DNA of 64,000 nucleotides, taken from contig JACZKQ010000131.1 of the NCBI GenBank assembly GCA_014859965.1, forward strand, positions 1 through 64,000, read 5' to 3'. The DNA is from Phycisphaerae bacterium (GTDB lineage: Bacteria; Planctomycetota; Phycisphaerae; Sedimentisphaerales; Anaerohalosphaeraceae). Under the pieces are notes generated by a model. It did no database searches, had not been told where the DNA came from, and saw nothing but the letters and a program-made list of their open reading frames with translations. This document shows positions 1-64,000 of the stretch, piece after piece. Every line of letters begins with the position of its first letter. Within the stretch, counting starts at the first letter, position 1. The translations under genes were made by a program, and so were the position numbers.

Positions 1-153
1 GTATGATGAGGAGGGGCGGCGGTTTTTCTTTGGGGAGGCGGGGTGAGGCGGCGTGCGGATGGTGCGTGTGCGCGGCGCGCGGCGGGTCGGCAGTGTGTTT
101 AGAGAGAAGATGACAACGGCAGGGTCGCATCGGCGGCAGTAAGGAGTTGGCAG

Positions 154-1881
154 ATGTTCGGAGTGCAGGCATTCGACTGGGCGATCATTGTTGTTTATCT
201 GGTGGGGATTACGGCGATCGGGCTGTGGGCGGCGCGGCGGGTCAAGAGTGCGGCGAGTTTCTTCATCGGCGACCGGAAGTTCGGCAAGTGGATGATGATG
301 TTTTTCATGTTTGGGACGGGGACGCATTCGGATCAGGCGGTGGGGGTTGCGGCGCAGACGTATAAGGTGGGCGTGTCGGGGATATGGATCGAGTGGCTGT
401 ATCTGTTTGTGACGCCGTTTTACTGGCTGATTGCGCCGGTGTTTCGGCGGATGCGGGCGGTTACGACGGCGGATTACTTCGAGATGCGCTACAATCCGAG
501 CGTGAGTATGCTGTTCGTCACCATCGGCTTGCTGCAACTGACGTTCTTTATCGGCATGATGCTCAAGGGGACGAGCGCGATGCTGATGGCGGTGACCGGG
601 GGGATGATCAACCAGTATGCGGCGATCGCGGCGATGACAGTTATGTTTGTGGCGTACGGGATTGCCGGCGGGATGGCGGCGGCGATTTTTACGGACCTGG
701 TGCAGGGGTTGCTGACGGTTATCCTGTCGTTCATGATTATTCCGTTTGCGGTATCGGCGGCGGGCGGGATGAGCGGTCTGCGGGAGCAGATTGCGAGTGC
801 GGACATGCTGAAGCTGGTTGCGCCGGGTGGGATCACGATTTTTTACGTGGCGATTGTTTCTTTCAATGCGCTGGTGGGTTGGGTGACTCAGCCGCATACG
901 ATGGCGAATTGTGCGGCGGGGCGGACGGAGATTGAAGGCCGCATCGGGACGACGTGCGGCATGCTTTTGAAGCGGATCTGCATCGTCGCGTGGATGTTCA
1001 CGGGGCTGTTTGCGATTGCGGTGCTGCCGGAGCTGCGGAAGGAGCAGATCGATCAGACTTACGGGCTGATGGCTCACAAGCTGCTGCCGACGATCGCGCC
1101 GGGTTTGATCGGGCTGTTTATTGCGAGCATGCTGGCGTCGGTCATGAGTTCGTGCGATGCGTTCATGGTGGCGTCGGCGGGGCTGTTCACGGAGAACTGC
1201 TATAAGAAGTTCATGGTGAAGGACAGGCCGGACAAACATTACGTGCTGGTGGGGCGGGTGACGTCGCTGGTGGTGGTTCTGGGCGGCATTCTGTTTGCGG
1301 TTACGGCGGAGAGCATTCTGCACATGATCGAGATTTTCTGGAAGATCGCGGCGATGATGGGGATCGCGTTCTGGGTGGGGCTTTTCTGGCGGCGTGCGAC
1401 GGCTGCGGGCGCGTGGGCGGGGACCTTGATGAGCTTTGCGGCGTGGCTGTTTACGGGCAAGCTTGACTTTGCGGTGCGAGGCGCGAAGGTGGTGCTTTGG
1501 GACTTTAACGCGCAGTTTGCGGATAAGCTTCCGGCGTTCATGGTGTGGGAGGGCAAGCTGCACCTGCCGTGGCAGATGATCATTTACCTTTCTGCTGGGC
1601 TTGTCGGTCTTGTGGTGGTGAGTCTCTTGACGAAGCGTGTTCCGGAGGAGCGACTGGAGCGGCTTTATGCGTGCCTGCGGACGCCGATCGGCAAGGACGA
1701 GCCTGAGGGGCCCGCCTTCACGCTGCCGGCCGGGGTGGAGCCTGCGCCGCGGCGGGTTCTGATTGCCAGCAGGGATTTTGAGATTCCGAGGCCGAGCCTG
1801 GTCGGCATGGCCGGCTTTTTCGGATCCTGGCTGGCGGTGGCGGGGCTGATTGGAGCTGTTTACTGGATCGTTGCTCCGTAG
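154..1881 (+). CDS. SSS-family sodium:solute symporter
   Basis: A 575-residue polytopic membrane protein that reads as a solute:sodium symporter (SSS/SLC5 family, LeuT fold). The first helix (residues about 8-25) is followed by a SAASFFIGDRKFGKW stretch of the kind SSS carriers have after TM1, and by GTGTHSDQAVGVAAQTYK, where family members carry their Na+ and substrate-binding backbone. About 13 hydrophobic segments follow, the last at the extreme C-terminus. The start is well set: AAGGAG at 141-146 lies 7 nt before the ATG. The substrate cannot be read from sequence. With xylanase and glycoside genes downstream, a sugar or sugar acid is a reasonable guess. No strong promoter was found in the 153 bases before it. 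Confidence 0.85.
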   Translation: MFGVQAFDWAIIVVYLVGITAIGLWAARRVKSAASFFIGDRKFGKWMMMFFMFGTGTHSDQAVGVAAQTYKVGVSGIWIEWLYLFVTPFYWLIAPVFRRMRAVTTADYFEMRYNPSVSMLFVTIGLLQLTFFIGMMLKGTSAMLMAVTGGMINQYAAIAAMTVMFVAYGIAGGMAAAIFTDLVQGLLTVILSFMIIPFAVSAAGGMSGLREQIASADMLKLVAPGGITIFYVAIVSFNALVGWVTQPHTMANCAAGRTEIEGRIGTTCGMLLKRICIVAWMFTGLFAIAVLPELRKEQIDQTYGLMAHKLLPTIAPGLIGLFIASMLASVMSSCDAFMVASAGLFTENCYKKFMVKDRPDKHYVLVGRVTSLVVVLGGILFAVTAESILHMIEIFWKIAAMMGIAFWVGLFWRRATAAGAWAGTLMSFAAWLFTGKLDFAVRGAKVVLWDFNAQFADKLPAFMVWEGKLHLPWQMIIYLSAGLVGLVVVSLLTKRVPEERLERLYACLRTPIGKDEPEGPAFTLPAGVEPAPRRVLIASRDFEIPRPSLVGMAGFFGSWLAVAGLIGAVYWIVAP

Positions 1882-2175
1882 AGGGCGGCGGCAACTTTTC
1901 GGCGGCTCGACAGCGGTCCGCAGGTTGCGGTGCGGGGCTTCTTTGTGATTGTTGTTCGGAAGGTTATTGCGGAATCACAGCCGCAGGGGCGGTTCTGTGC
2001 GTGCAGGGAGGTTTTTTAGGCGCCGATGCGCATCGCCCGGCGCGTGCGCAGGTGGGCGCATGTCATGGCCCGTCGGCAAACCCGGGCGGGGGTGAACCCC
2101 GACAGGATGCCCGTGCCACGATGTCGCCAGAGTTTGGTCTCGCACACGTTTTTTTAGTTTTTTTGATTTTTTCCC
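1882..2175. other. Intergenic region without a gene
   Basis: About 300 bases between the symporter and the small RNA promoter. I see no credible coding frame. It holds a GC-rich block with short inverted repeats near 2085-2115 and a T-rich run at 2149-2173, just before the promoter. The T-rich run could help end transcription from the symporter, but the hairpin before it is poor. Confidence 0.5.
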
Positions 2176-2204
2176 TTGCCGGGATCGGGGGTCGGCGGTA
2201 TGCT
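2176..2204 (+). promoter_or_regulatory. Sigma70-type promoter of the putative small RNA
   Basis: TTGCCG (2176-2181), a 17-nt spacer and TATGCT (2199-2204). The expected start of transcription, about 2210-2211, coincides with the first base of the closing stem of the RNA described next, which supports both calls. Confidence 0.55.
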
Positions 2205-2210
2205 ACATGT

Positions 2211-2420
2211 CCCTCAAGTCCTTCCACTTCTGGAAGGCACATAAAAGGTGCTGCTTGAACCTATTACGTAGTTACTCCTCCTCCTCCTCCAACTACAGGT
2301 TTGGAGCAGGACCTTTGCGCATAGTCTGTGTTTTGGGGTCCTTTAACTATTCAATGCTGCCGGGCTACCGTGAAATCGGCGGCTTGCAAGGGGCCAGGGG
2401 GGTGCAAAACGCCCTTTTTT
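2211..2420 (+). ncRNA. Putative structured small RNA with a CCUCC-repeat loop
   Basis: About 210 nt framed by a promoter and an intrinsic terminator, with no credible reading frame. Helices read by eye: a closing stem CCCT-CAAG (2211-2218) with CTTG-CA-AGGG (2383-2392); hairpin 1 CCTTCC/GGAAGG (2220-2237); hairpin 2 with outer pairs near 2253-2262/2297-2307 and a perfect inner stem GTAGTT/AACTAC (2268-2273/2291-2296); hairpin 3 AGGACC/GGTCCT (2308-2313/2337-2342) with a wobble inner stem; hairpin 4 GCTGCCG/CGGCGGC (2356-2383, whose last pair competes with the closing stem). The loop of hairpin 2 (2274-2290) is a run of CTC repeats, complementary to Shine-Dalgarno sequences. The end is GGGTG-CAAAA-CGCCC plus six T (2400-2420). 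The size would also suit 6S RNA, but the branched fold does not. The family is unknown to me. Confidence 0.6.
2400..2420 (+). terminator. Intrinsic terminator of the small RNA
   Basis: A 5-bp stem GGGTG/CGCCC (one G-T pair) with a CAAAA loop, followed directly by six T. It ends the small RNA transcript and leaves the next small gene to its own promoter or to read-through. Confidence 0.6.
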
Positions 2421-2580
2421 GTGGCAGCAAAACAGGTTTTTCGTCTCAAAACGCGGCACTTTACTTAATAATCGCCTTTTTATCAGCCCTTTCTGCAAAA
2501 GAGTGCGTAATACTGCAATATTGCCAGATGCCGAAACGTTGATTATGCAGGGGCAACAGGCTTGTTTAGGAGCTGATGAA

Positions 2581-2862
2581 ATGGACCATGACAATCTCAT
2601 GGGCATAGCGATGTACGTTTGGGAGGTTCGACAGGCCACTCGGGCCAAGGCGCTGGGGCGAAAGGCGCTCGAGAAGGCGATCGAAGAAATGGAGGTTCTA
2701 CGCGACAAGGTTCAAGTGCTCCGCAATTCCACAGGCAGAACGGGCGATCAGAACCTGTTTGTGACGATTGACTCTCTGTTCCAGTTGACAGAGGATGACA
2801 TACTGGACCGACTTGCAGCTATTCCGTCCGGCGTTTACGACCTGCCTCAGTTCAGCGACTAA
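2581..2862 (+). CDS. Hypothetical 93-residue protein
   Basis: A small acidic, probably helical and cytoplasmic protein, MDHDNLMGIAMYVWEVRQ onwards, with no signal peptide, membrane segment or motif that I recognise. An upstream extension to 2419 is possible in this frame, but the ATG at 2581 is preferred because AGGAG at 2568-2572 lies 8 nt ahead of it and the upstream codons look random. The middle (residues 18-50) is charged and could form a coiled coil. It follows the putative small RNA by 160 nt in the same direction. Function unknown. Confidence 0.6.
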   Translation: MDHDNLMGIAMYVWEVRQATRAKALGRKALEKAIEEMEVLRDKVQVLRNSTGRTGDQNLFVTIDSLFQLTEDDILDRLAAIPSGVYDLPQFSD

Positions 2863-3115
2863 AGCCTGCCCGGGGGGGGTGGAGGCGATTTTCACGTAAT
2901 GCATTATCGTGTTTTCTCGCGAAGACACGTCACGTCCGTTAAATCATCAAGCATTTTTGCGCCCGGCTTGTGCAGATTGTTTGTACATGAGGCTGTCTTT
3001 ATCACTTGTTCGGGCGGGACAAATGGTATACAGTAATGCCGTTGGCCGGATTGGACGACTGCTCTTCCGGGCGCGACAACCTTGAATATGAGTGCGGTGA
3101 CCATAAGGAAACGGC

Positions 3116-6100
3116 ATGGATACGGTCGTAAGATTCCGTTTTGACTGGCGTGGAAAGAGCCTGTTCGAAGATGGATACGCCTTGTTGGATCGCCTTGGGC
3201 AGCCGTCGGCACAGACGCTGGGGGACTGCCTTGGACGAACAATGGACCTGATCCGCGAGTACTCGCGAGATTTCTACTATAATCTTGTCGGCAAACGGGT
3301 ATGTCTGCGCGTGGGCGATTCGGAGGATGTGCCGGTCAGGCTGCGGCCGCACGACATTCTGTTAAACCGGCGTCTTTTGGTCGCCGCCGACGGCGACGGC
3401 GATGCAGCATGCGATTTTCTCGTGGCGAACATCGAGCGGGCTTTTTACCACCTGTGTCATCCGTTGTGTCATATCAGCCAGGTGCGGTTGGAGAACCTGC
3501 ATTTTGTCGGTGCGCATCCGGAACTTCTGCAATCGGCGATGCAACGGCTGCGGCACGACGATTTCGGTGCGGAGGGGCGGCTGTGGCTGGCGGAATTGCG
3601 GGAGGTCCAGACGCTGCTGCTGCTGGAGCGATTCTGGAAGTGGTTCGGCGAGCAGGCGGGCACCCGGCGCATTCTTGCTGTAACTGCCCGGCCGGGTCCT
3701 CGGGCCAGGAGCACGGCACGGGAAGTGCTGCTGCGTTATGCGGGGCTGTTTGCGGCCGAATGCGGCTTGTCGCCCGAGGCTGTTGTGCGGCGGATCGCGG
3801 CGTTTCGGCATTTTTTCGTGGAAGAAAATTCGGCCGTTTTCGTCTATCGTCTGGGGCGGCAGGTCCTCAAGGCGGCGCGTGTGTGCCGTGCGGACAGGCG
3901 GGATGCCTGGTCCGGCGCGGCGGCGTGCGCCTCGATGTTTTATCAGGATGTTCGCACGGACCTGTTTCACGATCACGGCCATTACATCGGACCGTGGCTG
4001 GAGCAGTTGAAACTTCAGAGCAAGGATTATTCGTTCGAAGCGCTGAGTCGGATGCTCCAGTCGGAGGATCTGCACACCGTCAATACGGCGGTCGACGATC
4101 TGGCGGACAGGATTCGTCATCATCAGCCGAACGGTTCTTCGCTGCGTCTGCTCTATGCGGCGCTCTATTACTGGCATCGCAACCGGCGGGATATCAGCCG
4201 CGCGGTGGATCTTCGGGTCGGGAAAATCCTTGAGGACGTGCTGACGGAAAGGCCGGCCTCTTTTCCCCCGTCGCGGGTCAACCGCAGCATTTTTCGGGGC
4301 GAGCCCGTGTGCGTTCAGGTGCAGATTCAGAAGCCGTATCGCATTGCCCGAGACAACATGGCGGCGCGTGTGCAGTGGGCGATTAATGGGCATCGCAAGA
4401 AGCCGGTGGCGATGGAACTCGATACGCCGGCGAGCCACGCTACGCAGCTTGTCTACCGGACACTGCTTCCCCGTCGGACAGGCTGGATTCATTATGCGGT
4501 GCAGATATCGCACGACGGCGGAAAGACCTGGCATTATGAGAAGTTCGATTCGCGCGCCCAGGGCCTTCTCAAATCGGTGGCCGACGAGCGGGGCCAGCGG
4601 GTGCTGAGCTTCTACTGCGACACGTTCAATCTGAAGCTGGACGCAGATTGGTCGCCGGTGCGGGACGCGGCGGGGGCGTACGTCTACGGCACCTTCGACG
4701 ACCTGGCGGCGCAGCTGCCGGCGATACGGGCGGAAGGCTACACGCGGATTTATCCGCTGGGGGCGCTGGAGTTGGGCTGGGCGGGCGAAGCAGGGCCCGA
4801 TCCGTCGGTGTTTTCCATCTGGGACGGCAGAACGGTGCGGCGGGATATGGGGGGGCTCGAAGGGCTGCTGCGATTGCAGGCGAAGGCCAAAGAATTGGGC
4901 ATGAAGGTGCTGCTGGACGTGGTGTCGCATTTCTCGCGGGCCAACGCGGAGTACCCTTACGATATGCCGGTTTATATCGCCGACTCGGAGGGGCGGCTTG
5001 CTCGCCGTGCGGGTTGGGACGGCGAATGGGATGAGTGGCGCGACAGCTTCATGGTGAATATGCGGGACTTCGAAAACGTCGAGCGTCTTGCGGTGCTGTG
5101 CGAGGACCTTACTCGTCTCGGGTTCGGCCTGCGTTTTGACGTGGGACACGGCTTCGATACTGTTTTTCCGGTGGACGAGAGTCTGGGCGGTCTGCCTCGC
5201 ACATTGGGGCAGGTGGTCACGCCGGGTTTTGAGCCGATGGACTTGCGCGGCACGTGGGAGCCGAACATCGCCATGCTGTACATCTGCTACCGGGTGCAGA
5301 AGAGCGTGCCGCAGGCGCTGCTGGCGTACAGCGAGCAGTGGCACGGCAACGAGGCCCGGATGATCAAATCGGGGACGATCCCTTATAACGCGATTATCAA
5401 GAATCTCGAAAACATGCGCAGCGGTCAGCCGGTCGACGCGTTTATGGGGCTCAACGACAATCTGGCGTACGTGGCGCGCGTGCTGGGGCAGTGCGGGGGG
5501 CAGACGCTGTCGCTGTTTAACACGCACGACGAGGAGGCGCCGGCGAGTAATTACCAGAACATGATCTGGCCGGCGGCGGCGTTTCTGGTGTTCAGCAGCT
5601 GCGGCCCGCTCATGTACCATATCAGCCGGCTCCCGGACGAGCGGGTGGGGTCGTATCACAAGCGCTTCGACATGGCGTATAACGAGTGCTGGAAACACTG
5701 GGTCAACAACCGGTTCACTCACCCGTGGGCCGAGGAGTCGCGGTCGCGCGAGGCGATCCTTTCGGCTTACCCGCTGCTGCGGGGGGTGGGTGCGTATTTG
5801 CGTGCGCTGTACAACTTCGTGGACGCCCATCCGGCGCTGACGAAGGGGATGATCCATCCGGTCCCCACGAACAACGACCGGATTGCGGCGTTTATCCGCT
5901 CGCACCAGGATCAGCGTTTTCTCTGCGTTTTTAATTTCCCCAACCCGGTCGGACAGGGGCAGCAGGCGGTGATGCGGGAGTTCAATTTTCCGGTGCGTTT
6001 CTCGGAATGCCGGCCGGCCCTGGAAAAACTTCAGGTGGATGCGGTCTACGAATTTCGCGAACGGTACAACAATGTGGAAGGGCGGATGCGCCGGGGTCGG

Positions 6101-8635
6101 AGGGAGTACTGGTCCGGCGAAGAACTGACGCAGTTGGGATTCGGCGGGGTCCTTGCCCCCGTGTCGTCGCGGGTCTATGAGATTATTTATCGCGATCATG
6201 CTGTTCACGAGAAGAACATCATACCGGATTCCTTCGTGCGGTATTTCCGATACGGCAAAGATGATCGCGTGAAGCACTCTTACATTGCGCTTGCGTTCCG
6301 TCAGGCCATCGCCGAGAAGGGGCGGTTCGAGCGGTTTGCCGAGCTGTTCACGATGACCGTTGCGTGGCTCAATCGCTATCGCCGGTTAGGCATCGGTGAG
6401 TTGGCGCTGCTGCTGGCGGAAATCAGCGAGGCGGAGGCCGACCGGTCGAAGGTGGTCGAATTTCTTCTGCGGATCGCCGTCAACGAAACGGAGGCCCTGG
6501 ACGCCGAAACCGTTCGGGCCGCGGTCAGCGTGCTTCAGTCGCTCAATATCGGTACGCTGGCGCTGGTGTCGCCCGAGTCGCGATTCAGCGGTTCGGCGGG
6601 CGGCGTCGGCATCTATACGACCGACATCGCCGACGTGCTCAGCGAACTGGGTTTTCACGTGGTTATCGTGACGCCGCTGTACGAATGCGACCGGGAGGGT
6701 ATTATCGCCGGGTTCAATCCGCGGTACGAGGGCCACAGCTTCAGCGTGCAGTTCCCTTCGTTCGACGATTCGACGCAGACGATCGGAATCGATCCGATGC
6801 CCGAAGTGGTCAATCTCCTGCGGTCGCGTCTGACGCGTGTGACGCACGGCAAGCGTTCGCGGGTGGACGTGCTGTATCTCGAAAACGCCAAGTACTTTGA
6901 TCGGCCCTATGGGGGATCGACCTCCGAGGATAAGCTGCGCCGCGCGCGGCTTTTGTCGCAGGGGGCGCTGGAGGCGCTGCGCTGCTACAACTACTATCCG
7001 GCTATTATCCAGATGAACGAATGGCCGACGTGGCTGGTGGGGGCGTATCTTACGCACTGGAGCCAATACCGTGAGGACCCGCATTTCGCCGCCACCCAGG
7101 CGTGCAGCATGATGCACAATCCGCATCCGGCCTACAGTATCGTGCTGGATGAGTACAATCCGGCGAAGCGGGATTATTACTGCCGTGTGATCGGGCTGGA
7201 TCCGGCGTTTCACTGGCAGGTCGCGTTCAATCCGGAGAGCCACAGCGGTCACGAACTGGACCTGATGCACGTCATGCTGATGACGTCGCAGTTTGTCGGG
7301 ACGGTCAGCAAGGCGATGCGCCAGCGCATTCTGGATGAGCCCTGGCTGTTCGGCCACGCGCGTCTGTTCACGGAGAAGGCGCGTCACGGGCGTTTTTTCG
7401 CCCGCCGCAACGGCTTCAATATGGCGGCGCGGCAGCGGTTCTGGTTCGGAACGAAGCGGAGCATTCTGGAGACCTACGACAACCGGGCGCGGCGGCGGCT
7501 GTTCAGGATCTGCCTGGAGCGCAAGGGCAGCGCCAAACTGCTCCTGCAGAGCGATCCGCGGATTCGTCTTACGCCGGACGACGCGGCGACGAATCATGTG
7601 ATCTTCGGCATGCTGCACCGGATCAGCCAGCAGAAGGGTTTCGAGCTGCTGGTGGACTGGAAGGTGTATGCGGCTTACGGCGCGCGGTACGTGCGTTATG
7701 AGCCGTGGAACATGAACGGTCCGACCATGCTGGAATATTTTCTGTCGTGTGATCCGCGGGTTCAATTCGTGATTTGCGGGCGGGTGGAGGACAGTCCCGA
7801 CGGTCGGCGTTTCGATATGCATTTCCACCGGATCGCCGGGCGGGAGGACCTGAAGGGGCGCTTCGCCTACCTGCCCCAGGGGGCGCTGCCGCCTTCTCTT
7901 TATCGCAACCTGTACATCGGCAGTCAGTACTTTGTCATGCCGTCGGGCGGCCAGGTGGGGGAGCCGTGCGGCATCAGCCAGCAGGAGGCCCACGCCGGCG
8001 GTACGCCGGTGATCGCGCACCATCAGGACGGCTTGCAGCGGACCGTTTGCGACAAGGACTTCGGCGACACGGCGCATCCGACCAACGGCATCAAGTTCAC
8101 GGGATTCAACGGAGAAGCGCTGCTGGAGGCTTTGCTGGACGGCGTGGAGATTTACTATCACGACCGGCGGCGCAGGTACGCGGGGTCGGACGGCCAGCCG
8201 AAGCGGCTGCGCTATCAGGATATGTGTTTCAATGCGTTCCATACGGACCACCGCTGGCTGCGGCTCCTGCACGACTATATCGATATGTATGCGGAGATTC
8301 TCGGCGCGGCGCTTCCCACGCATCTGGATGCGGCGCGGCTTATTTCGGAAATGCAGTTCATGCACGACGGTCACCTGGGCGACGTCGTTCTGAAGAAGGG
8401 GATGGATATGCCGTGGGCGGTCGATGCGCTTGTGGAGGCGATGGGCAGTGAGATAGTGAGCCTGCGGCGCGCCGCGGCGGCCACTATTTTGCGGCTCAGC
8501 GGCTCGCCGGGCGTTCGCGGCCGGGTGGATATACGGCGGAGACTCCAGCGCGCCGCCGAATCGGGTGCGACACCGCTGCGCGACACCGCCGGCGAGTGTT
8601 TGAAGCTGTTTGAAAAGCAGCGCGTCCAGGGTTGA
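3116..8635 (+). CDS. GH13 alpha-amylase-like / GT5 glycogen synthase-like fusion protein
   Basis: A 1839-residue protein, far longer than either family alone. Residues 1-400 are an unrecognised helical region. A beta-rich stretch (about 395-480, similar in place to the GlgE N-domain) precedes a GH13 barrel with region I DVVSHF (about 601), region II LRFDVGHG (Asp675), region III YSEQWHG (Glu740) and region IV NTHDEE (Asp805). From about 1147 a GT5 starch/glycogen synthase-like domain starts: SAGGVG takes the place of the KTGGLGD ADP-glucose loop, and GEPCGISQQEA gives the E-x7-E pair (Glu1616, Glu1624). The last 100 residues look like helical repeats. Likely role: building or remodelling alpha-glucan storage polymer in the cytoplasm. 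The ATG has AAGGA about 8 nt upstream. Confident on the two domains, not on donor or acceptor. Confidence 0.85.
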   Translation: MDTVVRFRFDWRGKSLFEDGYALLDRLGQPSAQTLGDCLGRTMDLIREYSRDFYYNLVGKRVCLRVGDSEDVPVRLRPHDILLNRRLLVAADGDGDAACDFLVANIERAFYHLCHPLCHISQVRLENLHFVGAHPELLQSAMQRLRHDDFGAEGRLWLAELREVQTLLLLERFWKWFGEQAGTRRILAVTARPGPRARSTAREVLLRYAGLFAAECGLSPEAVVRRIAAFRHFFVEENSAVFVYRLGRQVLKAARVCRADRRDAWSGAAACASMFYQDVRTDLFHDHGHYIGPWLEQLKLQSKDYSFEALSRMLQSEDLHTVNTAVDDLADRIRHHQPNGSSLRLLYAALYYWHRNRRDISRAVDLRVGKILEDVLTERPASFPPSRVNRSIFRGEPVCVQVQIQKPYRIARDNMAARVQWAINGHRKKPVAMELDTPASHATQLVYRTLLPRRTGWIHYAVQISHDGGKTWHYEKFDSRAQGLLKSVADERGQRVLSFYCDTFNLKLDADWSPVRDAAGAYVYGTFDDLAAQLPAIRAEGYTRIYPLGALELGWAGEAGPDPSVFSIWDGRTVRRDMGGLEGLLRLQAKAKELGMKVLLDVVSHFSRANAEYPYDMPVYIADSEGRLARRAGWDGEWDEWRDSFMVNMRDFENVERLAVLCEDLTRLGFGLRFDVGHGFDTVFPVDESLGGLPRTLGQVVTPGFEPMDLRGTWEPNIAMLYICYRVQKSVPQALLAYSEQWHGNEARMIKSGTIPYNAIIKNLENMRSGQPVDAFMGLNDNLAYVARVLGQCGGQTLSLFNTHDEEAPASNYQNMIWPAAAFLVFSSCGPLMYHISRLPDERVGSYHKRFDMAYNECWKHWVNNRFTHPWAEESRSREAILSAYPLLRGVGAYLRALYNFVDAHPALTKGMIHPVPTNNDRIAAFIRSHQDQRFLCVFNFPNPVGQGQQAVMREFNFPVRFSECRPALEKLQVDAVYEFRERYNNVEGRMRRGRREYWSGEELTQLGFGGVLAPVSSRVYEIIYRDHAVHEKNIIPDSFVRYFRYGKDDRVKHSYIALAFRQAIAEKGRFERFAELFTMTVAWLNRYRRLGIGELALLLAEISEAEADRSKVVEFLLRIAVNETEALDAETVRAAVSVLQSLNIGTLALVSPESRFSGSAGGVGIYTTDIADVLSELGFHVVIVTPLYECDREGIIAGFNPRYEGHSFSVQFPSFDDSTQTIGIDPMPEVVNLLRSRLTRVTHGKRSRVDVLYLENAKYFDRPYGGSTSEDKLRRARLLSQGALEALRCYNYYPAIIQMNEWPTWLVGAYLTHWSQYREDPHFAATQACSMMHNPHPAYSIVLDEYNPAKRDYYCRVIGLDPAFHWQVAFNPESHSGHELDLMHVMLMTSQFVGTVSKAMRQRILDEPWLFGHARLFTEKARHGRFFARRNGFNMAARQRFWFGTKRSILETYDNRARRRLFRICLERKGSAKLLLQSDPRIRLTPDDAATNHVIFGMLHRISQQKGFELLVDWKVYAAYGARYVRYEPWNMNGPTMLEYFLSCDPRVQFVICGRVEDSPDGRRFDMHFHRIAGREDLKGRFAYLPQGALPPSLYRNLYIGSQYFVMPSGGQVGEPCGISQQEAHAGGTPVIAHHQDGLQRTVCDKDFGDTAHPTNGIKFTGFNGEALLEALLDGVEIYYHDRRRRYAGSDGQPKRLRYQDMCFNAFHTDHRWLRLLHDYIDMYAEILGAALPTHLDAARLISEMQFMHDGHLGDVVLKKGMDMPWAVDALVEAMGSEIVSLRRAAAATILRLSGSPGVRGRVDIRRRLQRAAESGATPLRDTAGECLKLFEKQRVQG

Positions 8636-8766
8636 TGCGCGATCCGCTCCGGGCGTTTCAAAGCAGACGCCAAATGATATTCCGATAGAAACACTGCTGG
8701 GGCCTCCGCGCGTTCGAAATTGCGGTTTTGCGGGAGGGGTGCGGCCGTGCCGGGGGCGGTCAGCAC

Positions 8767-8795
8767 TTGCAAAATCCATGGGGTTTTTGTATGCT
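8767..8795 (+). promoter_or_regulatory. Sigma70-type promoter of the metallopeptidase gene
   Basis: TTGCAA (8767-8772), 17-nt spacer, TATGCT (8790-8795), giving a start near 8801 and a leader of about 45 nt. The -10 hexamer is the same as at the putative small RNA. Confidence 0.6.
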
Positions 8796-8845
8796 GGGCA
8801 GTCTGTGCATTGTGTGATGGCTGTTTTGCTGTAGGAACCCCAATT

Positions 8846-9955
8846 GTGAAATCAATAAGTGTGCAGGCGCCGGGACCGCGGGCGCTGCTGTGTTGCATGG
8901 CTTTGTGTGTTGGTTTTGCCGCCCGGGCCGAGGCTGCGCCGCAAGAGATCCGTATCGAGAATCTGGTCGACGGCGAGACGGTGGATTATCAACTGCTGCT
9001 GATCAGGGGATCGGTGGCGGCGAACGGCGGCGATCAGGTCGTGGTGTCGCTTGGCTCGGCGCGGACGTCGTGGCCCATCGTGCACAAACGCTTCAAGGCG
9101 CTTGTCATGCTTCAGCGGGGACGCAACGACATTCAACTGTCGGTCGACGGCGGCCCGATTCGCTGGCTCAACGTAACATACCAGCCCCGGCGTGCGGGAC
9201 CGTTTGTGCGGATGGTGTACGTGATCGCGGCGGATTCGGACGGGAGCTTTCAGGCGCCGCCCGGGGAATCCTGCGATATGGCCTGCGCGCAAGAGCGGAT
9301 TGCGCTGGCCGGATTGATGCTGCAGACGGCGACGGCGGAGCTGATGTACGAGGCGGGCTACGGGCGGAAGACCTTTCGGCTGCTTCGCGATGTCGTCGGG
9401 GACGTGGAGACGGTGATTCATCGCAGCGATCTGTCGATGAGCGAGGCCCACCAGATGACGGGCCTTCAAATATGGCGCAAGCTGTATCATCAGTTGAATC
9501 AACACGGCGATGTGGGCCGAACCATGGCGATTATGCAGATGACGCGGTACGACGCGGGCGCCGATAAGGCCTACGCGCACACGGCGCTGGGCGGCGGGTC
9601 GCTGGCGCTGTTCGGCTCGGGCGGTCTGCACGCCTGGCCGCAGACGGTGGCGGACATTCCGGGCTGCTTTACGGACCAGCGGCACATGTCGGATTACGGG
9701 CTGCTTGACGACAGCGCGTTTCGCAAGACGTTCTGGGCGAATTTCGCTACGGGGCTCGGGGCCTGCCTGCACGAGTTGGGGCATGCGTTCGGGCTGAATC
9801 ATTCGGGCGATAAGGAGTGCATCATGGAGCGGGGTTTCGATCGGATTAACCGTCTTTTCATGCTGACGGAGAACGGGACGGCTTTTGCCAGCGAGCGGAT
9901 CCGCTGGGCCCCTGAAAGCGCACGGCTGCTGAACGAAAGCCCGTGGCTCAATTAG
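8846..9955 (+). CDS. Exported zinc metallopeptidase, YIL108W-like (Metallopep, PF12044) family
   Basis: A 369-residue protein. GTG at 8846 is preferred as start: AGGA lies 9 nt upstream, a promoter lies just ahead, and it gives a typical signal peptide (ALLCCMALCVGFAARAEA). The zinc site is HELGHAFGLNH, with His309, Glu310, His313 and His319 (HExxHxxGxxH). Before it come blocks that I recognise from the yeast YIL108W/insect putative peptidase family: a VIAADSDGSFQAPPGE block, a TATAELMYEAGYGRKTFRL block and a YAHTALGGGSLALFGSG block followed by a Trp-Pro. That family is known mainly from fungi and animals, so a secreted bacterial member is notable. Substrate unknown; it may act on cell-surface or extracellular protein. 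It follows the GH13-GT5 gene but has its own promoter. Confidence 0.8.
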   Translation: MKSISVQAPGPRALLCCMALCVGFAARAEAAPQEIRIENLVDGETVDYQLLLIRGSVAANGGDQVVVSLGSARTSWPIVHKRFKALVMLQRGRNDIQLSVDGGPIRWLNVTYQPRRAGPFVRMVYVIAADSDGSFQAPPGESCDMACAQERIALAGLMLQTATAELMYEAGYGRKTFRLLRDVVGDVETVIHRSDLSMSEAHQMTGLQIWRKLYHQLNQHGDVGRTMAIMQMTRYDAGADKAYAHTALGGGSLALFGSGGLHAWPQTVADIPGCFTDQRHMSDYGLLDDSAFRKTFWANFATGLGACLHELGHAFGLNHSGDKECIMERGFDRINRLFMLTENGTAFASERIRWAPESARLLNESPWLN

Positions 9956-9956
9956 G

Positions 9957-9985
9957 TTGTGTTCGGGCGGGTGCTGTGGTATCCT
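9957..9985 (+). promoter_or_regulatory. Candidate promoter of the GH172 gene
   Basis: TTGTGT (9957-9962), 17-nt spacer, TATCCT (9980-9985), immediately after the stop codon of the metallopeptidase gene. The -35 is only fair. Confidence 0.4.
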
Positions 9986-10056
9986 GATGAGGTGCAGGAA
10001 AGGGCGGCCGCAAGGGTCGCCGCTGTGAAATCATCAACATTTTGGAGGTGTTTGAG

Positions 10057-12054
10057 ATGAGCGGAAGAGCATTTCTTTGTGCAGTTGTCGTGCTGGCTGC
10101 CGCGGGTGCGGTTTGGGCGGAGGCATTCACTTATGTCGACCTGATCGGGCATTTGACGGACCTGGAGCGGCTGGCGGTGCTGCCGGCCGACGGCGAAAGG
10201 TGCGAGCAGTGGTCGAGTTACGATCGGGCGAGCAAGTATGATGCGGCGGCTGACAGGTACGTCGGATGGGATGCCAACGATGATGGTCCGGGGATTATTC
10301 GCAGGGAGGGAGATTTGGAGGTCTTTGCGGAGATCGAGGGGCCGGCGGTGATCTGGCGGATATGGTCGGCGCAGGACGGGCCAGGGCATGTGAAGATTTA
10401 CCTGGACGGCGGTGAGACGCCCGCCGTTGATCTGCCTTTTAAAGCTTACTTCGACCTCAGCACGGAGCCCTTTACGCGGCCGGCGCTGGTGCACAAGGTG
10501 GCGCAGGGGCTGAACAACTACACGCCGATTCCCTTTCAGAAGTCGTGCAAGATTGTGGCGGAGAAGAACTGGGGGAGGTACTATCATTTTACCTACACCA
10601 AATATCCGAAGGGTACCAAGCTGCCGACGTTCAGCATGAAGCTGACGGATGCCGAGAGTGAGGCGCTGGATCGGGCTAACGCCCTGTTGACTGCCGAGAC
10701 ACCGCGCAGACGGGGTTCGCGACAGAGGCAGAGTGTGACTGTCGGTGCGGGGCAAAAGGTGCAGGTTCTGAAACTTGACGGTGCACAGGCGATCACGAGC
10801 CTGTTTGTGAAGCCGGAACTGCCGGAGAAGCCCGGCGACGTGGACGTGCTGCGCGAGTTGACGATTGCGATGTACTGGGATGGCGAGACGACGCCGAGCG
10901 TGTGGGCGCCGTTAGGTGACTTCTTCGGCACCGCGGCCGGCGAGAATCTGTACCGGTCGTTTCCGTTGGGCATGACGGAGGCGGGATATTACAGCCGATG
11001 GTATATGCCGTTCGGCAATGGGGCGGTGATTGAGATCGGCAATGACGGGGATCAGGAGCGTCGGATTGAGTTCGGGTCGCGGGTTGTACCGCTTCAGCGG
11101 CCGATCGAACAGTTGGGGCGGTTTCATGCGAAGTGGCATCGGGACATGGACCTTGATCCGAAGCGGGCGATTGACTGGACGATGCTGAAGACGCAGGGAC
11201 GCGGACGGTTCTGCGGCGTGATGCTCCATGTGTGGAATCCGCGGGGAAGCTGGTGGGGCGAGGGGGACGAGAAGTTCTTCATCGACGGCGAAAAGTTTCC
11301 TTCGACGTTCGGCACCGGCAGCGAGGATTATTTCGGGTATGCGTGGTGCGATCCGACGCTGTTCACCAACTGCTACCACAACCAGACGATCAGTATGAAC
11401 AACAAGGGGCATATTTCGGTCAATCGCTGGCATGTGAGCGATAATGTGCCGTTTACCACCTCGTTCGAGGGGGCGATTGAGAAATACTATCTGAACAGCC
11501 GTCCGACGCTGTATGCGTGCACTTCCTATTGGTACCTGGATAAGCAGGGCGTTGACCACTACCGGCCGGTGGCGGTCAGCGAGCGGAAGGGGTACTGGGG
11601 ACCGATTTACGTGTTTGCCGTGAAGGGTGCTATCGAGGGTGAGAAACTCAAGGTGCTCAGGAAGACCGGCGGCAATCTCAATGTGCAGGACATGACCGGT
11701 TTCGGCGAGGTATGGAGCGGCGAGGCGCAATTGTGGTGGACGGGCGGCAGGCCCGGCGACGTGGTCGAATTGGCCCTGCCGGTGGCCGAGTCCGGGCGGT
11801 ATAAGGTCAAGATGCAACTGACCAAAGCGGTCGATTACGGCATTGTGAAGATTTCGCTGGACGGCAAGAACGCGGCGGGCAGCCCGTTCGATTTCTTCAA
11901 CAACGGCGTCGTCGCGACGGGCGAACTGGACATGGGGACCTTTGAGCTTAGTAAGGGCGACCATGTGATCCGGATGGAAATCACCGGGGCCAACGCCCGC
12001 GCAGTCAAGGGATACATGGCGGGACTGGATTACGTCAGGCTGGAAAGACAGTGA
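10057..12054 (+). CDS. Exported GH172 (DUF2961) family glycoside hydrolase
   Basis: A 665-residue protein with a signal peptide (AFLCAVVVLAAAGAVWA). The start at 10057 has GGAGGTG (10044-10050) 6 nt before it. The body matches DUF2961, now glycoside hydrolase family 172: an N-terminal beta region with GPAVIWRIWSAQDGPGHVKIYLDGG, and the diagnostic GTGSEDYFGYAW block near residues 422-433, which holds acidic residues of the active site. Characterised members act on arabinofuranosyl or fructofuranosyl linkages. A C-terminal beta-sandwich (about 540-665) could bind carbohydrate. It probably acts in the periplasm or outside on plant- or microbe-derived arabinan-like glycans. It overlaps the next gene by 4 nt, suggesting coupled translation. 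Confidence 0.82.
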   Translation: MSGRAFLCAVVVLAAAGAVWAEAFTYVDLIGHLTDLERLAVLPADGERCEQWSSYDRASKYDAAADRYVGWDANDDGPGIIRREGDLEVFAEIEGPAVIWRIWSAQDGPGHVKIYLDGGETPAVDLPFKAYFDLSTEPFTRPALVHKVAQGLNNYTPIPFQKSCKIVAEKNWGRYYHFTYTKYPKGTKLPTFSMKLTDAESEALDRANALLTAETPRRRGSRQRQSVTVGAGQKVQVLKLDGAQAITSLFVKPELPEKPGDVDVLRELTIAMYWDGETTPSVWAPLGDFFGTAAGENLYRSFPLGMTEAGYYSRWYMPFGNGAVIEIGNDGDQERRIEFGSRVVPLQRPIEQLGRFHAKWHRDMDLDPKRAIDWTMLKTQGRGRFCGVMLHVWNPRGSWWGEGDEKFFIDGEKFPSTFGTGSEDYFGYAWCDPTLFTNCYHNQTISMNNKGHISVNRWHVSDNVPFTTSFEGAIEKYYLNSRPTLYACTSYWYLDKQGVDHYRPVAVSERKGYWGPIYVFAVKGAIEGEKLKVLRKTGGNLNVQDMTGFGEVWSGEAQLWWTGGRPGDVVELALPVAESGRYKVKMQLTKAVDYGIVKISLDGKNAAGSPFDFFNNGVVATGELDMGTFELSKGDHVIRMEITGANARAVKGYMAGLDYVRLERQ

Positions 12055-13478
12055 GAGCGGCAATGGCGAGGCGTGCCTTCTCAGCAGCGGCTGCAATGCT
12101 GGTCCTGAGCAGCGCCATTGTCAGCGGCGGTGAGCCCGAGGGGTGGGGTTACGCTGTTGTTGTGCACGAGCGGACATACGCCCAACCCGAGTGGAGGGCG
12201 GTGGCTGACGCCCTTAAAGCCAAACATGCCGCTTCGATTATCGTTTACGAGGAGGCCGTCGAAGGGACGCTTGGCGACTTGAGGCGGCTGTTTCCGAGAT
12301 ATGCCTGTTTTGTCGGACGGCCGGAAGAGGTGACGCGTGAGTTTGTTGGGCGGGTTCAGCGGCTTATGCGCGGGCTGGATGACGATCCGTACACGGATGC
12401 GATATGGGGGATCGTGACGGGTTATGATGCCGCCGATGCGCTGCGGATCGCCAGGCATAAGGAGCCGCTGGCGGTGCGGCGGGCGCTTTCGGCGACCGTC
12501 GGCGCGCAGGTCGACGGTTATGATGAGGGGCGGATGTACAATGAACTTGCGGCGGGAACGGTGGTGGAGAAGGCCGCGGGCGGTGAAACTCTGGCGAAAC
12601 CGTGTCCTGTGGATACGACGGCCAGGCTGGCGGAGGCGCTGAATACGTACGCGCCGGACGTGTTTATCACCAGCGGGCATGCGACGGAGCGCGACTGGCA
12701 GATCGGGTACAGCTACAGGAACGGATCGTTTCGCTGCGAGAACGGGCAGTGGTACGGCCTTGATACGGAGGGGCGTCGTTTCGATATTCGCTCGGCGAAT
12801 CCGAAGGTTTTCATGGGGATCGGCAACTGCCTGATCGCCCACATTCCGGACCGCCAGTGCTTGGCGCTTGCGATGATGCACAGCGGCGGCGTCTATCAAT
12901 TCGTCGGCTATACCATACCCACCGGATATGGGTACGGCGGCTGGGGGGTGAAGGATTATTTCTCAGAACTTCAGGCGGGGCGGTTCACGCTGGCCGAGGC
13001 CAACTATGTGAATAACCAGGCGCTTGTGTATGAGTTGGAGAAGCGCGGTCTGAATACGGATAGCGATCCGCGGCGGGGACTGCGCGGCGACCGGGACGTG
13101 GTGGTTCTCTACGGCGATCCGGCATGGGAGGCACGCATGCCAAAACGCCGCTTGCCCTGGACGCAGGAACTGCAGGAGGAGGACGGCGTGTATACTTTTA
13201 CGGTCACGGCCAATGAGCGGGGCGACTGGGACAATCGGCCCTTGGTTCACCTGCTGCCGCATCGAATCGAGAATGTGCGTGTGATTGAGGGTGGGGCGAT
13301 GAAGCCCGTAATCACGGACAATTTCATACTCGCTGCGGTCAGAGACAAGTTATTGCCGATGAAGGCCAACCGTGGGGAGGAGATTCCGATCAGGGGTGAT
13401 TTTGAAAAGGGGCAGAAGCTGACGGTTGTATTTCGTGCCGACAGGATCGCTGCGTCCGGTCCGGGTGCAGGCAATTAA
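12051..13478 (+). CDS. Exported protein, clan CD (gingipain/caspase-like) peptidase candidate
   Basis: A 475-residue protein starting with GTG within the stop of the GH172 gene (GTGA overlap); an ATG at 12063 is the alternative start. It has an N-terminal signal sequence (about residues 7-26). The region 30-330 reads like a caspase-haemoglobinase fold: repeated beta/alpha units, FITSGHATERDW with His210, then VFMGIGNCLIAHI with Cys260, the usual order of a His-Cys dyad in gingipain-type (C25) peptidases. A VYQFVGYTIPTGYGYGG segment follows, and the last 90 residues look like a beta domain. I cannot show that it is active. Translation coupling suggests a job with GH172, perhaps in processing or turnover of surface glycoproteins. 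Confidence 0.55.
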   Translation: MRAAMARRAFSAAAAMLVLSSAIVSGGEPEGWGYAVVVHERTYAQPEWRAVADALKAKHAASIIVYEEAVEGTLGDLRRLFPRYACFVGRPEEVTREFVGRVQRLMRGLDDDPYTDAIWGIVTGYDAADALRIARHKEPLAVRRALSATVGAQVDGYDEGRMYNELAAGTVVEKAAGGETLAKPCPVDTTARLAEALNTYAPDVFITSGHATERDWQIGYSYRNGSFRCENGQWYGLDTEGRRFDIRSANPKVFMGIGNCLIAHIPDRQCLALAMMHSGGVYQFVGYTIPTGYGYGGWGVKDYFSELQAGRFTLAEANYVNNQALVYELEKRGLNTDSDPRRGLRGDRDVVVLYGDPAWEARMPKRRLPWTQELQEEDGVYTFTVTANERGDWDNRPLVHLLPHRIENVRVIEGGAMKPVITDNFILAAVRDKLLPMKANRGEEIPIRGDFEKGQKLTVVFRADRIAASGPGAGN

Positions 13479-13547
13479 TACTGTGCTTGTACACAGCGAG
13501 CATTTCGTTTTTCCGTGACGGATCCATGAGCTTGCACGGGCCCTGGG

Positions 13548-14615
13548 TCAGGAAAAGCCATAAGGCTCGATCATTTGTCTGGCGGGTTTGAATTTGCAGA
13601 GGCACTGTTCGAGCGGCGTGCCGAGCAGGGCGATTTTTTCGTAGTCGCCCTGGCCCATGCCGGCTTCGGCCATGCTGGTCATGTAGAGAATGCGTTTCGG
13701 GTCGAAGCCCATGACGCGCATCGCTGTGACGTCGGCGGCTAAGGGGTCGACACTTGCCACCGCGACGCGCGAATCGACCGGGGTTCCGCCGACGGGGCCG
13801 TTGCCTTCCATGCCTTCGAAGCCGTCGATGACCGCCAGGTCGGGCCAGATTTCCTGGGCCAGGTGAAACATGTTATAGTGCAGCACGGAATTGACCTGGA
13901 AGCGGTCCTGCGTGTGGGTGAGGCCCTTGTCGTTCTTGCCGTCGTTGAGCGGCGCTGCCAGCAGGACGTTCTTCAGCGACAGCGTGGCGAGCACGCGGTC
14001 GTGGGTCTTGAGGGCGGCGGCGGAGACGATATAGAGGTCCGGGTCCAGGAAGGTGGAGATGATGCGGATGGGTATGGGGCGGTTTTCATTTCCGAAGACG
14101 TAGCGGTAGACGAACGGCATCGTGTTCAGGTCCACCAGCTTGACGTTGTATTCTTTTTCGAGCGCCAGATAGCCGTAGTTCTTGTAGCCTTCGAAGGTGC
14201 CGTCGCGGGAAGCGGTGGATTCACCGATCAGGATCGTCTCTTTGACGTGTGGAGTCAGGAAGTCGAGGATGGCCCGGACGGCATCGACGTGGGTGGCGCA
14301 AAGGGGGCGGTTGGTCTGCACCATGTTGGGCTTGATGAGGACCTTGCGGTTGCGGAGGCCGGCGAGGACGTCGTCTTTGATGTTGTCGAGTGCGCGGGCG
14401 ACAATCTCGCGGCGATCGCTGCCCTTGACGAGGCTGACCTTCGCCGGGCCGGCCGCGTTAACGTAGAGGCCGCCGCCAGTCTTGGCGAGAGGGTTCTGGA
14501 CGGCCGCCGGTTGGTCGGCGTGCAGGAGTTTGCCGCCGCCCAGCGCCGCGGCAGCGAAACCTGCCGACAAGCCTTTCAGTATGTCCCGACGATTTAAATG
14601 CCGTTTATGCGCCAT
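13548..14615 (-). CDS. Tat-exported DUF362 domain protein
   Basis: A 355-residue protein with a twin-arginine leader (HLNRRDILKGLSAGFAAAALGGG). The body matches DUF362 (PF04015), with VLIKPNMVQTNRPLCATHVDAV and an AVIDGFEGMEGNGP block. In many members DUF362 is joined to a 4Fe-4S ferredoxin domain. Here no cysteine cluster is present, so this is the stand-alone form common in Planctomycetota and Bacteroidota. Function is not established; export by Tat suggests a folded or cofactor-bearing protein in the periplasm. It lies on the minus strand between plus-strand genes, convergent with the peptidase candidate and divergent from the C45-type gene. Confidence 0.75.
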   Translation of the reverse strand: MAHKRHLNRRDILKGLSAGFAAAALGGGKLLHADQPAAVQNPLAKTGGGLYVNAAGPAKVSLVKGSDRREIVARALDNIKDDVLAGLRNRKVLIKPNMVQTNRPLCATHVDAVRAILDFLTPHVKETILIGESTASRDGTFEGYKNYGYLALEKEYNVKLVDLNTMPFVYRYVFGNENRPIPIRIISTFLDPDLYIVSAAALKTHDRVLATLSLKNVLLAAPLNDGKNDKGLTHTQDRFQVNSVLHYNMFHLAQEIWPDLAVIDGFEGMEGNGPVGGTPVDSRVAVASVDPLAADVTAMRVMGFDPKRILYMTSMAEAGMGQGDYEKIALLGTPLEQCLCKFKPARQMIEPYGFS

Positions 14616-14662
14616 GGGCCGCTCCTTTTTCCTAATGCCGCTCGAAGGCGGACGCAGAGATT

Positions 14663-14691
14663 AGAATACCAGGTCGGCCGTGTTTTTTCAA
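14663..14691 (-). promoter_or_regulatory. Sigma70-type promoter of the DUF362 gene
   Basis: On the minus strand TTGAAA (14691-14686), 17-nt spacer, TATTCT (14668-14663). The start would fall near 14657, about 40 nt before the ATG. Confidence 0.6.
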
Positions 14692-14699
14692 GTGTCCTG

Positions 14700-14728
14700 T
14701 TGCAATGCAGAGCCGGGCAGGTTAGTAT
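14700..14728 (+). promoter_or_regulatory. Sigma70-type promoter of the C45-like gene
   Basis: TTGCAA (14700-14705), 17-nt spacer, TAGTAT (14723-14728). It lies 8 nt from the -35 of the divergent DUF362 promoter, so the two could be regulated together. Confidence 0.55.
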
Positions 14729-14785
14729 TGCGGCAGGTCGGCGCGGGGAAGCCGAGGAGTGCAGACTAAAAGAAGGAGGTCTCTT

Positions 14786-15940
14786 ATGAACACCAGATTC
14801 ACGTCCGCAATTTTGTGCGTCATTTTCAGCGTTTTGGCTTTCGCTGCGCCCGTCGGGGCGGCGGACCGCAAGCTGGTCGCCCGGCACGGCAAGGGTTATC
14901 TGGAGACGGTGGACGGCTATCGCGTGCTGCACCTGAAGGGCACGCCGCAGGAGATGGGGGCCCAGCACGGGGCATTGCTGAAGGATGCGGTGTGCGCCAA
15001 TGTTGAATTTCTGCTGGCTGACGGGCCCGGCGGCGGCGTGGAGGTGGGCGGATTCAAGATTGCCCGGGCCGCCGTTGCCAGCGTGCTGCTGGGTGTATTC
15101 GAAAAGAAGGTGCCTGAGCGATTCAGCGAGGAGATGAAGGCGCTGGCGGAGGCGGCCGGACTGCCCGAATGGAAGGTGCGTGCGGCGAATCTCATACCGG
15201 AGGTGATGCACTGCAGCGGCTTTGCTCTGTTGTCGAAGGCGACGGCCACGGGCAAGCTGTATCACGGCCGGGTGCTCGATTACGGGGTGGAACTCAAGCT
15301 GCAGGATCACGCGGTGCTGATCATTCAGGAGCCCGACGGCGGCATCCCTTTTGTGAACGTCTCGTACGCCGGCTTCATCGGGTCGGTTACGGGCATGAAC
15401 ATGGAGCAGATCAGCATCGGCGAAATGGGCGGCGGCGGCGTTGGCTGGTGGGATGGCATTCCGATGTCGTTTCTGGTGCGGATGGTGCTGGAGGATGCAC
15501 GCACTTTGGATGAGGCGATCGGGGTTTTTCAGGACAACCCGCGGACGTGCGAGTATTACTACGTGATCGCCGATGCGCGGGCCGACTCGGCCGTTGGGAT
15601 CAAGGCGGTGCCGGAGAAGATTGAGGTCATCCGGCCCGGCGAGGCGCACCCGCTGCTGCCGACGCCCGTGGCGGACACGGTGCTCATGTCGGCGGGGGAT
15701 CGGTATGGCCATCTTGCGCGGCTCGCCGCCGAAGGACGGGGGACATTCACGGAGGAGTCGGCGATTCGACTCATGGATGCGCCCGTGGCGATGAAATCGA
15801 ACCTGCACAATGCACTCATGGCTCCGGCGGACGGGGTGATCTATGTGGCTAACGCGGCCGCGGACGCCAGTCCGGCATGGCGGCAGAAGTATTATCGCTT
15901 TGACATACGGCAGCTTTTGAGGGAGGAGCCGACGCGTTAA
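14786..15940 (+). CDS. Exported C45-type (acyl-coenzyme A:6-APA acyltransferase-like) amidohydrolase
   Basis: A 384-residue protein with a cleavable signal peptide (SAILCVIFSVLAFAAPVGAA). AGGAGG (14774-14779) sets the ATG at 14786. The sequence GTPQEMGAQHGALLKD near residue 52 and MHCSGFALLSKATATGKLYHGRVLDYG near 141-167 are typical of the C45 / acyl-CoA:isopenicillin N acyltransferase-like NTN hydrolases. Cys143 would be the catalytic residue exposed by self-cleavage between His142 and Cys143. Members hydrolyse amide bonds of small acylated compounds. The true substrate here is unknown. The gene stands alone between a divergent DUF362 gene and the xylanase. Confidence 0.72.
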   Translation: MNTRFTSAILCVIFSVLAFAAPVGAADRKLVARHGKGYLETVDGYRVLHLKGTPQEMGAQHGALLKDAVCANVEFLLADGPGGGVEVGGFKIARAAVASVLLGVFEKKVPERFSEEMKALAEAAGLPEWKVRAANLIPEVMHCSGFALLSKATATGKLYHGRVLDYGVELKLQDHAVLIIQEPDGGIPFVNVSYAGFIGSVTGMNMEQISIGEMGGGGVGWWDGIPMSFLVRMVLEDARTLDEAIGVFQDNPRTCEYYYVIADARADSAVGIKAVPEKIEVIRPGEAHPLLPTPVADTVLMSAGDRYGHLARLAAEGRGTFTEESAIRLMDAPVAMKSNLHNALMAPADGVIYVANAAADASPAWRQKYYRFDIRQLLREEPTR

Positions 15941-16089
15941 CGTCGGCCTGTTCCGCTTTGTGGCGGGCCTCGTGCCTGTTCAGGCGCACGCTGTCCGGTA
16001 GTGATTCCGGCGTTTCTCCACGGCTTGCACGGGTATTACCAGCGGCGCCCGGCACGTGGAATCTGCGTTCTGAGGACGGGTTACGGCAT

Positions 16090-16118
16090 TTGCGAGACGG
16101 GTTGCGATTCGGTATAAT
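16090..16118 (+). promoter_or_regulatory. Sigma70-type promoter of the GH10 gene
   Basis: TTGCGA (16090-16095), 17-nt spacer, consensus TATAAT (16113-16118). Start near 16125, giving a short leader of about 35 nt. Confidence 0.7.
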
Positions 16119-16158
16119 CACCGGAAAGTACTAATCTGAAATATGCAAGGAGATCCAG

Positions 16159-17451
16159 GTGAGAAGTATCTTTTGTTTTGCCATCGCAATGGTTGTGTGT
16201 CTTTGCTCGGCGTGCTTTGCTCTGAGCGAGGATGAGATCCTGAAGCAGGCCGACAGCCGCATAGAGAAGCACCGCATGGGCGAGATAACCCTTGTGCTCG
16301 TCGGTCCGGACGGGGCGGCGATCAAGGAGGGGACTGCCGTCAAAATTGAGCAGACCCGTCATGCGTTTCTTTTCGGCTGTAATATCTTCAAATTGCACGG
16401 CTGCCGCACGCCGGAGGATAATGCCGCATACGCAAAACATTTCTCCGAGCTGCTCAATTTTGCAACGCTTCCGTTTTATTGGTGGACTTACGAGCGCACG
16501 CAGGGCCGGCCGATGGACGAGCGGACTTCCGCCATTGTCCAGTGGTGCAAGGCGAACGACATAACGACCAAAGGACATCCTTTGGCATGGAATTACGTGG
16601 ATCCGGGATGGTTGCCGGACGACTCGGCAGAGGTGACGAAGCTGCAGATGGCCCGGATCGGCCGATGCGTTGACATGTTCGAGGGGGATATCGATATCTG
16701 GGATGTGGTCAATGAGGCGACGCACTATGACCGGGCCGAGACGCTGCAAAGAGCGCCGAAACTGAGTGCCATGATCAAGCAGATGGGCGTGGGGGAATAC
16801 GTGCGGCAGGCCTTCCGAGAGGCGAGAAAGGCCAATCCGGAGGCGACGTTACTGATTAATGACTATCGCACGGACCAGGCGTATATCGACTTGGTGATCA
16901 AGGAACTGGTCGATCAAGACGGCAAGGCGATGTATGACGTGATTGGCATCCAGTCGCACATGCACGGCGGCTACTGGGGGGCCAAACGCACGTGGGATGT
17001 ATGCGAGATGTATTCGCAATTTAATGTGCCGCTGCATTTTACCGAGACGACGCTGGTTTCGGGGCCCAAGACAAATGAGGGTTGGAAAACCACACCTGAA
17101 GGTGAAGCACTACAGGCCAAAGGCGCGGTTGAATTCTACACGGTGCTGTTCTCGCATCCGGCGGTTGAGGCGATTACGTGGTGGGACTTCAGCGATCAGG
17201 GCGCCTGGCAGCAGGCCCCGGCGGGTTTTCTCCGCGACGATATGACGCCGAAGCCGATGTACCATGCGCTGAAGGACCTGATCAGAGGCAAGTGGTGGAC
17301 GGTTGCCGGCGCGACGGTGGGGGAGAGCGGCAGGACGCGCGTGCGTGGTTTCTACGGCGACTACAAGGTGACGATTCCCGGCCGCGGGCTGAGCGGGTCA
17401 TTTGCGCTTGACAAGGGCGCCGAGGGCGTCGTGAAGGTGCAGCTCAATTAG
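16159..17451 (+). CDS. GH10 endo-1,4-beta-xylanase-like protein, secreted
   Basis: A 430-residue protein starting with GTG behind AAGGAGAT (16148-16155), with a signal peptide (SIFCFAIAMVVCLCSACFA). After about 70 residues of beta-rich sequence the GH10 barrel follows: KGHPLAWNY (His of the substrate cleft), the acid/base in WDVVNEATH (Glu186) and the nucleophile in HFTETTL (Glu296), then ITWWDFSDQGAWQ near the C-terminus. Both catalytic residues are in place, so activity on xylan or related beta-1,4 glycans is likely. The last 55 residues form a small beta domain. This is the clearest polysaccharide-degrading enzyme of the window. It is probably transcribed on its own, perhaps with the tiny gene that follows. 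Confidence 0.9.
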   Translation: MRSIFCFAIAMVVCLCSACFALSEDEILKQADSRIEKHRMGEITLVLVGPDGAAIKEGTAVKIEQTRHAFLFGCNIFKLHGCRTPEDNAAYAKHFSELLNFATLPFYWWTYERTQGRPMDERTSAIVQWCKANDITTKGHPLAWNYVDPGWLPDDSAEVTKLQMARIGRCVDMFEGDIDIWDVVNEATHYDRAETLQRAPKLSAMIKQMGVGEYVRQAFREARKANPEATLLINDYRTDQAYIDLVIKELVDQDGKAMYDVIGIQSHMHGGYWGAKRTWDVCEMYSQFNVPLHFTETTLVSGPKTNEGWKTTPEGEALQAKGAVEFYTVLFSHPAVEAITWWDFSDQGAWQQAPAGFLRDDMTPKPMYHALKDLIRGKWWTVAGATVGESGRTRVRGFYGDYKVTIPGRGLSGSFALDKGAEGVVKVQLN

Positions 17452-17471
17452 ACCTACGTGCGGAAGGTGCG

Positions 17472-17651
17472 ATGATGAAGTGGTCGGTGCGAATCACCTT
17501 GCTTGTGCTTGCGGCTTCGTACATGCAGGCGGAGCCGATTGCCGATCCGGGCAGTCGCGGCGTGAATTGGGAGCAGGTCAAGGCGCAGAGACGGGTGATT
17601 TCTTCATCAAACACACTTGGCGTGCGCTCGCGTTGGCGGTACAATACCTGA
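17472..17651 (+). CDS. Small exported protein candidate (59 residues)
   Basis: Starting at ATG 17472 (or 17475), with GGAAGG about 6 nt upstream, a 59-residue frame opens with a good signal peptide (RITLLVLAASYMQA) followed by about 40 polar residues. It lies 20 nt after the xylanase stop. Against it: it is short, its end contains a promoter-like sequence for the next gene, and it could be the remnant of a longer exported protein. No family recognised. Confidence 0.35.
   Translation: MMKWSVRITLLVLAASYMQAEPIADPGSRGVNWEQVKAQRRVISSSNTLGVRSRWRYNT
17617..17645 (+). promoter_or_regulatory. Candidate promoter of the NRAMP-like gene
   Basis: TTGGCG (17617-17622), 17-nt spacer, TACAAT (17640-17645). 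It overlaps the end of the small exported frame. The start would be near 17652, about 48 nt before the ATG. Confidence 0.5.
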
Positions 17652-17699
17652 CTCATTGTCGAAACACAGATTCCATGACGCCAAATCGAAGGAGAACGG

Positions 17700-19433
17700 A
17701 TGGGCGATCAATCGGCTTCGCATACGATCGGTGAAGGCAGTGCTGTTGACCGCGACCGTCAGATGATCCTGGCGGCCGAACAAAAAGGCAAGCTGGCGAC
17801 GTTTCTGGCGTACTTCAGGCTCTCGGGCCCGGGCTGGCTGCAGGGGGCGATCACATTGGGTGGGGCCTCACTGGCGAGCAGTCTCTATCTTGGCGTGTTG
17901 GGGGGCTTCAGCATGCTCTGGCTCCAGCCGGTAGCGATTATCGCCGGCATTGTGATGTTGGGGGCCATCGGCTATGTGACATTGTCGACCAATCAGCGGC
18001 CTTTCGGCGCGATCAACCGCCACGTCAATCCGATGTTGGGCTGGAGCTGGGCGATTGCGACGTTGATTGCTAATATGGTGTTCGCGATGCCGCAGTTCAG
18101 CCTGGCGACGGCGGCGGTGCGGCAGAATCTGCTGCCGGAGGTTGTCGGGCCGGACGTGATGGCGGAAATGCCCGCAAAGGCGATTGTCTGCGGCGTCATT
18201 CTGGCGGTGTGCATTTTTATTGTGTGGTTTTACGACAAGGGCAGCAGGGGCGTCCGGTTCTTCGAAATCATTCTCAAGGGGATGGTCGGTCTCGTTGTGC
18301 TTTGCTTTTTCGGGGTCGTGGTGAAATTGAGTTTTGCCGCCGAAGGCCTCAGGTGGGGTGAGATTCTCCGCGGGTTTGTGCCCGATTTCGGATTGCTGAG
18401 TTCGCCCGCCGATACGTTTGCGCCTTTCATCGATCAGGTCGACGAACGGTTCCGCGCCTTTTGGGCCAGCGCGATTGTCAGTGACCAGCGGGCGGTGATG
18501 ATCACCGCCGTCTCGTCGGCTGTCGGAATCAATATGACTTTTCTTATGCCATACGCGCTGCTCAAACGGGGCTGGAACCGGGACTTCAGGGGACTGGCGA
18601 TTTTCGATCTTTCAGTCGGCATGTTCGTGCCGTTCATCCTTGCGACGAGCTGCGTTCTGATCGCCTCGGCGTCGCAGTTCCACACGCAGCCGGCGCGAGG
18701 GCTGCTCGATGACGGGGTGCAGGCGCCGAAAAACCTCGTCGGCAATTACAACGCCAATGCGGGCGCGCGGATCAAGTTCGAAATCGGCGAGGAGGCGTTT
18801 GGCGCTCTGACGCCGGCGGAAAAGGCGGACCGCATCGCGGCTTTGCCCGAGGCGGACAAACGCATGGCCGCTATGTTGGTGCGGCGAGACGCGTTCAACC
18901 TGGCGGATTCACTGACGCCCCTTACGGGTGCAGCAATCGCACACTACGCCTTCGGCATCGGCGTGGTGGGTATGGGCGTTTCATCGATTATTATCATGAT
19001 GCTCATCCAGGGATTCGTCTTCTGCGAGATGTTCGGCCTGCAATCAAAAGGATGGGCTTACCGCTTCGGCAGCCTGATGCCGGCGGTAGGTGCCCTGGGA
19101 CCGTTTCTGTGGACCGGTGGAAAGGCGCAATTCTGGCTCGCGGTGCCCGCCTTCGTCTTCGGCATGATGATATTGCCTATTGCGTATTTCACGTTTTACC
19201 TGATGATGAACTCACGGAGCCTGCTCGGCAGCGACATGCCGCGAGGCCTCAAGCGATGGACCTGGAACATCCTTATGGCAATTGCGTCCGGCCTGGCTGC
19301 GTTTGGGGCGGTGTGGTCGCTATGGGATAAACTGGGCAAGCGGGGCATCGGCCTGCTCGTGGCCTTCGTCGCGATAGTGATCGTGGTAGGAATTATACGG
19401 CGCACCCTGCATGTGGGCCGGGACCGGTCGTAG
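17700..19433 (+). CDS. NRAMP-like (SLC11 fold) transporter lacking canonical metal ligands
   Basis: A 577-residue membrane protein with AAGGAG about 8 nt before the ATG. Residues 43-60 (GPGWLQGAITLGGASLAS) align with NRAMP TM1, but the DPGN metal site is replaced (Asp to Gly54, Asn to Ser57). In TM6 the MPH motif reads MPY (283-285), so Met is kept and His is lost. About 11 hydrophobic segments are seen, and an extra soluble loop of some 80 residues (about 330-410) is inserted before the last helices. Loss of the Asp, Asn and His suggests another substrate than divalent metal. It is convergent with the redox operon, 20 nt from its end. Family assignment fairly sure, substrate unknown. Confidence 0.7.
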   Translation: MGDQSASHTIGEGSAVDRDRQMILAAEQKGKLATFLAYFRLSGPGWLQGAITLGGASLASSLYLGVLGGFSMLWLQPVAIIAGIVMLGAIGYVTLSTNQRPFGAINRHVNPMLGWSWAIATLIANMVFAMPQFSLATAAVRQNLLPEVVGPDVMAEMPAKAIVCGVILAVCIFIVWFYDKGSRGVRFFEIILKGMVGLVVLCFFGVVVKLSFAAEGLRWGEILRGFVPDFGLLSSPADTFAPFIDQVDERFRAFWASAIVSDQRAVMITAVSSAVGINMTFLMPYALLKRGWNRDFRGLAIFDLSVGMFVPFILATSCVLIASASQFHTQPARGLLDDGVQAPKNLVGNYNANAGARIKFEIGEEAFGALTPAEKADRIAALPEADKRMAAMLVRRDAFNLADSLTPLTGAAIAHYAFGIGVVGMGVSSIIIMMLIQGFVFCEMFGLQSKGWAYRFGSLMPAVGALGPFLWTGGKAQFWLAVPAFVFGMMILPIAYFTFYLMMNSRSLLGSDMPRGLKRWTWNILMAIASGLAAFGAVWSLWDKLGKRGIGLLVAFVAIVIVVGIIRRTLHVGRDRS

Positions 19434-19453
19434 GCGGTGCTTACTCTGCGGAC

Positions 19454-21490
19454 CTATTGTTCGTAGATACGGCCTAAACGATAGTCTTCCCATGCCGGCT
19501 CGAAGGCTTTGCGCTCGCTGGGAGACTTGCGTACCTCGATGTTGCGGCACGTGAACAGGTCGGCTGCTTTGCCGTCATAAGCGACTTGCAGAATCACGTT
19601 GCGAAGGGCTTCGTTTTCCGGCTTGAACCGCAGGGGCTTACCGCTCCTGGCGTCCGTGACGTCGGTGTGGATCTCGACACCGTCAGCGTCGAGCACCAGA
19701 TGCGAACCGCGTGAGCCGCTGCCCTGGAAGAGCAATTCCACAATAGCCTTGAGGAAGGCTACGCTCGCCAGCGCAAGGTGCTTTGCCTGGATTGCTGATA
19801 GAATATCGCCTGCATCTTTCAGGCTGAAACCCTTCTCATTCAGTTGTCGGTACAGCGCCAGCGCGTCGGCCAGTGCCGCATGAGCATCATCCAGTTGGCG
19901 TATATGCCCGCCGGAGGCGGTCATTCGCCGCCGGATTGTCGACAGCACGTCCTTTGGGGATGAGGCTTTTGGATTATGCATTGCGTCCAATGTGTCGATC
20001 AGTTCAGCAACCTGCGCCCCAATCGCCTCGTCATGGCGGCCGCTGTCCGGCACATCCGCCGCGTATACGTTGGCGATGTACTCGGCGGCGCGGAGTCCAC
20101 CGGTCTGGCCCGCGTTGAGAGCTGAGCCGCCGGGCCGCTTGACGCCATGAGTGCCGGCCATCTCGCCGATGACGAAGGTCTGCGGAATCGTTGATTCCCA
20201 CCAGCGGTTAACGGCAAAGCCGCCGTTGTTGTGCTGTGCGCAGACGGCGATCTCCAGCGGCTCGGAATACAGATTGATGCCGTTTTCCTTATAGATGTCG
20301 ATGGCGGGGGGGTTCATGTGCGCCAGCCGCTCGATGGGGGTCTGCTGAAGCGCACCCGCCCGTGTCAGATAGGTGAGGGCCTCATCGTCCAGGTCCTGTG
20401 CGTCGAACGGCCGCATTGCACCGCTGCCGACCGGATTCTTCAGAAAGTCCATGTAGACCCGGCGGCCTTTCTGTGTTTCATTAAAGACGAGGATGTCGAC
20501 AAGCGACGACTGGAGGCCGCTGATCCGCTGCGGATCGAAAGGCCACTGGTACCCCTTGAGAAAAATATTCGTCGCCATGCGGCTCATCGTTGGAAAAAAG
20601 CCGGTCAGAAAATCCCGCTCGTCCTTGCCGTCGGCGTCGGTGCTGAAGATTCGGGGAATTGCCTGCATGTAGGTGCCCGAGACATTCCAGCGAAATTTGG
20701 TGCTTGCCAGGCCGAACTGCGATTCGGTAAGGTTCTCGGCGGCAAGGCCGGCCGCAAGTGCCAGGCCGTGAATGCCCACCTGACCCCGCGGGTAGACGCT
20801 TGTTTCGTAAAGCTCGCCCGGGCCGCCGGCTGCGAGGACCAGGTTTTCGCAACAGAATACGTTCAATCCATAATCGCTGTCGGTCAGCCGCTTTTTGTCG
20901 AGGGTGACCACGCCGGCGATCCGCTTGTCGGCGCCCGCACCCGCCGTCAGCAGGTGTGCCGCATCGTGGCAATCGAAAATGCCGATTCCGTAACGCTCCA
21001 CCTGCCGCTGAAGGCACTCGCTCATGAACTTGCTCGTCTTCGGCCCGGCGGAGGTGGCCCGCTCGAAGGGGTCGTGGTCGGTCTTGTAGCCGATGAAGCT
21101 GCCCATCGCATCGTGCGGGAAGGGTACGCCCGCCCGGACGAGGTGATAGAACTCGCGAAGGGAGCCGATACCCTCGGCCAGCGCCAGGTCCGCGTGGCAG
21201 CACCCCGCGGCCGTGAGGCTGCGGGCGAAGTCTTCGGCGCTGTCGGCGGTCTCGGGGCTGGTGCCCATCTTGTAGTAGGTCTGCTTGTCCGAGCCGCTCA
21301 TCCGTGACGCCCCCAGCGCAATGCCGCCGGTGACCACCGCGATACGGTCCTGTGCGTCGGCGATGCCGCGGTCCGACAGGAATTCATACAGGTGCACCGC
21401 ACAGTTCATGCCTGCGGCGCCCGCGCCCACGATAAGGGTATTGTAACTATGGACGGAGATGGTCTGGTTGGCGATTTGTCGTGTTTTCAT
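19454..21490 (-). CDS. FAD-dependent oxidoreductase, fumarate reductase/succinate dehydrogenase flavoprotein-like
   Basis: A 678-residue flavoprotein. The dinucleotide-binding motif GAGAAGMNCAVH is at residues 22-33. The middle holds LVLAAGGPGELYETS and GQVGIHGLALAAGL, as in FAD_binding_2 proteins, and MAGTHGVKRPGGSALNAGQTGGLRAAEYI (about 468-496) matches the second FAD contact region of fumarate reductase/aspartate oxidase-type enzymes. The C-terminal 170 residues are helical, as in that family. It is the last gene of a four-gene minus-strand operon, 13 nt after the aldolase gene. I infer that it oxidises or reduces a hydroxy acid or sugar acid of the pathway. No signal peptide; probably cytoplasmic. 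Confidence 0.75.
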   Translation of the reverse strand: MKTRQIANQTISVHSYNTLIVGAGAAGMNCAVHLYEFLSDRGIADAQDRIAVVTGGIALGASRMSGSDKQTYYKMGTSPETADSAEDFARSLTAAGCCHADLALAEGIGSLREFYHLVRAGVPFPHDAMGSFIGYKTDHDPFERATSAGPKTSKFMSECLQRQVERYGIGIFDCHDAAHLLTAGAGADKRIAGVVTLDKKRLTDSDYGLNVFCCENLVLAAGGPGELYETSVYPRGQVGIHGLALAAGLAAENLTESQFGLASTKFRWNVSGTYMQAIPRIFSTDADGKDERDFLTGFFPTMSRMATNIFLKGYQWPFDPQRISGLQSSLVDILVFNETQKGRRVYMDFLKNPVGSGAMRPFDAQDLDDEALTYLTRAGALQQTPIERLAHMNPPAIDIYKENGINLYSEPLEIAVCAQHNNGGFAVNRWWESTIPQTFVIGEMAGTHGVKRPGGSALNAGQTGGLRAAEYIANVYAADVPDSGRHDEAIGAQVAELIDTLDAMHNPKASSPKDVLSTIRRRMTASGGHIRQLDDAHAALADALALYRQLNEKGFSLKDAGDILSAIQAKHLALASVAFLKAIVELLFQGSGSRGSHLVLDADGVEIHTDVTDARSGKPLRFKPENEALRNVILQVAYDGKAADLFTCRNIEVRKSPSERKAFEPAWEDYRLGRIYEQ

Positions 21491-21503
21491 GAAGCGTTAT
21501 CCG

Positions 21504-22286
21504 TTAGAGGTTGAAGTTTCGCGAGGTGACGCGGCTGATGGTTTCGAGGTCGGCATCGGCGAAATTCAGTTGCGGCCACTTTTTCGCCCGCTCGGTGTCG
21601 ATCAGTTCCTTGGCTCGGCGGAGTTGGTCGCTCAGCAATGCGTAGTCCTGTTCGTCGATGATCCGTTTGAGCACTGGCTTGTCAATCATGCTGAACGAGC
21701 CGCCCACGACCAGCACGCCCGCATCGATGTACTCGCCTATGTTCGCGGCAGTCGTACCGCCGGTCGGCACAAGGCTGATCATCTTGTGGATCGCCGGATC
21801 GATGGCTTTGACGAACGCCGGCCCGCCCAGTTCTTTGGCCGGGAAAATTTTGCAGAGGTTGGCGCCCATCGCATACTGCTTCAGAATTTCGCTCGTGCCT
21901 GCACATCCGGGAATCATCGGTACTCGGCCATGAAACGCCCTGAAACTTTCGTCGCTGAAATTAGCCGCGGACACGAGATAGCTTGCCCCGGCATCAACGA
22001 CCTGACGCACCGACGGCAGCGGATCTGCCGTGTGTGCCCGGTTGTACGCGTGCAGCACGCCCTCGAAATCGATCAGACTGGCGGCCCCGGCGCAGAACTC
22101 CGGCAGCGCGGTGCGCAGCCGCGTCAGCTTTTCGAGCGGTTTTTGAATCCGGCACGTGACCTCCATATTGCCGATGCCCGCCTTCATGAGGGCTTCGGCT
22201 GTCTTGACGATGTCCAGCTTGTCCTCGTTGAACACGAGAATAAACCCGTCGCGGATAATCGTCGTCAGCGTGGTCTTCATATCCAT
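21504..22286 (-). CDS. KDPG/KHG aldolase family protein
   Basis: A 260-residue protein of the class I 2-keto-3-deoxy-6-phosphogluconate / 4-hydroxy-2-oxoglutarate aldolase family, longer than the usual 205-215 residues. Visible active-site parts: MEVTCR with Glu42 and Arg46, GCAGTSEILKQYAMGANL, the Schiff-base lysine in LCKIFPA (Lys146), and LVPTGGT for phosphate binding. The enzyme would cleave a 2-keto-3-deoxy (phospho)aldonate to pyruvate and an aldehyde. It lies between the flavoprotein and the dehydrogenase in the same operon (13 and 11 nt gaps), which points to breakdown of an oxidised sugar. The exact sugar is not known. Confidence 0.85.
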   Translation of the reverse strand: MDMKTTLTTIIRDGFILVFNEDKLDIVKTAEALMKAGIGNMEVTCRIQKPLEKLTRLRTALPEFCAGAASLIDFEGVLHAYNRAHTADPLPSVRQVVDAGASYLVSAANFSDESFRAFHGRVPMIPGCAGTSEILKQYAMGANLCKIFPAKELGGPAFVKAIDPAIHKMISLVPTGGTTAANIGEYIDAGVLVVGGSFSMIDKPVLKRIIDEQDYALLSDQLRRAKELIDTERAKKWPQLNFADADLETISRVTSRNFNL

Positions 22287-22297
22287 AGATCGTCTCC

Positions 22298-23095
22298 TTA
22301 CAGCCGCCGCAGGTGAAAGCCGCCGTCGACGTTGATCACCTGTCCGGTCGAAAAATCCAGTCGTCCCTCGGCGATCGCCGCAACCGCCCGCGCGATGTCG
22401 TCCGGCCTGCCCCAGCGTTTTATAGGCGTCAGGCCTTCTGCGATCATCTTGTCATATTTGTCCTGCACCACGGCCGTCATATCCGTTGCGATAATGCCGG
22501 GCCGAATCTCGAATACGCCGATGCCGAACTCCGCCAGGCGATCTGCGTACAGCTTCGTCATCATGCTTACGCCCGCCTTGCTGATGCAATACTCTCCGCG
22601 TCCCGGACTGCTGGTATACGCCGAGATCGATGAGATATTCACGATGCGGCACCGCCGCTCCGGGTTGGCCTGCATCTGCCGCACCATCCAGTTGGCCGTC
22701 TTCTGAGTCAGAAAGTACGGCCCCTTCAGGTTGATCGCCATGAGCCGTTCGAAGCTCTCCTCGCTCGCCTCCAGGATATCCGCGCGTTTGGTCGGGGCGA
22801 CCCCCGCATTGTTGACCAGCATGTCGCATCGGCCGAACGCCTCTTCGGCAAGCTGCACCAGTCTGTCCCGGTCGGCGGCCTTGCTGATGTCGCTGCGAAC
22901 CATGCGGCAGGCCGCGCCTGATTCGACAAGAGCCCGCTGCGTCTCCAATGCCGCCGATTCGTCCGCTGCACCGGTCGGCGTAAAATCGAAGTGGCTGATC
23001 ACCAGATCGTATCCCGCCCGGGCCAGCCCTAAAGCAATGGCCTTGCCGATGCCTCTGCTCGCTCCCGTTACTATCGCCGCCAATCGCTCCGTCAT
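22298..23095 (-). CDS. Short-chain dehydrogenase/reductase (SDR)
   Basis: A 265-residue classical SDR: cofactor motif TGASRGIG (residues 10-17), NNAG (95-98), a serine in NISSISAY and the YxxxK pair Tyr169/Lys173, ending with GQVINVDGGFHLRRL. Such proteins are often named 3-oxoacyl-ACP reductase, but the neighbours (KDPG-type aldolase, flavoproteins) make a sugar or sugar-acid dehydrogenase much more likely. The acidic residue that would favour NAD after strand 2 is not obvious (SHFDF follows), so cofactor choice is open. It is the second gene of the operon, 12 nt after the OYE-GltD fusion. Confidence 0.85.
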   Translation of the reverse strand: MTERLAAIVTGASRGIGKAIALGLARAGYDLVISHFDFTPTGAADESAALETQRALVESGAACRMVRSDISKAADRDRLVQLAEEAFGRCDMLVNNAGVAPTKRADILEASEESFERLMAINLKGPYFLTQKTANWMVRQMQANPERRCRIVNISSISAYTSSPGRGEYCISKAGVSMMTKLYADRLAEFGIGVFEIRPGIIATDMTAVVQDKYDKMIAEGLTPIKRWGRPDDIARAVAAIAEGRLDFSTGQVINVDGGFHLRRL

Positions 23096-23107
23096 CGCAC
23101 TATCCTC

Positions 23108-25750
23108 TCACTGCTGCTGTAAAAATGTGTCAATCTCATTGGCCGCCTTCATGCCGTCGGCGACGGCGCTGACAACGGTAGCGGCCCCGCGAACGATGTC
23201 CCCTCCCGCAAACACGCCGGGCCTCGACGTGGCGAATGAATTCGGCCGTGTTCGGATGAGCCCATTTGCGGTCTCCACCCCGCAGAAAACGTCCCCCATG
23301 TCGTCGTCCGCTTTCTGGCCGATAGCCTCGATAACCACGTCCATCGCCAGTTCATACGTGCTCGACGCGACGGGCTCGGGCCGGCGGCGACCCGACGCAT
23401 CCGGTTCGCCGAGTGTGGTCGGACAAAGCGCTATACCCCGCAGACGCCCGTTCTCACAATGCAGACCCTGCACGGCCGTCAGGATCAGAAAATTCACCCC
23501 TGCGGCCAGCGCGCGGTTGCGCTCCGCATCCCATGCCGGCATTTCCCCGAAGCCCCGCCTGTAAACGACGTACACGTCTTGCGCCCCGCACTGTGCGGCC
23601 GTCACGGCGGCATCCATCGCCGTGTTGCCTCCTCCTACGACGGCTACGCGCTTGCCTGTGACCGCAATCGCTTCGCCGCGTTTGGCCCCGCCGAGGAACT
23701 CGCCCGCACTGTAAACGCCGTCGGCTTTCATATGCCCCGCTTCGATGGACTTCGGCAGACCCGTCCCGATGAAAACCGCATCGACGCCCTCAGCCATGAT
23801 CATATCCAGATTGAAATCCCGTCCCAGCGTCGTACCCAGCCGGAGCGTCAGCCGTTCGCCGCTGACGTCCTTGAACACTGCCGAAATTTCGTGGGACAGC
23901 ACCCTCTCCTGGCGATCCGCCGGAATCATCGACCGGACAATGCCACCCAACTCGTCGGCCCTGTCAAAGAGAGTCACCCTATGCCCTCGCTCTAACAGCA
24001 CCGCTGCCGCCGCCAGACCCGCCGGACCCGCGCCCACGACGGCAACCGTCCGGCCGCTGCACTGGCTGGGAATCTGAAGCTGCGACCAGCCCTTCTCGTT
24101 CGCCTGTTCGGCCAGGTATCGCTGAATGTCGGCAATCGGCAGGGCGGCATCGCCGATGAAGTGCTGAAGGCAGCCGCCCTGGCACTGCTGTTCCACCGGG
24201 CACAGCCACGCACAGACTTCCGGCAAGACGTTGGACTTGCGGATCACTGCATAGGCGGCCCTGTCGTCGCCGTCGAGGAATAGGCGGATGAAGTTCCGGA
24301 TATCGATTCCCGCCGGGCACGCCAACTGGCAGCTCGGCTCCTGGCACTGTGTACAGGCCGCCGCCAGCCGCGACAAGTGTTCGCGATTGCTCATGCGGCC
24401 CCTGCGAAAGATTGGCCCGTAAACCGCGTTGTCGCGTACGACGCAGCCTGCCTTGCCGCCGTCCCGCATGATCTGCGTGCAGGCGCTGCAGCCGACGCAC
24501 ACCTTCTCCGGCGCCAGCCGGCCCTTCTGCACGATGTCCCGGGCGAACTCGGGATACGCAAACCCCAGTCGCCCCGCACCGATCACAGTCGCCTTGCCGG
24601 CCGCCTTCGTCGCCGCCGCAACGTGCGGCATGAGCGTCCGAAGCCAACTGTAGCCGGTGCCCACGATCGCCACGTCGGCGAATGCCTGCTGTATCTCTCC
24701 CGTCAGCCGAATCAACCGGCTCACGCCGACCAGCGGGTGTTCCGGGGACGCATAGCCGCCCGTGACCGGCTCGTTGAACGGCCGGCCGAAGTGCGGATTG
24801 TAGTACGGATTGGCGATGGTCACGTTGATCATCTTAACGCCGCGCCCGCGCAGCAGGCCGATCAGCTTCTTTGGCTCGCTGAGGTCGGGCGTCATATAAT
24901 CCTTCTCGCTCACACCCCAGCCGTACGGAAATGGGATCGCATCGTATACGCCCAACCGCACGAAGACCGGCTTGTCGGCTCCGAGCTCGCCGTGGACGCG
25001 ATCGATCACCTCCAACAGGAACCGCGTGCGATTTTCGAACGACCCGCCATATCGACCCTCGCGCTGCCGACACGCCAGCAGTTCATTAATCAGGTATCCG
25101 TGACACGACTTGATGTCCACGGCATCGAAGCCTACTTCGAAGGCCAGGCGTGCGGCCGCCACGTACGCGGCCTGCAATTCATCCAGATACGCATCCGTCA
25201 CCGTCGACCAGTCGGCCGGCAGGGCACTGGCCGCGTGCATGTCAGGCGCCAACTGCGGTTTGAGCGGATCGCGATAAGGATCACGCTGCCCGATCAGCGG
25301 GTGGGCCGCACCTTGCGGCTTGCTGTACCGGCCCGAGTGAGTAAGCTGTGCCACGATAACAGGCCGATGGTCGGGGCCGTTGCACTGGGCCGCCTTGCGG
25401 GCGCGTCGCAGCATGGTCGCAAAGCGGTCTTTGCTTTCCGCGTTCAGCCAAAGCTGCCGCGGATTGGCCCGGCCCTCCGGTGCGACGGCAATCGCCTCCG
25501 CCCAGATCAGCCCCGCGCCGCCCGCGGCGAAACGCTCGTAGCGGCGAAACGTCAGCGGCTCCGGCCGACCCTCCGCATCGCCATCGCAGCCCTCCATCGG
25601 ATGGACGGCCAGCGAATTCGGCAGGGTTAATCCGCTCACGCGCACCGGTTCGGCAAGCAGCGAAACATCCTCCATCGCCTCCACAGGCGCATTAAGTTCT
25701 TTGCCCAGACGCATCAGGTCTTCAATAGTGTGCAATCGAAACTCCCACAT
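23108..25750 (-). CDS. OYE-type flavin oxidoreductase fused to a GltD-like FAD/NAD(P) module
   Basis: About 880 residues. Residues 25-380 are an Old Yellow Enzyme barrel (VIVAQLTHSGRYS, IKSCHGYLINELL, RYGGSFENRTRF). A cysteine cluster CVGCSACTQIMRDGGKAGC follows (about 415-433). Next comes a GltD-like iron-sulfur domain with CTQCQEPSCQLACPAG and CAWLCPVEQQCQGGC, and then two nucleotide-binding folds: VVGAGPAGLAAA for FAD and VVGGGNTAMDAA for NAD(P)H, closing with FAGGDIVRGAATVVSAVADG. Electrons probably run from NAD(P)H through FAD and Fe-S to FMN in the barrel, reducing an enone or keto compound. ATG 25750 is preferred; a TTG at 25771 would add 7 residues. It is the first gene of the operon. 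Confidence 0.85.
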   Translation of the reverse strand: MWEFRLHTIEDLMRLGKELNAPVEAMEDVSLLAEPVRVSGLTLPNSLAVHPMEGCDGDAEGRPEPLTFRRYERFAAGGAGLIWAEAIAVAPEGRANPRQLWLNAESKDRFATMLRRARKAAQCNGPDHRPVIVAQLTHSGRYSKPQGAAHPLIGQRDPYRDPLKPQLAPDMHAASALPADWSTVTDAYLDELQAAYVAAARLAFEVGFDAVDIKSCHGYLINELLACRQREGRYGGSFENRTRFLLEVIDRVHGELGADKPVFVRLGVYDAIPFPYGWGVSEKDYMTPDLSEPKKLIGLLRGRGVKMINVTIANPYYNPHFGRPFNEPVTGGYASPEHPLVGVSRLIRLTGEIQQAFADVAIVGTGYSWLRTLMPHVAAATKAAGKATVIGAGRLGFAYPEFARDIVQKGRLAPEKVCVGCSACTQIMRDGGKAGCVVRDNAVYGPIFRRGRMSNREHLSRLAAACTQCQEPSCQLACPAGIDIRNFIRLFLDGDDRAAYAVIRKSNVLPEVCAWLCPVEQQCQGGCLQHFIGDAALPIADIQRYLAEQANEKGWSQLQIPSQCSGRTVAVVGAGPAGLAAAAVLLERGHRVTLFDRADELGGIVRSMIPADRQERVLSHEISAVFKDVSGERLTLRLGTTLGRDFNLDMIMAEGVDAVFIGTGLPKSIEAGHMKADGVYSAGEFLGGAKRGEAIAVTGKRVAVVGGGNTAMDAAVTAAQCGAQDVYVVYRRGFGEMPAWDAERNRALAAGVNFLILTAVQGLHCENGRLRGIALCPTTLGEPDASGRRRPEPVASSTYELAMDVVIEAIGQKADDDMGDVFCGVETANGLIRTRPNSFATSRPGVFAGGDIVRGAATVVSAVADGMKAANEIDTFLQQQ

Positions 25751-25769
25751 GGTTGTACATATACCTGGC

Positions 25770-25791
25770 AACCCGTATGATCAGACGGGTT
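25770..25791 (-). promoter_or_regulatory. Inverted repeat in the redox operon leader (possible operator)
   Basis: AACCCGT and ACGGGTT, 7-bp perfect arms around 8 nt, start just downstream of the -10 box and end about 20 nt before the ATG. It may be an operator for a sugar-responsive repressor or a hairpin in the leader. No regulator gene is adjacent. Confidence 0.4.
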
Positions 25792-25819
25792 ATCATAACA
25801 TACTCCCCGCATTTGGCAA
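25792..25819 (-). promoter_or_regulatory. Sigma70-type promoter of the redox operon
   Basis: On the minus strand TTGCCA (25819-25814), 16-nt spacer, TATGAT (25797-25792). The start would be near 25786, inside the inverted repeat. Confidence 0.6.
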
Positions 25820-25911
25820 GCAGAACCCCTTCTAATCAGCCGTTGTCGACCAAACGCCGCCGAATTCGGCCGGTGTTATCGTGCGTTCGCCCGCTACAGG
25901 TTCACCAGCGC

Positions 25912-25942
25912 AAGAAAAAGGCCTGCCCAACCGGGACAGGCC
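25912..25942 (-). terminator. Intrinsic terminator after the DUF6807 gene
   Basis: On the minus strand GGCCTGTCCC and GGGCAGGCC form a stem of about 9 bp with a short loop, followed by TTTTTCTTG. It lies 27 nt after the stop codon and separates this unit from the redox operon. Confidence 0.75.
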
Positions 25943-25968
25943 ATGACATGGCTTCATAAAGAATTTAG

Positions 25969-26934
25969 CTATTTCGACCGCTTGGCAAAAAGGAGTTCGA
26001 GCTGCTCCGCCGAACGCGGCCCTTCGTAGATCACCACGTGAAAGTTGAAGTGAGCACTCTGTCCCGGTTCCAATGTCAGGGCAAGCGCCGTCGGATTGGC
26101 CGCCTTGCGTCCCTTCTCGAACGCCAACTGCCCCAGAGGATTCGCTGCAAACAGTCCGTAATCCCGCGCGTGCCAGAACGTCGGATAGTTGGTGCTCGGG
26201 GCATGGTTCAGTATCGCGATGCCCAGGGTCTTGCCGTCCTTTTCACCTTCCAGTGCGACCCAACGGGCCCGTGTGCCCCAGATATCGCCCGACTTCTTTC
26301 CGCCCTCGGAACTGAAATACCGCCCCGTTCCATCCTTTTCGCGAAGCCACTGGGCGGTTCGGATCGCAAACATCCCTTCCTTTGTATCGCCGAATTCGAC
26401 CTTCCTGTCCTTGGCGGTCAGATCAATGCTAAAATCGATTTCGTACTGTCCCGGCTGCACCGAGAAGACCATCGTGCGCTTCTCTTCGAGCAGCACGCCA
26501 TTCTTACCGGCCCAGTTCATCACGGTGCACAATTCACCCTTACCATCGCCCGGCAGCATCTTCGTGACCTTCACGTGCTGGATCTGCGGCGGCGAAGTCG
26601 TGTTATTCCAGAACCCTTCGCCGTTGACCTCGTCATACGTGAAAAAGATGCCGATGTGGTGCGGATGGTCCGTCGTCTCGCCCTGCACCTTCTCGAACGG
26701 GAAGCCGCGGTTGACCTTGACGCCCGACGGTGTCACCAGCGGGTACAGCACCGGCTTGGTCAGCTTCTCGTCGAACATGTAGCTCGTGAACAACTTGCCG
26801 CCGATCATCACGTCGATCTTCTTGTCGCCCTCGACGAAACTGACCTTCGCCGGGGAGTCCGCGGCTGTGGCGCCGCCGCAGGCCGCCGCCAGAACCACCG
26901 CACCCAGACACAGTACTGCGTACATGCTTTTCAT
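25969..26934 (-). CDS. DUF6807 (PmoA-like) family lipoprotein
   Basis: A 321-residue protein. The N-terminus MKSMYAVLCLGAVVLAAACGG carries a lipobox (LAAAC, Cys19), so it is probably a lipoprotein. The body matches the family once called 'methane oxygenase PmoA' and now DUF6807: VTPSGVKVNRGFPFE, HPHHIGIFFTYDEVNGEGFWN and WHARDYGLFAANPLG. These proteins have nothing to do with methane oxidation. They occur with Gfo/Idh/MocA and DUF1080 genes in glycan-related clusters, and a sugar-binding or hydrolytic role is suspected. It is the last gene of the minus-strand oxidoreductase unit, 14 nt after its neighbour. Confidence 0.8.
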   Translation of the reverse strand: MKSMYAVLCLGAVVLAAACGGATAADSPAKVSFVEGDKKIDVMIGGKLFTSYMFDEKLTKPVLYPLVTPSGVKVNRGFPFEKVQGETTDHPHHIGIFFTYDEVNGEGFWNNTTSPPQIQHVKVTKMLPGDGKGELCTVMNWAGKNGVLLEEKRTMVFSVQPGQYEIDFSIDLTAKDRKVEFGDTKEGMFAIRTAQWLREKDGTGRYFSSEGGKKSGDIWGTRARWVALEGEKDGKTLGIAILNHAPSTNYPTFWHARDYGLFAANPLGQLAFEKGRKAANPTALALTLEPGQSAHFNFHVVIYEGPRSAEQLELLFAKRSK

Positions 26935-26948
26935 CCTTTGCCCCTTTC

Positions 26949-28346
26949 TTATTCGGTCGCCATCTGTAAAGCCGCTGTCGTCACGTAATACTTGGCGATC
27001 ATATTCGGCACTTCCCAGGCCGGCAGTTTGCCGTCGGCAAGGTACTGCAGGTAGCGGTCCGTCACCTGGCCGAAATGCGCCTCATGGCCGATTCGGTACG
27101 TTTCGGGGATCGAAACCAGCCAGCTTCCGTTTTGCCGCTGCAGCTTTACCCCCGGGTATGCTGCCTTCAGCTCGTCCACCGCCGCCACCAGCGTCTTGGC
27201 GAAAACCGCGTCGTTTGAGCCGCCGACCGGCTCAACATATAACTCCGGACGGTAGTTCTGTTCCTTACCCTGGCGGATCACCAGATTGCACCGGGTTCCT
27301 TTCATGACCGAGTAGTGCGTGTCCTGCGTTCCTTCAGGGGCCTCGAAATCCCAAACCACCGAAATCCTCGTGCTTACCCCCTTGATTGCATAAATCATCT
27401 CGCCATTGGCGTAGCAGGGAAGTACCCCCTCGGCGTTGAGCCGATCCTTCAGGTACGGCGGAAAGTCTTCCAGCCGCGTCACTTTGGCGTACTGTTCCTT
27501 CGTCAGCATGGTCGGCCACCGCCGCGCCCGCAGCATCTGAATGTCCTTCTGGTAATCGATAACCTGCTCCGGGAACGCACCCCACATGACCAGATCCACA
27601 AGATGCGTCGTCACGTCCACGATCCCCTCGCCTTGCTGGGTCGTATCGAAATACCAGCCCGGCCGCTTGATCGGATTACCCGAAACGTACTTGAAGAAAT
27701 GGTGTACGCTTTCCTTTACGATCGCCGGATCGTCCGGCGTTCCCTTCCGCAGCCTGCCGAAGACCTCCGCGTTGTTAGCAAGCTCCTTTTGCAGAATCGT
27801 CGTGATCTCGGACCGCTCCGTCATGATGTCATACAGCAGCACGCCGTTGGCCTCCGCAGACGCAAACGCCGCCTTCAGCAGTTCGAACTTGTCCGGCGTA
27901 ATACACATCGGCTTGTCCGAAAGCACATTCAGCCCCGCGTCCACGCTCGCTTTGATGTACTCGGTCTTCTTGGAGTTATTGCCCGAGAGCACTACCACGT
28001 TGCCGGGTTTGGTGCTCAGCATCCGCTCCAGGAAGTCAGGACCCGTATAGACCACCTCTTTCCACTGCGTCGGATCTTCGGCGCGGGTGTTGTACCCGTC
28101 AATGCGATTGAGATGATCCTGCACGTCCGAACCTGCCGGAGCAAACACGTGAACCGTCGGCGAAATCCGGTCATACATCTTCTTCTGCACCAGTGCCGCA
28201 TGAAAATGCCCCGGGTCGACCGTAACCAGCTTTACTTGCCCTTTGGTTTTTTGAAATCCTTTGCTGCTCATCTGGGCCTCAACGCATGACGATACTGTTG
28301 CCGCCAGCACCACAGCGGTTGCTGTCACAAAGCACTGCTTCACCAT
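26949..28346 (-). CDS. Exported Gfo/Idh/MocA-type oxidoreductase (Oxidoreduct_C type)
   Basis: A 465-residue protein with an N-terminal signal sequence containing SSC (possible lipobox, VSSC). The nucleotide-binding fold begins with VKLVTVDPGHFHAALVQKKMY, and the conserved lysine-proline of the family is in LSDKPMCIT (about 147-155). The C-terminal half is the larger variant found in a Bacteroidota/Planctomycetota subgroup. The enzyme would oxidise or reduce a sugar at one carbon with a bound nicotinamide cofactor. Its export raises the question how cofactor is retained; in this subgroup it is thought to be tightly bound. It is followed by the DUF6807 gene and preceded by another Gfo-type gene. 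Confidence 0.8.
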   Translation of the reverse strand: MVKQCFVTATAVVLAATVSSCVEAQMSSKGFQKTKGQVKLVTVDPGHFHAALVQKKMYDRISPTVHVFAPAGSDVQDHLNRIDGYNTRAEDPTQWKEVVYTGPDFLERMLSTKPGNVVVLSGNNSKKTEYIKASVDAGLNVLSDKPMCITPDKFELLKAAFASAEANGVLLYDIMTERSEITTILQKELANNAEVFGRLRKGTPDDPAIVKESVHHFFKYVSGNPIKRPGWYFDTTQQGEGIVDVTTHLVDLVMWGAFPEQVIDYQKDIQMLRARRWPTMLTKEQYAKVTRLEDFPPYLKDRLNAEGVLPCYANGEMIYAIKGVSTRISVVWDFEAPEGTQDTHYSVMKGTRCNLVIRQGKEQNYRPELYVEPVGGSNDAVFAKTLVAAVDELKAAYPGVKLQRQNGSWLVSIPETYRIGHEAHFGQVTDRYLQYLADGKLPAWEVPNMIAKYYVTTAALQMATE

Positions 28347-28405
28347 AATCAGATCCTTTCCTTGATTCGAACGTCTCCTGTCCGTAAATCACAAGTTGTA
28401 TGCCT

Positions 28406-29398
28406 TTATTTGAGTTGTGCCTTCGCCTCTTTCATGACCGACGCGATCGACACCGCCGCGCCTCCCTGGGCCTTCGATACATCCGCAGCCGTCATAAATG
28501 CGAAGATTTCAATGGTCTCGGCCTCGGGCACCGGCGGCTTGCCTGTCTCGAAGAACTTAACGATCTCCTCCACCAGTGCGCCGTATCCCGAATACTTGCC
28601 GGTGGCGGTGACCTTCTTGGCTCCGTAGACCATCGCCCCGTAATCGCTCTTGCCGCTCTTAATGCCGCGGAACGTCCCGACCCGGCCGTCCTGCCATACG
28701 CCCACGACGTGCTCGGTGCTGTCAGTCTGCACCCGCCGCACGGTCTGGCACCCCGGCCCCATGATCGTAAACAGTATCTCTACTCCGTGGACGCCGTACC
28801 AGTAGAGGTCCGGGTGGTGCGGCTCCAGCGAGCATGGACCGAATGCATCACAGCCGATCACCTTGCCCACTTCGCTGTTGTCGCGCATTCCGTGAATCCC
28901 TTCGCAGTAGCGAAGCGATGAACTCGACCAGCAGGGCACGCCGTTGGCGCGCGCCAGATCGAAAATAGCGATCACGTCCGCAAGGCTTGCGGCCATCGGC
29001 TTGTCGATGAACAGCGGCTTTTTCGCCGCGATCACCGGTCTTGCCTGGGCCAGGTGCGGGCGGCCGTCCACGCTTTCGAGCAGCACGCCGTCGACCTTCG
29101 TGCACAGTATTTCGATAGAATCCACAATCTCAACGCCGAATTCATCCCGAAGCTGTGCCGTGTAGTTCTTGACCCGACTCCACGAACTTACCACGTCAGG
29201 CGAACCGCCCGGATACCCCGCTACCACGCGACAGGAGTAGCCGTTCTTTGGGTCATTGATCTGCTTCGTAAATGCCGGTACGTGCGAGGTGTCCAGCCCG
29301 ATTATTCCGAGGCGGAAGACTTTCGCCGGCCCTTCGGCGGCCAAGCAAGCCGCCGAGACCGTCAACAGCAAAGCCGTCACAAATGTCTGCTTCATCAC
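28406..29398 (-). CDS. Exported Gfo/Idh/MocA-family oxidoreductase
   Basis: A 330-residue protein with a Sec signal peptide (TFVTALLLTVSAACLAAEG). The Rossmann region starts RLGIIGLDTSHVPAFTKQIND and the family Lys-Pro lies in PLFIDKPMAASLADV (about residues 130-145). LGIIGLDTSH differs from the usual GxGxxG, as in a small subgroup of exported Gfo proteins. The C-terminal beta-sheet domain is complete. It is the second gene of a four-gene unit with a sugar isomerase ahead of it and a second dehydrogenase after it, and probably acts on the same sugar derivative. Confidence 0.8.
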   Translation of the reverse strand: MMKQTFVTALLLTVSAACLAAEGPAKVFRLGIIGLDTSHVPAFTKQINDPKNGYSCRVVAGYPGGSPDVVSSWSRVKNYTAQLRDEFGVEIVDSIEILCTKVDGVLLESVDGRPHLAQARPVIAAKKPLFIDKPMAASLADVIAIFDLARANGVPCWSSSSLRYCEGIHGMRDNSEVGKVIGCDAFGPCSLEPHHPDLYWYGVHGVEILFTIMGPGCQTVRRVQTDSTEHVVGVWQDGRVGTFRGIKSGKSDYGAMVYGAKKVTATGKYSGYGALVEEIVKFFETGKPPVPEAETIEIFAFMTAADVSKAQGGAAVSIASVMKEAKAQLK

Positions 29399-29424
29399 GG
29401 TGCCCCTTCGTTCTCTGAGGTTTC

Positions 29425-30372
29425 TTACAGGGTTCTTGCGGGTTGCGGTATGGACGGCACAGTGGGCCTGCCGAAGCCCGGGTTCTGAACCGTCGCCATG
29501 ACTCCCTGAACGTAGCCCACCGACTCGGCGAGCCCCGCCAACGGGTCGTTCTCGTCTTTCTCGTACTCGAACGAAACGTATTTGGCGTAGCCGATACGAA
29601 GCAAAGCGCGAATGAAGGCGGGGATGTCGATGACGCCTCGTCCGATCTCCACTGTGCTGCCCTTGGCCTCGGCGGCGGTGACGTCCTTAATATGCACGTC
29701 CAGCATCCGGTCAGCGAACCGCATCGTGTCGCGCACCGGGTCTTCGCCGATCCGCACCGTATGCCCGATGTCCATGCACAGTCCGATTCGGGCATCCAGA
29801 CCTTTAACCTTCTCGTATATGCTCTCCGGGGTCGGATACACCTTGTCCCCTGGTCCGTGGTTGTGAATCGCCACCGCGATATCGTACTCCTTGACCTTCT
29901 TGTCGACCAGCGGCAGCAGGTCATGATTGGGCACGCCGATGATGGTGGTCATGCCTGCCGTCTTGGCGTACTCAAAGGCCCGGTTCACATCGGCCTCGTT
30001 CCGCATGTAGACCACGCCGCAGCCGTACAGATTCAGCCCGGCCGCCTTGACCTTGGCTGCTGCAGCCTTGATTTCTTCGGTGCTGGCGTTCATCGGCAGG
30101 TGAAAGTCCTTCAGCGCGATATGCTTCAGTCCAACGCGTTTGGTCATGGCGATGGTCTCGTCGAGGTTGTACTTCCTCAGCGTATACGACGCCATGCCCA
30201 GTTCGAACTTCCGCTCGATGGGCCCGCGGACCGGCGTTGGCGCCGTCCTCGCCGGCCGGGATGCCGGCGTACGCGTCTGGGCCTGGGCGAAAGTCTCTCC
30301 CGCTACAGCCATCGAGGCCGCGCCCACGCTTGCGGCCCGCAGAAAGTCTCTTCGGGTATGATTGCTTTTCAT
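29425..30372 (-). CDS. Tat-exported sugar phosphate isomerase/epimerase-like TIM barrel protein
   Basis: A 315-residue protein with a twin-arginine leader (HTRRDFLRAASVGAASMAVAG). The ATG at 30372 has GGAAGGAG upstream; a longer frame to 30447 exists but would spoil the leader. The body is an AP endonuclease 2 / xylose isomerase-like barrel: GLKHIALKDFHLP, VAIHNHGPGD, IGLCMDIGHTVR and VSFEYEKDENDP, the last ones supplying metal-binding Glu/Asp/His residues. Proteins of this kind act as epimerases, isomerases or lyases on keto sugars. It heads the minus-strand unit with two Gfo-type dehydrogenases. The 3-keto-glycoside pathway would give it a place as lyase or isomerase of the keto intermediate, which is an inference. 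Confidence 0.8.
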   Translation of the reverse strand: MKSNHTRRDFLRAASVGAASMAVAGETFAQAQTRTPASRPARTAPTPVRGPIERKFELGMASYTLRKYNLDETIAMTKRVGLKHIALKDFHLPMNASTEEIKAAAAKVKAAGLNLYGCGVVYMRNEADVNRAFEYAKTAGMTTIIGVPNHDLLPLVDKKVKEYDIAVAIHNHGPGDKVYPTPESIYEKVKGLDARIGLCMDIGHTVRIGEDPVRDTMRFADRMLDVHIKDVTAAEAKGSTVEIGRGVIDIPAFIRALLRIGYAKYVSFEYEKDENDPLAGLAESVGYVQGVMATVQNPGFGRPTVPSIPQPARTL

Positions 30373-30477
30373 GATATGGACTCTCCTTCCGAAAACATGA
30401 ACGTGCTGACCCCAACGGTAGCCCGTTGCAGGATATTGCTTGTGCATTATGGCCTGTTGCCGCCAATGACACCAGTT

Positions 30478-30506
30478 TCCATAATAAGGACGTTTCTGTC
30501 AAGCAA
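30478..30506 (-). promoter_or_regulatory. Candidate promoter of the minus-strand oxidoreductase unit
   Basis: On the minus strand TTGCTT (30506-30501), 17-nt spacer, TATGGA (30483-30478). The leader would be about 100 nt. A TTGACA overlaps the -35 but is too close to the -10. Confidence 0.4.
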
Positions 30507-30600
30507 TAAATTGCCTTGTCCGCTCGTCTTTACCGACGGTGAGAACGACCGAAAACCCGTGTCGTGAAGAAAATGCCCCCGGGCGTCGAAGGAATTCGCC

Positions 30601-30629
30601 TTGACAATCGTTATTTGACCTACTATGAT
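30601..30629 (+). promoter_or_regulatory. Strong sigma70-type promoter of the plus-strand Gfo/DUF1080 unit
   Basis: Consensus TTGACA (30601-30606), 17-nt spacer, TATGAT (30624-30629). Start near 30636, about 90 nt before the ATG. One of the best promoter matches of the window. Confidence 0.75.
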
Positions 30630-30725
30630 AAAAGTTCTGTCTGATTTGCGATACGGCGGGGCGTAATCCGCACCGGCCTCAAATAACTGTATAATGGTAA
30701 TCGTTTAATGCAAAGGAGGAAAGCA

Positions 30726-32081
30726 ATGCCTTCCGAACGAAATGCAATCTCTCGAAGAGAATTCCTGTCGCGAAGCTCCAAAGTCGCCGGAGGCGTCATC
30801 GCCGCCGCCTCGTTAGGCACGGGAACGGTTCTCGGCGCCAATGAGCAGATCAACATGGCCGTCATCGGCATCAACGGCCGGGGAAACAACCTCATCGACG
30901 GCTTCGGCAAGATCCAGGGCATCCGCATTGCCGCACTCTGTGATGTCGATGAGAACATCCTGAACCGAAGGGCCGCCGAAGTCGAGAAGAAGTTCGGCAA
31001 CAAGCCCAAGACCGAATGGGACTGTCGCAAGATATTTGAGATGAAGGATATTGACGCCATCGCTATCGCCACGCCGAACCACTGGCACGCCCTGGGCACC
31101 ATCTGGGCCTGCCAGGCCGGCAAGCATGTCTATGTCGAAAAGCCCTCCTCCCACAATGTCTTCGAAGGCCGCAAGATGATCGAAGCCGCCCGCAAGTACG
31201 ATCGCATCGTCGAGGTCGGCTTCCAGAACCGCAGCATCAAGAATGTTCGCGCCGCCATGAAGTTCATGGCCGACGGCGGACTCGGCAAGATTTATATGGC
31301 CCGCGGCCTCTGCTTCAAGCCGCGTGACTCCTTCGGCAAGTTCCCTGACAGTCCCGTCCCCAAGGGCCTGCATTGGGACGCCTGGGTCGGACCCGCTGAA
31401 TTTTATCCTTATAATCAAGGCAAAGCCCACTACAACTGGCATTGGCACTGGAATACAGGGAACGGCGACACCGGCAATCAGGGGCCGCATCAGTTCGACG
31501 TCGCCCGCTGGGGCCTTGGCAAGGAAGAGCATCCCGTCCGCATCAGCTCTTTTGGCGGGTATTACAAGTTCGGCGAAGTCTGCTCGCAGGAAACACCGAA
31601 CACGCAGACGTCGATGTTCGAATATGCCGACGGCACGATCCTCGAGTTCTGCACCCGCGGCCTGTACACCAACGGCGAAAACGAGATCAAGATTGGCAAC
31701 CTGTTTTACGGCACCGAAGGCTGGATGCACCTCGACGGCAGCACCTGGAAGACCTTCATGGGCCGCAAGAACGAGCCCGGCCCGAGTTCGCAGCAGGCCG
31801 AGGCATATGCCGATCCGATGGACCTGGGCGGCGCCGGCGGCGATGGACATTATGCCAACTTCATCTACGCCCTCCGCACCGGCAAACGCGAAAACCTCAC
31901 CTGCGATATCGAGGTCGGTCACCTGTCGACCTGTTTGCCTCACCTGGCGAACATCTCCTATCGCACCGGCCGTCAGCTTATCTTCGACGGTAAGAAAGAG
32001 AAGTTCGTCAACGATGCCGAGGCCGACAAACTGCTCACACGCAACTACAGAAAGCCGTACATCGTGCCGGAAAAGGTCTGA
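30726..32081 (+). CDS. Tat-exported Gfo/Idh/MocA-family dehydrogenase
   Basis: A 451-residue protein. AAGGAGG 7 nt upstream sets the start at 30726, and the leader ISRREFLSRSSKVAGGVIAAASLG is a clear Tat signal, suiting a protein that folds around NAD(P) before export. The Rossmann motif is AVIGINGRGNNLI, the catalytic-site lysine lies in VYVEKPSSHN (about residue 140), and the C-terminal domain has WHWHWNTGNGDTGNQGPHQFDVARW with the family's conserved His-Asp pair. It probably oxidises a glycoside hydroxyl to a ketone. It is divergent from the isomerase/Gfo unit and shares a leader region of about 350 bases with it. Confidence 0.88.
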   Translation: MPSERNAISRREFLSRSSKVAGGVIAAASLGTGTVLGANEQINMAVIGINGRGNNLIDGFGKIQGIRIAALCDVDENILNRRAAEVEKKFGNKPKTEWDCRKIFEMKDIDAIAIATPNHWHALGTIWACQAGKHVYVEKPSSHNVFEGRKMIEAARKYDRIVEVGFQNRSIKNVRAAMKFMADGGLGKIYMARGLCFKPRDSFGKFPDSPVPKGLHWDAWVGPAEFYPYNQGKAHYNWHWHWNTGNGDTGNQGPHQFDVARWGLGKEEHPVRISSFGGYYKFGEVCSQETPNTQTSMFEYADGTILEFCTRGLYTNGENEIKIGNLFYGTEGWMHLDGSTWKTFMGRKNEPGPSSQQAEAYADPMDLGGAGGDGHYANFIYALRTGKRENLTCDIEVGHLSTCLPHLANISYRTGRQLIFDGKKEKFVNDAEADKLLTRNYRKPYIVPEKV

Positions 32082-32099
32082 TGTAACAAAGCAACAAAA

Positions 32100-32137
32100 G
32101 GGTCCGAATCCCCCGGGGTTCGGGCCCTTTCTTTATT
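32100..32137 (+). terminator. Intrinsic terminator after the Gfo gene
   Basis: GGGTCCGAA and TTCGGGCCC-type arms (32100-32127) make a stem of about 12 bp, followed by TTTCTTTATT. It may be partial, since the DUF1080 gene follows in the same direction with no clear promoter of its own. Confidence 0.75.
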
Positions 32138-32201
32138 CATATCTGTAATGCCGCCGGCCGCCGGTGCCGGTCAAACATTCGACAGAGAGAGGGAACCAAC
32201 G

Positions 32202-33521
32202 ATGAAGAATTTCGCATTTGCCGCGGGAATGCTTGTGCTTGCCGCCGCTTCTTATGCTGCCATTGGAACAGGTCTTGGCCTCGAACCGGCCGAAGACGCC
32301 ATCGTGCTTTTCGACGGAACCGACCTGTCGCAGTGGACCGCCGGCGACAACAGGCCTGCCCAGTGGAACATTGCCGACGGCATCCTCGAAGTCGCCCTCG
32401 ACAAGGGCAGCATTCAGACCCGCCGCGACTTCCGCGACTTCCGGCTGCACGTCGAATTCAACGTTCCACTGACCAACGCCACGGGCCAGGGCCGCGGCAA
32501 TTCCGGCGTTTACATTCAGAAACGCTACGAAGTGCAGATACTCGACTCCTATGGACTCGAATCAAAGCATCAGGATTGCGGAGCCATCTATTTGACCAAA
32601 GCCCCTGACAAGAACGTCTGCAAGAAGCCGGGCGAATGGCAGTCGTACGATATTCTCTTCACCGCGGCAAAGTGGCAGGGCAACAAAAAAGTTGAGAACG
32701 CCCGCATTACGGTCTATCAGAACGGCATCCTGATCCACGACCATTTTGAGATTCCAAACAAGACCGGCGGGGGGAGTCCGGAGGCACCGTCGGCAGGTCC
32801 AATCCTTCTTCAGAACCACGGCAACAAAGTGCGATTCCGCAACATCTGGATTGTTCCGCTCAACGAAACCGCCGATACCCCCAACGTACTGACCGATGCC
32901 GAAAAGGCTGATGGCTGGAAGCTTCTCTTCGACGGCAAGACGTCAGCCGGCTGGCGGTCCACGCGATCCGACCGCTTTCCCGAGCGCGGCTGGGTGATCC
33001 GCGACGGCATGATCATCGTCAATCCCGGAGGCAGCACGCAGGGCGGGGCCGGCGACATCGTCACGCTGGATCAGTACGCCAACTTCGAACTTCAGGTCGA
33101 CTTCCGCCTGAGCCCCGGCGGCAACAGCGGCATTAAGTATTTCGTCATGCCCGAACTGCTGCAGAAGGGCACCGTGCTCGGTGTCGAATACCAGTTGTAT
33201 GATACGGCCGGCAGGGAGGTGTCAGCCAACACGTCGCTTGGAGCGGCCTATGAACTGTTCGCGCCCAACGGCGTTCATCCCAAACCCGTGGGCCAATGGA
33301 ACACGGCCGGCATCGTCAGCAAGAACGGAAAAGTCCAGCACTGGCTCAACGGCCGACTGGTTCTCGAATTCGACCGTCTCAGTGACGCATTCCAGCAGGC
33401 GAAGGCAAAGAGCAAATTCAAGGACGTTGACCAGTTCGGAACAATTGAGAAGGGCTTCATCCTTCTTCAGGACCACCCCAAGGAAACCGCGTTCCGCAAC
33501 ATTAAAATCAGACTGCTTTGA
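32202..33521 (+). CDS. Exported protein with two DUF1080 (3-keto-disaccharide hydrolase) domains
   Basis: A 439-residue protein with a signal peptide (NFAFAAGMLVLAAASYA). Two copies of the PF06439 jellyroll follow one another. Copy 1 (about 28-225) has IVLFDGTDLSQW, GNSGVYIQ and GPILLQNHGNKVRFRNIWI; copy 2 (about 240-439) has KLLFDGKTSAGW, GNSGIKYF and GFILLQDHPKETAFRNIKI. The family is linked to cleavage of 3-keto glycosides. Beside three Gfo-type dehydrogenases and a sugar isomerase, this fits the pathway in which a glycoside is first oxidised at C3 and then split. Whether both copies are active, or one only binds, cannot be told. Confidence 0.88.
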   Translation: MKNFAFAAGMLVLAAASYAAIGTGLGLEPAEDAIVLFDGTDLSQWTAGDNRPAQWNIADGILEVALDKGSIQTRRDFRDFRLHVEFNVPLTNATGQGRGNSGVYIQKRYEVQILDSYGLESKHQDCGAIYLTKAPDKNVCKKPGEWQSYDILFTAAKWQGNKKVENARITVYQNGILIHDHFEIPNKTGGGSPEAPSAGPILLQNHGNKVRFRNIWIVPLNETADTPNVLTDAEKADGWKLLFDGKTSAGWRSTRSDRFPERGWVIRDGMIIVNPGGSTQGGAGDIVTLDQYANFELQVDFRLSPGGNSGIKYFVMPELLQKGTVLGVEYQLYDTAGREVSANTSLGAAYELFAPNGVHPKPVGQWNTAGIVSKNGKVQHWLNGRLVLEFDRLSDAFQQAKAKSKFKDVDQFGTIEKGFILLQDHPKETAFRNIKIRLL

Positions 33522-33541
33522 CGCGCATCTTGTTCACAAAG

Positions 33542-33580
33542 AAAAGGGCGTCGCTGTTCTCATCGCGACGCCCTTTTTGA
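33542..33580. terminator. Bidirectional intrinsic terminator
   Basis: AAAGGGCGTCGC and GCGACGCCCTTT form a perfect 12-bp stem around a 10-nt loop, with A residues on the left and T residues on the right, between the convergent DUF1080 and TetR genes. Confidence 0.85.
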
Positions 33581-33606
33581 TCTCACCGGTATCGGCAGGC
33601 CACATT

Positions 33607-34194
33607 TCAGCTTGCACACAGCACATCGATTACTCTCTCGCAAAGCCGCGCTGCAAAAACCGACTCTGACGGTTCCATGCGGTCCAACATAATGGCCCCC
33701 GCCATCACCGCCAGCAGCAAACGCGTCTGCGTCTGCACGTCCATCCGCTTGCTCAACTGTCCGGCCGCGGTGCACCTTTCGATTAACTCTTCAAAGAACC
33801 CCGTCTCCCATCGCCAGAATTCCCGAAGCCGCCGCTGCACCTGGGGATGAGACCCATGGCAGTCGGCCGACAGCCGCAGAATCAAGCGGCAATTCACCCA
33901 CTCCCCCGAGGCGTTCAGGCGGGCCAGATTCATGACCATCTGCTTGAGCTGCTCGATCGGTTCGGCGGACGTGTCGAGGTTGGCCGCCAAATGCCGGTAA
34001 TCTTCAATCACCTGGTCCATCACCGCTTCGCATAGCGATTCCTTGCTCTTGAAGTAATGATAAAACGCTCCCTTGGTAATCCCCGCCGCCGTGATAATGT
34101 CCTCCAGCGTTGTCGTATCACAGCCGTGCGTGCTGTAAAGCGTCCGTGCCGTCTGAAGGATGCGGGATTTTGTATTCGTCGCCCCTCTGGTCAT
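33607..34194 (-). CDS. TetR/AcrR-family transcriptional regulator
   Basis: A 195-residue repressor-type protein. The N-terminal helix-turn-helix reads TTLEDIITAAGITKGAFYHYFKSKESL (about residues 27-53), a textbook TetR signature. The C-terminal ligand domain resembles the TetR_C group often seen near lipid or xenobiotic genes. It lies 3 nt after the APH-type kinase gene, so both are probably cotranscribed, and it may control that unit. No clear palindromic operator was found in the short space upstream of the kinase gene. Confidence 0.88.
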   Translation of the reverse strand: MTRGATNTKSRILQTARTLYSTHGCDTTTLEDIITAAGITKGAFYHYFKSKESLCEAVMDQVIEDYRHLAANLDTSAEPIEQLKQMVMNLARLNASGEWVNCRLILRLSADCHGSHPQVQRRLREFWRWETGFFEELIERCTAAGQLSKRMDVQTQTRLLLAVMAGAIMLDRMEPSESVFAARLCERVIDVLCAS

Positions 34195-34197
34195 TGC

Positions 34198-35232
34198 TCA
34201 TCCTTTCGCAAATACATCGTCCAACAGGATTGCTCGATTATCGTCGATCCAGCGGCATTTGCGAAGTATCATTTTCAAAAAATCCAGGCCGGACAAATGC
34301 CCGAAATAGCCGGTCGCCGCAATCGGCGTCACGGCCTCCGCGACCAGTATCTCAACCATCAAATCCGGAAGCGACCGCAGCATGGCCTCCTCCAGGGGCC
34401 GCCTGTTGATATAGCCCGAAACAAACGCCCGCAGCTTCTCCCGATCCAGATGGTCCGGCCATTCCGCGGGATTGGCTCGTCCGCCCACAATCGAAAACTG
34501 AAGTGTTCCGTTGGCCACATCCGTCACCATGGGCGCCATCTTCGCCGAGTCGAAATCCAGCACGCACGTCACCTTGCCCTCGGCAAACAGCATGTTTCCC
34601 GGGTGCCAGTCGCCGTGTACGATCTGGTGCGGCCAGGCATTGAATCCCAAACCATTGACGCAGCCGCTCGCCGCGTTGTAAAAAGCGGACAGTGCCGAAG
34701 CACATGCGCCCCAGCCTTTCCCCGGTGTGTGGGGGCCTTGTTCGGATCCGATCGTCCGCAAGTGGCTGCGCACCGAAAACGAATCATGATAGGTCAGCTT
34801 CAACGGCTGCCACCCGCAGGCAAAATCGTCGAAGTACTCGTGCATACGCGCCAACTGCCGCCCCGCGTCGCGCACCGCCTCGACCGATCCGTCGAAACGC
34901 GAACCGGGCACAAAATGAAAAAGCTCGTACGTGTGTCCGTCGAGGCGCAGCACCGTCGTATTATCGTGCGTCGCCGCCAGAGGCGAAACCGCAAAACCCT
35001 TCTTCTGCAGAAAGGTTTGAATGCTGTGCGCAAAAGCCACGTGATACATGTCGTCCTTGCCCCGCGCCCGCCGCTTCAGCACAAACGTGCCTCGTTCCGT
35101 CACCAGGATTTTCTTGGGCGAGCGTCGGTTGCCCGTGGCCAGAGTATGTGTCTCCTGAACGCGGCCGAGGTTGTACTGAGCCAGGACACGCTCCAGTTCC
35201 TCCCCCGTAAAATGTGCGCCACCCCGCGACAT
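34198..35232 (-). CDS. Aminoglycoside phosphotransferase-like (APH/CHK) kinase
   Basis: A 344-residue soluble kinase of the APH fold. The catalytic loop is IVHGDWHPGNMLF (Asp as base, Asn for Mg) and the metal-binding DFD is in CVLDFDSAK. An N-terminal lysine for ATP is in GTFVLKRRARG. Most chromosomal members phosphorylate small metabolites (choline, homoserine, sugars) rather than antibiotics, so I would not call it a resistance gene. It is followed directly by a TetR regulator. Substrate unknown. Confidence 0.8.
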   Translation of the reverse strand: MSRGGAHFTGEELERVLAQYNLGRVQETHTLATGNRRSPKKILVTERGTFVLKRRARGKDDMYHVAFAHSIQTFLQKKGFAVSPLAATHDNTTVLRLDGHTYELFHFVPGSRFDGSVEAVRDAGRQLARMHEYFDDFACGWQPLKLTYHDSFSVRSHLRTIGSEQGPHTPGKGWGACASALSAFYNAASGCVNGLGFNAWPHQIVHGDWHPGNMLFAEGKVTCVLDFDSAKMAPMVTDVANGTLQFSIVGGRANPAEWPDHLDREKLRAFVSGYINRRPLEEAMLRSLPDLMVEILVAEAVTPIAATGYFGHLSGLDFLKMILRKCRWIDDNRAILLDDVFAKG

Positions 35233-35327
35233 ACGAACTCATTCAAAACGTCGTGTGAATAAAGAGAAAAGCCACGGCCTGGCCGATCCTTCTTCCCCCC
35301 GGGTCGCGGCCCGGCAATCCTGCGCGC

Positions 35328-36572
35328 TCACCCTTCCGTTCGAAACAGGGCAAAGAACAAAGCCAGCGTCAGCACCGCCATCAGCGCCCCCATGATGACC
35401 ATCACCACGCGATACCGCGTCACCGTCTCCTCCGTGTAAGACCGCGCCTCCCCCGAGAACGGCGTATCGACCGCGATGCCCTGCTCCAGTTGTTCAAGCG
35501 CGTCCAGATTGAACTTGCGCCGCGCACGCAGCGGCGGTCGGCCTTCACGCACCGACTCCAGGTCCACCAGCACCTCCTCCATGTTGCTGTAACGATCCTG
35601 CTTATTCTTGGCCATCATTACTTCGATGACTTCCGCAACCCCCTGCGAAAGCGCGGTGTTCAAATGGTCCGGAGGCGTCAGCGGCTCCTTCAAATGCTTC
35701 TTCATCACTTCCGCCGGCGTAGACGCCTCGAACGGCACCCGCCCCGTAACCATGTGATAGAACGTCGCGCCCAGCGCGTAAATGTCCGCACGCCCGTCGA
35801 TATTCACCTCGCCGCGAATCTGCTCCGGCGCAATGTAATAGGGCGTGCCAAACGCCTTGCCTTGCTCGTTCTTGGCCGCCTCCACGTCCGACGTTTCCCG
35901 CGCCAGCCCCATATCCGCCAGCTTAACCACGCCTTCTTTGTTAATCATCACGTTCTTTGGCTTCACGTCCCGGTGAATCATGCCGTGGGCGTGTGCATGA
36001 GCCAGCGCATTGGCAAGCTGAATGGCGATCTGGAGCGCCTCTGCCTCGTCGAAGACCTTCCCCTTGGAAAGATCGTCGTACAGCGTTTTCCCTTCAACGT
36101 ATTCCATCACGAAGTAGTATACGCCGGCCGCTTCCCCCACGTCGATCGCCTGCACGATGTTGTTGTGGTTCAGCTTCGCCGCAATCCGGCCTTCTTTGAA
36201 GAAACGGGTGATGTAGTCCGACTTCTCCGTGAAGCGGCGAGGCAGAACCTTAACGGCGACTGTTCGGTCAAGGCTCAACTGCTTGGCCTTATACACCACC
36301 GCCATCGCCCCCGAGCCCAACTTGCCAGACACTTTGTAGCCCGGAATTTTCCCTGCGGCGTCCTTGCTGTCCTTGATATTGTCTTTCAGACGTGACGCCT
36401 GCGTCGCCGTGATAAAACCGTATTCCTGCAGAAGCTGCTCCACGGTCGCCGCTTCGTTGGATCGGACGCGCTGACGCACTTCCTTATGGCAGCGCTGCAG
36501 TTCCTCCTCCGTACACAATCGCTGCTCAACGGCCGTACGCCCGAATAAGGTGTCTTGACTGGTTTCACTCAC
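35328..36572 (-). CDS. Membrane-anchored Ser/Thr protein kinase (PknB/Hanks type)
   Basis: A 414-residue protein starting with GTG. Residues 1-70 are an unrecognised helical region. The kinase domain (about 76-330) shows the glycine loop GKLGSGAMAVVYKA, VAVKVL with the ATP lysine, catalytic HRDVKPKNVMI, a DMG variant of the DFG motif (ADMGLARE), the GTPYYIAPEQ activation segment and DIYALGATFYHM. A single transmembrane helix near the end (YRVVMVIMGALMAVLTLALFFALF region, about 388-411) is followed by only a few residues, so there is no outer sensor domain. It overlaps the end of the radical SAM gene by 8 nt, so the two are likely cotranscribed. Confidence 0.9.
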   Translation of the reverse strand: MSETSQDTLFGRTAVEQRLCTEEELQRCHKEVRQRVRSNEAATVEQLLQEYGFITATQASRLKDNIKDSKDAAGKIPGYKVSGKLGSGAMAVVYKAKQLSLDRTVAVKVLPRRFTEKSDYITRFFKEGRIAAKLNHNNIVQAIDVGEAAGVYYFVMEYVEGKTLYDDLSKGKVFDEAEALQIAIQLANALAHAHAHGMIHRDVKPKNVMINKEGVVKLADMGLARETSDVEAAKNEQGKAFGTPYYIAPEQIRGEVNIDGRADIYALGATFYHMVTGRVPFEASTPAEVMKKHLKEPLTPPDHLNTALSQGVAEVIEVMMAKNKQDRYSNMEEVLVDLESVREGRPPLRARRKFNLDALEQLEQGIAVDTPFSGEARSYTEETVTRYRVVMVIMGALMAVLTLALFFALFRTEG

Positions 36573-37713
36573 ACGTCAATCTCCGTTTGTCCGACGCGCG
36601 CCGCCCGAAACACTCGCCGGGGCCAATTATCATTTCATATCGGCCATTGTCAAAGAAAAATTCCCGGACACTGGTGCAAAGATGGCATTTGCCGGCAAAA
36701 TATGCCGCGGGTGCGTAGCCCCGAGCCTCCGCCGCACGCATAAGTCCGTATGGCCCTTCTGTACTTAACGTCCTTACGACATCAACTTGCAGGGGATCGA
36801 AATCCCTCCATATCGCCTCCAGCGGCTTGTGGGCCGCATTGCCGACAATAATACCGCTGCACAACCCGCTGAACACGTTTCCAAACGGGTCGACGTGGAT
36901 TCCCTTGGCCGACAGAAAACTGTTCAGGCAAGCGACTCCTTCGAACGCGTCGGGCCGTTTGTCTGCCAAAAGAGCCGCCAACGCCCCCGCCGCCCGACCG
37001 GTGAAACGGCACGGAAAATCACTTACCGCCGCCCGATAGTATGTCTCGGGCGACGCCGGAGGCGACAACCTCACAGGCTCCTGTAAATACTTTTCCCACC
37101 GAACCAGCACCCGCGCCGGCCCCAACAGTTCCCTGGCTGTCTCAACCAATCGTCTCACGCAGCCCTCGTCGATATATTCGGCATGAAACGCATCCCAACT
37201 GATCTTGAGCCGCTCCATGCCCCGGTCGCTCAAGAACCCGAGTTGCTCCCGGATGATCTCGCGGTTTGTCGCCCAGAACCCGTTGGTCTCAATGGTATCC
37301 GGCCCCCGCAGGCCGCTCCGCTGCGCCGCCTCCACAATCGCCGCAAGCCGGTCGAAATACAAAAAAGGTTCGCCGCCCGTCAGGTGAACCCGGGCGCCGG
37401 CCCCGCCGAGTTGCTCCAGCGACTCCCATGTCCTCATCGCCATATCCACCGACATCAGCCCGCCGGCTTCCGGGCCGCAGTTGTAGTAGCAGAATGCGCA
37501 CGACGCCGGGCACCGATACGTCAGCATAAGGCCGGCATAACGCCACACCTTCAGCTTCGCCGCATCCGGGCGCACCGTACGGTTATACATGTTGTCACTG
37601 ATTTCGGTCATTATTTCCTGGTAATCGCCGGGAAAGCCGGCCGCGACGAAGCCATACATCCGTCCCATCTGCAGATGCGAGTTCGTGTTATATCGGCCGA
37701 CCTCGCCTCTCAT
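36565..37713 (-). CDS. Radical SAM protein with SPASM-like C-terminal cysteines
   Basis: About 382 residues. LTYRCPASCAFCYYNC (near residue 65) supplies the CxxxCxxC motif of the radical SAM 4Fe-4S cluster, followed by HLTGGEPFLYFDRL for SAM binding. Further cysteines near the C-terminus (ACLNSFLSAKGIHVDPFGNVFSGLCSG and GKCHLCTSV) look like an auxiliary cluster of the SPASM/twitch sort, found in peptide-modifying enzymes and sulfatase maturases. The start is uncertain: 37713 was chosen, 37764 is possible, and no good Shine-Dalgarno site is seen. It overlaps the kinase gene. No precursor peptide gene was recognised beside it. Confidence 0.8.
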   Translation of the reverse strand: MRGEVGRYNTNSHLQMGRMYGFVAAGFPGDYQEIMTEISDNMYNRTVRPDAAKLKVWRYAGLMLTYRCPASCAFCYYNCGPEAGGLMSVDMAMRTWESLEQLGGAGARVHLTGGEPFLYFDRLAAIVEAAQRSGLRGPDTIETNGFWATNREIIREQLGFLSDRGMERLKISWDAFHAEYIDEGCVRRLVETARELLGPARVLVRWEKYLQEPVRLSPPASPETYYRAAVSDFPCRFTGRAAGALAALLADKRPDAFEGVACLNSFLSAKGIHVDPFGNVFSGLCSGIIVGNAAHKPLEAIWRDFDPLQVDVVRTLSTEGPYGLMRAAEARGYAPAAYFAGKCHLCTSVREFFFDNGRYEMIIGPGECFGRRASDKRRLTCE

Positions 37714-38028
37714 TTTAGCACGCGGCCCCTTCTTTGTGCGGTCCCCGCCGAAAAAAACGCGCAATTCTTATAAATTTTTCCGGGCCCGCCAAATGCCAGC
37801 TAATCTGGCAGCGCGGATATTATTGGACGCATTCGGCCGCCTCGCCGGCGGCTTCTCGCAACATACTACATGGTGTGCCCGTCGCCATGCACCAGCCGTT
37901 ATACGGTAGGTCGTGCTGTTGCGACCGATACACCAGACACGTCCTTTGCCATTCAAGGAAAAATCTCCGCCCACCCGATATCGAACATAACGGATATCAC
38001 TGTTATTGGACACTAACGGAGTGAGTTC
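37714..38028. other. Intergenic region without a recognised gene
   Basis: About 315 bases between the divergent radical SAM gene and the 49-residue gene. It has short inverted repeats, for example GATATC twice around 37977-37998 and CCAG/CTGG near 37797-37808. No full promoter pair or RNA fold convinced me. Confidence 0.4.
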
Positions 38029-38178
38029 ATGAGCAAGCGGGAAATCATTGACTGTATCATGGAAATCAACAGAGGAGCACGGCCCGAGTTCTTGGCGCAA
38101 TTTCCCGTCGAAGAGTTGGACCTGTATTTAGAGCATCTCATGGAAGTCGACCTCGAGGATATCGCACTCTGTGCGTGA
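38029..38178 (+). CDS. Small hypothetical protein (49 residues)
   Basis: ATG at 38029 with GGAG (38018-38021) 7 nt ahead opens a 49-residue frame: MSKREIIDCIMEINRGARPE, then FLAQFPVEELDLYLEHLMEV and an acidic tail ending in CA. The sequence is rich in Glu, Leu and Ile with helical spacing and no signal peptide, and looks like a true small cytoplasmic protein rather than a chance frame. It is shorter than usual gene-calling limits. The pattern (REIID..MEINR..A+PEFLAQF, then a helix) reminds me of small proteins in related genomes, but I cannot name a family. Confidence 0.6.
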   Translation: MSKREIIDCIMEINRGARPEFLAQFPVEELDLYLEHLMEVDLEDIALCA

Positions 38179-38190
38179 CCCTCGGGGCCA

Positions 38191-38277
38191 CGACCCCCGC
38201 TTGCCGGTGACGCTGCCGGCGCAACAACATTTCTCAAGGAAACATGCACCACCCAGTGATCGACCCCCGCTTGTCGG
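38191..38277. repeat. Two short direct repeats
   Basis: A 17-mer starting CGACCCCCGCTTG occurs at 38191-38207 and again, with one mismatch, at 38261-38277, 70 bases apart, between the 49-residue gene and the end of the CvpA-like gene. Confidence 0.5.
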
Positions 38278-38321
38278 GCTCTGAAAAACGAGCAAATCGC
38301 CCTGAAGCCCAGGCCACCGGA

Positions 38322-39503
38322 CTAACTGTTTGGATCGCGGGGCCGCCCGGCCCCGGCGCTGCTGCTCGTGTCGCTGGTCCCGCTGTCTCCGTTCGAGGCG
38401 CCGCCTTCCAGTGCCGCTTCGGCTTCTGCGCTCGCCGGCTCCACGCCGCCGACGCTCACAACCACGTTGTCCTTGAATTCCAGAAGCACCGGAGTCATGC
38501 CTGACGGAATCTGAAAAGCAAGATCCACGTGAGCACGGTTACCCGTGCCGAAATCATCTTTGCTCAGCGTAAGTACTTCATCGAGTGTGTGCGTCATCAG
38601 CACGCGTCCGTTCATCACGCCCGTAAGCGGCTTGCCCTGCCCCTGGGGGGCCGAACGCCTCGAAACGACCCGTCCTTCCGGATAGAACGCCGTACCTGAG
38701 CCTCGCGTGTTACTCTCTCCTCCTTTACACACAAGCCGCACCTGGCCCGGCATAAACGATACGTCGCCCTTTGCATTGGCGGCGCCGCCCTGCTTAATGC
38801 CGCCGCGCTTCACTTCCATCCGCACCACGGTCAGGTTCTCGTTCTCGCCGTCCAAACGCCGCAGGCCCTTCTTGGGAACACTGATTGAATCCTTGCCCGC
38901 GACGCGATCAACGCCGCTCCTTGCCTTGTAGCCGTTTAAGTGAAGCTGGTCTAAGAAGCCGGTATGATACACCGCAAAGCTCTTGCTCGAACTCAGGCTG
39001 CCCTTGCTCATCCAACTGAACAGACCGCTCACCAGACCGTCGGCGCTGATCAGCGGCTTCTTGGCCGAACGTATTTCGCTGATCGCCGTCTGCCCGTCGC
39101 CGAATCGCGGATAAGGATACTTCGGCGAGGCCGGCATCATCGCCAGGGTGATCAGGAAAACCCCCGAAATGATCAGCCCCGTCGCCAGCCCGCACACCAC
39201 TGCGGTTGCCTGCGTAGCCACCGCTCCGAAATCCGCATCCGGGTCCCAGAGAACATCCGTCAGCACCCGAAACACCGCGAAGCTCAAAACGAACAGTATG
39301 AAAAAGATCCCCGACTGGGCCCACTGTCCCCCGTACCCCTTGCCGATCAGCAATCCGGCCAGCGGCTCGTAATAGCTGAACGCAAGCACGAACCCGAATA
39401 TCGAAGCCATCATCGTGCCGAAGGAGGTCATGGCTTTGTTCTTGAGATAAAATTGAGCCACCGTTAAAAGAACGATGATGACGATTACTAACAGTGCCAG
39501 CAT
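38322..39503 (-). CDS. CvpA-family membrane protein with C-terminal extension
   Basis: A 393-residue protein; GGAGG lies 5 nt before the ATG. Residues 1-150 have four hydrophobic segments in the pattern of CvpA (colicin V production) proteins, with FGFVLAFSYYEPLAGLL and CGLATGLIISGVFLITLAMM. CvpA proteins are usually about 160 residues; here some 240 more follow. That extension is polar, contains a beta-rich part (about 230-375, ending VDLAFQIPSGMTPVLLEFKDNVVVSV) and finishes with a Ser/Gly/Ala-rich tail. It probably lies outside the membrane. The gene ends a unit with pilT and a GspE-like gene, so a link to envelope assembly is plausible. Exact role unknown. Confidence 0.65.
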   Translation of the reverse strand: MLALLVIVIIVLLTVAQFYLKNKAMTSFGTMMASIFGFVLAFSYYEPLAGLLIGKGYGGQWAQSGIFFILFVLSFAVFRVLTDVLWDPDADFGAVATQATAVVCGLATGLIISGVFLITLAMMPASPKYPYPRFGDGQTAISEIRSAKKPLISADGLVSGLFSWMSKGSLSSSKSFAVYHTGFLDQLHLNGYKARSGVDRVAGKDSISVPKKGLRRLDGENENLTVVRMEVKRGGIKQGGAANAKGDVSFMPGQVRLVCKGGESNTRGSGTAFYPEGRVVSRRSAPQGQGKPLTGVMNGRVLMTHTLDEVLTLSKDDFGTGNRAHVDLAFQIPSGMTPVLLEFKDNVVVSVGGVEPASAEAEAALEGGASNGDSGTSDTSSSAGAGRPRDPNS

Positions 39504-39532
39504 GGCGCCTCCGCGTTATACAACTCGCATGA

Positions 39533-41212
39533 CTACGACGTCTTGTTCTGTGGTTTCGTTTTTGGCGAAAACATCCGTATCACTTCATTGATCGACGTGA
39601 CCCCCTGGGCCACCTTCTTGATCGCCTGCTCCTGCAGATACAGCATCCCCGCGCGCCGGAATTGCGAAGAGATCTCCTGGACCGACTTGGCCTCGCGGAT
39701 TACCGTGCGCAGCGCCTCGTTCATTATCACGGTCTCGAAGATCGCCGTCCGTCCGTAGAAGCCGGTTCCCTGGCACTTCTCGCAAACGATCGGCTTGCCG
39801 TGTTTGTCGTATTCGATCTCGCCCGGACGATACAGCACTTTGATTTTATCCGCCGGAATATTGAACTTCTTGAACAAATCCTGGTTCGGCTGATAAGCCT
39901 GCTTGCAATCGTCGCACAGCTTGCGCACCAGGCGCTGATTGCTCAGCCCCAGAAGCGTACCCGCGATGGTGTCCTTGTTCTTCACGAGGTTCAGCCACTT
40001 GCCCAGCGCCTGCATCGTGCTGTCGGCTTCCAGTGTCACGTAAACAATCCGACCGTCCTTGGCCGCCGCGCACGCCAGCGTCGCGCACTGGGCGTCCTCG
40101 CAATCCGCCACGCCTATGATGTCCGGCCCCATCCGAAGAATCGACTGCAGCCGCTTGGCGTACGTCGTCGTCCCCGTATCGCTCAGTGTAAACTTGTGCT
40201 GCGTGATGTTCTGGAGTTCCGCCGCCGGCTCCTTCTCCAGCGTATTGATGTTGTTCATGAACGGATCGTGATTGCGAAGGAATGCATACATGCTGGACGT
40301 CACCCCGGTCTTCTTCGGGCCCGATACGATGAACAATCCATTCGGTTGTTCCCGCAGCGATGCGATGGCCTCCACCTGGGACGTTGTCAGGCCCAGTTCG
40401 TCCAGCTTCATCAGGGTGTATTCCTGCCTTCGCGACAGCTTCAACTGTTCCCCCGCCGTCGACCCCGCCGTGAAAATGTCCCAGCCCAGTTTCTGCCTGG
40501 TTTCCTCCTGCACCACATCGAACCGGCCCTTCTGCGGTTTGCGCCGCTCCTCCGTATCCATGTCGCCCAGATGCTTGAGAAAGTGAATAAAATACTCCAT
40601 CTCCTCCCGGCTGCGCGGCGTCTGCTTGGTCCCCAGCCCGTCCACGAAATACGTCACGCTGTAATCCTGCGCAGTCGGCTGAAACAGAATATCGCTGGCG
40701 CGGCGCCATAGTGTATCTTCCATGATCTCGCACGTCGTGCCGAACCCGAACGCTTCCGGGCTCTTCGGCGTCGGAAGCGGCACCTCGTTGCCGTTGGCCG
40801 TATACAGCACCAGCCCGCGGCTTGCCTTGCTCAACTTTTTGTTCTCATTGACGAACATCCCCCGCAGGTGTTCCGCGGTGAGCACTTTCTCGAAATCCGC
40901 TACGCGCGCGTTGCGGTGCATCACGTACGCCATCGCCGCCGCACCCACCGCAATCAAGTAGATCAGCAGGCCGATCACAAACAGCGGCGCCGCCAGCCAC
41001 AGCAGCATCGCGCCCGCCCCCGTTCCGAAGACGACCAGCGTCCACGACTCCACACGCGTTCGCACCGCCTTGGCGTCCTTGTGCACCCACTTGACCAGCG
41101 GCATCCACGCAAAGAACAGCCCGACCACAACCACGAACTTTATTATGGAAATGTAACCGCCGTAACCGGCGGCAGCGATTATACTCGGCATGAAATACTC
41201 CATCTGCATCAC
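39533..41212 (-). CDS. Membrane-anchored GspE/PilB-like protein with degenerate ATPase motifs
   Basis: A 559-residue protein. Two or three membrane segments (about 20-40 and 58-98) precede a GspE/PilB-like region. The Walker A site reads SGPKKTGVTSS (297-307): the lysine of GKT is Val304. The Walker B stretch reads GPDIIGVADCED (362-373) where active enzymes have DPDIIMIGEIRD, so Glu is Asp370. The His box TLHAN is TLEAD. The tetracysteine zinc motif of GspE/PilB is kept (Cys433, 436, 477, 480), as is GRTAIFE. It starts 9 nt after pilT ends. I infer a pseudo-ATPase that may act as membrane partner of the PilT-like ATPase. Active GspE proteins have no such membrane anchor. Confidence 0.75.
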   Translation of the reverse strand: MMQMEYFMPSIIAAAGYGGYISIIKFVVVVGLFFAWMPLVKWVHKDAKAVRTRVESWTLVVFGTGAGAMLLWLAAPLFVIGLLIYLIAVGAAAMAYVMHRNARVADFEKVLTAEHLRGMFVNENKKLSKASRGLVLYTANGNEVPLPTPKSPEAFGFGTTCEIMEDTLWRRASDILFQPTAQDYSVTYFVDGLGTKQTPRSREEMEYFIHFLKHLGDMDTEERRKPQKGRFDVVQEETRQKLGWDIFTAGSTAGEQLKLSRRQEYTLMKLDELGLTTSQVEAIASLREQPNGLFIVSGPKKTGVTSSMYAFLRNHDPFMNNINTLEKEPAAELQNITQHKFTLSDTGTTTYAKRLQSILRMGPDIIGVADCEDAQCATLACAAAKDGRIVYVTLEADSTMQALGKWLNLVKNKDTIAGTLLGLSNQRLVRKLCDDCKQAYQPNQDLFKKFNIPADKIKVLYRPGEIEYDKHGKPIVCEKCQGTGFYGRTAIFETVIMNEALRTVIREAKSVQEISSQFRRAGMLYLQEQAIKKVAQGVTSINEVIRMFSPKTKPQNKTS

Positions 41213-41221
41213 TCACGTCAT

Positions 41222-42355
41222 TTACAAAATGCCGCTCGCCGACGTTCGAATACCCTTCAGCGCCATCTTCAGTTCTTCCACGTTCGGCGCATACTGCAGC
41301 GCCACTTTCAGATCGATCGACTCTTCTATCACCAGCTTGCGCAGGCTCTCCGTGAAGTCCTGCATCCCTTCTCCTTCGCCCGCCCGGATCGCCGACGGAA
41401 TGTCGCCCTCCCGCTCCTCCGAGATCAGCTTCCTGATAATCGGCGTACGGATCAGAATCTCGATCGCCGGCACCCGCCTGGCGTTCTCTTTGATCCCCGG
41501 GAGCAACTGCTGGCTGATCACCGCCCGGATCGTCAGCGCAAACGTCTGACGCGCCAGGTCGCGCTCGTCCTGCGGGAACAAGTCCAGTATGCGCTGAATC
41601 GTCTGCGAGGCGTTGTTCGCGTGCAGCGTACCGAACACCAGGTGCCCCGTTTCCGCCGCCCGCATCGCCGCCGTCAGCGTCTCGTTGTCGCGCATCTCAC
41701 CTACCAGCACCACGTCCGGATCCTGCCGCATCAGCGAACGCAGCGCATCGTCATAATTCGGAACGTCAATCCCGATCTCACGCTGCGACACGATCGCCTT
41801 GTCGTCTACGTGCAGAAACTCGATCGGGTCCTCGATCGTCACGATGTGGCAGGCGCGTGTCTTGTTGATGTGATCCACCATCGACGCGATCGTCGTGCTC
41901 TTGCCGCAGCCCGTCGGCCCCGTAACCAGGATCAGTCCGTCATGCACCTCGGAGATCTTCTCCACGATCGGCGGCAAATGAAGCGATTCAAATGCCGGGA
42001 TATTTCCGCTGATGTGGCGGGCCGCCATACTCACGCAGCCCCGCTGACGAAAAGCATTGATACGAAACCGATCCATTTTGCCGACCTGGTACGCAAAATC
42101 GAGCGCTCCGTTCTCCAGAAAAAAATCCTTCTGTGCGGGACTCATCAACTCGAAAATAAGCTCCTCGGCGCGGGCTTCCGTCAGGATCTCCCCCGTCGTA
42201 CTCTTCAGTTTGCTGTGAATGCGCATCTTCGGGGGCATCCCGACCTTTAAGTGCAGGTCGCTGGCCCCGGCCTTGATTGCAGCCCGAAACCACTTCTCAA
42301 CCTCCGGTGTATGGTCCTCACTTGTGTGACGATCCAGTGGTTGCACCTTGGACAT
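41222..42355 (-). CDS. pilT: PilT-like twitching motility ATPase
   Basis: A 377-residue hexameric-type secretion ATPase. All functional parts are present: ASDLHLKVGMPPKMRI near the start, Walker A TGPTGCGKST (145-154), Asp box TIEDPIEF, Walker B DPDVVLVGEMRD with Glu220, His box GTLHAN (242-247) and the AIRAGEGEGMQDFTESL C-terminal segment (PilT has an AIRxxxxxGMQ motif here). It would drive retraction of a type IV pilus or pilus-like fibre. It heads the pilT, GspE-like and CvpA-like unit behind a very good promoter. No pilin or pilC gene is in the window. Confidence 0.88.
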   Translation of the reverse strand: MSKVQPLDRHTSEDHTPEVEKWFRAAIKAGASDLHLKVGMPPKMRIHSKLKSTTGEILTEARAEELIFELMSPAQKDFFLENGALDFAYQVGKMDRFRINAFRQRGCVSMAARHISGNIPAFESLHLPPIVEKISEVHDGLILVTGPTGCGKSTTIASMVDHINKTRACHIVTIEDPIEFLHVDDKAIVSQREIGIDVPNYDDALRSLMRQDPDVVLVGEMRDNETLTAAMRAAETGHLVFGTLHANNASQTIQRILDLFPQDERDLARQTFALTIRAVISQQLLPGIKENARRVPAIEILIRTPIIRKLISEEREGDIPSAIRAGEGEGMQDFTESLRKLVIEESIDLKVALQYAPNVEELKMALKGIRTSASGIL

Positions 42356-42460
42356 TATTGACTCCTTACTTCCGGATACTCACTACCTCAAGCGGCAAGC
42401 TTCAACGGCTGCACCCTCGCATCGAAAAAACCACCCGAAAACGGTTAAAACGAGCACTGA

Positions 42461-42490
42461 ATTATACCTTAGCCAGGCCGCTTCTGTCAA
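42461..42490 (-). promoter_or_regulatory. Consensus sigma70 promoter of the pilT unit
   Basis: On the minus strand TTGACA (42490-42485), 18-nt spacer, TATAAT (42466-42461). Both hexamers are perfect. The leader would be about 100 nt. Confidence 0.75.
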
Positions 42491-42600
42491 CTGCGATCTT
42501 CGCCACATTGCCCCCTTTGACCGAATTTTTCCCATTATGGGACCCCGCGGGCAAAATGGAGAAGATGTTCGCAAGAAGACCTGGCGCCCCTGCAGCCCAA

Positions 42601-44025
42601 TCACCGCACCAGCAGCAGCGTCAAAGTCAGGTATATGCCCACGCTGATCGAATCGTTGGCGGTCGTCACCAGGGGGCCAGAACTGATCGCAGGATCAATC
42701 CCTATCCGGCGAAACAGGAACGGAAGCAGCAGTCCCAATGTCGTCGAAACCATGATCGCCGTGAACATCGCAGTTCCGAATGCCGCCACGACGTCTGCGT
42801 GTTCGGCAAACGTAAGTTGAGCCACGGGCGTCTCACCTTCGCCGGCCAGCGCTTGAGTCGGGATCAAGGTCGGAAGCACCGCACAGATCAGCCCCCCGAT
42901 CACTCCGCAGCAAATGGCAACCAGCAGGGCGACCCGTACTTCTCGCGCAAAAACCTGGCCGATCCGAAGCGCCGCAAGGTCGCCCGTGGCCAGTCCGCAA
43001 ATAACGATAGCCGATGTCTGGAGCCCCGCGTTGCCGCTGATCGCTGCAATCATGGGCGCAAACGCAAATGCCGTGATAAAAACGTAAAGCAGGTCCGCCT
43101 GGATGAAAACGTTCTTGAAAAACAAAGCCACGATCGCCGTGATCGCCGTCCCCCCGAGGCAGGGCAGCAGCCACGTCATACGCACTCTTGCTGCGTGAAA
43201 AGCCGAAAAACTCTCCAATTCGGCGGCGTCTGTGCCCGCCATTGCGTAAAGATCCTCGGCCGCCTCTTCCTCAGCCACCTCAATCACGCGGTCTGCCGTA
43301 ATCCGCCCGATAAGGCGGTGGTGCTTGTCCAGTACTGGAACCACAATCAGGTTGTTCTTCTTGAAAATGTTCCGAATTTCTTCCTGATCGGCGTCCACCG
43401 TTACGTAGATGGTGTTGGTGTCCACGAGATCCCTGATCATTGTGTTTTCCGGTCGCGTGATCAGGTAGCGAATCCGGACGTCCCCCAAAAAATGCCCTTG
43501 GCGATCCACAACGAAAATGGTGTAAAAATCTTCGTCGATATCTGCCGCCCGGATCTTATTGATTGCCTCCCCAACCGTTGCGTCCTGGCCTACTTTTACG
43601 AGGACGGGGTCCATAATACCACCCGCGGAGTCCTCCGAATAGGTCATCAGCACCTTAATTCGGGCCGCATGGTCCGGCTCGAGGTGCGGCAGTATGTCGT
43701 TTTTCTGCTCATCCTCCAACTCGCCCAGCAGATCCGCCGCGTCGTCAGCGTCCAACTCGCTGATGAGTGCCGCCAGTTCCTCCGTGCCCAACATCTCGAA
43801 AAGGTCGGCCCGAGTCGCCGCATCGACTTTTTCCAGGACCTCCGCCGAGGTTTCCCGCGGCAATATATCGAAAATCCATCGCCGTTCATCGTCAGCAAGG
43901 AGTTCGACAATCTCGGCAATATCGCTGCTGCGCTCCCCCGAGAGCAGGATCCCCAACTCTGCCCGCCGCTCGCTGCCTAACAGACCCTCCACCTGCTCAA
44001 ACAGTTGTTTCTGGTCTTCCGCCAT
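42601..44025 (-). CDS. mgtE: MgtE-family magnesium transporter
   Basis: A 474-residue protein; the ATG at 44025 has GGAAAGGA upstream. Domains in order: the MgtE N-domain superhelix (about 5-130, LLADDERRWIFDILP, LDADDAADLLGELEDE), two CBS domains (about 135-255; GGIMDPVLVKVG, LIVVPVLDKHHRLIGRITADR) and five membrane helices with PMIAAISGNAGLQTSAIVICGLA, the pore signature including the acidic selectivity region. It imports Mg2+ as a dimer and is gated by Mg2+ bound between N and CBS domains. It stands alone with its own promoter. Length and motifs are normal. Confidence 0.93.
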   Translation of the reverse strand: MAEDQKQLFEQVEGLLGSERRAELGILLSGERSSDIAEIVELLADDERRWIFDILPRETSAEVLEKVDAATRADLFEMLGTEELAALISELDADDAADLLGELEDEQKNDILPHLEPDHAARIKVLMTYSEDSAGGIMDPVLVKVGQDATVGEAINKIRAADIDEDFYTIFVVDRQGHFLGDVRIRYLITRPENTMIRDLVDTNTIYVTVDADQEEIRNIFKKNNLIVVPVLDKHHRLIGRITADRVIEVAEEEAAEDLYAMAGTDAAELESFSAFHAARVRMTWLLPCLGGTAITAIVALFFKNVFIQADLLYVFITAFAFAPMIAAISGNAGLQTSAIVICGLATGDLAALRIGQVFAREVRVALLVAICCGVIGGLICAVLPTLIPTQALAGEGETPVAQLTFAEHADVVAAFGTAMFTAIMVSTTLGLLLPFLFRRIGIDPAISSGPLVTTANDSISVGIYLTLTLLLVR

Positions 44026-44072
44026 GCGTCCTTTCCAGCGTTGCGGCCCTTTTTGAATGCACACCGCTAATG

Positions 44073-44101
44073 ATTAGAACCGATTCCGCATGCTTTAGCA
44101 A
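44073..44101 (-). promoter_or_regulatory. Candidate promoter of mgtE
   Basis: On the minus strand TTGCTA (44101-44096), 17-nt spacer, TCTAAT (44078-44073), about 40 nt before the start codon. No Mg-sensing riboswitch fold was recognised in the short leader. Confidence 0.5.
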
Positions 44102-44134
44102 GACTGTAAAAATACGCTGCAAGCGAATTTATCC

Positions 44135-44163
44135 TTTACCTCGAACCCCCAACTTTGTACAAT
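44135..44163 (+). promoter_or_regulatory. Candidate promoter of the exported protein gene
   Basis: TTTACC (44135-44140), 17-nt spacer, TACAAT (44158-44163), about 38 nt before the start codon. Confidence 0.5.
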
Positions 44164-44206
44164 ATATACGGGTGTAGTTCGGTCAAAAATGAGAGGGTAT
44201 TAAGTG

Positions 44207-44848
44207 ATGAAAACTTCGGTCTGTGTTTTATTTCTGGCGGCCGTCGGCGCCTTCAATGTCGTTGCGGGCACCTATCCGGAGCCTGCAATAGTACAGTCGC
44301 CCACTCAGTGGACGCTCAATGTCGCCTATGATCAGCCCCAGCAGATCACGGTCAAACTGCCCGGCGACAAAGATTCAAAACGCTTTTGGTACATCATCCT
44401 TACACTGACCAACGAAAGCACTGTCGCCGACGCCCCGTTCTATCCCTTCTGCCAGCTTATGACCGACACCTTTCAAATCGTCACCGCCAAGGGTGTCCGC
44501 AAGGAAATCTTCGACCTTATTAAGATCAAGCACCAGGGAAGCTATCCGTTTCTTGAGCGGCTCGATTACGTTGACAATAAGGTCCTCCAGGGCGCCGACA
44601 ACGCAGTTGATGTGGTTGTCATATGGCCCGACTTCGCCCCTCAGGCAAAAGAGGTCACTCTGTTCATCGCCGGCCTCAGCAACGAAACGCGGGCCATTAA
44701 TCATCCTTCCCAAAAAGACGAAAACGGCAATCCTGAATTGGTGTTCCTGCGAAAAACTCTCGCCCTCAAATACGGCATCGGCGGCGATCCCCAACTCCGG
44801 CACGCCGCGGCATTGCGATTCATAGACCAGAATTGGGTCATGCGCTGA
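44207..44848 (+). CDS. Exported protein of unknown function
   Basis: A 213-residue protein with a signal peptide (KTSVCVLFLAAVGAFNVVAG). ATG 44207 is chosen; GTG 44204 just before it is equally placed behind GAGGG. The mature part is beta-rich: WTLNVAYDQPQQITVKL, FWYIILTLTNEST, VTLFIAGLSNETR. It looks like an immunoglobulin-like or 'conserved planctomycete' exported domain, with PFYPFCQLMTDTFQIV holding its only mature cysteine. No catalytic motif is visible. It lies convergent with htpX and divergent from mgtE, and is probably transcribed alone. Function unknown. Confidence 0.7.
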   Translation: MKTSVCVLFLAAVGAFNVVAGTYPEPAIVQSPTQWTLNVAYDQPQQITVKLPGDKDSKRFWYIILTLTNESTVADAPFYPFCQLMTDTFQIVTAKGVRKEIFDLIKIKHQGSYPFLERLDYVDNKVLQGADNAVDVVVIWPDFAPQAKEVTLFIAGLSNETRAINHPSQKDENGNPELVFLRKTLALKYGIGGDPQLRHAAALRFIDQNWVMR

Positions 44849-44896
44849 CCTGCTGAAAGGGGTCGCGTACCGCGATGCCAGGCCGATATGCTGCAG

Positions 44897-46114
44897 CTAT
44901 CCGTGTACTGAGGAAATCCGTCCGCAGCGAGGGCATTTCACCTGGTCGCCTTTGAAGTTCGGCGGAACCTTCATTTTGATACCGCACGCACACGTCAGAA
45001 ACGCGAATCCGCTGACCTTCCGCATGATGTCCCCCACATCACGCATCTGCTTTCGCTGGCCCGTTTCGCGTTTGCCTTCGGCGCTTGCCTGACGCAATTC
45101 GACAGGTTCGGCCTGCTTTGCCTCTCCGGCAGGAATCACGCTTGCCCTGCCCACCGTCTGGCTGTAAGCATCCGAATAATCCTTGAATGACGCGCCGCGG
45201 GACATGTTTCGAAGTATCCGGATCCGCTCTTCAATAGGCGGGTGGGTGCTGTGCAGATGGGCTGCCTTGCGGCCTTTGAAAGGCAGCGAGATGTACATAG
45301 GGGCCGTGACTTTGTTGGCCGCCTCAAGCGGCGTCCGGTCGCCGGCGATCTTTTCCAGCGCGCTGGCCAGGCCCTCGGGATATCGCGTCAGCCGGACCGC
45401 CCCGGCATCGGCAAGATACTCCCGCCGCCGCGAAAGCGCAAAGTACAGAAGCTGCGCCATAATCGGGGCCAGAATCGCCGCTATAAGTGCGATCACCACC
45501 ATCACGATCTGCCCGCCCCCCTGGTTTGAAGATGACCGTGACGAATACCGCCGGCTCGAACCCATCCCGCCGTAAAGCATGCCCCGCAGAAACACCTGAC
45601 TCAACAGCACGATGCTGCCCAACATTACCCCGGCCAGCGTCACAAACAGAATGTCACGGTTGACGATGTGGCTCATTTCGTGCGCGATTACGCCCTGCAG
45701 TTCATCGCGGTTCAACTTGGCCAGCAATCCCGCTGTCACCGCCACCGACGCCGTTTCAGGACTTCGCCCTGTTGCAAACGCATTCGGCGACGCTTCATTA
45801 ATGATGTACACCTTGGGCATCTTCGGGAGGTTGGCCGCGATCTTCATTTCCTCGACCACGTTGAACAGTTGCGGGTGCACCTCGTGCGTAACCGGCACCG
45901 CCTTGCTCGATGCCAGCAGTATCTGGTCCCCCGCGGCAAAGCTCACCAGCATCAGCACCAGCCACACCGCCGTGGCGATGATCAGGCCGATGAATCCCCC
46001 CTCGGGGCCGCCAAAAGCAAGTCCCATCACAAAGCCCAGACCCGCCAGCGCAAGCGCCATCGTGCCCAACAGAAGGACAGAGTTCCGCTTGTTAACCCGT
46101 ATCTGTTCCCACAT
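44897..46114 (-). CDS. htpX: HtpX-like M48 membrane metallopeptidase with C-terminal zinc ribbon
   Basis: A 405-residue protein. Two N-terminal membrane helices (about 12-58) are followed by the M48 zinc site VIAHEMSHIVNRD (HExxH near residue 140) and two more hydrophobic segments around 155-225; the third ligand Glu is in SRRREYLADAGAVRLT. HtpX is usually 280-300 residues. Here a linker of about 70 residues and a C-terminal ribbon, CACGIKMKVPPNFKGDQVKCPRCG, are added. HtpX degrades misfolded membrane proteins together with other quality-control proteases. It lies downstream of lemA in the same direction, an arrangement common in many bacteria. Confidence 0.88.
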   Translation of the reverse strand: MWEQIRVNKRNSVLLLGTMALALAGLGFVMGLAFGGPEGGFIGLIIATAVWLVLMLVSFAAGDQILLASSKAVPVTHEVHPQLFNVVEEMKIAANLPKMPKVYIINEASPNAFATGRSPETASVAVTAGLLAKLNRDELQGVIAHEMSHIVNRDILFVTLAGVMLGSIVLLSQVFLRGMLYGGMGSSRRYSSRSSSNQGGGQIVMVVIALIAAILAPIMAQLLYFALSRRREYLADAGAVRLTRYPEGLASALEKIAGDRTPLEAANKVTAPMYISLPFKGRKAAHLHSTHPPIEERIRILRNMSRGASFKDYSDAYSQTVGRASVIPAGEAKQAEPVELRQASAEGKRETGQRKQMRDVGDIMRKVSGFAFLTCACGIKMKVPPNFKGDQVKCPRCGRISSVHG

Positions 46115-46211
46115 AATCAGCGCGCCGCCTCATCTTAACCTGTCACACGGGCAGCCCGCCCGTGGTTCCAAAACCAAAATATCACTCATGGCAGCATGCT
46201 CATCGCCGCAA

Positions 46212-46769
46212 TCACGAAAAGCTCACCTTCGGAACCTCGCGCTCGGCGGCATTCTCAATTTCGAAGAATTCGCGCTTGGTGAAGTTGAACATCCCAGCCA
46301 CCACGTTCGACGGGAACATCTGTATCTTGTTATTGTAGAACAAGACCTGATCGTTGTAGCCCTGCCGTGCAAAGGCAATCTTGTTTTCCGTGCTCGTCAA
46401 CTCTTCCTGAAGCGAAAGGAAATTCTGATTCGCCTTCAAATCAGGATAATTCTCCACGACAAGCATGAACTTGCTCAACGCATCGCTCAGCATGCCCTCT
46501 GCTTTCGACGCCTGATCCACCGTCCGCGCCCCCATCGCCTCACTGCGCGCCTTGGTAATGCTCTCGAAGGTCCCCCGTTCGTGCTGCATGTAGCCCTTGG
46601 CCGTCTCTACGAGATTCGGAATTAAATCGTGCCGCCGCTTCAACTGCACGTCGATCTGCGACCATGCATTATCCACCTGGTTCCGCAGACGCACAAGGGC
46701 GTTGAATATCCCAACAAGGGACATGATAACCAAAAGAATAATCCCGCCGACGATAATCAATGGCCACAT
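46212..46769 (-). CDS. lemA: LemA family protein
   Basis: A 185-residue protein with one N-terminal membrane helix (LIIVGGIILLVIMSLVGIF) and the helical LemA domain: NQVDNAWSQIDVQLKRRHDLIPNLVETAKGY, LSKFMLVVENYPDLKANQNFLSLQEEL and IAFARQGYNDQVLFYNNKIQMFPSNVVAG, close to the family consensus. The helices face out from the inner membrane. The molecular role of LemA is unclear; it is regularly found with HtpX or YgcG-type proteins, as here, where htpX follows 97 nt downstream. Length is typical. Confidence 0.92.
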   Translation of the reverse strand: MWPLIIVGGIILLVIMSLVGIFNALVRLRNQVDNAWSQIDVQLKRRHDLIPNLVETAKGYMQHERGTFESITKARSEAMGARTVDQASKAEGMLSDALSKFMLVVENYPDLKANQNFLSLQEELTSTENKIAFARQGYNDQVLFYNNKIQMFPSNVVAGMFNFTKREFFEIENAAEREVPKVSFS

Positions 46770-46826
46770 GACATGTCTCCTTCTCGAATTTGCATTACCT
46801 CGTCAATATCTGACATCGCTTTGATG

Positions 46827-46854
46827 ATAATATCACACATCCATTTTGCGTCAA
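46827..46854 (-). promoter_or_regulatory. Sigma70-type promoter of the lemA-htpX unit
   Basis: On the minus strand TTGACG (46854-46849), 16-nt spacer, TATTAT (46832-46827), about 60 nt ahead of the lemA ATG. Confidence 0.65.
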
Positions 46855-46941
46855 CAAGTCTTTCCGGCACACATACAGACGCACCCGCTCCGGCCGCGTG
46901 ACGGTCTTTTTGATGAACCATTGAACTTTACACGACGCCGA

Positions 46942-47943
46942 TCATCCCTTTGTTCGCCGCCGACCCGCTTCATACGGTCCGTATGTCGCCCGCACGTGTT
47001 CCATCCACCATCGGATGCCCGGATCGTCCGCTCCCCCGTACCCGCCGACCCGAGCGTTCGGCCCAAACGGCGCCACGCACTGGAGCCACGTCGAGGCCAA
47101 CATATACCCGAACCCGGCCTTCAGATGGGCATCGGTCCGCCGAATCTGGTCCGCCTTCATAGCGTCCGTGTACACACCGATGTTGATATAGTTGTAATAG
47201 CCGTCGCGTTTGCTGTAGCTGCCCCAGTACCCGCCCGGGGCGTTCGCAGGCGTCGCCTCGCTCTCGATGTACGGCCTGCCGGCGGGCCTTTCGCTGTGAT
47301 GAATCCCGAGGTCCGCCTCGGCAGGGCAGGGGCCCCGGAAGTTCGTCGCAATCACGCACCGCGGATCGGCCTTCTTGCCCGCTATCACCATCCTTCGGTT
47401 GTCGAACTTCCTGGCCGCCCGCGCCATCCCCTCGTTGTCCACGTCCACAAACACATTACGATAATCGTGCTCCTTGAGCCACCGCACAGTATTCGCGACC
47501 GCCGCCTCCGCTTCCGCCTGCCCCCAGCCATCCCACTTGGCCGCGCTCGTACTCCAATAAAGGCACCCCACCAGCACCACCATACCCCGCGCATCGGCCG
47601 CGGCGATAATCCGCCCCATCCGTGCGGCATACACCGGGTCGAGCGTCGCATCCTCCCGGTACCCCTTCACGTCCCCGAAGCGCGACCCCATGAAATACAC
47701 GCCCACCGTATTCATGCCGTAAGACGCATACACATCAAGCTGGGCGATCAGTTCATCGGCGGTCGCATCCGAGATCAGCGCATTGGAACATCGCAAACCG
47801 ACAACCAGAAAAGGCTCGCCATTCAGATACGTCTTGTCCCCCTCCACGCTGAACACATACCGCCCGCCGAACGCACACCCGCATGCAGCAGCCAGCCCCA
47901 CCAGGATCACAAGTGCAAAACGTCTTCCCGCTCCACGCACCAT
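46942..47943 (-). CDS. Lipoprotein with a glycoside hydrolase-like TIM barrel
   Basis: A 333-residue protein; AGGAGGAC sets the start at 47943. The leader ends in a lipobox (VGLAAAC, Cys at about 20), so it should be a lipoprotein. The body reads like a clan GH-A barrel: FLVVGLRCSNALISDATADELIAQLDVYASYGMNTVGVYF, then GMVVLVGCLYWS, VFVDVDNEGMARAA (the Asn-Glu pair typical of an acid/base at the end of strand 4) and PYIESEATPAN (a possible nucleophile Glu). I cannot assign a GH family. It follows galM in the same direction but after a terminator, so it is probably transcribed by read-through or from its own promoter. Confidence 0.6.
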   Translation of the reverse strand: MVRGAGRRFALVILVGLAAACGCAFGGRYVFSVEGDKTYLNGEPFLVVGLRCSNALISDATADELIAQLDVYASYGMNTVGVYFMGSRFGDVKGYREDATLDPVYAARMGRIIAAADARGMVVLVGCLYWSTSAAKWDGWGQAEAEAAVANTVRWLKEHDYRNVFVDVDNEGMARAARKFDNRRMVIAGKKADPRCVIATNFRGPCPAEADLGIHHSERPAGRPYIESEATPANAPGGYWGSYSKRDGYYNYINIGVYTDAMKADQIRRTDAHLKAGFGYMLASTWLQCVAPFGPNARVGGYGGADDPGIRWWMEHVRATYGPYEAGRRRTKG

Positions 47944-47956
47944 CACGTCCTCCTGT

Positions 47957-47993
47957 AAAAAAAGCAGGGCGGGGCAAGGCCTGCCCCGCCCTG
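47957..47993 (-). terminator. Intrinsic terminator after galM
   Basis: On the minus strand CAGGGCGGGGCA and TGCCCCGCCCTG, a perfect 12-bp stem, followed by CTTTTTTTA. The T-run ends close to the start of the lipoprotein gene, with AGGAGG following at once. Confidence 0.85.
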
Positions 47994-48020
47994 AATCAAA
48001 TGCAAAATGTAAACGACGTG

Positions 48021-49145
48021 TTACTCCGCCAGGAATCGATAAATCGTCGTATGCCGATACGTCTCGCCCGGCCGCAGCACCACCGACGGCCACTCCGGCT
48101 TGTTCGGCGAATCCGGATAATGCTGCGTCTCCAGGCAGAACGCCGCATGCTTGTTATAGACCGCGCCCTTGCCCTTGTTCGACCCGTCCAGGAAGTTGCC
48201 CGTATAGAACTGCACGCCCGGTTCGGTCGTCAGCACCTCCATGACGCGCCCGCTCTTCGGATCGGCCGCCCGCGCCGCAAGCGCCATCGCACCGCCGCCG
48301 CTGTTGAGCACGTAGTTGTGATCGTAGCCGCCGCCCTGCACGTCCTTGATCCGCGCGCCGATCGCCGTCGGCTTCGTGAAGTCCATCACCGTCCCCGCCA
48401 CCGGCGCCAGCTCGCCCGTCGGAATCAGCCCGTCGTCCACCGGCGTATACCGGTCCGCTGCAATCATCATCATGTGCCCGAGGATGTCCCCCGAATCATG
48501 CCCGGCCAGATTAAAGTACCCGTGGTGCGTCAGGTTCAAAACAGTCGCCTTGTCCGTCGTCGCCGTGTAGTCGATCTTCAACTCGTTGGCGTTGGTCAGC
48601 TCGTAAACCACCGTACTGGTCAGCGTCCCCGGATACCCCTCCTCCATATCCGCACTCACGTACGTCAGCTTCACACCCACGCTGTCCGCCGTCTTCACTT
48701 CCCGGGCCTTCCAAACCCTCTTGTCGAACCCCGCGATCCCGCCGTGCAGATGGTTTTCGTCGTTGTTCGTCGCTAACGTATACTCCACGCCGTCCAGCGT
48801 GAACTTGCCCTTGGCGATCCGGTTGCCATAGCGTCCGACCAGCGCCCCAAAATAAGGATGCCCCGCCTCATACTCGGCTAACGTCTTGAATCCGCAGACC
48901 ACGTCGGCCATCTGCCCGCTGGCGTCCGGCACGTACAGTTCCGTCACGATCCCGCCGTACGTTGCGATCTTCGCCTTGGCCCCTTTGGCGTTGACTAACG
49001 TATAAAGATCGACCGCCTCGCCCGCCTTCGTCTTGCCCCAGCTTTCCTTACTAATGCTCATTGCGCCGTCTTCCTTTTCAACTTTCACCGCACACCCGTT
49101 CAAACAAACCGCCCCAGCCAACAGCAAAACCCAGATTGTTCTCAT
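48021..49145 (-). CDS. galM: Aldose 1-epimerase (galactose mutarotase), lipoprotein
   Basis: A 374-residue protein with a lipoprotein leader (LLLAGAVCLNGCA, Cys18). The GalM body is complete: ATYGGIVTELYVPD, GALVGRYGNRIAKGKF, NNDENHLHGGIAGFDKRVW (substrate His), LTHHGYFNLAG (catalytic-site His) and CLETQHYPDSPN with the general-base Glu near the C-terminus. It interconverts alpha and beta anomers of aldoses, here outside the cytoplasm, which suits free sugars released by surface glycosidases. It is 15 nt downstream of the zinc-ribbon gene and ends at a strong terminator. Confidence 0.93.
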   Translation of the reverse strand: MRTIWVLLLAGAVCLNGCAVKVEKEDGAMSISKESWGKTKAGEAVDLYTLVNAKGAKAKIATYGGIVTELYVPDASGQMADVVCGFKTLAEYEAGHPYFGALVGRYGNRIAKGKFTLDGVEYTLATNNDENHLHGGIAGFDKRVWKAREVKTADSVGVKLTYVSADMEEGYPGTLTSTVVYELTNANELKIDYTATTDKATVLNLTHHGYFNLAGHDSGDILGHMMMIAADRYTPVDDGLIPTGELAPVAGTVMDFTKPTAIGARIKDVQGGGYDHNYVLNSGGGAMALAARAADPKSGRVMEVLTTEPGVQFYTGNFLDGSNKGKGAVYNKHAAFCLETQHYPDSPNKPEWPSVVLRPGETYRHTTIYRFLAE

Positions 49146-49160
49146 AGCAAGCTCCCTTAG

Positions 49161-49580
49161 TCAATTCACATTGTTTTCGCCATTCGATTCTTTTCCAGCG
49201 CCGAACATCTCCTTCAGCAATTTCTGGACCTTGTGCTCCTCGTCGAAATCCGCCCCCGCAAAGATCGCTTCCAGTTCCCCCTTGTCGAACCACAGCCCGT
49301 CGGCCCTGCAGCACCGATCAATCAGCACCCGCTGCTCCGCCGGCCCGACCAGCACCTTCTCCATCTTCTTCAAACAGATCGGGCACTTGCGAGGCTTTTC
49401 TCCCGACCCTGTGGCCGCCGCAAACGACGCCACCACCGCACGCCCCTTACCCGAATCCCCCAGCAGCATTTCCAACTCACCGGCATCCAGCCATATCCCC
49501 CCGCACCCCAGGCAATGATCGATCTCCACCTCGTGGAGTTCCAGCGTGATCATCGCTTCGCGGCAAACCGGACAGTCCAT
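49161..49580 (-). CDS. Zinc-ribbon protein (zf-TFIIB type)
   Basis: A 139-residue soluble protein beginning MDCPVC, with two TFIIB-type ribbons. Ribbon 1: CPVC at 3-6 and CLGCGGIWLDAGELEMLL; ribbon 2: CPICLKKMEK and a CCRADGLWFDKGELEAI block. The ATG at 49580 has GAGGTG ahead of it. PF13453 proteins of this sort are common in bacteria and poorly understood. Cotranscribed with galM by position. A related protein is encoded at 60457-61005. Confidence 0.8.
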   Translation of the reverse strand: MDCPVCREAMITLELHEVEIDHCLGCGGIWLDAGELEMLLGDSGKGRAVVASFAAATGSGEKPRKCPICLKKMEKVLVGPAEQRVLIDRCCRADGLWFDKGELEAIFAGADFDEEHKVQKLLKEMFGAGKESNGENNVN

Positions 49581-49669
49581 AATCAGCACCTCAAAATAAA
49601 CAAGACAGCCAGCCATCCTAACCCCTGCCGGCGCCCCCGTCAACCCAGAAACCCGCGATGCGGCATCCG

Positions 49670-50464
49670 TCAGTAAACGGGCTTGTGCCGACGCTTCCTG
49701 AGCACGCTGCAGCGATGGCGCACCTTCTGTCGAAAAAGGCCCTTGTCTCCGCGAAAGTCGGTTCCGAAGTACGAGTCGAAGAACACGTCCTTCAACGCGT
49801 CATCGAAATACTCACCGAGCATGCTGAACTCCAGCGCACCGAGGTTGCGTATCTTTTCAGACTCGCCTTTGACGCCCGCCCTCATGCGATGGAGGTCGAT
49901 AATGGCCAGACCGTATCCTTCGTCGTGTGTTTCGAGGAAAAGGTGCCACACATAGAGATCCGGCATGCTGACCGCGGCATTGTGGATCTTGCGGACAAAC
50001 CGCCCCATGGCCGCCACGACGGCCTCCTTGTTGTAGCGCCCCGTTTGGGCCCACGATTGGCCGACAAACTCGCTCAGGCAGCGGCCCGGCAGTTCTTCCG
50101 TGATAAGAAACGATTGTCGCTCCAGACCAAAGAGCATGTGCTCGCCGCAGCACAGGGGACGGTAGGTTCCGATGCCGTTGTGCAGCAGGATGCTGGCGTT
50201 GTGCCATTCGCAGCCGGCCTGCGAACACAGCCGGCCGAAACTGCGCCGTGCGAAGAGCATGTCCTTTATGTGCGGATGAAAGAATCGCTTCATAAAAAGC
50301 GTTTTCTTTCGGCCGCCGGCGTCCAGTGAAAACTTCACCACATCCCGGTTGCGATTGCGGTTGATGAGCGTGCCGCCATTGAAATGGAAGAAATCCTCGA
50401 ACCGACTCAGCCCGGCCTGCTCGAACCAAGCGGCCGTATTCTCTGCAAATTCCACTGTCGTCAT
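49670..50464 (-). CDS. Lipopolysaccharide core kinase (WaaP/Kdo kinase)-like protein
   Basis: About 264 residues. The C-terminal half has PDLYVWHLFLETHDEG and LAIIDLHRMRAG, matching the catalytic loop (RDLYxxHFLL) and the metal site (IDLHR) of the WaaP/RfaP-Kdo kinase family. The base Asp is kept, though the preceding residue is Pro rather than Arg. The start is uncertain: the chosen ATG (50464) lines up with usual family N-termini (AAWFEQAGLSRFEDFFHFNGG), while earlier starts at 50488 and 50638 exist. It would phosphorylate a sugar of an LPS-like molecule. It is divergent from lptF-lptG, the LPS export permeases, which supports an envelope role. Confidence 0.72.
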   Translation of the reverse strand: MTTVEFAENTAAWFEQAGLSRFEDFFHFNGGTLINRNRNRDVVKFSLDAGGRKKTLFMKRFFHPHIKDMLFARRSFGRLCSQAGCEWHNASILLHNGIGTYRPLCCGEHMLFGLERQSFLITEELPGRCLSEFVGQSWAQTGRYNKEAVVAAMGRFVRKIHNAAVSMPDLYVWHLFLETHDEGYGLAIIDLHRMRAGVKGESEKIRNLGALEFSMLGEYFDDALKDVFFDSYFGTDFRGDKGLFRQKVRHRCSVLRKRRHKPVY

Positions 50465-50839
50465 GCCCAAGGTTCCGTTGCTCCACATTAACAAAGTTTC
50501 GCTTATGATGCGCCCTGCCGGCCGTTCGTTTCGCTTCACGCACGCGATCAGCGGCCCCGCCGAATTCTGTCGCGGATTTCTGAAAGTGCCCAAAAATCCG
50601 GCGCCGAAGATCCGTTGCCCGTGTCGGCATTGGAACACAGCGGCCCGATAAAATCAACGTCCTTATACGCTTTCCGCCGATTATAAAATCATTTCGAGAC
50701 GAATGCGCCTTTCGCCGGCGGCGCGATCTGAACAAATATACAACTTGCCGCCAACTTACACGGAATTTAGTTGCATTCCAATGATTTTGTGCAAAAATAA
50801 CTGTTGATAAAAACGGACGTTCGGCAATACGGAAGCACA

Positions 50840-52435
50840 ATGGTTTTTACCCTTCACAGATACATATTTGGACAGTTGTTCAGAGTCTTCCTGCTGGCCA
50901 CCATTGCCCTCACGCTGATGATGAGCATGGGGGCCATAGTCCGGCCGATCCAGAAGTATGGAATCGGTCCCGAGCAGGTCGTGCCTCTGCTCGCGTATTT
51001 TCTGCCGATTACGCTGACGTTCGTTCTGCCCATGAGCGCACTGTTCGCCGCATCGCTGGTCTACGGACGGTTCGCAAGCGATAACGAACTCGACGCCTGC
51101 CGGGCCAGCGGCGTCAGTTTCACGACCCTGGTTTATCCGGGTTTGTTCCTGGGCGTCGCGGTATCCGTCACCACGCTCGTCCTGAGTTTTTACGTCGTGC
51201 CCGCGTTCGTGCATCGCGCCGAAAGCACCATCAAGGCCAACGCCGAACAGATCCTCTTCAGAAATATCCAGCGAAAGGGCTACTACGCCATTCCCGGCGT
51301 GCCCTTCCGCATCTTCGCCGACCATGCAAATATCGAGACCAACACGCTCCAGGGCGTGGTCATCGTCGAGAGCAAGGAAAATACCGTGAGCAAGCTCATC
51401 CCAGCCGAGGCCGCCCGGATCGAGTTTGAAACACAGAAGAACTTCAATGAAGTATCCGTGATCGCCAGGGAGGCCTTCCAGATCGACAAGCACGGCCAGG
51501 CTTACTCCGGGTTGACGACCGTCAAGTCGACCTTTGCCTCGCTGCTGACCGACGACATCAAATTCCAGCGTATCGACGACATCAAACGCATCCAGGCGGA
51601 CAAAATGAATTTTTACCCTATTCGGCAGCTTGCCCAGACCTGCCGACGCCAGCTTGCCATCGAAATGCTCAACGAACGCATCGCCGCCAGGCTGGCCTTG
51701 CCTGCGCCGGAGAACGCCTGCAAGTTCGTCGGACACGATCGCATCGTCTGGTTTACCGCCGCCGGCTGCAGCGCTGCCGATAAGGCGACCATCAATTTGC
51801 ACGGCCCCATCGTTCTTCTCGAACTCGACAAGGACCTGCATACCCTGATTTGCCGATGGGAGAGCCAAACCGGCGTCATCAAACTCGAAAGCGATGATTT
51901 CGATGCGACCCTCGATATGATCCTCGACAACCCGACTCATGACCGGGGCGATTACAAAGGAATCGCACAGACGCACGCAATCAAGTATCTGCCGCTGCCT
52001 CAGGATATCCAGAGCGCTCTTGCGGAAGCCCACGTCCTGGACGCCATTGACGGCCTCGGCACGCCCGGATCGCTGCTGGCCGCCCCGTCTCATTTATTGC
52101 TGCAACTGAGACAGCAGGTCACCCGCAAAATCGCCAGAACCATACTTGAAATCAACGCCGAGGTTCATTCCAGACTCGTCTTCGGCCTCGGCTGCACCCT
52201 GTTGATCCTTACGGGCATCGCCCTGGGCGTTATCTTCAAGGGCGGCCATCTGCTTACCGCCTTTGGCGCCAGTTCCGTTCCCGGGGCCGTTCTGGTCATC
52301 TTCATCATGACCGGTAAAGAATTCACAAAAAACCCCTCCATTTCGATGATCACCGGCATCATCGTGATGTGGACGGGTTTGGGGGTTCTGATTTTACTGG
52401 CTTTGTCGGTTTACCGTAAACTCCTGAAAACGTGA
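50840..52435 (+). CDS. lptF: LptF-like LPS export permease
   Basis: A 531-residue membrane protein of the YjgP/YjgQ (LptF/LptG) family. Residues about 10-115 hold the first three helices with LFRVFLLATIALTLMMSMG, YFLPITLTFVLPMSALFAASLVYGRFASDNELDACRASGVS, where the last part is the coupling region to LptB. A long periplasmic beta-jellyroll (about 130-440, clearly larger than in E. coli LptF) follows, and then three C-terminal helices. GGAAG 5 nt ahead supports ATG 50840. With LptG it forms the inner-membrane transporter that lifts LPS to the periplasmic bridge. Which of the two is F or G rests on gene order. Confidence 0.8.
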   Translation: MVFTLHRYIFGQLFRVFLLATIALTLMMSMGAIVRPIQKYGIGPEQVVPLLAYFLPITLTFVLPMSALFAASLVYGRFASDNELDACRASGVSFTTLVYPGLFLGVAVSVTTLVLSFYVVPAFVHRAESTIKANAEQILFRNIQRKGYYAIPGVPFRIFADHANIETNTLQGVVIVESKENTVSKLIPAEAARIEFETQKNFNEVSVIAREAFQIDKHGQAYSGLTTVKSTFASLLTDDIKFQRIDDIKRIQADKMNFYPIRQLAQTCRRQLAIEMLNERIAARLALPAPENACKFVGHDRIVWFTAAGCSAADKATINLHGPIVLLELDKDLHTLICRWESQTGVIKLESDDFDATLDMILDNPTHDRGDYKGIAQTHAIKYLPLPQDIQSALAEAHVLDAIDGLGTPGSLLAAPSHLLLQLRQQVTRKIARTILEINAEVHSRLVFGLGCTLLILTGIALGVIFKGGHLLTAFGASSVPGAVLVIFIMTGKEFTKNPSISMITGIIVMWTGLGVLILLALSVYRKLLKT

Positions 52436-52442
52436 TACCTGC

Positions 52443-53561
52443 ATGAAAATTCTCGACAAATACGTCGCAAAAAACTTTCTCATCGGCTACGCCATCACCT
52501 TTGCCGTGCTGATCGGACTGGTCCTGGTCATTGATCTGTTCGTCAACCTCGGCGAATTCGCCAAAAACGCCGAATTGGGCGCCGGCGCCGTGACGTGGAA
52601 CATCGTGCAGTATTACATGGCCCAGATGACCCTGTGGTTTCGCGATATGGCCGGCATGATTACGGTTGTCGCGGCCACTTTTTCGCTGGCCCGACTGACG
52701 TATAATAACGAACTGGTCGCCGTCATGGCGTCCGGCGTCAGTCTCAAGCGCATCATGGCGCCGATCATTTTTCTCGCCATCCTTCTGACCGGGCTGCTAA
52801 TTATCGATCAGGAGTACCTTATTCCCAAACTCGCGCCGCAACTGGTCCGGTCTCATGACGAGGTGCCCGGCGGACGCACATACGATCTGTGGTTCATGGC
52901 CGATAACAACGGTTCTCTCATCTGCACCAACCGCTTTGACGAAACCACCCAGACCATGCTCAAACCCACCATCATTCTCCGCGAATCCGTGGGTCCGATC
53001 GTTTACCGCGTCACGGGGTGGATTCGTGCCGACAAGGCCGTTTACAACGCCCAGTCCAAAGGATGGGACCTCACCAACGGTATCTATCAGCCGATTGCCC
53101 AGCAGGCCAGCGAAGTGGACCTCATCGCCAAGCCCGAACCTTTTGCGTTCTATAAGACCGACATGAATCCCGAGGAAATCCCCTTGCGGCAGCAGGAAGA
53201 TTACAAGTCCTTGCTTAGTTCCGCGCAGCTCGCCGAACTGGCCCGCACCATGGGGACGCGCGTCCGCGATCAGGCCGAGTTCTACCTGCACAAACACTCG
53301 CGCATCACCAAGCCTATTATCAACATGGTGATGCTGCTCGTGGCGCTGCCTGTCTTGGTCTGCCGCGACCCCAAACGCATGAAATCCGCAATTCTCTCCA
53401 GCTTCGGGATTACGGGGGCCTGTTTCGTTGTTACTTTCGTCTGCGAAATGATGGCGACCGAAGTATTCTTTGATCGCATCCGGCCCGAACTCTGGGCATG
53501 GGCGCCGGTGTTCATCTTCCTGCCCATCGCCGTCCTCGAGATCGACGGCATGAATACATAA
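52443..53561 (+). CDS. lptG: LptG-like LPS export permease
   Basis: A 372-residue YjgP/YjgQ family permease, near the family's usual length. MKILDKYVAKNFLIGYAITF is a typical start; FSLARLTYNNELVAVMASGVSLKRIM (about 80-105) is the coupling helix region. A periplasmic jellyroll lies at about 130-265, followed by three helices. It begins 7 nt after lptF, so both are cotranscribed and make the LptF-LptG heterodimer. The ATPase LptB is not in the window. The presence of both genes shows an LPS-type outer membrane. Confidence 0.85.
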   Translation: MKILDKYVAKNFLIGYAITFAVLIGLVLVIDLFVNLGEFAKNAELGAGAVTWNIVQYYMAQMTLWFRDMAGMITVVAATFSLARLTYNNELVAVMASGVSLKRIMAPIIFLAILLTGLLIIDQEYLIPKLAPQLVRSHDEVPGGRTYDLWFMADNNGSLICTNRFDETTQTMLKPTIILRESVGPIVYRVTGWIRADKAVYNAQSKGWDLTNGIYQPIAQQASEVDLIAKPEPFAFYKTDMNPEEIPLRQQEDYKSLLSSAQLAELARTMGTRVRDQAEFYLHKHSRITKPIINMVMLLVALPVLVCRDPKRMKSAILSSFGITGACFVVTFVCEMMATEVFFDRIRPELWAWAPVFIFLPIAVLEIDGMNT

Positions 53562-53715
53562 GTCGCCGCTCTGGTTTGCCGGGACAACCGGAATGCACGC
53601 AGTGTCAGGGCTGTGTTTCGGCAATTTCCGCCGCAACGCTGCCGACTGCCCGCAGGCATTTGTGCAGGACATGGCTGTACCCGCAAGGGCCGCCCGTTTC
53701 ATGACAGGCATGTCG

Positions 53716-55029
53716 CTACGAGGTCTTCGCCCTCAGGTGCTCCCGCACCTCGGCGTTGATTCGCACACTGCACCATCGCCTGCCGCACATCGTGCAATAG
53801 TCCTTGCGTCCGTCCGAAGGCATCGTACTCTGGCTGCACGCCTCGGTATACATCCGCCGGGCCGTTTCGGGGTCCATTGCCTCGCCCAGATGTTTGTCCC
53901 AGTCGAGATTCGACCTCGCTTCGCTCAAGCGGCGGTCGCGTTCTGCCGCCCGGGGGAACCCCCTCCCCACGTCCGCGGCATGCGCTGCGATTTTCGAGGC
54001 GATCACGCCCTGACGCACGTCTTCGAGGTTCGGCAGGCCGAGATGTTCGCGGGGCGTTACGTAGCAGAGAAACGACGCGCCGTAAAAAGCCGCCGCGGTC
54101 CCGCCGATCGCCGAGGTAATATGGTCGTACCCCGGCGCGATATCCGTTACCAGCGGCCCCAACACGTAAAACGGAGCGTTCTTGCATATCTCCGCCTCCA
54201 GTTCCATGTTCCGCTGAATCTGGTCGAACGGCACGTGCCCCGGCCCTTCGACCATGACCTGGCAGCCCTTGTCCCATGCCCGCTGGGTCAGTTCGCCGAT
54301 CGTCCGCAGTTCGGCGATCTGGGCGGCGTCCGTCGCATCGGCGATGCAGCCGGGACGCAGTCCGTCCCCGATGGAAAAGCATGCATCATATTCCCGCAGG
54401 ATGTCGCAGATGTCGTCGAATATCTCGTACATCGGGTTCTGCCGCCCGTGGTGCAGCATCCATTTCGCCAGCAGGGCCCCGCCTTTGCTGACAATGCCGC
54501 ACACGCGCCCGGCCGTCAACGCCACGTGCTCCCGCAGCGTTCCGGCGTGAATGGTAAAAAAGTCGACCCCCTGTGCCGCCTGTTTTTCAATCACCTTCAG
54601 AATCGTGGCGTAATCGATGTCCTCGACGTCGCGGTCGACTATTACCTCGTAGATCGGCACCGTCCCGAACATCACCGGGCATGCGCCGATCAGCCGCTTG
54701 CGTATCTCGTCGAGATCGCTTCCCGTACTGAGGTCCATGATGGCGTCGGCGCCCAGATCGATCGCCATCTTCATCTTCGCGATCTCCTCGTCGAGCGAAG
54801 ATCGGACGTTGCTGGCCCCTATATTGGCATTGATCTTGACCGACACGGCCCGTCCTACTGCCGCCGGCGCCAGGTTGTCCGCCAGATGTACGCGATTGGC
54901 CGGGATCGCCAGCCGCCCGGCCGCCAGTTCCTCACGGATCACCTCTGCATCGATCCCTTCACGCTGGGCAACGCACCGGACTGTATCGCTGATCCTGCCC
55001 GAACGGGCAATCTCCATTTCAGTTGTCAT
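53716..55029 (-). CDS. thiC: Phosphomethylpyrimidine synthase ThiC
   Basis: A 437-residue enzyme of the short ThiC form (without the N-terminal extension of some bacteria). It turns 5-aminoimidazole ribotide into HMP phosphate with radical SAM chemistry for thiamine biosynthesis. Visible: KINANIGASNVRSSLDEEIAKMKMAIDLGADAIMDLSTG, TVPIYE, FFTIHAGTL, VMVEGPGHVPFDQI, and the C-terminal 4Fe-4S motif CTMCGRRWC (CxxCxxxxC). GRRWC replaces the more frequent GPKFC. GGAG lies upstream of the ATG. The gene is controlled by the TPP riboswitch ahead of it. Confidence 0.95.
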   Translation of the reverse strand: MTTEMEIARSGRISDTVRCVAQREGIDAEVIREELAAGRLAIPANRVHLADNLAPAAVGRAVSVKINANIGASNVRSSLDEEIAKMKMAIDLGADAIMDLSTGSDLDEIRKRLIGACPVMFGTVPIYEVIVDRDVEDIDYATILKVIEKQAAQGVDFFTIHAGTLREHVALTAGRVCGIVSKGGALLAKWMLHHGRQNPMYEIFDDICDILREYDACFSIGDGLRPGCIADATDAAQIAELRTIGELTQRAWDKGCQVMVEGPGHVPFDQIQRNMELEAEICKNAPFYVLGPLVTDIAPGYDHITSAIGGTAAAFYGASFLCYVTPREHLGLPNLEDVRQGVIASKIAAHAADVGRGFPRAAERDRRLSEARSNLDWDKHLGEAMDPETARRMYTEACSQSTMPSDGRKDYCTMCGRRWCSVRINAEVREHLRAKTS

Positions 55030-55042
55030 GTCAAATGCTCCA

Positions 55043-55081
55043 TAAAAACAAACAGATCGCTTCTGCGCAGAAGCGATCTGT
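55043..55081 (-). terminator. Riboswitch expression-platform terminator ahead of thiC
   Basis: On the minus strand a near-perfect palindrome ACAGATCGCTTCTG/CAGAAGCGATCTGT (55081-55052) is followed by TTGTTTTTA. It ends just before the thiC ribosome site, as expected for an attenuator that forms when TPP is bound. Confidence 0.8.
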
Positions 55082-55098
55082 CAAATGCAAGTCCTGTT

Positions 55099-55195
55099 TC
55101 GCTCCCTACGCAGGTTTTACCGCCAAACGGCGATCATTCCTGATCAGGTTCCAAGGGTATTTCTCAGACTCGCTGCTGCGGGCCACCCCTGCAAA
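55099..55195 (-). promoter_or_regulatory. TPP riboswitch (THI element)
   Basis: On the minus strand the element opens with CAGGGGTGGCC, continues with GTCTGAGAAATACCCTTGGAACCTGATC in two overlapping conserved parts (CTGAGA; ACCCTTGGAACCTGATC) and closes with GCGTAGGGAGC. These are the conserved residues of the TPP aptamer. It is followed by a terminator hairpin and thiC. Confidence 0.93.
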
Positions 55196-55199
55196 GCAC

Positions 55200-55227
55200 A
55201 GTATACGACCCCCGATAGCCGTGTCAA
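55200..55227 (-). promoter_or_regulatory. Sigma70-type promoter of thiC
   Basis: On the minus strand TTGACA (55227-55222), 16-nt spacer, TATACT (55205-55200). The transcript would start close to the first base of the riboswitch. Confidence 0.75.
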
Positions 55228-55401
55228 ACCTAATTCAAAGGCGATGTCATGCAAAAAGGTGTTTTCCTCTTGCATGAGCCCGATCATGAAGGTACACTAT
55301 GGTCGTGTGGCGTTCGTCTAGGGTAGTCGGTGTGATGAAAGAGTGGTAAGATACAAATTAGGTTTTTTTTCCAATTAATGGGTGTGCTTTCCAATGCAAC
55401 A

Positions 55402-55413
55402 GTTTGCGCAAAC
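55402..55413. promoter_or_regulatory. Perfect 12-bp palindrome ahead of the LamG protein gene
   Basis: GTTTGCGCAAAC lies 47 nt before the start codon and is followed by a partial copy (GGTGCGCA). It could be an operator, but no regulator points to it. Confidence 0.3.
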
Positions 55414-55459
55414 GGTGCGCATTTCGGGTGATAGTCATTCTATTTAAGGAGGACTAATT

Positions 55460-57445
55460 GTGAGAATCAGTTTTGTAGTAGCAGCGACAATTATGCTTTG
55501 CATGGTAGTCCCCGTGCACGCGGCGGATATCACCGCGCCCGGCGACACCATCGTAGGTGTTCCAAATCAGCCCGACGGCACAGAGGGAGGCGGCGTGCCC
55601 TGGCCCGCGGGCGAGGCGCCCCATTTTGCGATCGACAACAACGTGGACACCAAGTATCTGCACTTCCTCGGCGACAAGCAGCCCACCGGCTTCCATGTGA
55701 CCCCCGCGCAAGCCGGCAAGATCGTCGGCGGGCTCACCTTCACGACAGCCAACGACTCCGACGGCCGCGATCCTGTTAAGTACGAGCTCTACGGGTCCAA
55801 CGAGAGCATCAACGGCCCCTGGACGATCATTCATGCCGGCGATATCGTTGATTTTGCGCGGGCCGCCGCGTGGCCTCGAAAAACCATCAACAGCACCCAG
55901 ATCCGGTTTCTGAACACACAGCCCTACAACCACTATCGGCTCATGTTCACGCAGATAAGAAACGCGACCGCCAACAGTATGCAGATTTCCGAAGTGGAAC
56001 TTCTGGAGGCGCCGCCGACCGGCTGGGCGCCGGAAGTTTCGACCCCGCGATCGTTCCTTGTGCGGCTTCCGGATAACACCATTCAACTGAGCGGCTCAGC
56101 GACCGATTTTGACACCCCGGTTGAGAACCTTACGCATCAATGGAGCCTGTACAGTGGCCCCGCGGCGGTCGATTTTGGCGGCACCGAGGGCGAATATGCC
56201 GCTACGGTGACTTTCCCCGAGGTTACGGGTGTTTATGAATTGCTGCTTCAGGTTTCCGACGGAGTCAACGACGCCAATAATGTCACGCTGGTTCGCGTTT
56301 GGGACCCGGCGACGGAAGATGCCGTCATCGCCCACTGGCCGATGAACGACGGGATGGAGGCGACCACAGTCACCGACGTGGTCAACGGCAATAACGGCGT
56401 CGTGGGCTCGCACGCGCTGGGCGTCGATCCAAACTTCGCCCCAGGCTGGATTCCCGCGGACGATCCCGCTAATTTCGCCCTGAATTTCTATGACTACGGT
56501 TTCGTTCGGGTTGCTGCCGATCCCAATGCCGCCGCTCCCAATCTCGACAACGTGCAGTGGTCGATCAGCATCGCGGCATGGTTCAATGCCACAAGTTGGG
56601 GAACGAATAACAACCGCCGCATTCTGCAGAAGGGCTTAACCGACAATCAGTATCGGCTCCTTGTTCAGAGTAACCAACTGATGCTGCATCTCGCGGGCGT
56701 CGGCCAGGTAACGGCGCCATTGCCGACGGCGAAACTGTGGCATCATGTCGCCGGCACCTATGACGGCGCTACGATGAAACTGTATCTCGACGGCATCGAG
56801 GTGGGCTCCCAAGCGGCCACCGGCCTCATCCAGACCAGTCGGGATCCCCTCTTCATCGGTTGCAAGAGCGACCAGGTCGATCCTACCGTGCACCCGGGCG
56901 ACTACTTCACCGGCCTGATCGATGATGTGTGGATCTACAACTATGCCCTGAACCGCGACGAGATCATCGCCCTGACCGCTATGGGCGAAAATGCCCCTCC
57001 GGGGATCGTCGGCATTGAGGCCCCGGCGGAACTGGTCATGTCGATCACGAATTCCATCGATGTAGACGCGACGGTGTTCGACGTCAATGGTGACCCCGTC
57101 AGCTACCGGTGGACGGCTGAGGGTCCCGCTGCCGTGACCTTTATCCCGAGCGCCGACGTGGAAGACCCCACGGTGGCCTTTGCCGATGCGGGTGTTTACA
57201 CGCTGCGGCTGACCATCGACGACGGCATGTTTGGATTGGCCGGCGAGATCTATCAGGAGGTGGTCGTCACCGTGAGCAATCCCGGCTGCGCCGATGCGAT
57301 TGCCGCGGGCCATGTCCTCTTCGGCGACAGCAATGCAGACTGCCGCGTCGACATGGCGGACTTTGCGGCCTTTGCCGAAAACTGGCTTGCCTGCAATGAC
57401 CCGCTGAGCGACGATCCAGGGTGTGTTAACCCGTTCATTCGGTAA
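55460..57445 (+). CDS. Secreted multi-domain LamG/PKD protein with dockerin-like C-terminus
   Basis: A 661-residue protein starting with GTG behind AAGGAGGA. After a signal peptide (VVAATIMLCMVVPVHAA) come a discoidin-like region (about 25-185; DNNVDTKYLHFLG, YNHYRLMFTQIRNATANSMQISEVEL), a PKD/Ig-like domain (about 190-285), a LamG/concanavalin-like domain (about 290-510; VIAHWPMNDG, WHHVAGTYDGATMKLYLDGIEVG, GLIDDVWIYNYAL), a second PKD-like domain (about 515-610) and a tail GDSNADCRVDMADFAAFAENWL that matches one dockerin half with its Ca-binding Asp residues. It lacks a PEP-CTERM signal. Probably a carbohydrate-binding or adhesive surface protein. Confidence 0.85.
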   Translation: MRISFVVAATIMLCMVVPVHAADITAPGDTIVGVPNQPDGTEGGGVPWPAGEAPHFAIDNNVDTKYLHFLGDKQPTGFHVTPAQAGKIVGGLTFTTANDSDGRDPVKYELYGSNESINGPWTIIHAGDIVDFARAAAWPRKTINSTQIRFLNTQPYNHYRLMFTQIRNATANSMQISEVELLEAPPTGWAPEVSTPRSFLVRLPDNTIQLSGSATDFDTPVENLTHQWSLYSGPAAVDFGGTEGEYAATVTFPEVTGVYELLLQVSDGVNDANNVTLVRVWDPATEDAVIAHWPMNDGMEATTVTDVVNGNNGVVGSHALGVDPNFAPGWIPADDPANFALNFYDYGFVRVAADPNAAAPNLDNVQWSISIAAWFNATSWGTNNNRRILQKGLTDNQYRLLVQSNQLMLHLAGVGQVTAPLPTAKLWHHVAGTYDGATMKLYLDGIEVGSQAATGLIQTSRDPLFIGCKSDQVDPTVHPGDYFTGLIDDVWIYNYALNRDEIIALTAMGENAPPGIVGIEAPAELVMSITNSIDVDATVFDVNGDPVSYRWTAEGPAAVTFIPSADVEDPTVAFADAGVYTLRLTIDDGMFGLAGEIYQEVVVTVSNPGCADAIAAGHVLFGDSNADCRVDMADFAAFAENWLACNDPLSDDPGCVNPFIR

Positions 57446-57479
57446 AACGCGGTCGCAATCTGCGGCCAATGAACCAAGA

Positions 57480-57519
57480 AAAAAAACCGGCGTTCGTTTC
57501 GAGCGCCGGTTTTTTTTTG
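57480..57519. terminator. Intrinsic terminator after the LamG protein gene
   Basis: AACCGGCG and CGCCGGTT frame an 11-nt loop, with a run of A before and eight or more T after the stem, so it may work in both directions. Confidence 0.85.
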
Positions 57520-57687
57520 CCCTCGCTGCGCAGTTTCTTAGTCCGGTTTGCGGGAGGGCTGTCCGGGTTGCAACGATTACGCAGCCAGAGGTGCCGGTAA
57601 TAACGCCTTCCTGAAGAGACTGCGCCGCGGCAGAGTAAAACGCGTTGCGTGTGCGTGCCGGCAAAGGCCTGGAGCGGTCCTTTGCGC
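57520..57687. other. Intergenic region without a gene
   Basis: Together with its flanks this is part of a stretch of 435 bases between two genes. Beyond the terminator on the left and the promoter on the right I see no RNA gene or frame. Short GC-rich inverted repeats are present but not convincing. Confidence 0.4.
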
Positions 57688-57716
57688 TTGACTTCTGGGG
57701 CGTTTTTTGTTATAGT
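57688..57716 (+). promoter_or_regulatory. Sigma70-type promoter of the exported protein gene
   Basis: TTGACT (57688-57693), 17-nt spacer, TATAGT (57711-57716). The leader before the proposed GTG start would be about 155 nt. Confidence 0.65.
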
Positions 57717-57880
57717 CAGTCTTCCAGTCGCGTTGTGTTTCACGACTGCGGTCCACACGGAGCGGGGGACTTCAACTGGGGTGATTCCATGGGGAACTGT
57801 CGCTGTTGGTTGACTTGCGGCGGTCGGGAATTCAAACGGATCGAGGGTTAATCAAAGCTTTTTCCGAAGCGGAGGGCGCA

Positions 57881-58636
57881 GTGTTTCTTCGGAGGGTGAT
57901 GACATTCTGTTTGCTTGCAGTCTCGCTTGCCGCCGGATTTTCCGAGGCGTCAGCGGCCGATGGTGCGGTCACACATCTGGACCTCCAATCGCCGGCAGTC
58001 ATGCTCGGTGAACTCAACGCCATCGCGGACACATCGCTCGAAAATATCGGCAGGGCAATAGTCGATCCGGAGCGGTTTTCGGCCGGGGCCGGCCTCGCGG
58101 GCCGCTCCCATGTGAAGCTGCTTCCCGCCGCACCCGCGGCCGTGGCGATGACGCTTCTGGGCTTCTTCTGCGTTTCGTTTGCACGCGACCGCCGCACGTG
58201 GCTTGCACTTGCCGGCGGCCTGATCTGCTTGGGACACGCAGGTACGCTCGCGGCGCCGCAATTGATGCGTCGCATCTGCAGCCGAACGACTCAGCAGGCA
58301 GCTCAGCAATCCGACTCGATCCGACCCTGCGTGGTCTCCGCGGAGCCGCGCTTGGCCGACCAGTCGATTGGCTGCGTAACCTTGCTTCATAAACTCGCCG
58401 GCATACCCGACGCCGGTTGCGAAACCAAAACCCGCGCATCAAGTACCCGTTACTGCGTCAACGGCAGCGCCGCGGGCGAGGCCCGTTCGAGCGCCCCAAT
58501 GGCAGCAATAGCGGCGCATGTGACATTCGCCAACACGATGACTGCGCGCCCGGCCGATACGGCCCCGGACGTGGTCTGTTTCTCTCCCGCCTTCATCTTC
58601 AGCAATCTTTCCCGCAGCCCTCCTGCGTTCGCTTAA
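57881..58636 (+). CDS. Exported protein with an internal PEP-CTERM-like segment
   Basis: About 251 residues. GTG 57881 (GGAGGG 5 nt ahead) is preferred over ATG 57899. A signal peptide (MTFCLLAVSLAAGFSEASA) is followed by a short polar part and by LLPAAPAAVAMTLLGF with FARDRRTW after it (about 84-110), the order Pro-rich, hydrophobic, basic of a PEP-CTERM sorting signal. But a second hydrophobic stretch and about 120 further residues with many Ser, Ala and Cys follow. Either the signal is internal or a frameshift or stop-codon change extended a protein that once ended there. No known domain. It precedes two genes with normal PEP-CTERM signals. Confidence 0.5.
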   Translation: MFLRRVMTFCLLAVSLAAGFSEASAADGAVTHLDLQSPAVMLGELNAIADTSLENIGRAIVDPERFSAGAGLAGRSHVKLLPAAPAAVAMTLLGFFCVSFARDRRTWLALAGGLICLGHAGTLAAPQLMRRICSRTTQQAAQQSDSIRPCVVSAEPRLADQSIGCVTLLHKLAGIPDAGCETKTRASSTRYCVNGSAAGEARSSAPMAAIAAHVTFANTMTARPADTAPDVVCFSPAFIFSNLSRSPPAFA

Positions 58637-58757
58637 TGGCAATTGACCGAGTCACGCGGAGTGCGCTCGCGAGACACTCTCGAACTCGGCGGATTGTAAA
58701 GGCGATTAAGTTCCATAAAACATAAAAAAACAAAAAACAAGAAAAAGGAAATTTAAA

Positions 58758-59468
58758 ATGAAAAAGTTACTATTTTGCAGTCTCTTATTCTTCGTAGTCT
58801 CCATGCCCGTGATCGCCGCCCCCACCATCGGCGATACCGTAATTGTCCAGTACACAAATGTGAGCCCGCGAGTCACGGTAAGAATCTATACCCCTTTCCA
58901 TGACAGCCACGGCATTGATGTGTCTGCCGGTATTCACAATCTCCTTGTCAACGGCGTTGCTACTGCCGGGTTCTGTATTGACCTCGCCGATAACAGCACG
59001 ACCGAGGCTGTCCCGTACGATGTGGCTGAACTTCGGTACGCTCCGGATGGCGTGGCGGGACCGATGAACGTTGCCAAGGCCGCCGATCTGACAAAGCTGC
59101 TTAGCGCGTACTGGACGACCGGGATGACCGCGACCCAGGCGGCAGGACTGCAGCTTGCGATATGGGAAATTGTCACCGAAGACGCCGCAAACGGTTACGA
59201 CATCAACTCCGGCGATTTTCGTGTTTATGTCAATTCCAGCAACAGCGATGTTAAGACTCAGGCGAGCAGCTACCTTGCCGGTTTCGGCGACTACGACGGT
59301 CCTCTGAAGGGTTATGCCGCGCTGACGCACCCGCTCCTGAACAATACGGACGGCAAGGCGGCCCAGTATCAGGACTACGTAATCGCCGTCCCGGCTCCGG
59401 GCGCTCTCCTGCTCGGCACGATGGGCATGGGTCTCGTCGGCTGGCTCCGCAGACGCAGAACGCTGTAA
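58758..59468 (+). CDS. PEP-CTERM surface protein with thioester-type (Cys-Gln) domain
   Basis: A 236-residue protein with a signal peptide (LLFCSLLFFVVSMPVIA) and AAGGAAA ahead of the ATG. Residues 65-140 resemble the thioester domain of Gram-positive adhesins: AGFCIDLADNST with Cys73, and a GLQLAIWEI block with Gln132, the two residues that form the internal thioester. The C-terminus (about 211-236) is a PEP-CTERM signal: VPAPGALLLG, a hydrophobic helix ending in GLVGWL, and RRRRTL. It would be exported, cut and fixed to the surface by an exosortase system (not in this window), where a reactive thioester could bind a host or particle surface covalently. The thioester call rests on motif spacing alone. 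Confidence 0.7.
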   Translation: MKKLLFCSLLFFVVSMPVIAAPTIGDTVIVQYTNVSPRVTVRIYTPFHDSHGIDVSAGIHNLLVNGVATAGFCIDLADNSTTEAVPYDVAELRYAPDGVAGPMNVAKAADLTKLLSAYWTTGMTATQAAGLQLAIWEIVTEDAANGYDINSGDFRVYVNSSNSDVKTQASSYLAGFGDYDGPLKGYAALTHPLLNNTDGKAAQYQDYVIAVPAPGALLLGTMGMGLVGWLRRRRTL

Positions 59469-59484
59469 TGTTTAACTTCGTTGA

Positions 59485-59509
59485 CTCGCAGGGCGTTTGG
59501 CCCTGCGAG
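59485..59509 (+). other. Intercistronic hairpin
   Basis: CTCGCAGGGC and GCCCTGCGAG, a perfect 10-bp stem with a 5-nt loop, sits between the two PEP-CTERM genes. No T-run follows, so it is not a normal terminator. It may protect or cut the mRNA and set different levels of the two proteins. Confidence 0.6.
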
Positions 59510-59532
59510 GCAGCGGGTAGAAAGGAGTACCT

Positions 59533-60240
59533 ATGAATAGAACTGTACTGTTTTTGCTCGCGGTTGCAGCAGCGACCGGTTTGTGTGCGGCCGCCCCGAC
59601 GATCTCTTATACGGGGACTATGACGACCGCGGCGGGCGGCGGGCTGATCGCGGAAGCCGGTACGCCGTGGGCGACTGCCGGCGACATCACGCTTTCATGG
59701 ACGGTCTCTCGCGACCTCGCGGCCGACGATGTAGCCGGCTGGTGGCATTATCACTACGAGCTGACAATCCCGGCGAGCGTTGGCGCGATCAGTCACATGA
59801 CCCTGGAACGGTCCCCAGGATCGACGGAATTTGCCGATTTCGCCTTTTGGGTCGACGGCATATTGAGAACCGACGTGGCCGCTTACCTGGAAAACGGTCA
59901 GGGTACGGATGGTGTCGGGCCTGCCGCGTTTAAGTTCGAGACTCCCATTAAGGGAAATGACCTGGGGCACACGCTGATTGTGGATTTCTACAGTATGCGT
60001 GTTCCCACCTGGGGCGACTTCTACGCGAAGGACGGCAAGTACGGCAGTGTTTTTAATTCTGTCTGGAACTCGGGCCTTTCGGCGGACGATCCGACGGGTC
60101 CGCTGCAGAACGGTTCTCTGCATGGCCATCTGCTCGTGCCGGATACCGTCATGATTACTGTGCCGGCGCCGGGTGCTTTGCTGCTCGGCAGCATGGGAGT
60201 CGGGTTGGTCGGCTGGCTGCGTCGACGCAGGACGGTTTAG
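59533..60240 (+). CDS. PEP-CTERM surface protein, unknown domain
   Basis: A 235-residue protein with a signal peptide (VLFLLAVAAATGLCAAA), AAAGGAG upstream and a C-terminal sorting signal nearly the same as its neighbour's (VPAPGALLLGSMGVG, then GLVGWLRRRRTV). The middle is beta-rich with no cysteine (TISYTGTMTTA, WWHYHYELTIPASVG, DFAFWVDGIL) and reads like one of the many planctomycete/verrucomicrobial exported beta-sandwich domains of unknown role. It is probably cotranscribed with the thioester-type protein across an intercistronic hairpin and ends at a terminator. Confidence 0.75.
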   Translation: MNRTVLFLLAVAAATGLCAAAPTISYTGTMTTAAGGGLIAEAGTPWATAGDITLSWTVSRDLAADDVAGWWHYHYELTIPASVGAISHMTLERSPGSTEFADFAFWVDGILRTDVAAYLENGQGTDGVGPAAFKFETPIKGNDLGHTLIVDFYSMRVPTWGDFYAKDGKYGSVFNSVWNSGLSADDPTGPLQNGSLHGHLLVPDTVMITVPAPGALLLGSMGVGLVGWLRRRRTV

Positions 60241-60263
60241 CCGCACCATTTCTTACAACACGA

Positions 60264-60305
60264 AGGCCGGCGGCGGGATTGCACATCTCGCTCCGGCTTT
60301 TTTTT
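60264..60305 (+). terminator. Intrinsic terminator after the PEP-CTERM genes
   Basis: An imperfect stem GCCGG...CCGGC with inner GCG/CGC pairs (60266-60297), followed by a run of T residues to 60305. Confidence 0.65.
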
Positions 60306-60399
60306 CGCGTCGGCTGCGTCCGCACCGCACTCAATCACGCACGCTATGGGGCGCCGCCCGGGCAGAACCGATGGCTTTTATCCGATTCAGAATCATGGA

Positions 60400-60427
60400 T
60401 TGCGTTTTGTGCCATGAAGCGTATAGT
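60400..60427 (+). promoter_or_regulatory. Candidate promoter of the second zinc-ribbon gene
   Basis: TTGCGT (60400-60405), 16-nt spacer, TATAGT (60422-60427), giving a leader of only about 24 nt with AGGAGG in it. Confidence 0.55.
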
Positions 60428-60456
60428 ATGTGAAACCCGTTTCAGGAGGCCAATTT

Positions 60457-61005
60457 ATGAACTGTCCGGTTTGCAGAAACACAGCCTTGTGCGGCAGCGA
60501 TCTTGCGGGAAATCTGGAAGCGATGTTGTGCAGGCAGTGCGGCGGGCGATGGGTGCGGTCATTCCATTACTGGAAATGGCTGGACAAGCAGCAGGCCGGT
60601 TCAGCGGACAAGCCGCACGTCGATGTGCCGGCGGCGGCGGTTATGGATTCGCCTGCGGGCAAACTGTGCCCCGAGTGCGGCCATTTTCTCACGCAGCGCA
60701 AGGTCGGCCACGGCGTCGACTTCTGCCTGGACCGCTGCAACAGTTGCGGCGGCATCTGGTTCGACGCCAACGAATGGGAAGTCCTGATGGGCTTGGGCCT
60801 GCACGATCACGTGCACTTCATTTTCAGCGCCGGCTGGCAGAAGGAGGTGCGGGACGCCGAGGCCGAAGCGACCCGCGCCAAACGGGTCGAAGCCATTGTC
60901 GGACCGGCCGATTTCGTGCGTTTACAGGAAACGGCCGCCTGGATAAACACGCATCCGGCCAAGAGCGTCCTGTTGGGCTACCTGCTCGACAAGCAGCCAG
61001 GGTAG
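60457..61005 (+). CDS. Zinc-ribbon protein (zf-TFIIB type), 182 residues
   Basis: Starts MNCPVC behind AGGAGG. Ribbon 1 uses CPVC and CRQCGGRWV; ribbon 2 uses CPECGHFL and CNSCGGIWFDANEWEVL. The rest is helical and charged. It resembles the 139-residue protein at 49161-49580 in plan. Its last codons (LDKQPG, stop) lie in sequence that is repeated between and after the two palindromic elements that follow, so the 3' end of the gene may have been reshaped by them. Function unknown. Confidence 0.75.
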   Translation: MNCPVCRNTALCGSDLAGNLEAMLCRQCGGRWVRSFHYWKWLDKQQAGSADKPHVDVPAAAVMDSPAGKLCPECGHFLTQRKVGHGVDFCLDRCNSCGGIWFDANEWEVLMGLGLHDHVHFIFSAGWQKEVRDAEAEATRAKRVEAIVGPADFVRLQETAAWINTHPAKSVLLGYLLDKQPG

Positions 61006-61197
61006 GCGCATTCTCCGGACATCCGCATCGCAAACCCAACATGCGGCGACAATGGAGAGCAAAACCGGTTGGGCAGAGGCCAAAATCAGGAGCATCTGTT
61101 CGCCGGGGGGGGGATTTCGGCCTCTGGGGTCCCGAACGGTTTTGCTCGGTCCTTCCATCGCCGCCTGCGCTGCGAATTATGAGAAGAATGCGTTTGC
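61002..61197. repeat. Palindromic element, copy 1
   Basis: A 196-bp unit bounded by inverted ends (GCATTCTCC near the left, GAAGAATGCGTTTGC at 61183-61197) and holding a second pair of inverted arms: AGCAAAACCGGT (61058-61069) with a degenerate right arm ending GGTTTTGCT. A run of nine G lies in the centre. It begins at the stop codon of the zinc-ribbon gene. Frames in it are not credible genes. Confidence 0.8.
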
Positions 61198-61215
61198 CTT
61201 GGATAAACAGCCAGG

Positions 61216-61411
61216 GCAAACGCATTCTCCGGGTGTCCGCATCTCAAACCCAACATGCGGCGACAATGGAGAGCAAAACCGGTTGGGCAGAGGCCAAAAT
61301 CGGGAGCGTCTGTTCGCTGGGGGGGGGGATTTTGGCCTCTGGGGCCCCGACCGGTTTTGCTCGGCCCTTCCATCGCCACCTGCGCTGCGACCATGAGGAG
61401 AATGAGTTTGC
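61216..61411. repeat. Palindromic element, copy 2
   Basis: A second 196-bp unit, 214 bp after copy 1 and very similar to it. Left end GCAAACGCATTCTCC (61216-61230) and right end GGAGAATGAGTTTGC (61397-61411) pair with one mismatch. Inner arms: AGCAAAACCGGT/ACCGGTTTTGCT (61272-61283/61350-61361) and GGCCAAAATC/GATTTTGGCC (61292-61301/61328-61337), all perfect. The unit could fold into one long hairpin. Confidence 0.85.
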
Positions 61412-61432
61412 CCGGACAAACAGCACTGACCG

Positions 61433-61460
61433 TTGACATCGGCAGGGGGTTGGTTATGAT
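61433..61460 (+). promoter_or_regulatory. Sigma70-type promoter of dnaE
   Basis: Consensus TTGACA (61433-61438), 16-nt spacer, TATGAT (61455-61460), starting right after the second palindromic element. Start near 61467, about 39 nt before the ATG. Confidence 0.75.
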
Positions 61461-61505
61461 ACCCTCAGGGGGGCACGAGACTCTTTGGATGGAAACGGGA
61501 CTTAC

Positions 61506-64000
61506 ATGGCGCATAAGGGATTTACGCACCTGCACTTACATACGCAGTATTCGCTGCTGGACGGAGCCATCGGCCTTGGGGCGTTGTTTTCGCGGTGCAA
61601 AGAATTGGAGATGGATGCGGTTGCCATTACCGATCACGGCAACATGTTCGGTGCGATCGAGTTCTATACAAAGGCATTGGCCGCCGGCGTCAAGCCCATC
61701 ATAGGCATCGAGGCGTATATTGCGCCGGGTTCGCGGCTCGAAAAAGGCGGCGGCGGCGGCGTAAAGGAGAACGCCTATCACCTGGTCCTGTTAGCCGAGA
61801 ATGTCACGGGCTACCGCAATCTCCTCAAACTCAGCAGCATCGGCTTTACCGAAGGCTTCTACTACCGCCCGCGCATCGACAAGGAGATCCTCGCCCAATT
61901 CAGCGAAGGCCTGATCTGCACCACCGCGTGCATCGGCGGCGAGGTGCCGGCCATGCTCTTGCAGGGAGATGAGGAAAAGGCCCGGCAGGCCGTGGAGAAC
62001 TACCTGAAGATCTTCGGAGAGGATCGGTTTTTCATCGAGCTGCAGCATCACGAGCCCAGCGATCTGCCGGACTTGTCGCCGGCGCTGATCGATCTGGCCC
62101 GCAAGACGGGCGTGCCTCTGGTCGTCACCAACGACGTGCATTTCCTCCGGGCCGATGATTACGAGGCCCATAATGCCCTTTGCTGCATCAGCACCGGCAA
62201 GAAGGTGACCGACCCGACGCGGATGACCTATCCGCCCGACGTATATATGAAGACCAGCGGCGAGATGCGGGCGATGTTTGCGCACGTCGAGGAGGCCTGT
62301 GACAACACGCTGCGCATCGCCGAGCGGTGCAATGTGGAGATCGACCTCAAGAGCCGCCACGCCCCCAAGTATACGCCGTCGGACGGCGGAACGCCCGAGG
62401 CCATGCTGACCCGACTCGTTGAGCAGGGGGCAAAAAAACGCTACGGCAGGATCACCGATGAAATCCGACAGCGGATGGAGCGGGAGCTGGAGGTCATTGA
62501 GGGCAAGGGCTTTTCGAGCTATTTTCTGATCGTGTGGGATTTCTGTAACTACGCCGCCGAGAACAACATTCCCGTCGGCGCCAGGGGCAGCGCGGTAGGC
62601 ACGTTGGTGGGCTACTGCCTGGGCATCTGCGACGTCGACCCGATCAAATACGACCTCCTGTTCGAGCGGTTCATGGACCCCGAACGAAACGAGATGCCTG
62701 ATATCGATATCGACATCTGCCAGGACGGCCGCGCCCGGGCGCTGGAATACGTGCGGCAGAAGTACGGCCAGATCGCACAGATTATTACCTTCGGGACGAT
62801 GAAGGCCAAAGCCGTGATTCGCGACGTTTGCCGTGTGCTGGACGTCCCGCTCGCCGAGGCGGACCGCCTCGCCAAGCTCGTGCCGAACGAGTTGAAGATG
62901 ACGCTCGACAAGGCGCTGGAGATCGAGCCCGACCTGAAGAAGGCCTGCGATGAAAACGAGCAGACGCGCAAGGTCATCGAAATCGGCAAGAGGCTCGAAG
63001 GCCTGACGCGCCACGCCTCGGTGCACGCCTGCGGCGTGGTGATCGCCGATGAGCCGCTCACCGATTACCTGCCGCTGTATAAAACGCCGGGGTCGGACGA
63101 TCTGGTGACGCAGTTCGAAGGACCTACGGTCGAGCAGGTGGGGCTCCTGAAGATGGACTTCCTCGGCCTGCGGACCCTCAGCGTCATCGAGCGGGCGATC
63201 GAGCTGGCGCGAGAAGCACACGGGGTGAAAATCGACATCGAATCCATCGATAAGACCGACCAGAAGGTGTTGGGGCAGGTCTTCGGCCAGGGCCGCACCA
63301 AGGGCGTCTTCCAGTTCGAATCCGGCGGTATGCAGGACCTGCTGATGAAGCTCAAGCCCGACCGTATCGAAGACCTCATCGCCGCAAACGCCCTCTACCG
63401 CCCCGGCCCGATGGCGCTGATCCCCGACTTCATCGAGCGCAAGCACGGCGCCCGCTGGGATGTGCCGCACGCGATCATGCGCGAGGTGCTCGAAGAAACC
63501 TTCGGCATCATGATCTACCAGGAACAGGTGATGCGTATCTGCAACCGCCTCGGCGACATTCCGCTGCGCGAGGCGTATACGCTGATTAAGGCGATCGGCA
63601 AGAAAAAGCTCAAGGTCATCGCCAAGGAGAAGGAGCGGTTCATCAAGGGCTGCACCGCCAAGGGCCTCAAGGCCGAACAGGCAGAGCATATCTTCGACCT
63701 CATCGAAAAATTCGCCGGATACGGTTTCAACAAGAGCCACGCCACGCGCTATTCGTTCATCGCCTATCAGACCGCCTGGCTGAAGTATTACTACCCGGTG
63801 GAGTTCATGGCCGCGCTGCTCACGTACGAAATGGGCAACACCGATAAGGTCGTGGAGTATATCGGCGAGTCCAAGGAGATGGGCATCGAGGTCCTGCCGC
63901 CGGACATCAACGAGAGCTTCACAGATTTTACCGTCGTCTACAGCCGCGATCACGACCACAAGACGGGATCGGGCGTCATCCGTTTCGGGCTGGCCGCGGT
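61506..64000 (+). CDS. dnaE: DNA polymerase III alpha subunit (partial, runs off the window)
   Basis: The first 831 codons of the replicative polymerase, open to the window end. The PHP domain begins HLHLHTQYSLLDGA with AITDHGNMFG and GIEAYI. The polymerase palm has GARGSAVGTLVGYCLGICDVDPI and the catalytic aspartates in MPDIDIDIC, then TRHASVHACGVVIADEPL, AANALYRPGPMALIPDFIERK and YGFNKSHATRYSFIAYQTAWLKYYYPVEFMAALL. This is the DnaE1 type (not PolC or the error-prone DnaE2). GlySerAla replaces the more usual GlySerGly/Ala of the GRGS motif only slightly. The ATG at 61506 lies behind a consensus promoter, with a weak ribosome site. Confidence 0.95.
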   Translation, partial: MAHKGFTHLHLHTQYSLLDGAIGLGALFSRCKELEMDAVAITDHGNMFGAIEFYTKALAAGVKPIIGIEAYIAPGSRLEKGGGGGVKENAYHLVLLAENVTGYRNLLKLSSIGFTEGFYYRPRIDKEILAQFSEGLICTTACIGGEVPAMLLQGDEEKARQAVENYLKIFGEDRFFIELQHHEPSDLPDLSPALIDLARKTGVPLVVTNDVHFLRADDYEAHNALCCISTGKKVTDPTRMTYPPDVYMKTSGEMRAMFAHVEEACDNTLRIAERCNVEIDLKSRHAPKYTPSDGGTPEAMLTRLVEQGAKKRYGRITDEIRQRMERELEVIEGKGFSSYFLIVWDFCNYAAENNIPVGARGSAVGTLVGYCLGICDVDPIKYDLLFERFMDPERNEMPDIDIDICQDGRARALEYVRQKYGQIAQIITFGTMKAKAVIRDVCRVLDVPLAEADRLAKLVPNELKMTLDKALEIEPDLKKACDENEQTRKVIEIGKRLEGLTRHASVHACGVVIADEPLTDYLPLYKTPGSDDLVTQFEGPTVEQVGLLKMDFLGLRTLSVIERAIELAREAHGVKIDIESIDKTDQKVLGQVFGQGRTKGVFQFESGGMQDLLMKLKPDRIEDLIAANALYRPGPMALIPDFIERKHGARWDVPHAIMREVLEETFGIMIYQEQVMRICNRLGDIPLREAYTLIKAIGKKKLKVIAKEKERFIKGCTAKGLKAEQAEHIFDLIEKFAGYGFNKSHATRYSFIAYQTAWLKYYYPVEFMAALLTYEMGNTDKVVEYIGESKEMGIEVLPPDINESFTDFTVVYSRDHDHKTGSGVIRFGLAA

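Follow-up and report, generated by a model that had tools for sequence, protein, structure and literature searches.

The locus examined here raises the question of whether a short, hairpin-rich region with a loop composed of CUC repeats is an RNA gene, and how such an RNA would act. It lies in the window, by which we mean the whole 64,000-nucleotide stretch that was analysed, which in the 5.28-Mb draft assembly (G000) is contig C10. Among the genomes of 59 relatives, one true homolog was found, on contig JAGHBX010000331.1 of Planctomycetota MAG AUK267 (G019), which belongs to another genus of the same family. The features of the locus and their state in G019 are as follows:

2150 to 2172, plus strand: T-rich tract upstream of the promoter; T-tracts lie at the same place in G019.
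2176 to 2204, plus strand: sigma-70-like promoter, read from the sequence as TTGCCG (2176-2181), a 17-nt spacer and TATGCT (2199-2204).
2209 to 2322, plus strand: conserved small RNA core, 79% identical to G019 over 123 nt; folding z-score -3.4 (G019 core, -2.8).
2220 to 2237, plus strand: hairpin 1, CCUUCCA-CUUC-UGGAAGG; seven of seven pairs kept in G019, three of them changed on both sides.
2245 to 2315, plus strand: hairpin 2, with a lower stem (2245-2255/2305-2315), a middle stem (2258-2261/2298-2301) and an upper stem (2268-2273/2291-2296).
2274 to 2290, plus strand: loop of hairpin 2, ACUCCUCCUCCUCCUCC, the proposed anti-Shine-Dalgarno (anti-SD) seed; identical in G019.
2316 to 2322, plus strand: tail U-GCGCAU 3' of hairpin 2, conserved in G019 and there followed by five U.
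2400 to 2420, plus strand: terminator-like GGGTG-CAAAA-CGCCC-T6, seen both by reading the sequence and in its fold.

The alignment of the two loci retains the -10 box, the 5' UCCC, hairpins 1 and 2 and the tail GCGCAU, while conservation ends at about position 2322 and everything beyond is lost. An earlier note on this DNA had described a promoter, a closing stem, four hairpins and an intrinsic terminator in a transcript of about 210 nt. The promoter holds up, as the TTGCCG/TATGCT pair is present and the -10 element is conserved in G019 as TATACT, with TTGAAA 18 nt upstream of it; the automatic scan did not list 2176-2204. The conserved unit is shorter than described, at about 110-120 nt, and the closing stem has no counterpart in G019. 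Hairpins 1 and 2 are borne out, but hairpins 3 and 4 are not, given that the 3' part is unconserved and its positions 2326-2419 fold no better than shuffles (z -0.6). The terminator can be seen at 2400-2420, but it is not conserved, and the automatic scan did not list it either. The core at 2209-2330 folds with a z-score of -3.4, matched by 1 of 200 shuffles, and its opposite strand folds more weakly in the shuffle control (z -1.9). The RNA would begin at 2209-2211, with the tail at 2316-2322 as a possible 3' end, and the terminator-like hairpin may provide an optional downstream end of the transcript.

In hairpin 2, the lower and upper stems are fully kept and the three-part fold is common to both sequences. 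The coordinates given earlier for the loop, 2274-2290, are exact, and the 6-bp stem that bears it is indeed perfect; the loop is 17 nt long and holds five CUC units. A run of 34 nt (2268-2301), which starts with the upper stem, spans the loop and ends in GGUU, is invariant between the window and G019. All 24 of the 24 modelled base pairs are kept in both RNAs, and slid controls show no double compensatory changes; these pair statistics rest on the slid control and the pair counts, as a shuffle control is powerless with two sequences. Conservation of the stems in relatives, proposed earlier as a check, was therefore found, with compensatory changes in G019. The symporter orthologs of the two genomes share 71% protein identity and 33% identity at four-fold sites (72/218). 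Silent positions have thus reached saturation, yet the RNA is still 79% identical. The simple reading of these identities would be that selection acts on the RNA; transfer of the RNA alone fits the compensatory changes less well. Taken as a gene for RNA, 2209-2322 is near certain to be real.

The surroundings of the RNA differ between the two genomes. In the window, its neighbours are symporter and amylase/glycogen synthase genes. In G019, the RNA lies between two genes of the opposite strand, for a GH5 cellulase and a Gfo/Idh oxidoreductase, and the symporter ortholog sits on a different contig, where the RNA is absent within 1.5 kb. Because the neighbours differ, the RNA is read as a separate gene and not the leader or 3' UTR of one gene; it has a promoter, as judged by sequence only, and is conserved without its neighbours. 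The window neighbourhood also contains, at 3116-8635 on the plus strand, a 1839-aa ORF in which, by eye, an amylase-like part is joined to a glycogen-synthase-like part; protein search found no counterpart of it in G019.

To place the RNA among known families, it was compared with Rfam (4227 families, E 5), where neither the locus nor its G019 relative gave a match, bar one spurious microRNA hit. The earlier note had presented the RNA gene as undescribed and had named 6S RNA (RF00013) as a family to check; the window RNA does not match the RF00013 model, and the genome's sole RF00013 match, its 6S RNA, lies at C159:39675-39859, above the Rfam cut-off. When a covariance model built on the two sequences was run against 397 genomes from the class, 38 from the family and 161 from the order, it recovered these two copies and no other; the class set gave no G019 match, apparently since G019 was not drawn. 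The RNA was found in 2 of the order's 161 genomes, and both known orthologs (n=2) come from draft genomes. No match was found in the plasmids and phages searched. Further candidates were rejected. A weak covariance match in G455 (E 0.56) lacks the CUC loop and most stem pairs, and the BLAST matches L003 and L004 are due to chance. The exact hairpin pattern also turned up in Bacteroidales, Paceibacterota, Psychroserpens and Pedobacter, at sites that do not adopt the structure, and two viral pattern matches lie antisense within genes.

We consider it probable, from the sequence comparison, that 2209-2322 encodes a regulatory small RNA, transcribed as a unit of its own, whose CUC loop blocks the Shine-Dalgarno (SD) sites of several mRNAs without the need for Hfq; a block of ribosome binding is likely to be the mechanism. 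More specifically, the open CUC loop would pair with ribosome-binding sites of the GGAGG type in several mRNAs, so that the 30S subunit is kept away, and the perfect 3-nt repeat would permit binding in several registers. With a rigid loop and a short G-C pairing, Hfq may be unnecessary. SD sites are in use in this genome: within the window, GGAGG or AGGAG precedes 15 of 45 genes (expected 4.9), and UUUACAGGAGGACGUGAUG is an example of a window leader. Pairing with the loop is better at start regions than within genes (p 0.002), as would be so for any CCUCC sequence, to which SD pairing is generic. BLASTP revealed no mRNA targets with GGAGGAGG before the ATG that are shared by the window's genome and G019. 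Hfq (PF17209) gave no match in G000, a 99% complete draft, and was positive in 5 of 14 control genomes; this negative result sets the RNA apart from Hfq-dependent small RNAs and suits a rigid C-rich loop.

A search for the loop motif in the family found that CTC runs within long ORFs are patternless, whereas noncoding CTC runs show a pattern. A second CUC RNA of the window's genome, L031 (G000:C13:25783, minus strand), has an ortholog in G019 (L036, G019:C289:3586, plus strand) with 77% identity over 91 nt; the RNA shows CTTTTCTCCTCCTCCAAA followed by a strong terminator hairpin and a T-run. A third, noncoding site (L041/L136, G000:C92:69712-69730, minus strand) presents a (CTC)6 loop on a perfect 8-bp stem (z -3.9), and no ortholog of it was seen in G019. 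The CUC RNAs L113 (G018:C209:694) and L114 (G009:C445:2986) share an unchanged sequence that begins at the CUC tract and includes the terminator; they are conserved in one genus, with similar upstream DNA, and end in a T-run plus GCGCA. CUC tracts lie directly upstream of terminators in G010 (14 bp) and G007 (12 bp). In L122 of G007, the CUC loop itself forms the apex of the terminator hairpin, followed by nine U, and hairpins related to L122 occur in three places in G002, two of which fold no better than shuffles on their own. CUC hairpins that fold no better than shuffles include L121 and L143. In G006, two CUC tracts, L110 and L124 (G006:C1:1671449 and 1671659), are 210 bp apart, each with a hairpin after it.

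The association with terminators was then counted at 18 noncoding CTC sites, which were picked by motif and not by structure, some of them having been inspected before the test was designed and a few being interrelated. A terminator lies within 75 nt at 9 of 18 sites on the CTCC strand against 2 of 18 on the other strand, and downstream terminator stems of at least 10 bp are found at 8 of 18 against none. When 15,030 noncoding 7-mers in 1.6 Mb of the complete G006 genome are ranked by the presence of a same-strand terminator within 40 nt, CTCCTCC comes first (4 of 17 occurrences, none on the opposite strand; base rate 1.4%), a ranking that is supportive only, as the four counts represent two independent loci. 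From these sequences, the CUC RNAs, which extend to other genera, appear to form a wider, undescribed group in this planctomycete family. The window RNA would then be one of a set with a common seed and different stems, some members of which carry the CUC tract at the apex of an intrinsic terminator hairpin or directly upstream of one; hairpin 2 of G019 with its U-run may be the same terminator-type arrangement. Support for the anti-SD reading comes from the exact preservation of the loop and from the independent CUC-repeat RNAs in the same genomes. As a tentative extension, which we hold to be somewhat short of an even chance, the family may run RNAs with unrelated stems, all bearing CUC anti-SD seeds and several of them in or beside terminators, as an Hfq-free layer of translational control, in a phylum for which few small RNAs have been described.

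Pairing with mRNA via a C-rich hairpin loop is known from 6C/B11 of actinobacteria, from which the window RNA differs in its loop sequence and in having no Rfam match. GsrN of Caulobacter likewise uses a C-rich hairpin loop as its mRNA-pairing element (PMC5869019), but it activates katG, is stabilised by Hfq and has a different loop sequence. A close parallel in design is alpha-r14/NfeR1 (SmelA075) of Rhizobiales, whose loops carry the period-3 anti-SD motif CCUCCUCCC; NfeR1 represses through these seeds, blocking translation at the ntrB ribosome-binding site (PMC10746234). The loop ACUCCUCCUCCUCCUCC is an unpaired period-3 anti-SD motif as well, without the exact terminal CCC. The alpha-r14 loops are ultraconserved, with stems diverging until covariance models become inadequate (PMC3927594), and conserved loops with diverging stems are also seen among the CUC RNAs described here. 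In contrast, alpha-r14 has at least three motif hairpins per RNA, where the window RNA has hairpin 2 only; the CUC repeat here extends to five units, which makes it longer, and can form part of a terminator hairpin or adjoin one. Furthermore, the window RNA comes from another phylum and has no sequence or Rfam match to that family. In Xanthomonas, sX13 is about 115 nt long, carries C-rich loops on stable stems that act without Hfq, and has as its targets for repression mRNAs bearing G-rich motifs close to the start codon (PMC3771888). It differs in having three CCCC loops in place of CUC repeats, and no homology was found. By analogy, the best explanation is that the CUC RNAs would work like alpha-r14/NfeR1 and sX13, through a likeness of design, with no homology detected.

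Several other readings were weighed against anti-SD action. The CUC loop could be a protein site or a decoy for GGA-rich RNA, with the RNA acting by sequestration. All 17 nt of the loop are conserved, beyond the need of a short seed, the repeats would offer several binding sites, and no conserved mRNA target was found between the two genomes. We still regard this as unlikely, as loops of such sequence have a tested anti-SD seed role elsewhere (PMC10746234) and CUC tracts are also found unpaired next to terminators, a finding more in line with base pairing than with a single protein-bound shape. A cis-acting role within a longer transcript, either as the 3' region of the symporter mRNA or as the leader of the gene at 2581, is rather improbable. 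The loss of synteny in G019, with both flanking genes on the opposite strand and the symporter ortholog lacking the RNA nearby, makes this unlikely, and a promoter-like -10 is conserved just upstream. What speaks for it is that the upstream symporter gene (154-1881) and a downstream 93-aa ORF at 2581, with an AGGAG site, are on the same strand, and that some of the CUC tracts at other loci come after a stop codon (L110 and L139 in G006, L110 just after its gene's stop).

The notion that a hairpin formed by chance about a trinucleotide microsatellite, or that this is a short gene for a serine-run protein, is very improbable and largely refuted. (CTC)n tracts do occur in coding genes of these genomes, and the locus had been said to hold no coding frame, whereas an ATG ORF of 111 aa (2207-2542) is open and passes through the RNA. 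This ORF has no Pfam match and its frame is broken in G019 by indels of 2 and 1 nt; the earlier claim does not hold to the letter, but no protein frame is conserved. Across a saturated distance, the repeat has kept its length, and its flanking stem and hairpin 1 are conserved too. Size and a stem-rich fold might also suggest a diverged housekeeping RNA, either SRP RNA or 6S RNA, the latter being a structured bacterial RNA of similar length. This is exceedingly improbable, considering the separate 6S RNA at C159, the failure to match RF00013 or any Rfam family even at E 5, and a presence in 2 of 161 genomes of the order that is unfitting for such an RNA.

Among the papers searched, none describes planctomycete anti-SD small RNAs, and a listing of small RNA families gives 8 for the PVC group against 345 for Proteobacteria (PMC9029176). 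If the anti-SD reading is true, planctomycetes would have evolved seed-sharing anti-SD RNAs without Hfq, and the design would recur across phyla; such RNAs could then be found by a simple motif, namely CUC repeats located within a terminator hairpin or next to one. As a possible special end signal, TTTTTGCGC was rejected, as it trails several terminators but is not clearly enriched in G006. A T-run plus GCGC ends several intrinsic terminators and CUC RNAs (L157-L176 in G006, L036, L113, L114 and L140).
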